Shown piece after piece: positions 1 through 26,125 of a DNA stretch of 26,125 nt. Positions within the stretch are counted from its first letter, which is position 1; every line of letters begins with the position of its first letter. The translations under genes and the position numbers were made by a program. The DNA lies in IMG/VR virus record IMGVR_UViG_3300023240_000100, positions 1 through 26,125 of that record. One strand, 5' to 3'. Below the pieces are notes generated by a model, which worked only from the letters and a program-made list of their open reading frames with translations, was not told the origin of the DNA and made no database searches. The DNA comes from a virus.

Positions 1-329
1 GGAACGAATACATTACCAGTTCCGAACAACTGATTGTATTGTGCAGTAAGTCTAAAATCAAGAACATCGAGATTCGACATAGTAACATTCGATTTTTTAT
101 ATTCAAACACGATTGCATCATCTTTCGAGGACAGGAATTCTCGAAAGAATACTGGAAGAAGTTGAACACTCATTCGCCCAGAATTATCTGGAACAACATG
201 TAGAATTACTGGATTCTTAATCGAGATAACGTCAGGAGTAGAATCGTCTGATATATCCTCACCAAGAATTGTTCTACCGATTTGGTCCAAAAAGACCGTT
301 AATTTATTATTTTGTTTGGTTTCGCTCAT
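1..329 (-). CDS. Conserved phage hypothetical protein (partial, C-terminus off the window)
   Basis: The minus strand is open from an ATG at 327-329 to the left edge, giving 109 codons with no stop. The protein starts MSETKQNNKLTVFLDQIGRT and continues with a hydrophobic, beta-rich section around residues 39-60 (NPVILHVVPDNSG, then VQLLPVFFREFL). I believe similar short proteins occur in T4-like phages of aquatic bacteria, but I cannot name a function. It is the last visible gene of the minus-strand replication cluster. The 40-bp gap to the divergent gene at 370 would have to hold its promoter or that of its neighbour. No Shine-Dalgarno sequence is visible. Confidence 0.75.
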   Translation of the reverse strand, partial: MSETKQNNKLTVFLDQIGRTILGEDISDDSTPDVISIKNPVILHVVPDNSGRMSVQLLPVFFREFLSSKDDAIVFEYKKSNVTMSNLDVLDFRLTAQYNQLFGTGNVFV

Positions 330-369
330 ATGTAACAAAAACTTATTAACCGAATAAGTAATTGCAACT

Positions 370-588
370 ATGAATAATAAAAAAATCGGAAAAATTGGTA
401 ATTTTTTTGTCATATTTTTACCTGATACAAACCAATATTACGGGAAACACATTCACAATGATGATGTTACAGAGCTTCGCTATTCAACAAAGGAAGTGAA
501 AAAAGATATCGAAGAATATCCGGTTAAAATGGATGCATGGTTTGCAGACAAGATCCGACGTATGAAATCAGATCTAGATAGAGTTTAA
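370..588 (+). CDS. Small hypothetical protein
   Basis: This is a 72-aa reading frame on the plus strand between two minus-strand genes. Its last 15 bases overlap the 3' end of the DUF4326-like gene convergently. The N-terminus is basic then hydrophobic (KIGNFFVIFLPD), and the C-terminal half is charged and probably helical. No family is recognised. The ATG lies in AT-rich sequence without a Shine-Dalgarno, as is usual in this window. Clean spacing from the divergent gene at 329 and a non-repetitive composition argue that it is real. It is short and has no visible homologue, so confidence is moderate. Confidence 0.5.
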   Translation: MNNKKIGKIGNFFVIFLPDTNQYYGKHIHNDDVTELRYSTKEVKKDIEEYPVKMDAWFADKIRRMKSDLDRV

Positions 589-888
589 ATATAATTCCAA
601 CCCATTAGCATATTTACTCAAAATATCACCATGACATTTCTGAGGACTACACCAACAACCCAAAATCTTACCACGTAATTCATGGAGATGGTTGAACAAT
701 TCTTTATTACCTAAGAGGTATTTTTCGAATTTATCGATAACATCAGATCTATTACCATCAACACCTACCACATATGGATTTCCCCACTTTGTGGTTCGGT
801 CTATAAGGACATCATAAGATGATTTCTTAATATGAACTACTAACTGATTTGGCACCGTCTTGTTGTTGGAGACTGTAAGATATTCCAT
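574..888 (-). CDS. DUF4326-like protein
   Basis: This 104-aa protein matches my memory of the DUF4326 pattern found in phages and bacteria. A short strand VVHIKKSSYDVLIDR is followed by WGNPYVVG at about residues 36-43. Then come an Arg-containing helix (RSDVIDKFEKYLLGN), the segment LRGKILGCWCSPQKCHGDIL at about residues 71-90, and a closing helix. The conserved GCWC...CHGD block with three Cys and a His could bind metal or be catalytic. The family has no firmly known biochemical role that I can state. It lies downstream of the AAA+ ATPase gene on the same strand, with a 64-bp gap. Confidence 0.82.
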   Translation of the reverse strand: MEYLTVSNNKTVPNQLVVHIKKSSYDVLIDRTTKWGNPYVVGVDGNRSDVIDKFEKYLLGNKELFNHLHELRGKILGCWCSPQKCHGDILSKYANGLELYLNSI

Positions 889-952
889 AAGTGGTTTTGA
901 CTAGATCATCCAATCGTGAACACTTATGACTTTTTTAGTTTCATTTTTTGTA

Positions 953-1915
953 TTAATCGCTAAAGCCTACACGGCCCCCAATTTTGAAATCATCTGAATG
1001 AACTTTAATATCCAATAGATCTCGAACTCGTCCCACCGCTTCATCAAAATCGTTTCCAAGACACTTAACAGAAATCACCAACTCGGTCATCCCGGCGAAT
1101 GTGAATGAGTCGGTTGATTCCACCCATTTATCAACCTCTTCACCTGTGATTTGAAGTTTCTGTTCAAAGTAATATCGTCGCATATCGGGTTCTGGATATC
1201 CAATTTTGATGATGCGATCAAATCGTCGAGGTCGTCCAATTAGACGCCTATCGAGCTTTTCTGGGTAATTTGTTGATGCAACATTTAGGACGTGATCAAC
1301 GGAATCCTCACCATCGAGAAGTGCGAGCAAATCGGATTCACCATATCGATCAATAATGGCATCGATATCTTCGAACACACAAATGATGTTTCGTTTAGGT
1401 TCAATAGAACTGAAAAATTTAAGACCATTTGTGATGATAGATGGTGATGTGTCACATAGAAAGACGATACCACCATCGTTTACCAACTTTTCCATCAACT
1501 GCTTCAATAGGATGGTCTTACCGCTACCGGGAGGTCCATAAAACATGTAACCTCGACGTTGCATGAATCCATATTCGGTGAAGGTGTCTCGTCGATCCCA
1601 AAAATTACTGATTTCTGTGGTGACATCAGTAATCAAACCATCTCGAAACGTCAACCATTCGTCCGATTTAACCGGAGATGGTTCAAAAATTGGAAGACCG
1701 TTATCCATTCGACCGATTTTAAAAACGCCGGGGGTTAGTTTTTTAGCGGTATTTCCACAAGGGATGTAATTCCCACCATGTTTGGAATATTGGATGTAAG
1801 ATGCGTTATCTTTCACATATTCCTCGGTATTTCCATCCGATGGTACATGTAGGTCAGGTTTAGATGAATTGGATTTGACAGATTTACCGAAATCGGATAG
1901 TGTTGATTTGCTCAT
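953..1915 (-). CDS. AAA+ ATPase
   Basis: This 320-aa protein has one AAA+ module. Walker A is GPPGSGKT at residues 127-134. Walker B is IICVFEDID at about 177-185. The sensor-1 Asn is in VASTN (216), and the Arg-rich segment RRLIGRPRRFDR (223-234) is typical of the BCS1/CDC48 branch. About 120 residues precede Walker A and probably form a phage-specific recognition domain, starting with a polar Ser/Lys-rich stretch. The C-terminal helical lid is short. Such ATPases remodel proteins or protein-DNA complexes, but the target here is unknown. It lies 46 bp downstream of the DNA polymerase on the same strand, so it is probably co-transcribed with replication genes. No Shine-Dalgarno precedes the ATG. 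Confidence 0.9.
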   Translation of the reverse strand: MSKSTLSDFGKSVKSNSSKPDLHVPSDGNTEEYVKDNASYIQYSKHGGNYIPCGNTAKKLTPGVFKIGRMDNGLPIFEPSPVKSDEWLTFRDGLITDVTTEISNFWDRRDTFTEYGFMQRRGYMFYGPPGSGKTILLKQLMEKLVNDGGIVFLCDTSPSIITNGLKFFSSIEPKRNIICVFEDIDAIIDRYGESDLLALLDGEDSVDHVLNVASTNYPEKLDRRLIGRPRRFDRIIKIGYPEPDMRRYYFEQKLQITGEEVDKWVESTDSFTFAGMTELVISVKCLGNDFDEAVGRVRDLLDIKVHSDDFKIGGRVGFSD

Positions 1916-1961
1916 GGGTATATACTACCGATTTTTTAGAATCTATCAAGAATTTTTTCGA

Positions 1962-4529
1962 TCAACTGAATAATTCCATGATATCGGTCACATATTCTAC
2001 CCCGACTTTGGGTGTAGGCCAACCGATAACGGCATAAACTCGGCCAATAACCGGAGAAACCAGTTTTTGATACATCAACTTGTAATCGGGTTTGATGATA
2101 TCCATAAATTCTGGTGGATATTCCTCATAAAATGCCATAGATTTGTAGTTGTGTGCATTTTTCAAGGTGTAAAAGAATTTAAACTTGTTGCCGTTCCCTA
2201 TTTTCACATATCGATTATCGATTTCAAGTTTTTCCAACATTTTGTTGTAATTGATTGCTGCCTTAGTATGATACGGTGTCCCTTTTGCGAAAATATTATC
2301 AACATATCCACTTTCACCTTTATCGTAATCATTGACCTTTTTTCTAAATGAAATCTGATCATGGTTCATTGCGCAAAAATCATCGTAACTTTTTGTAAAT
2401 AGTTTTCGTGATGCGTTTTCGTCTCTAGACATGATTGCTGTTTCGATATTGTGTTTGATTAGTTTCTTAACATCTTTCGACATGATAGACTTAGCAACTT
2501 CGATCCCTTTATAGATAAATTTATTACACGGAATTCCATCATTGTCCCTAATGTGAAGAATATAGAATTTCTTTTTCTGTAGAACCGCAATATCACAGAT
2601 TTTTTCTCTCTTGAAAAAATACCTTGGATCGGTAGAATTCAATTCTGATATAGCCCATTTTTGAATATGTTCATTTAAATATTCACCATATTCCTCAATG
2701 ATCCTTTGAGATTCGTTGGTGATAATATCATCCTTCAATAAGGTTGTATTATGATGAGCTAGTGATTTTGAAAATTGAAAAAATAATGAGTCCGTATCCG
2801 AATATTTACAAACATCATCAAAAGTGCATTCAACACCATCGGATAAAAACTTATCATATAGAATTTGTGCTCCTTGTTTTACAGACGCTTGTCCGGTCAA
2901 CGTGATAGATTCTGCATGATCGATATCAAACAATGGAGAATATATCTGACTAAAAATTCCATAGGTAGAGTTTAGAACTACTTTATACACATCAGAAAGA
3001 GTGTTATTATCTGAAATCTTTTCCTCATAAAATTTTATTTTATTAGGATCGGTTTCTATCATTTTAAGTTTACTATATTTAGAGACTTCGTTTTTGGCAT
3101 CAACCCGTTGAGCATATAGATTATCAATAAACTTAGGAATGATTCCCTTATTCTTTTGGGAATATAAAACATTAGACTTTGATAAAGACAGTTCTTCGGT
3201 TATAATAAGTTTGTCAAATTTTTCTTTGCTAAGTGTTACCGTTTTATGATTGGATAACAGTAATCGATATTCATCATTATCAAAGCTCGTAATTTTGGCT
3301 ATTTTGGTTTCGGGTGAAATATTAAGTGTAATGATCGTATTGGGATACAGTGAGTTTGCGTCATATGTAACAATGTCTTCATAAAGAGCCGGAACGGGTT
3401 CTTTGACGTATCCCCCTTCAAATGAAGTCTTTTGATTCTCTACATTAAAGGTTGGTATGATAAGTCCATCTAATGATGCTTGATGGGCTACGGCACCTGT
3501 AATAAGAGAAACCTTACCCATCGCCCTTTCCGGTTGAACGAATCCTTTGTTTGCTAAATTTTTGGTTAATTTTAAAAATTTTAACCTGTTTTCTAGTTTG
3601 ATTAGGATGCGTACATCTTGAATATTATATTTTACAAATTTTTCCCAATCTTGGTCGGCTAAATCGGTCAAAGATACTTGGTTGAATGATGTTTTTTGTT
3701 CGCCTAATTCATATTCTGCGATATAATTCAATGCATACGATTCTCGATCACCGAGAGAAAATGTTTTATATACATCCATATAATCTAAATGTGTAACACC
3801 GTAAATGATCCATCTATCTTGTTTTTGTCCTTTAAAATTGACGGATGCATTCGGCCTTAACCAAATTTTACGGACAGGAGATAATCGATCTGCTTCCTCG
3901 TTCCCGATAATTCTTTTGATTCTGTTGATGATATATGGTATATCATAACCCGCACTATTCCAACCAGTCACAATATCGGGATAATCATTTTCCCAAAATT
4001 TTAAAAAATTTTCCAATAAATCTTCTTCGGTCTTACATTTCATGTAAATAACTTCCGATAAATCTGATTTATATGAATTTTTCAATCCCCATGTATAAAA
4101 TTTTTGGGATAAGCTATCGTAAATCGTAATCAAATTAATAGGGTCTGTTGCCTCTTCCGGAGATGAAAATTTTCGATCTGTTGCGTATGTCTCAATATCT
4201 AAATAAATCGTTTTTAAAGGATATTCATCATGTATACCATCTTTGTATGAGTCTAGGAGAAACTGTTGTTCGGGTGGAAGATTTCCGAAAACACGTTTAA
4301 TTGGGTTGGTTTCCAAAAATTGTTTCTTTTTGAAGTTGTTCTCGAAAGTAATCTTTTTTAAATCGGTGTTAAAAATTGATTTTCCATCAGGATGCGTCGT
4401 TTTTGTTTCGATATAAAGGTATGGTTCAAAAGATGTTACCGATTCTATCCGTTTTCCCGAAGAATCCCATCCCCATAAATGAATAGATTCTAGTTTGCTG
4501 TTATAAAAAATATTCCGAAATCCTGTCAT
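1962..4529 (-). CDS. 43: Family B DNA polymerase, T4 gp43-like
   Basis: This is the replicative DNA polymerase with proofreading, 855 aa against about 898 in T4. The 3'-5' exonuclease motifs are Exo I with D111 and E113 (YLDIET), Exo II in GWNSAGYD (189-196) and Exo III in YNIQD (301-305). Polymerase motif A is YDANSLYP (389-396), motif B is KVVLNSTYG (516-524) and motif C is YSDTDS (576-581, catalytic D578 and D580). All key residues are present. The extreme C-terminus DIMELFS resembles the short hydrophobic peptide by which T4 and RB69 polymerases bind the sliding clamp. The gene heads the run to the AAA+ ATPase and is divergent from the HNH gene at 4667. No intron or split is seen, although a homing endonuclease sits just upstream. 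Confidence 0.97.
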   Translation of the reverse strand: MTGFRNIFYNSKLESIHLWGWDSSGKRIESVTSFEPYLYIETKTTHPDGKSIFNTDLKKITFENNFKKKQFLETNPIKRVFGNLPPEQQFLLDSYKDGIHDEYPLKTIYLDIETYATDRKFSSPEEATDPINLITIYDSLSQKFYTWGLKNSYKSDLSEVIYMKCKTEEDLLENFLKFWENDYPDIVTGWNSAGYDIPYIINRIKRIIGNEEADRLSPVRKIWLRPNASVNFKGQKQDRWIIYGVTHLDYMDVYKTFSLGDRESYALNYIAEYELGEQKTSFNQVSLTDLADQDWEKFVKYNIQDVRILIKLENRLKFLKLTKNLANKGFVQPERAMGKVSLITGAVAHQASLDGLIIPTFNVENQKTSFEGGYVKEPVPALYEDIVTYDANSLYPNTIITLNISPETKIAKITSFDNDEYRLLLSNHKTVTLSKEKFDKLIITEELSLSKSNVLYSQKNKGIIPKFIDNLYAQRVDAKNEVSKYSKLKMIETDPNKIKFYEEKISDNNTLSDVYKVVLNSTYGIFSQIYSPLFDIDHAESITLTGQASVKQGAQILYDKFLSDGVECTFDDVCKYSDTDSLFFQFSKSLAHHNTTLLKDDIITNESQRIIEEYGEYLNEHIQKWAISELNSTDPRYFFKREKICDIAVLQKKKFYILHIRDNDGIPCNKFIYKGIEVAKSIMSKDVKKLIKHNIETAIMSRDENASRKLFTKSYDDFCAMNHDQISFRKKVNDYDKGESGYVDNIFAKGTPYHTKAAINYNKMLEKLEIDNRYVKIGNGNKFKFFYTLKNAHNYKSMAFYEEYPPEFMDIIKPDYKLMYQKLVSPVIGRVYAVIGWPTPKVGVEYVTDIMELFS

Positions 4530-4570
4530 GGTTAGAGTTTATCACAATGAATGGAATTGTCAAGAGGTAC

Positions 4571-4652
4571 GATAAGTAGATAGACAGGAGTAAGGATATG
4601 TATCGAGAAAATACCTATCCGACCGAAATAATTAAAACGGTTTGTCCTCCTG
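4571..4652 (+). promoter_or_regulatory. Structured leader of HNH gene 1, with degenerate late-promoter box
   Basis: The region aligns with the leader of the second HNH gene at 6774-6853. A box GATAAGTA (4571-4578) stands where that copy has TATAAATA. A closing helix pairs CAGGAG (4585-4590) with CTCCTG (4647-4652). Inside it, GGATA (4594-4598) pairs with TATCC (4616-4620); after one mismatch GTAT (4600-4603) pairs with ATAC (4611-4614) around a 7-nt loop. A further hairpin pairs GACCG (4621-4625) with CGGTT (4638-4642). Together they form a three-way junction. The second copy has different bases in the same helices with pairing kept, which supports an RNA-level role. Confidence 0.6.
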
Positions 4653-4666
4653 CCTATAAAATAATT

Positions 4667-5449
4667 ATGAATACTGATACAGAACTCAAGGAGAAAAATG
4701 ATGATCTCAAACCGCCGTTTGATCGTAAAAAATATATGAGCGATTATAGTAAAAAATATTATGAGAAAAATAAAGATGATATAAAACAATACCATAAAAT
4801 GTATTACGACGATAATTCCGACGCAATTAAAAATACTGTTAAAATAAATAGAAATAAAAATTTATCTCGTTGTAAAGATAGTTGTAAAAAATATTATGAT
4901 AATAATAAAGAAAAAATTAAGGAATATCAGAGAATATATCAAGAAAAGAATAAAGAAAACCTTAAAAAATATCGGATAGAATATAAAAAGAATAATACCG
5001 AACTTATTAAAGAATCAAGTAAAAAAAGTTATCAAAAACATAAAGATTTTTTGAAAATTAAACAATACAAATACCAAAAAAACCGACTTGATACCGACCC
5101 ATCATATAAATTATTAAAAACGTTAAGACGCAGAATATTAAATGCTTTAAAGGGGAGTTCTATAAAAAAATCACGACGAACTTTGGATCTGTTGGGTTGT
5201 GATATTGTTTTTGCAAAACAGCATCTAGAATCTAAATTCGGAGAAGGTATGTCATGGGACAACCACGGAACGCACGGTTGGCACATAGACCATATTAGAC
5301 CGTGCGTGTCTTTTGATCTTTCAGATCCCGAACAACAACGCGAATGCTTCCATTATACAAATCTACAACCACTGTGGGCATCGGAAAATCTATCTAAAGG
5401 TGCGAAATTTACCCCAATTTCTGATCAGGATTCAGTTCAATTAGCCTAG
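4667..5449 (+). CDS. Free-standing HNH endonuclease 1 (homing type)
   Basis: This is a probable mobile site-specific DNA endonuclease of 260 aa from this start. The first half is a basic, low-complexity helical region of imperfect repeats of about 17 residues, such as YYDNNKEKIKEYQ. The C-terminal nuclease core has HIDHIRP (H206 and H209), followed by FHYTNLQPLW (N232) and ENLSKG, which fits an HNH/beta-beta-alpha-metal fold. An upstream in-frame ATG at 4598 would add 23 residues and has AGGAG seven bases before it. I prefer 4667 because the region between is conserved with HNH gene 2 as RNA structure and not as protein. The last 41 bases overlap the convergent glycosyltransferase gene, so the C-terminal tail after KGAKF is antisense to that gene. 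Confidence 0.88.
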   Translation: MNTDTELKEKNDDLKPPFDRKKYMSDYSKKYYEKNKDDIKQYHKMYYDDNSDAIKNTVKINRNKNLSRCKDSCKKYYDNNKEKIKEYQRIYQEKNKENLKKYRIEYKKNNTELIKESSKKSYQKHKDFLKIKQYKYQKNRLDTDPSYKLLKTLRRRILNALKGSSIKKSRRTLDLLGCDIVFAKQHLESKFGEGMSWDNHGTHGWHIDHIRPCVSFDLSDPEQQRECFHYTNLQPLWASENLSKGAKFTPISDQDSVQLA

Positions 5450-6728
5450 GAGACATTTCATTGCGTTCTTTTGATCCAAAAGATGTATAATATACCGCAC
5501 AATATTCTTGTATATGATCCTCTAACCACATACCCTCTACATATTTTCGAGAACGTTCGGATGCACCCATATAAGTGTCTAAGTCTCCGGTGATGTGTTT
5601 CAATTGATCGATCAAGTCTGAACCATTATCGAATTTATATTCTGCATTATCGTATGTACATAGGTTTTGGAAAGCTCCGGGTATTCCGAGAGCACCCGAT
5701 TCTATGGTTTTGATATTGGATTTACTCTTGTTAAAGATATTCCGGGTTAACGGCGCGTAAACTGCCTGACATCCAGTATCATAAATTCCTTGTGGGAGAT
5801 CCATTAAAGGACTCCAATCAACAAACATCATTTCCCCATTGTCTATGTATGGCTTGAGTTGGATAGGATAACATCCCTTGAAAACAAATTTAAAATCTTT
5901 TCGAGCTTTAATAATAGATTGTAGAACGAATTCAAAATCATCTTTACCATTGGTTTTATTCAGAACATCGATGTGGGTTCCAGATCCAGCATAAAGAATT
6001 CTCGGACGTTTTTTATTTTCTTTCCAAAGTCTTTCGATTCTTTCGGGATGATAAAATCGGTCGAGCCAGAACCGTGGAGCATAGTTAGGCACAACCGTAA
6101 CATTTTTATTACCAGTCTTATTTTTATAATATTCCTTCATGAAAGGACATGTCACGGTAATTTCATCCATCATTCCCATAATTTCCATGATATTATCTGT
6201 GATTTTTTTATCAACAAATGCCTCTTTACATCTATTGTAGTCTGGAATGTCTTCGGAAAAAACAATATCATCAATTTCGTATATTAGTTTCAATCCAGTT
6301 TGTTCTCGGAGTTTTGTAAGTTCTTTAATGAATTGATTTTGGTGGTCGGTTGCTTGTCTCTGCATTCTGACAGATTTTAATGGTAAATAAAACTTAACAT
6401 CGGTGATCATTTGAGTCAATGTTGACAATATTCCTTTATTGTAAGAATTCATAACCATTTCAGGCCACATAAGTCTCCAATATCCACATCCACCCATATC
6501 TGCTGCGTAGTTTAGTGATCTTGGTAAACCAGTTTCAGGCATTTCGATTGCTGGTGCAGCAGGAATCTTAATAACCTTTGCTCCAACATAAGAGAATGTT
6601 GGTAATCCAACGGGCGAACCTTGAGGTAGATTAGGAATTCCAGCCCTTAGTGGTTGATATTCGTAGACAACACTACTATCTGGATGTGTTAAAATTTGAG
6701 GTTTATTTTCTCGGATTGTAATAGCCAT
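5409..6728 (-). CDS. GT-B fold glycosyltransferase
   Basis: This 439-aa protein fits the GT4/group 1 glycosyltransferase superfamily. GCGYWRLMWPE at about residues 80-90 is a Gly-rich acceptor-side loop. Later come KLIYEIDDIVF (147-157), VTVVPNY (210-216) and a second Rossmann half starting at RPRILYAGSGTH (241-252). KFVFKG (280-285) follows, then a donor-binding motif KSKSNIKTIESGALGIP (334-350), with an acidic residue in the position expected for nucleotide-sugar ribose contact. No signal peptide or membrane segment is seen, so it is probably cytoplasmic. It is isolated between two HNH genes, divergent from the second (112 bp to the first ATG) and convergent with the first. The substrate is unknown; virion or host-surface glycans are possible. 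Confidence 0.87.
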   Translation of the reverse strand: MAITIRENKPQILTHPDSSVVYEYQPLRAGIPNLPQGSPVGLPTFSYVGAKVIKIPAAPAIEMPETGLPRSLNYAADMGGCGYWRLMWPEMVMNSYNKGILSTLTQMITDVKFYLPLKSVRMQRQATDHQNQFIKELTKLREQTGLKLIYEIDDIVFSEDIPDYNRCKEAFVDKKITDNIMEIMGMMDEITVTCPFMKEYYKNKTGNKNVTVVPNYAPRFWLDRFYHPERIERLWKENKKRPRILYAGSGTHIDVLNKTNGKDDFEFVLQSIIKARKDFKFVFKGCYPIQLKPYIDNGEMMFVDWSPLMDLPQGIYDTGCQAVYAPLTRNIFNKSKSNIKTIESGALGIPGAFQNLCTYDNAEYKFDNGSDLIDQLKHITGDLDTYMGASERSRKYVEGMWLEDHIQEYCAVYYTSFGSKERNEMSPRLIELNPDQKLG

Positions 6729-6773
6729 ATTTGTCTAATATTTAGTAATGTATTTGGAAATATCAATCTATGG

Positions 6774-6781
6774 TATAAATA
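6774..6781 (+). promoter_or_regulatory. T4-type late promoter box upstream of HNH gene 2
   Basis: The sequence TATAAATA is an exact match to the T4 late promoter element recognised by gp55-containing RNA polymerase. A gp55-like gene is present at 20993-21640. Initiation five to seven bases downstream would place the transcript start at about 6787, right at the start of the structured leader. The 15 bases from 6775 align with 4572-4586 of the first HNH copy with three differences. Confidence 0.6.
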
Positions 6782-6785
6782 GTTA

Positions 6786-6853
6786 AACAAGAGTAAGAAA
6801 TATTATCTTATGAATAGTATTTCGACCGGAATAACTCGGGATGTCCTCTTGTT
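6786..6853 (+). promoter_or_regulatory. Structured leader of HNH gene 2
   Basis: The closing helix pairs AACAAGAG (6786-6793) with CTCTTGTT (6846-6853), eight base pairs. The first internal hairpin pairs GAAATA (6797-6802) with TATTTC (6818-6823) and continues with TTAT and ATAG around a 7-nt loop. The second pairs CCGG (6826-6829) with TCGG (6836-6839), counting one G-U pair. The architecture is the same as at 4585-4652, while paired positions have changed in step (GGAG/CTCC there, AGAG/CTCT here; GGATA/TATCC there, AAATA/TATTT here). The GAGTAAG start, the CGACC segment and the GTCCTC segment are conserved. Confidence 0.6.
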
Positions 6854-6864
6854 CAAATATAATT

Positions 6865-7569
6865 ATGAATAACAAAGAAAAAATCCAATCGGATACATTA
6901 GATAGAGAAAAATATCTCCAAAAACGTCGAGAATCTTATATAAGAGATAAAGATAAAAGGAAAATTTATCTATTAAAAAATTGTGATCGAATAAAAGAAG
7001 TAAGAAAATCTTATAAAAACTCAAATTCTGAAAAAATAAAATCCCAAAATAAAGAATATAGAGATAATCATAAAAATCATATACGAGATTATAACCGAGA
7101 ATATTATATCAACAATGTAGAAAATATTGATAGATGGATCAACCAAAATCAGGAAAAAATTAAAGGTTACAAAAGAAAATACCAAGAAAAAATTAAACCT
7201 ATTCGTGGTAAGCTTAGGAAAGAAAAAATTTTAAAAAATCCGGTTTATAAACTTGAGGAAACCCTTAGAGGTAGATTATATTCAGCAATCAAATCACAAT
7301 CAACGAGAAAATCCCAAAAAACTATGGAACTATTAGGATGTTCTTCCGATTTCGCTAAAAAACATTTAGAATCACAATTCCGTGACGGAATGAGTTGGGA
7401 CAATCACTCCCTTTTCGGATGGCATATCGACCATATAAGACCATGTGCTTCATTCGATCTTTCAGACCCAGAACAACAGAAAGAATGTTTCCATTATACC
7501 AATCTACAACCCCTATGGGCATCTGAAAATCTTTCTAAAGGTGATAAATTTATAACCGCAAAGACGTAA
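6865..7569 (+). CDS. Free-standing HNH endonuclease 2 (homing type)
   Basis: This is a paralogue of the HNH gene at 4667-5449, 234 aa from this start. It has the same plan: a basic, repetitive helical N-terminal region (for example YNREYYINNVENIDRW), then an HLES-F-GMSWDNH linker. The nuclease core follows with HIDHIRP (H187 and H190), TNLQPLW (N213) and ENLSKGDKF. The C-terminal 60 residues are nearly identical to the first copy, while the N-terminal repeats differ a lot. An in-frame ATG at 6841 would add eight residues but lies inside the conserved leader, so 6865 is preferred. The last 20 bases overlap the 3' end of gp46 convergently. A late promoter and structured leader precede it. Confidence 0.87.
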   Translation: MNNKEKIQSDTLDREKYLQKRRESYIRDKDKRKIYLLKNCDRIKEVRKSYKNSNSEKIKSQNKEYRDNHKNHIRDYNREYYINNVENIDRWINQNQEKIKGYKRKYQEKIKPIRGKLRKEKILKNPVYKLEETLRGRLYSAIKSQSTRKSQKTMELLGCSSDFAKKHLESQFRDGMSWDNHSLFGWHIDHIRPCASFDLSDPEQQKECFHYTNLQPLWASENLSKGDKFITAKT

Positions 7570-9391
7570 TACCATCTTTCTTTACCAATAAAAGAGTGTC
7601 GTCAATATCAAACTTAGAAGTGTTTGGATTGTGACTAACTAGATACACACATAGATTGTTTTTAATAACCAAATCTCTTAAAATTTCTAATATTTTTCCC
7701 AACCCTTTTTCAGAGACGGCACTATCAAACAATTCATCAGCAACGAAAAGATTAAAATTGATACCAGTATGTTGTCGAAGTAAATCTTGGAACGTGAATA
7801 TAATTGCTGAGTCAACTCTCTTACGTTCACCACCAGATAAATTCCAGTAATCTATTTCTTTTCCGGTTAAGGTGGTGATCGTATTATCAAATGTCTCATC
7901 GAATAAAACAGAGCACGGTGCATCCAAAATCGTTAGATAATGATTCAATCTACTATTCAAAAATGTTAAGATTTTTTTGATGATAATAGTTTTAACACCG
8001 TCTTCACTAACAACGGCTTTGGCATGATCGAGAATATCCAATCGTTTATATAATTCCTTTATATCTTTTTGATATTCGACTATTTTTTCTTCTGATTCGT
8101 TGATTAATACATCATAATTGTTACCTTTATTCTTTTCATTTGATATATAGATCAAAAGTCCTTCGTTTTTAGTCTCGATAATTTTAATCTTATTATCTAA
8201 ACCAGTAAGTCGATCAATTTCTTTTTGAAGAGTTATGATATCATTTTTTAATTGGGCCTTTATTACCACAACATCACCTAATGATTTTTTCTCAATTTTT
8301 ATTTCATCATCTATCGGAACAATAGATGTTCTAACACTTTGGATATGTGTGTTATATTGGGTTAATTCTAAATCAAGTTCTTTTATACGATCTTCGGTCC
8401 CACAATTATCTTCTGCATAAGGTCTTTTACATGAAGGACATTCACCAGTAGTTTTTTGAAGCTTTTTAATTTCTACTTTTTTAAAATCTATAGAGTTTTC
8501 AGCTTGTTCAATATCTCGGGTAAGTAATCTTTTTTGATCGATCAGAATATCGATCTTACCTTCGATTTCAGGAATTGTGAAATCTACTTTTATATTCAAT
8601 TCTGAAGTTTTTTCATCTATTAACTTTTTACAATTGGTTAAAAGTTTCTCAACATCTTTATCTCGATTTTGTAGATTTTTGATCTCTAATTTGTTGGTCG
8701 ATATTTGATCTTCCAATTCCTGAATAGCCTTTTCCTTTTCTTTTTGAAAAATTATCTTGCGGTTTTTATATCCTTCGAGATTCTTTTGTTCGTTGATGAA
8801 TAGTGCTGTAGTAGTATCGGATTCCTTTTTGGTCTCGATATAATCTTTTCGGATCTTCAATAACATTTCACCAAAAATACTAAGATCCATAACACCTTCG
8901 ATAAATTTTCTTTTGGTGATTTTATTTTGAGCCATGAACGGAATAGTTTTATCATTGGTCAAAACTACCGAATTTTTAAAGACTTCTTCGTTCACACCGA
9001 TCAGATCTTTAATGTAATCATTATTCTTATCGATTGTAGAGATGGTGATAACTTCTGAACCACGCTTTATTTCGACCGAGGATGGGTCTAAAACTCGTTT
9101 GATCGTATATTCTATATCATCAACCGACAGAACCAAATATCCACCACATTCACCTTTTGTAATATTGTTAGAAATTTGTGATTTTTTGAGATTTGTGATG
9201 GTCTCACCAAAAACAACCCAATAGATAAAATTAAGAATAGTGGTTTTACCGATACCATTCTTACAACCAATATTATCCAAATTTTCTCCGGTGATAATAT
9301 TTATACCTTCGGTGAATTTGATCTTTAATGGATCAGAACCAACCGATAAAAAATTTTGAAAAGATATTTCTTTAAATTTTACGGACTTCAT
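7550..9391 (-). CDS. 46: Recombination endonuclease subunit, gp46/SbcC/Rad50-like
   Basis: This 613-aa SMC-type ATPase works with gp47 in end resection and recombination-dependent replication. Walker A is in CKNGIGKTT (43-51). A long coiled coil runs from about residue 180 to 460 and is interrupted by a zinc hook CPSC (318-321). The C-terminal half has the ABC signature LSGGERKR (518-525), Walker B NLFVADE (547-553), the D-loop and VSHN (585-588). T4 gp46 is about 560 aa, so this is slightly longer. The ATG overlaps the stop of the FkbM-like methyltransferase gene by four bases (ATGA), so gp46 appears translationally coupled to the accessory glycan cluster. Its partner gp47 lies about 10 kb away at 19618. 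Confidence 0.95.
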   Translation of the reverse strand: MKSVKFKEISFQNFLSVGSDPLKIKFTEGINIITGENLDNIGCKNGIGKTTILNFIYWVVFGETITNLKKSQISNNITKGECGGYLVLSVDDIEYTIKRVLDPSSVEIKRGSEVITISTIDKNNDYIKDLIGVNEEVFKNSVVLTNDKTIPFMAQNKITKRKFIEGVMDLSIFGEMLLKIRKDYIETKKESDTTTALFINEQKNLEGYKNRKIIFQKEKEKAIQELEDQISTNKLEIKNLQNRDKDVEKLLTNCKKLIDEKTSELNIKVDFTIPEIEGKIDILIDQKRLLTRDIEQAENSIDFKKVEIKKLQKTTGECPSCKRPYAEDNCGTEDRIKELDLELTQYNTHIQSVRTSIVPIDDEIKIEKKSLGDVVVIKAQLKNDIITLQKEIDRLTGLDNKIKIIETKNEGLLIYISNEKNKGNNYDVLINESEEKIVEYQKDIKELYKRLDILDHAKAVVSEDGVKTIIIKKILTFLNSRLNHYLTILDAPCSVLFDETFDNTITTLTGKEIDYWNLSGGERKRVDSAIIFTFQDLLRQHTGINFNLFVADELFDSAVSEKGLGKILEILRDLVIKNNLCVYLVSHNPNTSKFDIDDTLLLVKKDGITSLRL

Positions 9392-10002
9392 TTTTTAGTT
9401 AATACCAAATTTTCACCATTATGTGACGCGATATTGTATAACGGGCTAAATTTTGACATCAATTGATTTTGTCTAAAATCATGTTCAATACAAATACAAG
9501 CTGGTTGAACTTGTTCAAGATCCAATGTCATCGCCAAATCAGCCGAGAAACCCTCAACATCTATAGATAGAAAATTAATTTCTGATGACCTTTTCAGGAC
9601 ATCACTGATAAGAGTTTTTAGATCAATTGAAGGAAGTAAAAGTTCTTTACTATTCTGTTCAAATTCATCCTTATCGATAAAATATTTTTTAGCATGATCT
9701 TTATCCACCGAAGATACGGCAGAAAAGGGATATTCAAAAAAAGATGTTAGACCATTGGTTTCTTCCAACGTGATAAGGGATTGGATAAGATTAACCTTAT
9801 CATTTCCTTTATATGCTTCGAAAAGTTTCGTTACACAAAACGGCGAAGCATCCACTAAGAAAGCACTCCAACCTTTTTCGATCAGTGCTTTGGAATTGGA
9901 AAACGTTGTGCTATCATAAGCACCAATTTCTAACAGTGTTCCACCATTAAAATCTTTAAAATATTCTAAGAAAAAATCATCTTCATCGTTCTGACTATAC
10001 AT
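9388..10002 (-). CDS. FkbM-like SAM-dependent methyltransferase
   Basis: This 204-aa protein has a class I methyltransferase layout. The glycine-rich SAM loop LLEIGAYDS is at 23-31, the acidic end of strand 2 at FLVDASP (48-54), and NFLSIDVEGFSADL (143-156) is the hallmark FkbM segment. ICIEHD (170-175) follows. FkbM-family enzymes usually O-methylate sugars or polyketides. Here, downstream of several glycosyltransferases and 10 bp after one of them, capping or decorating a glycan is the natural reading. Its stop overlaps the gp46 start. The family assignment is good; the substrate is inference. Confidence 0.85.
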   Translation of the reverse strand: MYSQNDEDDFFLEYFKDFNGGTLLEIGAYDSTTFSNSKALIEKGWSAFLVDASPFCVTKLFEAYKGNDKVNLIQSLITLEETNGLTSFFEYPFSAVSSVDKDHAKKYFIDKDEFEQNSKELLLPSIDLKTLISDVLKRSSEINFLSIDVEGFSADLAMTLDLEQVQPACICIEHDFRQNQLMSKFSPLYNIASHNGENLVLTKK

Positions 10003-10012
10003 GAGATCATTA

Positions 10013-10690
10013 TTACATACCTTGTGTGACTAAGCAAGTTTTTTCTTCATATGATCCATCGCCTCTACGGTATTGGAAAAATTGACCATTCTCATCTAAT
10101 AGTCCCAATTTATTGGCTATAAGACTTAGACCGCTTTGATCATGTCTATGACCACAACATCTAGGGTCTATGGATTCTGTATTGCCAGAATTATCCCATG
10201 AACCTTTAAAATATGGAACAGCTTTTCCGAATTCTTGGAAAAATTCGGAAAATTTAGGGTGATGTGTATTTATACCATAACACCCACTATAAATGTGTCG
10301 AGTTCTTTCAGCATCATCCCGACTTATATCAAAATGTTTTAACATATTATCGTTCGTCCATTGTGCATTGTTGTATTCAGACCACACGAAGAAATAACCA
10401 TTTTCATCTAGGTGTTGAAAAAGTGGGTCGATGGATTTGATCGCATACATCGAACAATCGGCCCATATAATATTCTCATACCCCAAATCTACAGCGTGTT
10501 TAAAGGCATAGTATTTGAAAGCATAATGAATCTCTTGATGGTGTGGGCTATTAATATCGGAATAGTTACCTATAAACAAAAAATCGAAATCATATTCGGG
10601 GTTAAATGATTTTACGGTTTGGTATAAACGGTCTTGCCCTCTCGGATACCAAGCACCATTAGCAAAATTTAGTAAACACGACTTTTTCAT
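10013..10690 (-). CDS. Glycosyltransferase-like protein (GT-A type, unclassified)
   Basis: This 225-aa protein has a segment YAFKYYAFKHAVDLG (56-70) followed by YENIIWADCSMYA (71-83). That layout is typical of GT-A nucleotide-sugar enzymes, with an acidic site at the end of a strand (here D78). SGCYGINTHHP at about residues 135-145 resembles the acceptor-side segment of GT8-like proteins. Later parts contain clustered Cys and His (RCCGHRHDQSG) that could help bind the donor or a metal. Its ATG overlaps the upstream gene by four bases (10687-10690). The exact family is uncertain, and it may belong to a glycosyltransferase-like domain of unknown function. Confidence 0.65.
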   Translation of the reverse strand: MKKSCLLNFANGAWYPRGQDRLYQTVKSFNPEYDFDFLFIGNYSDINSPHHQEIHYAFKYYAFKHAVDLGYENIIWADCSMYAIKSIDPLFQHLDENGYFFVWSEYNNAQWTNDNMLKHFDISRDDAERTRHIYSGCYGINTHHPKFSEFFQEFGKAVPYFKGSWDNSGNTESIDPRCCGHRHDQSGLSLIANKLGLLDENGQFFQYRRGDGSYEEKTCLVTQGM

Positions 10691-11484
10691 TTGTAAAACC
10701 TCATAAAGTCACCATCTTTATAACACTGAGAAACTCCTTCTAAATTTGCCCGATAAATGATGGGAATTATCCCACCATTACCAGAGTGGGTTACAATCTT
10801 TTTACATTTTGATATGATTCGCATGATTGATTCGTAGTCAATCGCCCACTGAACCTTATCCCTATGTGGTGTTACATAACCATCCCTGAAAATCATTTCA
10901 TCAAATGTAAACCCAGACTCACCATAAGCATCTAAGAACCCATCTTTAAAAGACTTTTCATCTGTCTGTATTAATATGCGAAATGGTTCATCCGTTTCAC
11001 CCCTAATGTTATCGATCCACCAACCAAGAGGTCTTAATGTAGCCTCTATACCCTTATCGGTTCCTCGGTGAAAAATTGCCAATGTGTTAGAGTAATCTAT
11101 ATCATATTTTTTTTCTAGTTCGACGACCCTCTCTTGGACATAATCCGATGGTAAAAAATAAGCGTTTTCAACCTTTGAGGCATCATCATAATCTAACCAA
11201 CTAAGATTTAACTCCGTTGGGCAAAAATATTCAAAGTCAAAGTCTTCCGATTTTATAGATTCCATAGACTCTTCACATTTTTTATATAGGATAGGATACA
11301 AGTCTTCATTACCCCGATACCACCCTAATGTTTCCGAAAATGATATATCTTTAGGATATATCTTATGGGTCACAAGTTTATATAAGGTGTTTCTTACTTC
11401 ATTGATGCATGAATAAAACCCTGAATGGTGTGTTCCATACAAAATTTGTGTTATTTCGTCATATCGAGAATGAAATAAATGCAT
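10687..11484 (-). CDS. Fucosyltransferase-like protein (GT23/GT11 type fold)
   Basis: This 265-aa protein shows the motif order of GT-B fucosyltransferases that bind GDP-fucose. AIFHRGTDKG (136-145) is comparable to the Arg-containing motif I of NodZ/FUT8. RILIQTDE (169-176) fits the second motif, and IVTHSGNGGI (230-239) the third, where a hydroxyl-rich loop contacts the donor phosphate. The N-terminal 90 residues are variable. It shares one base with the upstream bimodular glycosyltransferase (TAATG) and overlaps the next gene by four bases, so it is a tightly coupled operon member. Sugar specificity is inferred from the motif layout only. Confidence 0.62.
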   Translation of the reverse strand: MHLFHSRYDEITQILYGTHHSGFYSCINEVRNTLYKLVTHKIYPKDISFSETLGWYRGNEDLYPILYKKCEESMESIKSEDFDFEYFCPTELNLSWLDYDDASKVENAYFLPSDYVQERVVELEKKYDIDYSNTLAIFHRGTDKGIEATLRPLGWWIDNIRGETDEPFRILIQTDEKSFKDGFLDAYGESGFTFDEMIFRDGYVTPHRDKVQWAIDYESIMRIISKCKKIVTHSGNGGIIPIIYRANLEGVSQCYKDGDFMRFYK

Positions 11485-12749
11485 TAGTTATATGAAGTTG
11501 TAGTTGATCTGTTAAAAATGTAAAAATGCAAAATTTTATCGATCCGGTGTTCGGTCTTGGCGATCTTGCAAAGTTGTTCTAACCAAAACCAATCCTCGGT
11601 CTTAGATATATCTGGAAATTTTACCTGTTTGGTAATCTTGGTGTTCCAAACACACATATGAAATGGTTTCCTGTGTATAACACTGTTCTGACAATACTCT
11701 TCGTTGTCGTATTCTAAACCAAACTTGATTATTGATGGGGCATCATCATTGATAAACGTTTTTTGTTTGAATGTAATCACATCGATGTTAGAATCTTTAT
11801 TGATTGCCTCATATATCTCTTTGATGTAATCATCGGAAATATCATCATCATCATCGACAAAGGCAATAAAATCCCCCATTGCGATGTCTAAAAGGGCTTG
11901 TCTCTTGGCACCCACCGACCTATGTTTGTTATCAATCAGTGCCAAGACTTCTATTTCGGTGTTTTTATCTAAATCGGTAATCTGTTTATCCAATTTATCA
12001 ACCAATTTGTTAAGTTTATCCGCTCGTTCGGGGATACCTAAAAGTAGAACCGAAAATTTTGTAGAATTTAACACCAAATCGAAGTTACGTTCTGATCGTT
12101 TCTTATATGTTTCGTTATCGATGTTATAATATGACTCATTCCTAACATAAAGTTCATCATAACCAGATTTTTGGTAAGCAGGGTGTTGGTGTTCTATGAT
12201 AACCTTATCAGATTTATAAACTTTATTTAACTGAATTGCTACATCGGTGTGTTCATTATCACACCATAAGCTTATATAGTCAGGATGGTATATATAACCG
12301 AGCCTATCATAATATTTTTTTCCTAGAATCGAAAGTGTGCTGATATTGCTCTGTCCACCATCATTATACCATAGGACTCCATCCATATCACGGAAATGGT
12401 CGTTCATATCCTTTCTAATGATGTAATCATACCCCTTGACCACAGGTATCATATCATCAGAAGCAAGAAGAACTATATCCCATCCAGATACGGTATCCAT
12501 GTCAGCATTGATTGCCTCAATTTTGGTTTTACTATCACCAAAAAAATATAATAGTTTACACCTTTTCTTATAAGATTCTAATCGATCAACGCAACCATTC
12601 ATTGAAACGTCATCAGAATCTAGAGTTATCAGGAATGCAATCTTTGATATATCTTCGGCCATATCAATATATCTATCTAATGCAGTAAAAAATTTCTCGG
12701 GTCTTCCCCTAGTGGGAAATTTGATTAGTAGTTTAGGATCTGTTTCCAT
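11484..12749 (-). CDS. Bimodular GT2-like glycosyltransferase
   Basis: Two GT-A domains lie in tandem in 421 aa. Domain 1 (about 1-225) begins LLIKFPTRGRP and has its acidic site in LLASDDM (94-100), with HPDYISLWCDNEHTD later. Domain 2 (about 230-421) begins FSVLLLGIPERADKL, continues GAKRQALLDIAMGDFIAFVDDDDD (280-303), and has a late EDWFWLEQL acid motif typical of GT2 catalytic bases. Domain 2 closely resembles the whole protein encoded next door at 12751-13299, so it probably arose by duplication and fusion. The gap to that gene is one base. Confidence 0.86.
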   Translation of the reverse strand: METDPKLLIKFPTRGRPEKFFTALDRYIDMAEDISKIAFLITLDSDDVSMNGCVDRLESYKKRCKLLYFFGDSKTKIEAINADMDTVSGWDIVLLASDDMIPVVKGYDYIIRKDMNDHFRDMDGVLWYNDGGQSNISTLSILGKKYYDRLGYIYHPDYISLWCDNEHTDVAIQLNKVYKSDKVIIEHQHPAYQKSGYDELYVRNESYYNIDNETYKKRSERNFDLVLNSTKFSVLLLGIPERADKLNKLVDKLDKQITDLDKNTEIEVLALIDNKHRSVGAKRQALLDIAMGDFIAFVDDDDDISDDYIKEIYEAINKDSNIDVITFKQKTFINDDAPSIIKFGLEYDNEEYCQNSVIHRKPFHMCVWNTKITKQVKFPDISKTEDWFWLEQLCKIAKTEHRIDKILHFYIFNRSTTTSYN

Positions 12750-12750
12750 T

Positions 12751-13299
12751 TTATCGATTATTGTTGTATGGATAATAAAAATATATCGGTTCTTTAATAT
12801 ACACTTCGGTCTTCAAATGTTCTTTAACTCTCTTTGAAAAATCAACATCTTCATGATATGATATATCCGGAAATCCCACAAAACAGGCGATATCGCGTTT
12901 GATTGGATTCAGATGGTTAGGACATCGATAATATATATCATTTTCTTCGAACCAATCATCATATTGGATCGAATGTATAAATTTTCTAGGTCCGATATTT
13001 TTTTGAATTATAATCCCTTCTAACCCAACACAATCGGGTTTGGATTCAATAGCTTCCAGTATCTTACTAACATAAAATGGTGATATAACATCGTCGTCAT
13101 CAACAAAGCACACATATTCCCCCCTAGAATTGTTCAACAAATCATTTCTTTTCTTCCCTATAGGGATTGCGCCATCATCGATGTTTGCCAATATCTCAAC
13201 ATCGCTATTACCTTGCATTTTTAATTGGTTTCCGAGATGTAATAGAAGTTCTTTCCGTTCCTTCAACCCACAAATTAATATAGATAATTTTTTACTCAT
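12751..13299 (-). CDS. GT2 family glycosyltransferase (single domain)
   Basis: This 182-aa protein is a compact GT-A glycosyltransferase. LSILICGLKERKELL (4-18) is the first strand. IGKKRNDLLNNSRGEYVCFVDDDD (47-70) carries the metal and donor site, and YHEDVDFSKRV near residues 148-158 supplies the probable catalytic acid pair. It lacks the extra C-terminal regions of larger GT2 enzymes. It is a clear paralogue of the second domain of the following gene. The start is fixed by the ATGA overlap with the upstream gene (13296-13299), which implies translational coupling. Confidence 0.85.
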   Translation of the reverse strand: MSKKLSILICGLKERKELLLHLGNQLKMQGNSDVEILANIDDGAIPIGKKRNDLLNNSRGEYVCFVDDDDVISPFYVSKILEAIESKPDCVGLEGIIIQKNIGPRKFIHSIQYDDWFEENDIYYRCPNHLNPIKRDIACFVGFPDISYHEDVDFSKRVKEHLKTEVYIKEPIYFYYPYNNNR

Positions 13300-14003
13300 T
13301 TATGTAATAAAATTTGAGTCGAATCGTTGCCTGATTCAATTCCACCCTTAATATATTCAAAATATATGGGAGATTCGACACCAATAAAGGTATAAAATGT
13401 TTTAAGATTCGTCATATATGTTTCGTTCGGCATATCTCCCCATATTGACACATAAGATGCGTCTAAATCCCGATGTTTAGGAAAAATACATCCAGAATAA
13501 TCATGTCTCATCTCTTTTCGATAGTCAAAAGTATCTCCAAATAAGAATAGAACGTCATCGGGTATTCCTTTTTTTCTAATAATATCGCCAAACAATATCG
13601 AATGGGATTTAATTCTAGATACTGTAGAATAATAAAATCCCGTTCCGTTAATATTTGTCGTAAATATAATGCAACGGTCGGCATATTCGTTTCGATCATA
13701 GATTTTCCCATCGATTGCCCCTCTCACCGCATCGGGAGACTCGTTATATAAGAATTTTCGATAGAAAAATGAATTTTTTCGTAATACTTCGGGGGTTTTA
13801 TCAATTTCCCAATTTTTTCCGTGTGCATATACCGAAAATCTACCCCATATTTTTAAATCGGATGCTTCTAGAATATATTTTAAGTCAGATTTTTCATTTT
13901 TATCATCAGATGATATGAAATTTTCAGCAAAAAATTCGAGATATTTACGATCTTCGATCTTTTCATATGCTTCGGTAAGAGTTTTGGTATCTATATCATT
14001 CAT
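13296..14003 (-). CDS. Unknown protein with putative capsid-targeting N-terminus
   Basis: This 235-aa protein has no family that I recognise. Its N-terminus MNDIDTKTLTEAYEKIEDR fits the pattern shared with four other genes in this window (D, then [LI]-x-E-A-Y-x-x-[IV]). It resembles the T4 internal-protein leader MKTYQEFIAEA that gp21 cleaves after Glu. If processed after E11, a cargo of about 224 aa would remain. The body is rich in aromatic residues and Asp (FSVYAHGKNWEID, DVLFLFGDTFDYRKEM, YVSIWGDMPNETYM). It sits inside the glycosyltransferase operon with ATGA overlaps on both sides, so it is co-translated with them. A role as a packaged protein is inference. Confidence 0.7.
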   Translation of the reverse strand: MNDIDTKTLTEAYEKIEDRKYLEFFAENFISSDDKNEKSDLKYILEASDLKIWGRFSVYAHGKNWEIDKTPEVLRKNSFFYRKFLYNESPDAVRGAIDGKIYDRNEYADRCIIFTTNINGTGFYYSTVSRIKSHSILFGDIIRKKGIPDDVLFLFGDTFDYRKEMRHDYSGCIFPKHRDLDASYVSIWGDMPNETYMTNLKTFYTFIGVESPIYFEYIKGGIESGNDSTQILLHK

Positions 14004-15460
14004 AATTTGATTTTGTAGTGTTTATATTTCCTTTTATCGTCATAATTAATGATAAATCTGGAAATGTCAAGATTATTTACTCCATTATCTTCCAATAGTG
14101 TTAAGCCCTCGATTTCGGATTTCCATTTTTCAGAATTTTTAAGATGTTGTTCGTGTGCGCCGGATATTTCTAAACGATGTTGGTGGGGGGTTGAAAAATA
14201 TTTACCAAATGGGTGTTGATAGATTGTTAATCCTTTTCTAATAATTCGATGGTGTAGACACGAATCCTCTTTACCCCACCCAACATAATCATTTGGATAT
14301 CCATTCACCATTTGGAAATGTTCTTTCTTAAAAAGAACAACACCACCCATAATTGCCGCAGGATCTTCGATATAATTGAATTGACTACAATATTTGCTCA
14401 AATGTGTGGGATTTTTAGGGTAAGAATAATCAGAAAATGTTGGAATTAGATCCACATCATGAATACAGTGATAATCAGAGTCCTGATTCAATAAAAATCC
14501 GAGATTATTGAGCAATCCCTTATTAAAAAGTTCATTATCATCTTGTTCTATGACCGAAATATCGAAGTTTTGGACCTGTCGGGCTATATATTCATGTAAA
14601 ATCGGAACAACGGTCTTTAAAGCCTCTTCTCGGTCCCTATAAGGTATGATCACAGACAACTTCTTATCGGTATTTACCAGTTTCTTTCTTGATAGTCGGG
14701 TTTCGATATCGATTAATGTTTTTTCTAACCCCTTTATCCCGACATCGGTAATTTCGTTGGTGAAATGTCCATGTTTTTTGATGAAATAAGACGCTGATCG
14801 GTCCCAATTCTCTTTATAGTTGGGTTTATTTGTGATTGTGCTATTTTCATCAGATCCTTTGATGGTGGTGAGGTATTTTTCAGAGTTTAATACATCAGGA
14901 AAATACCAAAAATTTGGATTTAATGCTTTTTTTGATAAATCATAAGAGTACGATATATGTTCGAAGCTATTGACCATATTTTCATCATATAATCCTATTT
15001 TTTTAAAAATATTGGAATGTGTATAACAAAAAGCAGCTTGGGGGTTCCTATATAGACCCAATGACGCCCCATTCGTTGATGTGTATGTATATTGTAAAGA
15101 TTTCTCATTTCCAGCAACTTTTTCGAACGAAAGTTGATATATTCCAAAAATATTTGCGGTATCTATGTATTTTTGGAACACATTATGGTCCGTAATAATT
15201 ACATCGTCGTCCATAGTGAATATATCAGTACATCCAACATCTAAAAGTTTTTCAATCCCCCTATTTTTAGCCCATGCTACACCATTTTGTTTATCGGAAG
15301 TGATAATATGGTCAGCGTCCGACGGATTTGTATAATGGAAGGTTCCGTCATTAACAATAACAAAAAAATCTATGACATTTCTCGGAATAGCCGACAACAC
15401 CTGTTCATAATAATCTTTTCTATTGAATGTCGTGAGACACAACCCTATTTTTTTTACCAT
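14000..15460 (-). CDS. GT2-GT7 fusion: beta-1,4-galactosyltransferase-like bimodular glycosyltransferase
   Basis: This 486-aa protein joins two glycosyltransferases. The N-terminal part (1-255) is GT2-like: IGLCLTTFNRKDYY, VIVNDGT, and DIFTMDDDVIITD (79-91) with the metal-binding DDD. The C-terminal part (about 268-486) follows the animal B4GALT/GT7 pattern step by step: IIPYRDREEAL (271-281), LFNKGLLNNLGF (311-322), HDVDLIP (334-340), MGGVVLFKKEHFQMVNGYPN (371-390) and GWGKEDSCL (394-402). The GWGxED box normally contains the catalytic and acceptor-binding acids. The N-terminal domain is a paralogue of the protein at 16426-17235. The ORF starts right after a decayed HNH fragment and overlaps its downstream gene by ATGA. 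Confidence 0.86.
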   Translation of the reverse strand: MVKKIGLCLTTFNRKDYYEQVLSAIPRNVIDFFVIVNDGTFHYTNPSDADHIITSDKQNGVAWAKNRGIEKLLDVGCTDIFTMDDDVIITDHNVFQKYIDTANIFGIYQLSFEKVAGNEKSLQYTYTSTNGASLGLYRNPQAAFCYTHSNIFKKIGLYDENMVNSFEHISYSYDLSKKALNPNFWYFPDVLNSEKYLTTIKGSDENSTITNKPNYKENWDRSASYFIKKHGHFTNEITDVGIKGLEKTLIDIETRLSRKKLVNTDKKLSVIIPYRDREEALKTVVPILHEYIARQVQNFDISVIEQDDNELFNKGLLNNLGFLLNQDSDYHCIHDVDLIPTFSDYSYPKNPTHLSKYCSQFNYIEDPAAIMGGVVLFKKEHFQMVNGYPNDYVGWGKEDSCLHHRIIRKGLTIYQHPFGKYFSTPHQHRLEISGAHEQHLKNSEKWKSEIEGLTLLEDNGVNNLDISRFIINYDDKRKYKHYKIKL

Positions 15461-15527
15461 AACCTACCTTATCATCTTTTTTTAAATTGTCAATCCACCA
15501 AAGAAGTTGTAAATTAGTGTAATGAAA
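15461..15527 (-). pseudogene. Remnant of an HNH endonuclease C-terminus
   Basis: On the minus strand these about 67 bases translate as FHYTNLQLLWWIDNLKKDDK. This matches the C-terminal FHYTNLQPLWASENLSKGDK of the two intact HNH proteins at 11 or more of 20 positions. Nothing upstream resembles the HIDH part, and the segment stops exactly before the ATG of the glycosyltransferase at 15460. It is a decayed fragment of a third HNH gene, in the orientation opposite to the intact copies. A minus-strand frame continues through it to 15420 but has no coding merit. Confidence 0.7.
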
Positions 15528-15559
15528 AATTATTTTTGTATGGATATCACTCAAAAAAA

Positions 15560-15573
15560 TATAAATATAAATA
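15560..15573 (+). promoter_or_regulatory. Tandem overlapping late promoter boxes
   Basis: Two TATAAATA boxes overlap, at 15560-15567 and 15566-15573, directly before the ATG at 15575. If initiation falls five to seven bases downstream of a box, as at T4 late promoters, the first box would give a transcript starting at or within two bases of the ATG. That would be a leaderless mRNA. The second box would start inside the gene. No Shine-Dalgarno can fit between them. Confidence 0.55.
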
Positions 15574-15574
15574 T

Positions 15575-16438
15575 ATGATAGACAATGACGATACAATTTT
15601 AGCCGAAGCATATTCTTCGATATTAACCGAGATGCCTATAAATTCCTTCAACCTTAAAGGTGAATGGGATAAAGATTCTAAACCGAGAGGTTATGATAAG
15701 GCTAGTCGAGGAATATTGACCAGTGAAAAAGGTGTTGAAAAAATAAAAAATTTATGGAATAAGATCCCTGTTGATGTTGATATTTACATGGTTTCGTCGA
15801 AACATGGGTGGAAACATACAGAAGTTGGTAAAGTTGATCCTGTTTTTATTCTTGATAAATTAAAATTAGATATTCCAATCGATAACGATAATACCACAAT
15901 TTTTTATACCAATAATAAAGGGTCCGAAAAGGTTCCGACCACTGCATGGACTCTGGCTCACAGATTTGGCCATGCTCTTCGAAGAACACCCAATTACCAA
16001 GGGAACTATGAATATACGATGATAGAAAAAGAAGTAGAACGACTGGTATCCACAGTGGGTAGTAGTCTTTATAACATATTACATAGAATTGATTCTCGTG
16101 ATTATTCCCCTAGAAATAGTATAAATAAAAGAGAAATTGCCAATGCTCTAGGAACATTTAAATCCGCCAGAGATAGAAAACTTAGAAATTATGAAGAATT
16201 TACCAATGAACTTATTGCTCAATATATCATTACCGGAAAAATAGAATTTAATCGAGAATTCCCAAGAATTTTACCAACGAGTTTTGCATGGGGTAATCCT
16301 AACGGGCCATATAAACAAAAAATGAACGACGATGTTGCCGAAGATTTTGAATATATAATAACACAGGCTGAAAATGATATTTACAACTCAATAGAACAAT
16401 TAATTTACAGTTCTGTTGGGTCTGTTTACGTGATGTGA
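15575..16438 (+). CDS. Putative packaged protein with capsid-targeting-like leader and HRFGH motif
   Basis: This 287-aa protein starts MIDNDDTILAEAYSSIL, which fits the shared [LI]-x-E-A-Y leader and T4 gp21 cleavage sites (cut predicted after E11). An upstream ATG at 15536 would add 13 residues but overlaps the late promoter boxes, so 15575 is chosen. The middle has AWTLAHRFGHALRR, where H129 and H133 are spaced as in zinc peptidases of HEXXH type. Arg130 replaces the catalytic Glu, so ordinary zincin activity is unlikely. MIEKEVERL follows. I do not recognise the family. The gene stands alone on the plus strand and overlaps the convergent GT2 gene by 13 bases. A virion internal protein is inferred. 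Confidence 0.75.
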   Translation: MIDNDDTILAEAYSSILTEMPINSFNLKGEWDKDSKPRGYDKASRGILTSEKGVEKIKNLWNKIPVDVDIYMVSSKHGWKHTEVGKVDPVFILDKLKLDIPIDNDNTTIFYTNNKGSEKVPTTAWTLAHRFGHALRRTPNYQGNYEYTMIEKEVERLVSTVGSSLYNILHRIDSRDYSPRNSINKREIANALGTFKSARDRKLRNYEEFTNELIAQYIITGKIEFNREFPRILPTSFAWGNPNGPYKQKMNDDVAEDFEYIITQAENDIYNSIEQLIYSSVGSVYVM

Positions 16439-17235
16439 GAAGATCTATAAAGATCTTTCATAAATTTTAAACAATCTTTTTCGTCGGTGATAGGTTCTGG
16501 TGGTCCATAACCTCGAACAACACTAAAACCATTCTTAGATATAAAATTATCTAGACCATTTTTAAAGGTTTCTTGAAAATTTTCATTCCTGATGATACTT
16601 TGTTGGTGATCAGGCACGATGTCTTTTAAATACTTTTCGGAGTCGTGAATATCAGCAAACCATCTCCATGGTGATGTAAAACCCTTTAGACTTGCTTCGT
16701 ATGTGCTATGTACGTGTTCCAGTGCATTATAGAAGGATTCATCCATTACACCAATTTCATCAAAAACAGACCTATGGTAATAACTAAAAGCTCCTAATAT
16801 CTCCGAATACAAGTCGATCTCAGTTCCGTCTGGATATTTTACAGTTTTTCTAATATTCGGGGAACCGTCCAGATTTCTATTGTGGTTTCCATGCAATCCG
16901 AAATTGAAATGTTTAATCCCCGTAGATTTTGCGGTGTTTATATAAGCATCAAAAACACAAGAGTCGGTAATTTCGATATCATCTTCCATTAAGAATATAT
17001 CGGTGCATCCTGAGTTCAATAGATACCGGATACCTAAATTCTTTGCCTTGGCTACTCCAATTTTACCAGATGTTCTAATAAAATGGGGTGGATCATATGG
17101 GAGTTCAATAGTTCCATCATTAACCACAACATATTCTAATTGTTTTTCTTTACACGTTCTTAAAAGAGAATCGCTAGATTTTTTGTAGAAGATCGGTCGA
17201 TCACATGTAATAAGGACTGCCCCGATTTTGTTCAT
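16426..17235 (-). CDS. GT2-like glycosyltransferase
   Basis: This 269-aa GT-A glycosyltransferase starts at the ATG at 17233-17235, which overlaps the upstream stop as ATGA. A longer frame from 17292 exists but would overlap the previous gene by 61 bases. Motifs are KIGAVLITCDRP (3-14), YVVVNDGT (35-42), AKAKNLGIRYLLNSGCTDIF (62-81) and LMEDDIEIT (82-90), where the EDD group is the metal and donor site. NALEHVHSTYEASLKG provides a later acidic/His segment. It is closely related to the N-terminal half of the GT2-GT7 fusion at 14000-15460 and to the DxD-less protein at 17929-18699. All three probably come from duplication. Confidence 0.85.
   Translation of the reverse strand: MNKIGAVLITCDRPIFYKKSSDSLLRTCKEKQLEYVVVNDGTIELPYDPPHFIRTSGKIGVAKAKNLGIRYLLNSGCTDIFLMEDDIEITDSCVFDAYINTAKSTGIKHFNFGLHGNHNRNLDGSPNIRKTVKYPDGTEIDLYSEILGAFSYYHRSVFDEIGVMDESFYNALEHVHSTYEASLKGFTSPWRWFADIHDSEKYLKDIVPDHQQSIIRNENFQETFKNGLDNFISKNGFSVVRGYGPPEPITDEKDCLKFMKDLYRSSHIT
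16440..16457. terminator. Perfect short hairpin after the plus-strand gene
   Basis: AAGATCT (16440-16446) and AGATCTT (16451-16457) form a 7-bp stem with an ATAA loop, starting one base after the TGA of the plus-strand gene at 15575-16438. It could end that transcript. There is no long T run after it, and the same bases encode the C-terminus of the convergent GT2, so the call is weak. Confidence 0.3.
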
Positions 17236-17942
17236 AATGTATTTTTTATCTTGTTGGGATGTATATTTTTTAGAACGAATCCTGCATAACATTTTCCTTT
17301 GACATGATCGAATGATTCATCGACAAATACATCTTGTGATATATCAAATAATTCTAATATAGACATTTCTGCTATATTTTTATGATCTGATAAAACCATT
17401 TTAAATTTTTCCACTGGTCTAATAGTTTTAGATATGAGTATATAAATCCGATTGCCTTCGTGTTTAAACAATGTTTTACTCGTTCTAGGAGTGATCCCAA
17501 TTTTCTTAATTTTTTCTAGATTAATTGTCGGTGTGATATGATAAAAATTTATAGATGGTGGGAATTCGCCATAACGGACCGGATATTTAGGTTCTATAGT
17601 AACATCATATTCCTCTTCCACCGATTTATCATATGTTATAAAATATCCATAAAGACTTAGAATTTTATTCAGAGCATCTGTATTGGGTTTAGTTTTAAAG
17701 GTGATAAAAATACTATTAGCCTTCCCATATTTTGATGGATTGGTTGGAAATAATGGACAGTCTTCGATATATTTTACATCATTTGAATATGTTTGTGATA
17801 TTTTAGATATCAATTGTTTGGAATCGTAAGAAACTATCAGACCTTCCTCCAATATATTCTTTTCTCTGGTCATAGTTTGTAAATTATTTTTAAGAATTTT
17901 ATTCGCAAAATAAGTCCTTAAATTTTTATTATGATTTTGCAT
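17232..17942 (-). CDS. Possible ADP-ribosyltransferase-fold protein, maybe packaged
   Basis: The protein is 236 aa. Its C-terminal half has FYHITPTINLEKIKKIGITP (133-152), then RIYILIS (165-171), and a closing KCYAGFVLKNIHPNKIK. This YHxT...NLxxIxxxGI.P layout recalls the NAD-binding start of Tpt1/DarT-type ADP-ribosyltransferases and similar phage proteins. A clear catalytic Glu cannot be assigned by eye. An in-frame ATG at 17873 would give MTREKNILEEGL, which looks like a capsid-targeting leader with L-E-E-G. T4 Alt is an ADP-ribosyltransferase packaged in the head, so the combination is suggestive. The gene overlaps its neighbours by 14 and 4 bases within the glycosyltransferase operon. 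The fold call is tentative. Confidence 0.55.
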   Translation of the reverse strand: MQNHNKNLRTYFANKILKNNLQTMTREKNILEEGLIVSYDSKQLISKISQTYSNDVKYIEDCPLFPTNPSKYGKANSIFITFKTKPNTDALNKILSLYGYFITYDKSVEEEYDVTIEPKYPVRYGEFPPSINFYHITPTINLEKIKKIGITPRTSKTLFKHEGNRIYILISKTIRPVEKFKMVLSDHKNIAEMSILELFDISQDVFVDESFDHVKGKCYAGFVLKNIHPNKIKNTL

Positions 17943-18699
17943 AATTCGTTTGAAGGTCTCCCATAAAAATCATCAATTCATCTTTAGATGCTGATTTTCG
18001 ATCATCCATCGATGGAACATAACCATAAAGATGTTTAAAATAACCATAACTCATACCCACACTTTTATTATTTTCATCCAATATATCAGAATGACCGATT
18101 CTTTGGTTTTCAGAATCGGTTAATTTGTAAAAATTATCCAATGTCGGAAAAAACGTTTCAGGTGGGAATATCCCAAGTTTTATAGCTCTATGTGTATAAT
18201 CGAGAACATCCAAATACGAAGAATTTATAAATCGTTCATCGAAGTATCCTAAATTCCCAACAACACCAGATCTAATAAAAAGTGCTTCGGTGTTTAATTT
18301 AGTATTGACACAAAGTGACTGTCCCTTTTCTGCATCATCTAGAACCGTGGACCCTTCACCATATCCTGTTAGAAACCATGTTCCAAATGCTTCGGCAATC
18401 TTGATAGTCTTCTCGATAAAATTTGGATCGGTTACGACCACATTCGAATTGAAAATGAATAAATATTTCAACCCCAAACATCTAAAATGAGCAATTGCAT
18501 GATTACGAAGAGTTGCCATGCTGACTTGGTGAGAAATTTTCTTATCGTAAATGAATGTAGGATCAGGTGTCGTCCTGTTGGTGATAATATACGATGATGC
18601 CTGAATTCCGGCTAACGAATTTACACATTTTTCTAAAGATTCGTTATCATAAATATCGAGAATTGCTATTCCGGTATCTATAGTTGATGGTTGTTCCAT
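17929..18699 (-). CDS. Degenerate GT2-like protein lacking the DxD site
   Basis: This 256-aa protein aligns in outline with the GT2 at 16426-17235: LRNHAIAHFRCLGLKYLFIF (64-83), then a helix IEKTIKIAEAFGTWF where that GT2 has the YINTAKSTGI region. At the metal-binding position (residues 84-86) the relative has EDD while this protein has NSN. The usual acidic site is therefore absent. It may be a non-catalytic partner, a metal-independent enzyme or a binding protein. A polar, charged C-terminus (DDRKSASKDELMIF) follows. It starts five bases after the upstream small gene and overlaps the next by 14 bases. Confidence 0.7.
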   Translation of the reverse strand: MEQPSTIDTGIAILDIYDNESLEKCVNSLAGIQASSYIITNRTTPDPTFIYDKKISHQVSMATLRNHAIAHFRCLGLKYLFIFNSNVVVTDPNFIEKTIKIAEAFGTWFLTGYGEGSTVLDDAEKGQSLCVNTKLNTEALFIRSGVVGNLGYFDERFINSSYLDVLDYTHRAIKLGIFPPETFFPTLDNFYKLTDSENQRIGHSDILDENNKSVGMSYGYFKHLYGYVPSMDDRKSASKDELMIFMGDLQTNYAKS

Positions 18700-18704
18700 A
18701 ATGT

Positions 18705-18914
18705 TTAAATTCTTTCGGTTAGTTTGGTAATGCTATTAACAATTCCTTTGATTCGGATATTTTCAAGAACATAATCACATAATCGTCTATCGGTTCCTAT
18801 GAATAGAGCATTTGGAGAATTGTTTATACCTTCGAATAATGTCGTGGTGCTCCCACTTTGCCTGTTGTTCCGTAAAACATCTAATAGTTGCGATATATCA
18901 TATCTATTATCCAT
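18705..18914 (-). CDS. Small hypothetical protein
   Basis: This is a 69-aa frame at the head of the minus-strand run that leads to 16426. It has two predicted helices (YDISQLLDVLRNN and RRLCDYVLENIRIK) and a central SGSTTTLFEGINN segment. LFEG there could be read as a weak [LI]-x-E-G protease-type site, but it lies too far from the N-terminus to be a normal leader. No family is recognised. It is separated from the divergent gene at 18974 by a short AT-rich gap, and its stop lies five bases before the next start. Coupling to the DxD-less glycosyltransferase-like gene supports it being real. Confidence 0.55.
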   Translation of the reverse strand: MDNRYDISQLLDVLRNNRQSGSTTTLFEGINNSPNALFIGTDRRLCDYVLENIRIKGIVNSITKLTERI

Positions 18915-18950
18915 ATAATAATCAATATAACACTATTTTGAATAAAATCA

Positions 18951-18958
18951 AATAAATA
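18951..18958 (+). promoter_or_regulatory. Possible late promoter box
   Basis: AATAAATA differs from the T4 late box TATAAATA by one base and lies 15 bases before the ATG at 18974. Initiation five to seven bases downstream would give a leader of about ten bases for the first of the three tagged genes. An ATG at 18959 directly abuts the box and would be upstream of that start. Confidence 0.35.
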
Positions 18959-18973
18959 ATGATAAGTATCTTT

Positions 18974-19192
18974 ATGCGCGAAAAAGACACAGACCTATTA
19001 GAAGAAGCCTATGATAAAGTTCTTGCTAAAGAAGCACTTTATCGACCCGAAATTCAAGATGCCCTTAGTCATGCACTAAGATATATCGAATCTGGTCAAA
19101 ATGTTCCTGATGCTATAAAAGATGTCATCAAAGAAGATCCTTTGGCCCATAAAACACTTTTGAAAGCTATAAACGGTAGAGATTTAACATAA
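18974..19192 (+). CDS. Small protein with capsid-targeting-like leader, copy 1
   Basis: This 72-aa protein starts MREKDTDLLEEAYDKVL. The start at 18974 is chosen over the in-frame ATG at 18959 because the tag then begins exactly as in the next two genes. Predicted gp21-type cleavage would follow E11 in L-E-E-A. The remaining cargo is a helical, mildly basic peptide (EIQDALSHALRYIES, then DPLAHKTLLKAINGRDLT) with no recognised family. It is the first of three genes in a row with near-identical 5' ends, separated by TAATATTATG junctions. Packaging inside the head is inferred from the leader only. Confidence 0.7.
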   Translation: MREKDTDLLEEAYDKVLAKEALYRPEIQDALSHALRYIESGQNVPDAIKDVIKEDPLAHKTLLKAINGRDLT

Positions 19193-19230
19193 TATTATGA
19201 GAGAAAAAGATACAGACCTATTAGAAGAAG
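19190..19230 (+). repeat. Direct repeat encoding the leader (unit 2 of 3)
   Basis: About 40 bases from the TAA stop through codon 11 (TAATATTATGAGAGAAAAAG and on) are identical to 19506-19546. They are similar with several third-position changes to the start of copy 1 at 18974. Each unit includes the previous gene's stop, a four-base gap, and the coding sequence for MREKDTDLLEE. Confidence 0.85.
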
Positions 19231-19508
19231 CCTACGATAAGGTCGTAACGTCTGAAAAATTTAACGGTAGAGTCGAGACTCTACATGCAGCAATAGATTA
19301 TATCGAATCCCAGATTGCGGCTAATGGTATTCTTCCTGCCGAAGATTGGAAAGATAAATTTTCATATGGTGGGATTTCTTATGGCGACACCAAGAATTCT
19401 GATTTCGAAATCGAGACCATCAAAGGTAAAAAGACTCGTAAATATGGTCATGTGACTATTACGAGAACCGATGGAGGTGTATACGAACCAATTTTTTACG
19501 TTTTATAA
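19197..19508 (+). CDS. Small protein with capsid-targeting-like leader, copy 2
   Basis: This 103-aa protein starts MREKDTDLLEEAYDKVV, with the same leader as its neighbours. The cargo differs completely from copy 1: a helix (VETLHAAIDYIESQIAAN), then a probable beta-rich part (KFSYGGISYGD, FEIETIKGKKTRKYGHVTIT, DGGVYEPIFYVL). YIES recurs in copies 1 and 2 at similar distance from the leader, so a little more than the tag may be shared. No catalytic motif is seen. It starts four bases after the previous stop and has no Shine-Dalgarno, so it probably depends on coupling or on AT-rich initiation. Confidence 0.75.
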   Translation: MREKDTDLLEEAYDKVVTSEKFNGRVETLHAAIDYIESQIAANGILPAEDWKDKFSYGGISYGDTKNSDFEIETIKGKKTRKYGHVTITRTDGGVYEPIFYVL

Positions 19509-19546
19509 TATTATGAGAGAAAAAGATACAGACCTATTAGAAGAGG
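19506..19546 (+). repeat. Direct repeat encoding the leader (unit 3 of 3)
   Basis: This is the third unit, identical to 19190-19230 over about 40 bases including the stop of the preceding gene and the TATT spacer. It shows that the gene starts were copied as a module with their translation signals. Confidence 0.85.
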
Positions 19547-19614
19547 CATATAATACACTATTAAGCAAAGAATCTATTATGAATCGTGGTTATGACGGAT
19601 TCTACGACGAATAA
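19513..19614 (+). CDS. 33-aa leader-type peptide, copy 3
   Basis: The frame encodes 33 aa: MREKDTDLLEEAYNTLLSKE followed by SIMNRGYDGFYDE. It has the full leader but almost no cargo. It may be a truncated third copy, a vacant cassette or a true small packaged peptide. The stop lies three bases before the convergent end of the gp47 gene, so the frame just fits. Identity of its first 32 coding bases with copy 2 suggests recent duplication. Confidence 0.55.
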   Translation: MREKDTDLLEEAYNTLLSKESIMNRGYDGFYDE

Positions 19615-19617
19615 TAT

Positions 19618-20676
19618 TTATTTCAAACTATTGAAAACATCGTTTAAATAATCTTTAAGATCTTCCTTATTGGGAGTATCCATTGCTTCAACATAATCGT
19701 CTAGGAACTGACTCAGATCCGAAACATCCCCAACATCACCATCGGTTGGTAAAGAGTCTCCTACACTATCTAGAAGCTCGAATTCGATGGTTAAATTTTT
19801 AGGTTCATATTTCTGAATCTTACTAACCAAGATGCTATGGATGTCTGGTGTTATTTTTTGATCTACGATCAATCGGATAATATTATCGGGTATAGAATTT
19901 TTTAATTCTTCTGCCCCTATTTTTTTCTTGGTGATATCCGATACTTTAATCTTTTTATGAACCGATGACACTTCGTTCTCGATAAAGTCGAACGATTCAT
20001 CTTCTAAATTAAATGTGTAGATCCCTCGTTCATCACCACATTCTCCAAAGTTCATCTGGAATGGACTTCCAACATACATGATTTTACCACTACTATATTC
20101 ACGGTAATCTTTCTTATGAAAATGTCCCGAAACTATGAACTTAGATTTTTTAAAAAGGTCGGCTGATTCGAATCCTTTTTCACATACATGATAATTATTT
20201 TGATAGAAACTTTTGATATCTAAATGTGAAAAACATATATCAGATGTTGGAAAATCTTCCAACTTGGTTCCCCATGGAATAATCGAAACGACCTTATCAA
20301 CAAGGGTTCCAAATAATTTGGGTTCCGAGTCTATAATGGTAATATTTTGCCATTCTTTGAATATCGATAAAGAATGTATTTCTGACGAGTCCCTATACCA
20401 TGCATCATGATTTCCGGTGGAAATAATCAATTGAAATTCTTTAAACATATCAAAGAACTGTTTTGCAATATCTAAAGTCTTGACTGAAATATCAGATCGA
20501 TTATGAAAAATATCTCCGGTAATCATTATTTCAGAAATTCCTAAATTCTCGAATTTATCCGATGCCCATTTTCCAAAGGTGAGGATATTATCATGCCATA
20601 AAGTGCTATCTTGTCCATAACCAATATGGATATCGGAAAACAATCCAATTTTTTTCGACCTGAATGATTTTATCAT
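19618..20676 (-). CDS. 47: Recombination endonuclease subunit, gp47/SbcD/Mre11-like
   Basis: This 352-aa metallophosphoesterase is the nuclease partner of gp46. Metal-binding motifs appear in order: SDIHIG (D15, H17), TGDIFHNR (53-60), GNHD (88-91), FSHLD (H151) and GHFHK (184-188). The remaining 160 residues form the usual cap and Rad50-binding part, ending in an acidic stretch (DSVGDSLPTDGDVGDVSD) and a helical tail. Length is close to T4 gp47 (about 339 aa). The ATG overlaps the stop of the upstream small gene as ATGA. In T4 the 46 and 47 genes lie almost side by side, while here about 10 kb separates them. Confidence 0.95.
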   Translation of the reverse strand: MIKSFRSKKIGLFSDIHIGYGQDSTLWHDNILTFGKWASDKFENLGISEIMITGDIFHNRSDISVKTLDIAKQFFDMFKEFQLIISTGNHDAWYRDSSEIHSLSIFKEWQNITIIDSEPKLFGTLVDKVVSIIPWGTKLEDFPTSDICFSHLDIKSFYQNNYHVCEKGFESADLFKKSKFIVSGHFHKKDYREYSSGKIMYVGSPFQMNFGECGDERGIYTFNLEDESFDFIENEVSSVHKKIKVSDITKKKIGAEELKNSIPDNIIRLIVDQKITPDIHSILVSKIQKYEPKNLTIEFELLDSVGDSLPTDGDVGDVSDLSQFLDDYVEAMDTPNKEDLKDYLNDVFNSLK

Positions 20677-20990
20677 TGAGCAAATAAAATATCACCACAC
20701 TTGATTGTGTATCCACCCAAGTAAAAATCTACAAAACACCTAATCTCACACGTTGCGATGGATATGGATAGATATTTGGTTTTATTTATCGATGTTTCCA
20801 AGGTTGTCGAGTAATATAATTCTTCGAGGTATGCTATGGCTTTGACGCTACAATCGAAGTTAACAATCGGTGATTCATAACGATCTAGGAAATCTAATAA
20901 ATGTTCCCTAATATCGATGCCGGTGATACCCTTGACGTGGAATGGTTTAAATGTTTCAAAATCCATTTCTAATTCTATTTTATCTTTCAT
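20673..20990 (-). CDS. Small unknown protein between sigma factor and gp47
   Basis: This 105-aa protein has no recognised family. It has an acidic start (KDKIELEMDFETF) and alternates strands and helices (DIREHLLDFLDRY, VNFDCSVKAIAYLEELYYS). It ends with a hydrophobic Cys-containing part (ISIATCEIRCFVDFYLGGY). It lies two bases after the sigma-factor gene and overlaps the gp47 ATG by four bases. It is therefore translated together with proteins of recombination and late transcription, and may act with one of them. Confidence 0.7.
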   Translation of the reverse strand: MKDKIELEMDFETFKPFHVKGITGIDIREHLLDFLDRYESPIVNFDCSVKAIAYLEELYYSTTLETSINKTKYLSISIATCEIRCFVDFYLGGYTIKCGDILFAQ

Positions 20991-20992
20991 AA

Positions 20993-21640
20993 TTATTGAT
21001 CTGGTGTAATTCTCAGATTCTTATTCTTTACGATTGTATTATAGTTTTCCGAAAAAGTCAATAGTTCTTCTTTGTAACGATCATGGGTTTCTTGGGTGTG
21101 TTTTTCTTTTTTGATTCGGCAGATGAAAGAATTGAAGGCGATTCTTGTATAATATGAAAAAGGATTACGACCTTTAACATGTTGATATTTTTTACCGATC
21201 AATGCTTTCATCATCTTCACCACTGCATCACCGATCATGTCGGATTTAAACGAATAGTTGATAAAGTTAGGACTAAACGAGAGTTTGTTCGCAATCTTAT
21301 CGATCATGATAGCAAGTTCATCAGATATGTGACCGCTTTCGTAATACTTCATAATTTCGTCATCAAATTCTTTAGGTTGGATATAATATTTCAACTTTCC
21401 AGTCTTGGTTGGATCTCGTATGATATCCATTTCTTTTTCACCGATATCTTCTTCTTCATCCTCATCTAAGGGTTCTTCACCATCATCTTCTTCTTCCTCT
21501 TCTTCTTCCTTTAAATGATGAAAATCTTTATCTTCAACTTCGTGCATCATAAGATCTATCTCCATTTCATGCAGAGCTTCATCATCAAAAGTCAGATCAG
21601 ATTGTTTAATTTTTCGGGGTCTTTTTTTTATTGTTGTCAT
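20993..21640 (-). CDS. 55: Late-transcription sigma factor, gp55-like
   Basis: This 215-aa protein aligns in pattern with T4 gp55. IMIDKIANKLSFSPNFINY, SDMIGDAVVKMMKAL, GRNPFSYYTRIAFNSF and ICRIKKEK (about residues 110-180) correspond to the sigma region 2-like core that recognises the late box TATAAATA. Two features are unusual. A long N-terminal extension contains a run of Glu and Asp (about 44-67). The C-terminus ends in KNLRITPDQ, where T4 gp55 has a hydrophobic LDFLYE-like clamp-binding motif. Late boxes seen elsewhere in the window support the function. It follows UvsW after three bases. Confidence 0.87.
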   Translation of the reverse strand: MTTIKKRPRKIKQSDLTFDDEALHEMEIDLMMHEVEDKDFHHLKEEEEEEEDDGEEPLDEDEEEDIGEKEMDIIRDPTKTGKLKYYIQPKEFDDEIMKYYESGHISDELAIMIDKIANKLSFSPNFINYSFKSDMIGDAVVKMMKALIGKKYQHVKGRNPFSYYTRIAFNSFICRIKKEKHTQETHDRYKEELLTFSENYNTIVKNKNLRITPDQ

Positions 21641-21643
21641 AAT

Positions 21644-23059
21644 TTATAAATTTTTTTCTGTGTAAGGATACAATTCCTTCATATAAAGTTTCTTACGTTC
21701 TTCTCGATGGATATTCGCATAATGGGTATTATCAGAAATATCAAAAATTCGAGCCAATTCCTTTGTTGGGTGCAATCTAAGTGCTCTCCCAATACTCTGA
21801 ATAATTTTTATTTTTGCTTTTCCGGCTGATGCGAAAATAATGTTGTGCAAGTTTGGAATATTAATTCCGGTAGAAAATATTTTAGTTGATGCAATTACGA
21901 TCACATCAGAACGTTCTTCCATCAATTTACGAATAGTTTCTCGATCTTCCAATTCGGTAGACCCTTGGATGAAATAAACGGGTCGATCAGTTTTTCCTTG
22001 CAATTTTTTTAAAATATTGTCACCATTTATAATGCGGTCAACCATGATCACAGTATTTGTGGACAATTTTAAAGAAAGGTTGGTGATAACGTCATTACGT
22101 CGAGTATCATTGATCAAAAAATCCAATTCTTTAAGATATTTAGATGCAGGAGCATCTGGATCGGATGTGAAAACTTTGCGACCATGGTTTATATTTAAAA
22201 TGTAAATATGAAAATTTGATACATAATCATCATTTTTAAGTTCGTCGGTTTTTTTCTCAAATAAAACGGAACCTATCTTACCTATGATATTCCATTGATC
22301 TATTTTTTCCGATGGCATCGTTCCGGTGAGTCCAAATTTGTAAGGTGTATCAAGAAATTTAAATATTTTATTTAATTGATTTTGTCTCCGCAAAACATGG
22401 GTTTCATCTATGATAAAAATATCAATATCAGCCATGATCGAAAGATCTGTGTTCTTTCCTACGAGATATTGCGTTCCGGCAATAATAATATTGGCATCAC
22501 GATCTAATTTATTCTTCCCGGACCATTTTGTGATATCGGTAAGACCATATTCCTCAAAATCTTTCGAAGTTTGTTCAACCAATTGAAGAGTTGGAACCGT
22601 CACCATGACCTTTGCATCTGGTTTCCCAATATGTTTACGAATATTTGTGATCAATCCACCCGCTAAGAGAGTTTTTCCTCCACCAGTCCCAACCAGAATG
22701 ACCCCACTACGATGCGCAATAGCCGTTCTAATGGCTTCTGATTGAAAATCTCGGTAAGGTATCGATAGTTCGATTAATTTATCATCACCGAACTTTAAAG
22801 CGAAATAATCTTTAACGAGCATATCAACTTTATATGAAAAACTATGAGCATCTAAAACCGATGTTACATTATCAAGCAATCCAGAGTCGAATTTACCTGT
22901 TGGGGTGATTACATAAAGTCTGGCTGATATGTAAGGTTTTTTCGATATGAATGCAGGATTTGCAACGGAAAAAGCAGATCGAACGATTGAAATCGTATCA
23001 ACATCACCAACCATCTGTAACAGATTTTTTTTCTTACCACTAAATTCGATTGTAATCAC
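21644..23059 (-). CDS. uvsW: UvsW-like SF2 helicase
   Basis: This 471-aa superfamily 2 helicase probably remodels stalled forks and recombination intermediates and clears R-loops, as T4 UvsW does. IPYRDFQSEAI (100-110) is the Q-like motif. GTGGGKT (124-130) is Walker A, DETH (218-221) is motif II, and FGLTGTMPS is motif III. STKIFSTGINIPN is motif V and QSIGRALR is motif VI. The first 95 residues are a separate small domain, as in UvsW. The start codon is GTG at 23057-23059, two bases after the stop of the uvsY-like gene, and no ATG lies near. T4 UvsW is about 587 aa, so this one is shorter. Confidence 0.92.
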   Translation of the reverse strand: MITIEFSGKKKNLLQMVGDVDTISIVRSAFSVANPAFISKKPYISARLYVITPTGKFDSGLLDNVTSVLDAHSFSYKVDMLVKDYFALKFGDDKLIELSIPYRDFQSEAIRTAIAHRSGVILVGTGGGKTLLAGGLITNIRKHIGKPDAKVMVTVPTLQLVEQTSKDFEEYGLTDITKWSGKNKLDRDANIIIAGTQYLVGKNTDLSIMADIDIFIIDETHVLRRQNQLNKIFKFLDTPYKFGLTGTMPSEKIDQWNIIGKIGSVLFEKKTDELKNDDYVSNFHIYILNINHGRKVFTSDPDAPASKYLKELDFLINDTRRNDVITNLSLKLSTNTVIMVDRIINGDNILKKLQGKTDRPVYFIQGSTELEDRETIRKLMEERSDVIVIASTKIFSTGINIPNLHNIIFASAGKAKIKIIQSIGRALRLHPTKELARIFDISDNTHYANIHREERKKLYMKELYPYTEKNL

Positions 23060-23061
23060 GT

Positions 23062-23457
23062 TTAAGATTCTTCCATTTTTATCAATTTAGCCAGATTGCT
23101 GAAATCAAATGTCATACTAGAAAAAATCTTTTCAACTCGGTCTAAATATTCTACCAACAATTCAGCATTTTCGATTTCTTCATTTATAGCCTGAATTTTT
23201 TCAGATGATTCTATTTTTAGATCTAACGATGCTTTAGGAATTCCTTTTGGTATCTGAGCATATAAAGCCTCCATAACACTTTTTCTAATATCCCTTTTCT
23301 TTTTCTTTAAGGTATTTAAAGATTTTTTAGCCAACATTAAACGAGAAACCCACTTATGTCTAACCGCTGGTTGTTTCAATTGCTTATCTATGATATTTAA
23401 TTGATCCAACTGCGTATCGATATTAATTTCCTTTAAATAGGTATTGAACAATTCCAT
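23062..23457 (-). CDS. uvsY: UvsY-like recombination mediator
   Basis: This 131-aa, highly helical and charged protein is close in length to T4 UvsY (137 aa). It shows a similar layout: VRHKWVSRLMLAKKSLNTL followed by a Lys-rich helix (KKKKRDIRKS), a middle break with Pro, and a C-terminal helical part (LVEYLDRVEKIFSSMTFDFSN). UvsY loads UvsX recombinase on single-stranded DNA covered by gp32. Direct sequence identity is low by eye, so the call rests on length, composition and position next to UvsW. It is the first gene of the leftward run and borders the putative origin region. Confidence 0.65.
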   Translation of the reverse strand: MELFNTYLKEINIDTQLDQLNIIDKQLKQPAVRHKWVSRLMLAKKSLNTLKKKKRDIRKSVMEALYAQIPKGIPKASLDLKIESSEKIQAINEEIENAELLVEYLDRVEKIFSSMTFDFSNLAKLIKMEES

Positions 23458-23479
23458 ATATTCCTATATACTAACATAT

Positions 23480-23487
23480 TATAAATA
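23480..23487 (+). promoter_or_regulatory. Late-type promoter box in the divergent region
   Basis: TATAAATA on the plus strand lies about 230 bases before the first plus-strand gene. A transcript from here would run rightward through both G-rich clusters. On the minus strand the same segment reads TTTATAATAT close to the uvsY start, so it could instead belong to a leftward early promoter. Confidence 0.4.
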
Positions 23488-23543
23488 AAATGCAAACTTT
23501 TTTACTGAATTATATTGACTTATTAATATTTCTATATATCCTA

Positions 23544-23656
23544 AAGGCGGTAGGGAGGGGAGGCGGTCTTTATAATTAATAAATATTCAAAATACTACTT
23601 GACAAATTCTAAATTTATGATATTTTGAATGGGAGGCGGACGGGGTGGAGGTGGTA
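23544..23656. other. Candidate replication-origin region: G-rich clusters around an inverted repeat
   Basis: This is the core of the 261-base gap between the divergent genes at 23457 and 23719. Cluster 1 (23544-23566) and cluster 2 (23631-23656) are runs of G doublets to quadruplets on the plus strand, and both contain GGGAGGCGG (23558-23566, 23631-23639). Between them, ATTCAAAATA (23585-23594) and TATTTTGAAT (23621-23630) form a perfect 10-bp inverted repeat with a 26-base AT-rich loop. G-rich RNA made rightward would favour R-loops or quadruplexes. T4 ori(uvsY) lies near uvsY and uses an R-loop, which makes an origin plausible. The function is inference. Confidence 0.45.
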
Positions 23657-23662
23657 GAATAT

Positions 23663-23670
23663 TATAAATA
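23663..23670 (+). promoter_or_regulatory. Late promoter box of the right-hand operon
   Basis: TATAAATA lies 56 bases before the ATG at 23719 and just after the second G-rich cluster. Initiation near 23676 would give a leader of about 43 bases. That leader includes an 8-codon mini-frame MAEFLDK plus stop (23691-23714), ending four bases before the gene. Confidence 0.6.
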
Positions 23671-23718
23671 TATATAAATTACAAATATTCATGGCAGAAT
23701 TTTTGGATAAGTAACTTT

Positions 23719-24270
23719 ATGAAGTATGATTTCAACAGATTTTTCAAAAAAACCGTGCAACATTTAACCGAGGAACATGAGACAAAAATGCAAAGAGCCG
23801 AAGATGTTCATAAGATGTTTGGTGCCAAAGAAGAATTTGAAAAGAAAATGTCTGGATTGATCAATGGACAAATGATAATGGATCAATTACCTGATATAAA
23901 GGGTCCGATCATTGGCCAAATTAAGGACAAGGTTCGTGATTGGATCATCCAAAACCAATTTAAAGTCACTCCCGAAGAAGTAAATAGCAAGATACAGGAG
24001 TATTCAACCATGAAAGAAAGCAAATTTAACAAATTAGTCAATAAGATAGTCGAATCTAACACCGCAGGAGGCGCAGCAAGCGTTTTTGGTGATGTTTCCT
24101 CTACTGAGACTCATTTTTCGGGTGATAACTATGCCACCGGGGACTCTCGATTACCTAAAGCACTAGGCAAAGGAGTTATGCGTAGAACCATGCCTGAATT
24201 GACAGTGTTTGCTACCGGAGTAATTAAGAATAAGAAGAAACGGACGAAGAAGAAAAAAAATGCCAAATAA
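23719..24270 (+). CDS. Conserved phage protein with basic tail, unknown function
   Basis: This 183-aa protein is the first gene of the rightward late-type operon. The N-terminal two thirds are charged helices (FFKKTVQHLTEEHETKMQRAEDVHKMF, then KDKVRDWIIQNQF). A Gly/Ser-rich linker follows (NTAGGAASVFGDVSS), then NYATGDSRLPKALG and MRRTMPELTVF, and a very basic end (KNKKKRTKKKKNAK). I believe the linker plus YAxGDSRxPKxLG pattern recurs in T4-like phage hypotheticals, but I cannot name a role. The basic tail suggests nucleic-acid contact. It overlaps the nuclease gene by 11 bases. Confidence 0.75.
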   Translation: MKYDFNRFFKKTVQHLTEEHETKMQRAEDVHKMFGAKEEFEKKMSGLINGQMIMDQLPDIKGPIIGQIKDKVRDWIIQNQFKVTPEEVNSKIQEYSTMKESKFNKLVNKIVESNTAGGAASVFGDVSSTETHFSGDNYATGDSRLPKALGKGVMRRTMPELTVFATGVIKNKKKRTKKKKNAK

Positions 24271-24784
24271 ATCAAAAGCTAAAGGAAATGCGTTCGAACG
24301 AGAGCTAGTAGATATATTATCGAGAGTATTTGAACTCAATTTTCAACGTGTCCCCAACTCCGGATCTTTCACCGGAGGAAAAAATGCCTTTAGATATGAT
24401 AAAATGACGGATGCTCAGAAATTATTACATGATGGTGATATAATCGTTCCAGAAGAACTATCTCATATCTCAATTGAATGTAAAAACTACAAAGAATTCG
24501 CATTTCATTCATTATTCACAGGCAAAGGTGCCATCATCGATGAATGGATCAAACAATCGGACCATACTAACAAACCAAATTGGTTATTATTCTTCAAAAT
24601 CACCCGCAAGAACACCTACGTTTGTCACCCGATTGGATATAATCTCAAAATATCTAATAACACTATGATTTATCAAGGTAAGTATTATATAGAACTCGCC
24701 GAACCGTTTTTAATTGCAAACAAAGATAATTTGTTGAAAATGAAAACATATGATGATATAAAAACAGATTTAATAGAATTATGA
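24260..24784 (+). CDS. PD-(D/E)XK nuclease, Holliday-junction-resolvase-like
   Basis: This 174-aa protein has the classical order of the resolvase/restriction fold: a helix KGNAFERELVDIL with E13, then GDIIVP with D60, and ISIECKNYKEF with E73-x-K75. A Ser/Gly-rich segment RVPNSGSFTGGKNAFR lies between the helix and the Asp strand, as in archaeal Hjc-like and phage relatives. It could cut branched DNA for packaging or recombination. T4 uses the unrelated gp49 for this, so this may be the functional replacement. It overlaps the preceding gene by 11 bases and the next by four (ATGA). Confidence 0.8.
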   Translation: MPNKSKAKGNAFERELVDILSRVFELNFQRVPNSGSFTGGKNAFRYDKMTDAQKLLHDGDIIVPEELSHISIECKNYKEFAFHSLFTGKGAIIDEWIKQSDHTNKPNWLLFFKITRKNTYVCHPIGYNLKISNNTMIYQGKYYIELAEPFLIANKDNLLKMKTYDDIKTDLIEL

Positions 24785-25317
24785 AATGTGTATACTGTGG
24801 ATCTAGCAATTATGGAAAGCCGTGCATCTTTAGCCCTACGAATACTCATGCCCATATCGACGAAATTTCCAAATGCATGTATTGTGGGTCCAAAAACATC
24901 GGAATGGGATGTTGTTACAACCCATACGGCAAAATGCACATCAGAGGAAGCAATGCAATGATCATAACACAAGAACATTTGAAAAAATCTGCGGTCATGT
25001 CACATCTTTTCGAGATGTTAGAACAAAAACCCGATAAAAAATATAGGTCACCACTTGATCGCCTATATAAGAGAATGGCAGGAACCCTTCAAAAACTATC
25101 AGAACCGTTTTTAGATGCCTTCAAGCTACAAGAAACCCCTATTATGGAGAATCTTGAACCAAACGCCCAAGAAGAAGTCGATCAATTGAGAAAAAGATTA
25201 ACCGAACAACTATCGGACATTCGAAAAACGATTTTACATGCCAATTTAAGCTATCCGGTGGAATTGGTTGAAAATATTTTAACATCTGCTATAATTAATA
25301 GCAATGGAAAATCTTAA
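24781..25317 (+). CDS. Double zinc-ribbon-like protein
   Basis: This 178-aa protein opens with two tandem copies of a Cys-rich unit, CVYCGSSNYGKPCIFSP (3-19) and CMYCGSKNIGMGCCYNP (32-48), each followed by a His (HAH and MH). Each unit offers three Cys and a His for zinc. The rest is helical and charged (SHLFEMLEQKPDKKYRSPLDRLYKRM, VDQLRKRLTEQLSDIRKTIL). The CxYCGS-x-x-xG-x-xC unit occurs in other phage proteins, as far as I recall, but the function is not known to me. Nucleic-acid or protein binding is the usual role. The ATG overlaps the nuclease stop, which implies coupling. Confidence 0.75.
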   Translation: MKCVYCGSSNYGKPCIFSPTNTHAHIDEISKCMYCGSKNIGMGCCYNPYGKMHIRGSNAMIITQEHLKKSAVMSHLFEMLEQKPDKKYRSPLDRLYKRMAGTLQKLSEPFLDAFKLQETPIMENLEPNAQEEVDQLRKRLTEQLSDIRKTILHANLSYPVELVENILTSAIINSNGKS

Positions 25318-25777
25318 AAGTCATTTTTACTGTGTACTTTCCGAAAGATTGTTACTATTTTCGGTAGAATCGTTATCATATACCCTTGCATTGCAGTCAC
25401 TTGACTTCCTTTATGAATGGAACATGATGAAAAATGGGAAAATAGTTGGAAATACGCGATGCATAAATGATTTTCTGGCTAAAACCATTACAGACTATCG
25501 CATAGGGTGTGAATCATTTGCAAAAGATAGCAACATGAGGTTATTTTATTTCAATATGGACAATTCATTTGGTAACTTATCAACATATATGGAGGATTCT
25601 GATGTTTTTGGAAAAAAAATCCAAAGATTTTGTAAAAAATACTTGTGTAATGGTAAAACCATGCCTATGATAAAGAATAAAGAATTATATGATGTATCCA
25701 AATACGACGAAATGAATATTTTTTCCCCAAAAGGCGAAGATCTAGAGAAAATTATGAAAAGGTTGACTAAAAAATAA
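25304..25777 (+). CDS. Hypothetical protein
   Basis: This 157-aa protein has no recognised family. It has an N-terminal hydrophobic helical part (FYCVLSERLLLFSVESLSYTLALQSLDFLYEW) that is too broken for a clear membrane segment. The middle has several Cys (C53, C68) and aromatic residues. A Lys-rich C-terminal part follows (KKIQRFCKKYLCNGK, ending KIMKRLTKK). The first 14 bases overlap the previous gene, and the 12-base gap to the methyltransferase-like gene is AT-rich. It looks like a normal member of the rightward operon. Confidence 0.7.
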   Translation: MENLKSHFYCVLSERLLLFSVESLSYTLALQSLDFLYEWNMMKNGKIVGNTRCINDFLAKTITDYRIGCESFAKDSNMRLFYFNMDNSFGNLSTYMEDSDVFGKKIQRFCKKYLCNGKTMPMIKNKELYDVSKYDEMNIFSPKGEDLEKIMKRLTKK

Positions 25778-25789
25778 AAAAACTACTTT

Positions 25790-26125
25790 ATGAACGCATC
25801 GATAGAAGCATACGACCTACACAATCAACAACAAGAGGGACTACAGAAGCCGGAAATCGTCCGATCTGTTTCAGATTCACAGGATCAAATCCTGTCGAAC
25901 ATCCAAAAACTGCACTGCCCTGAGGGATTTGAGTGCGATATGACGTACGGCAACGGGGCGTTTTGGAAAACACTTCCCCGGCCACGACTGTGCTTCGACC
26001 TGACACCGCAGAAGCCAGAGGCGCAACAGGCCGATTCTCGGATGCTACCTGTTGATGCGGCTTCGCTTTCCAACGTGGTTTTCGATCCGCCATTCCTGAC
26101 GTATGTTAAAAACGGTCGAAATCAT
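25790..26125 (+). CDS. DNA methyltransferase-like protein (partial, C-terminus off the window)
   Basis: The plus strand is open from the ATG at 25790-25792 to the right edge, 112 codons with no stop. The protein has ECDMTYGNGAFWKTLPRP at about residues 48-65, an FxGxG-like SAM site. LCFDLTP follows as the acidic strand, then VDAASLSNVVFDPPFLTYV (about 88-106), where DPPF is the catalytic motif IV of amino-group DNA methyltransferases. It most likely methylates adenine or cytosine N4 in phage DNA. Base composition jumps: 98 of 180 bases in 25861-26040 are G or C, against 35 of 120 in 25621-25740. This suggests recent transfer from a richer-GC genome. Confidence 0.8.
   Translation, partial: MNASIEAYDLHNQQQEGLQKPEIVRSVSDSQDQILSNIQKLHCPEGFECDMTYGNGAFWKTLPRPRLCFDLTPQKPEAQQADSRMLPVDAASLSNVVFDPPFLTYVKNGRNH

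Follow-up and report, generated by a model that had tools for sequence, protein, structure and literature searches.

The window considered here is a stretch of 26,125 nucleotides from the virus record IMGVR_UViG_3300023240_000100, also contained in a 41-kb IMG/VR contig (3300022885_000039). To judge from its gene content (a gp43-type polymerase, gp46/gp47-like genes, a UvsW-like helicase and glycosyltransferases), it is part of a T4-like phage; gene names other than the Pfam-based ones were assigned by reading the sequences. Two HNH genes lie on the plus strand of this DNA, opposing a minus-strand operon: the first, HNH1 (4667..5449), encodes 260 amino acids with N-terminal helical repeats and a C-terminal HNH motif (WHIDHIRP...FHYTNLQPLW), while the second, HNH2 (6865..7569), encodes 234 amino acids, the two proteins being 49% identical. 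HNH1 is located between the divergently oriented gp43-like family B DNA polymerase gene (polB; 1962..4529, minus strand) and a glycosyltransferase-like gene (GT; 5409..6728, minus strand) that separates the two HNH units, and HNH2 is located between GT and gp46. A sigma70-like promoter (TTGACA plus a -10-like hexamer) stands immediately upstream of polB at the HNH insertion, both in the window (4530-4571, minus strand) and in contig L106, and is apparently retained in the gap of some relatives with an empty site.

In 14 relatives, in fact, GT joins polB directly, across about 40-70 nt and with no HNH gene, and in most of the same 14 gp46 likewise joins GT directly. On the strength of these comparisons, the HNH units are intergenic insertions, and their family would consist of free-standing homing-type endonucleases of uncultured T4-like phages. 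The nuclease signature WHIDHI.P...FHYTNLQPLW is present and all six HNH members match the endonuclease VII family of PHROG, while no Pfam or NCBIfam match was found for the protein. The N-termini (window 4667-5100 and 6865-7200) are arrays of basic helices of about 14 residues (Y..N.E.I..Y.K.Y), predicted with high confidence as consecutive helices; a protein model (pLDDT 68, shallow alignment) displays a long basic helical array followed by a small, low-confidence C-terminal domain.

Each HNH gene is preceded by a leader of about 72 nt and, further upstream, by a late-promoter-like box, GATAAGTA at 4571..4578 for copy 1 and TATAAATA at 6774..6781 for copy 2 (both plus strand). A first-pass annotation of this DNA had described the two leaders as homologous and as sharing one three-way junction; they do sit in front of the HNH genes, and each adopts this fold by itself. 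Folding, covariance model and homologue alignment together delimit the cores on the plus strand, at 4583..4654 and 6786..6853. In copy 1, helix P1 pairs 4583-4590 with 4647-4654, P2 pairs 4594-4603 with 4611-4620 and P3 pairs 4623-4625 with 4638-4640, leaving the P3 loop (4626-4637) and the junction strand J3/1 (4641-4646) unpaired. The corresponding elements of copy 2 are P1 (6786-6793/6846-6853), P2 (6797-6806/6814-6823), P3 (6826-6828/6837-6839), the P3 loop GAAUAACU (6829-6836) and J3/1 (6840-6845). The shortfall of copy 2, initially put at about five bases, is a gap of 4 nt that falls entirely within the P3 loop. In both window copies P1 begins 4 nt after the box, and the 3′ end of the leader lies 10-12 nt ahead of the HNH ATG; in all readable leaders the ATG follows 9-10 nt past the end of the covariance model.

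The three helices differ in their degree of conservation among the leader homologues. P1 comprises 8 bp, of which the inner GAG/CUC is invariant; P2 comprises 10 bp that vary freely, apart from an invariant first G-C pair, and carries a variable loop; P3 has 3 bp (CCG/CGG) plus optional extra pairs, and two of its three pairs are compensated. G-U pairs are rare throughout. Conservation extends to unpaired positions, namely UWA in J1/2, RA in J2/3, (G)AAYAAY in the P3 loop and the UGUC that ends J3/1. Specifically, two subtypes can be distinguished by J1/2, J2/3 and the P3 loop: UAA/GA/UAAY in both window copies and the L070 group, and UUA/AA/CAAY in L106, L135, L155 and L267. Past P1 there is a conserved start context like AUAAUUAUGAA, with no Shine-Dalgarno sequence between P1 and the ATG and, in most leaders, a start region predicted to be mostly unpaired.

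Several lines of evidence argue for this fold. In isolation, the window copies form the same three-way junction at -17.2 kcal/mol (z -2.9) for copy 1 and -18.0 kcal/mol (z -3.05) for copy 2, and seven leaders folded singly all give it, with z from -2.6 to -5.7. The closing-helix change from GGAG/CTCC to AGAG/CTCT in P1 was correctly read in the first-pass annotation. For P2, its claim that pairing is kept also stands, while the change given as AAATA/TATTT was off by one position: in register, GGATA/TATCC becomes GAAAT/ATTTC, and an additional G-C to U-G change occurs further up the helix. Over the two window copies and the near-copy L005, pairs changed on both sides number 6, against 2.0 in shuffles. 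In a hand alignment of nine distinct leaders, all sampled from one phage lineage, compensatory (double) changes are found in 16 of the 21 core pairs; homologues with broken helices were looked for, and the helices proved instead to be maintained by compensation. A model-fitted alignment, which is biased towards structure and for which the hand alignment serves as control, has 93.1% of its pair cells paired, compared with 73.0% after shuffling and at most 48% with the partners slid, and gives a covariation score of 0.523 against 0.173. The 16 pairs kept by paired mutations therefore identify the leader as a real RNA structure. A coding explanation was rejected, since the leaders have no reading frame in common and some of their frames contain stops, as the first reading of the region had also held.

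The orientation of the leader has to be derived from its surroundings. Its reverse complement folds too, and therefore orientation rests on the promoter box and on the spacing to the ATG. A [TG]ATAA[AG]TA-like box stands shortly upstream of P1 in each leader, for example GATAAATA in L106 and TATAAATA in L070 and L135. The same class of box is found 13-21 nt ahead of the ATG of genes of the 114-kb relative G007 (L269-L274), a tail-sheath-like gene among them, and at distances of 13 and 15 nt from the start codon in leaderless sister HNH genes of the same phages (L054 and L060). Over 50 upstream regions the box was counted 8 times, against 2.9 in a Markov control and 6 on the reverse strand; with so modest an enrichment, the box is supported by its position and not by its number. 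As ordinary late genes and leaderless HNH sisters keep the box at such a short distance from the ATG, the RNA appears as an added module placed between promoter and ORF. In general, phages of this group seem to make late mRNAs that are nearly leaderless and mostly without Shine-Dalgarno sequences; since few such sequences occur in these phages, their lack in front of the HNH genes is unremarkable. The placement at the 5′ end of a late transcript, proposed from the beginning, is thus supported by the promoter box; from the observed sequence architecture we infer a transcript that would start at the leader.

Covariation by itself cannot separate RNA from single-stranded DNA, and it is position, orientation and start-codon spacing that make RNA by far the likelier. 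The palindromic DNA might otherwise act as DNA, either as an operator or cruciform through which HNH represses its own late promoter, or as an end of the mobile unit. I-TevI does repress its own late promoter via an operator resembling its homing site (PMC2988022), P1 is a terminal inverted repeat, the leader can look as if inserted between promoter and ORF (L106 compared with L060), and the rarity of G-U pairs would suit a DNA element. However, a duplex operator needs no three-helix fold, 16 compensated pairs or conserved loops, the leader is always downstream of the promoter at a fixed distance from the ATG, and a comparison by eye showed no similarity between it and the empty insertion sites. 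A function as DNA is, in our judgement, very unlikely.

The distribution of the leader was followed with a covariance model built on the two window copies and one near-copy, a check that the first-pass annotation had itself proposed. A first search covered 92 sources, nearly all of them HNH loci, and matched L070, before an HNH gene, with an E-value of 2e-11; among contigs retrieved via the neighbouring GT gene, L106 was matched at 2e-8. DNA-pattern scans of IMG/VR, in which an HNH gene was not required, led to well-scoring leaders in L149, L163, L165, L153, L135, L130, L155, L288 and L315, and a covariance search of whole contigs returned 14 strong matches in 12 of 33 records. In total, nine distinct leaders are present on about 14 viral contigs, some of which stop within the HNH ORF or at its start, and every covariance-positive place, including those reached through the HNH-blind patterns, precedes an HNH ORF of the same family or an HNH remnant. 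Leader and HNH gene occur together between GT and polB (copy 1, L106 and L135), between gp46 and GT (copy 2), before a UvsW-like helicase gene (the L070 group, the equivalent site of the window, 23059-23062, being empty) and after a zinc-ribbon-like gene (L155). Before a primase-like gene, in L267, L285, L288 and L315, the leader is followed only by the C-terminal scrap RCFHYTNPQSSWWWENLSKGKRII; this is an internally deleted HNH gene with a surviving leader (L267:1501-1690), identical or near-identical in at least three contigs. The sole departure from UGUC, UUCC, is found in this remnant leader of L267, as expected from relaxed selection beside a gutted HNH gene.

Outside this set, matches were few. 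Among about 155 loci of other HNH relatives searched with covariance model R2, the leader was absent except in L070, and therefore does not characterise the nuclease family as such. In a poorly resolved tree of the HNH domain the leader-bearing genes occupy three separate positions; this would imply that leaders were exchanged or were lost repeatedly, although a single clade is not rejected (p-AU 0.129). No leader was detected by DNA similarity in named phages, a 45-nt stretch that matched in Leptolyngbya phage Lbo-JY46 not being a leader, and a pattern search of prokaryote genomes yielded three stretches, none with a convincing score. Rfam gave no match at the gathering threshold in the window and none of relevance at E<=1 in three loci; a known RNA class or a group I intron was rejected on this basis, in agreement with the initial impression, and the leader is undescribed in the open-access papers found. 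It is put forward as a new RNA-family candidate for Rfam.

One RNA always adjoining one nuclease family, persisting next to a gutted HNH gene and facing a protein with a long basic helical N-terminus, could also form, together with the HNH protein, a mobile ribonucleoprotein, whether of the OMEGA type or of another kind. HEARO/OMEGA RNAs, associated with IscB, are likewise structured RNAs upstream of an HNH-containing mobile nuclease; the leader differs from them in its length of about 70 nt, in the lack of RuvC and of Rfam similarity, and in having nuclease relatives that do without it. HEARO had already been set aside in the first-pass annotation because no RuvC domain was seen, and HEARO/OMEGA is rejected here too, given no match to the HEARO covariance model, no RuvC family match, and a protein model consisting of a helical array and a small low-confidence domain. 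Moreover, these phages also carry closely related HNH genes that lack a leader, and the nuclease family is therefore not dependent on one. A ribonucleoprotein partnership accordingly strikes us as extremely improbable; equally far-fetched would be the idea that, by binding its own leader in trans, the HNH protein selects its targets or moves, as a minimal HNH-plus-RNA system without RuvC.

RNA structures that control phage homing endonucleases have precedent (PMC2988022; PMC3014915), even if the control of most free-standing homing endonucleases of T4-like phages is "not obvious" (PMC2988022). What is new here is a conserved three-way junction on a presumed late transcript, at several insertion sites. 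In the T4-type hairpins the Shine-Dalgarno sequence is sequestered on early transcripts and the hairpin is missing from late ones (PMC2988022). The leader resembles mobE, I-TevI/II/III and segB of T4-like phages in combining an RNA structure before a homing endonuclease with a late promoter; in those systems, however, the late promoter is placed such that the 5′ strand of the hairpin is left out of the late mRNA, which is thereby free, and a Shine-Dalgarno sequence is sequestered on the early one, whereas the entire structure of the leader follows the box and sequesters nothing. A ribosome-binding-site-sequestering hairpin of this type was therefore rejected: there is no Shine-Dalgarno sequence before the ATG, most leaders are predicted to leave the start region largely unpaired, and in all intact copies the box precedes the complete structure, so that a late RNA starting there would include it. 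In other words, the leader alone does not repress in the known way. The hairpin before seg43(25) of Aeromonas phage 25 (PMC2988022) comes closer, being a structured RNA directly before a free-standing T4-like homing endonuclease gene with a free start region; it is, however, one hairpin in one case before a segD-like gene, while the leader belongs to an HNH family and has a three-way junction, conserved unpaired motifs and several sites.

Taken together, the leader is probably a cis-acting structured 5′-UTR control element of mobile free-standing HNH endonuclease genes, and the likeliest form of such control would be a protein-bound translational operator. Late RNA polymerase would start just ahead of P1, and the HNH mRNA would then open with the three-way junction, whose conserved unpaired nucleotides (UWA, RA, (G)AAYAAY and UGUC) might most simply serve as a binding surface. 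Either the HNH protein or another phage protein, involved in replication or in translation control, would bind the junction beside the start codon; as 10-12 nt separate the end of P1 from the AUG, the binder would get in the way of the 30S subunit. By blocking 30S loading it may cap endonuclease output, following the logic of the T4 gp43 and gp32 operators, and the fold may in addition cap the mRNA 5′ end against decay. As to candidate binders, the RegA repressor family had no match in these contigs, where a control search was likewise silent. The first-pass annotation had wavered between a regulator, a stability element and a part of the mobile unit: of these, a regulatory role is the likeliest, and the RNA does accompany the mobile unit. 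It is a compact, covariation-supported RNA that moves with one endonuclease family to several sites.

The position of the structure would also fit a role in mRNA stability alone. A ligand-free 5′ stabiliser or ribosome standby element, in which P1 shields the mRNA 5′ end or keeps the start open with no protein involved, would account for P1 beginning about where the late transcript should (4 nt past the box in both window copies) and for the predicted mostly unpaired start codon, and the non-sequestering hairpin before seg43(25) (PMC2988022) offers a precedent. Yet a plain stabiliser needs neither conserved unpaired nucleotides nor a conserved P3 loop, and other late genes manage without any leader. 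We hold this explanation to be possible but rather less than likely.

For the control element favoured here, one specific ligand can be considered. The P3 hairpin could be an operator for a gp43-type DNA polymerase, free polymerase repressing HNH translation and coupling the endonuclease to replication. Like P3, the operator of T4 and RB69 gene 43 is a hairpin; both have a YAA(C/U) loop and stand about 40 nt ahead of the start codon, and the AAYAAY loops of the leaders are of the ANYAAC-like kind seen in the T4 gp43 operator. In particular, the T4 gene 43 operator reads CAAGAGCCTAATAACTCGGGC and copy 2 has CAAGAG...CCGGAATAACTCGGG; the leader loops are UAAC, UAAU, CAAC and CAAU, compared with UAAC in T4/RB69 and CAAC in a SELEX variant (PMC3014915); and the 5′ edge of P3 lies 39-44 nt before the AUG in the window copies, where the T4 hairpin lies about 40 nt before it. 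P3 differs, however, in being embedded in a three-way junction before an HNH gene, and an examination of 16 contigs with polB showed no such hairpin in front of that gene, nor does a P3-like hairpin occur 24-25 nt ahead of any other gene. The loop match was noticed post hoc; P3 is to be regarded as a candidate site, and polymerase binding as unlikely. If the P3 loop were a polymerase site, endonuclease dosage would be linked to replication.

Two further stretches of DNA concern the HNH insertions themselves. In L109 and L110, about 600 nt of unidentified sequence lies between gp46 and GT, which corresponds to the HNH2 site of the window. In the window, a C-terminal HNH remnant (FHYTNLQLLWWIDNLKKDD) without a leader is present at 15420-15530 on the minus strand, flanked by a glycosyltransferase-like gene and by the gene at 15536, and is a further, decayed insertion.
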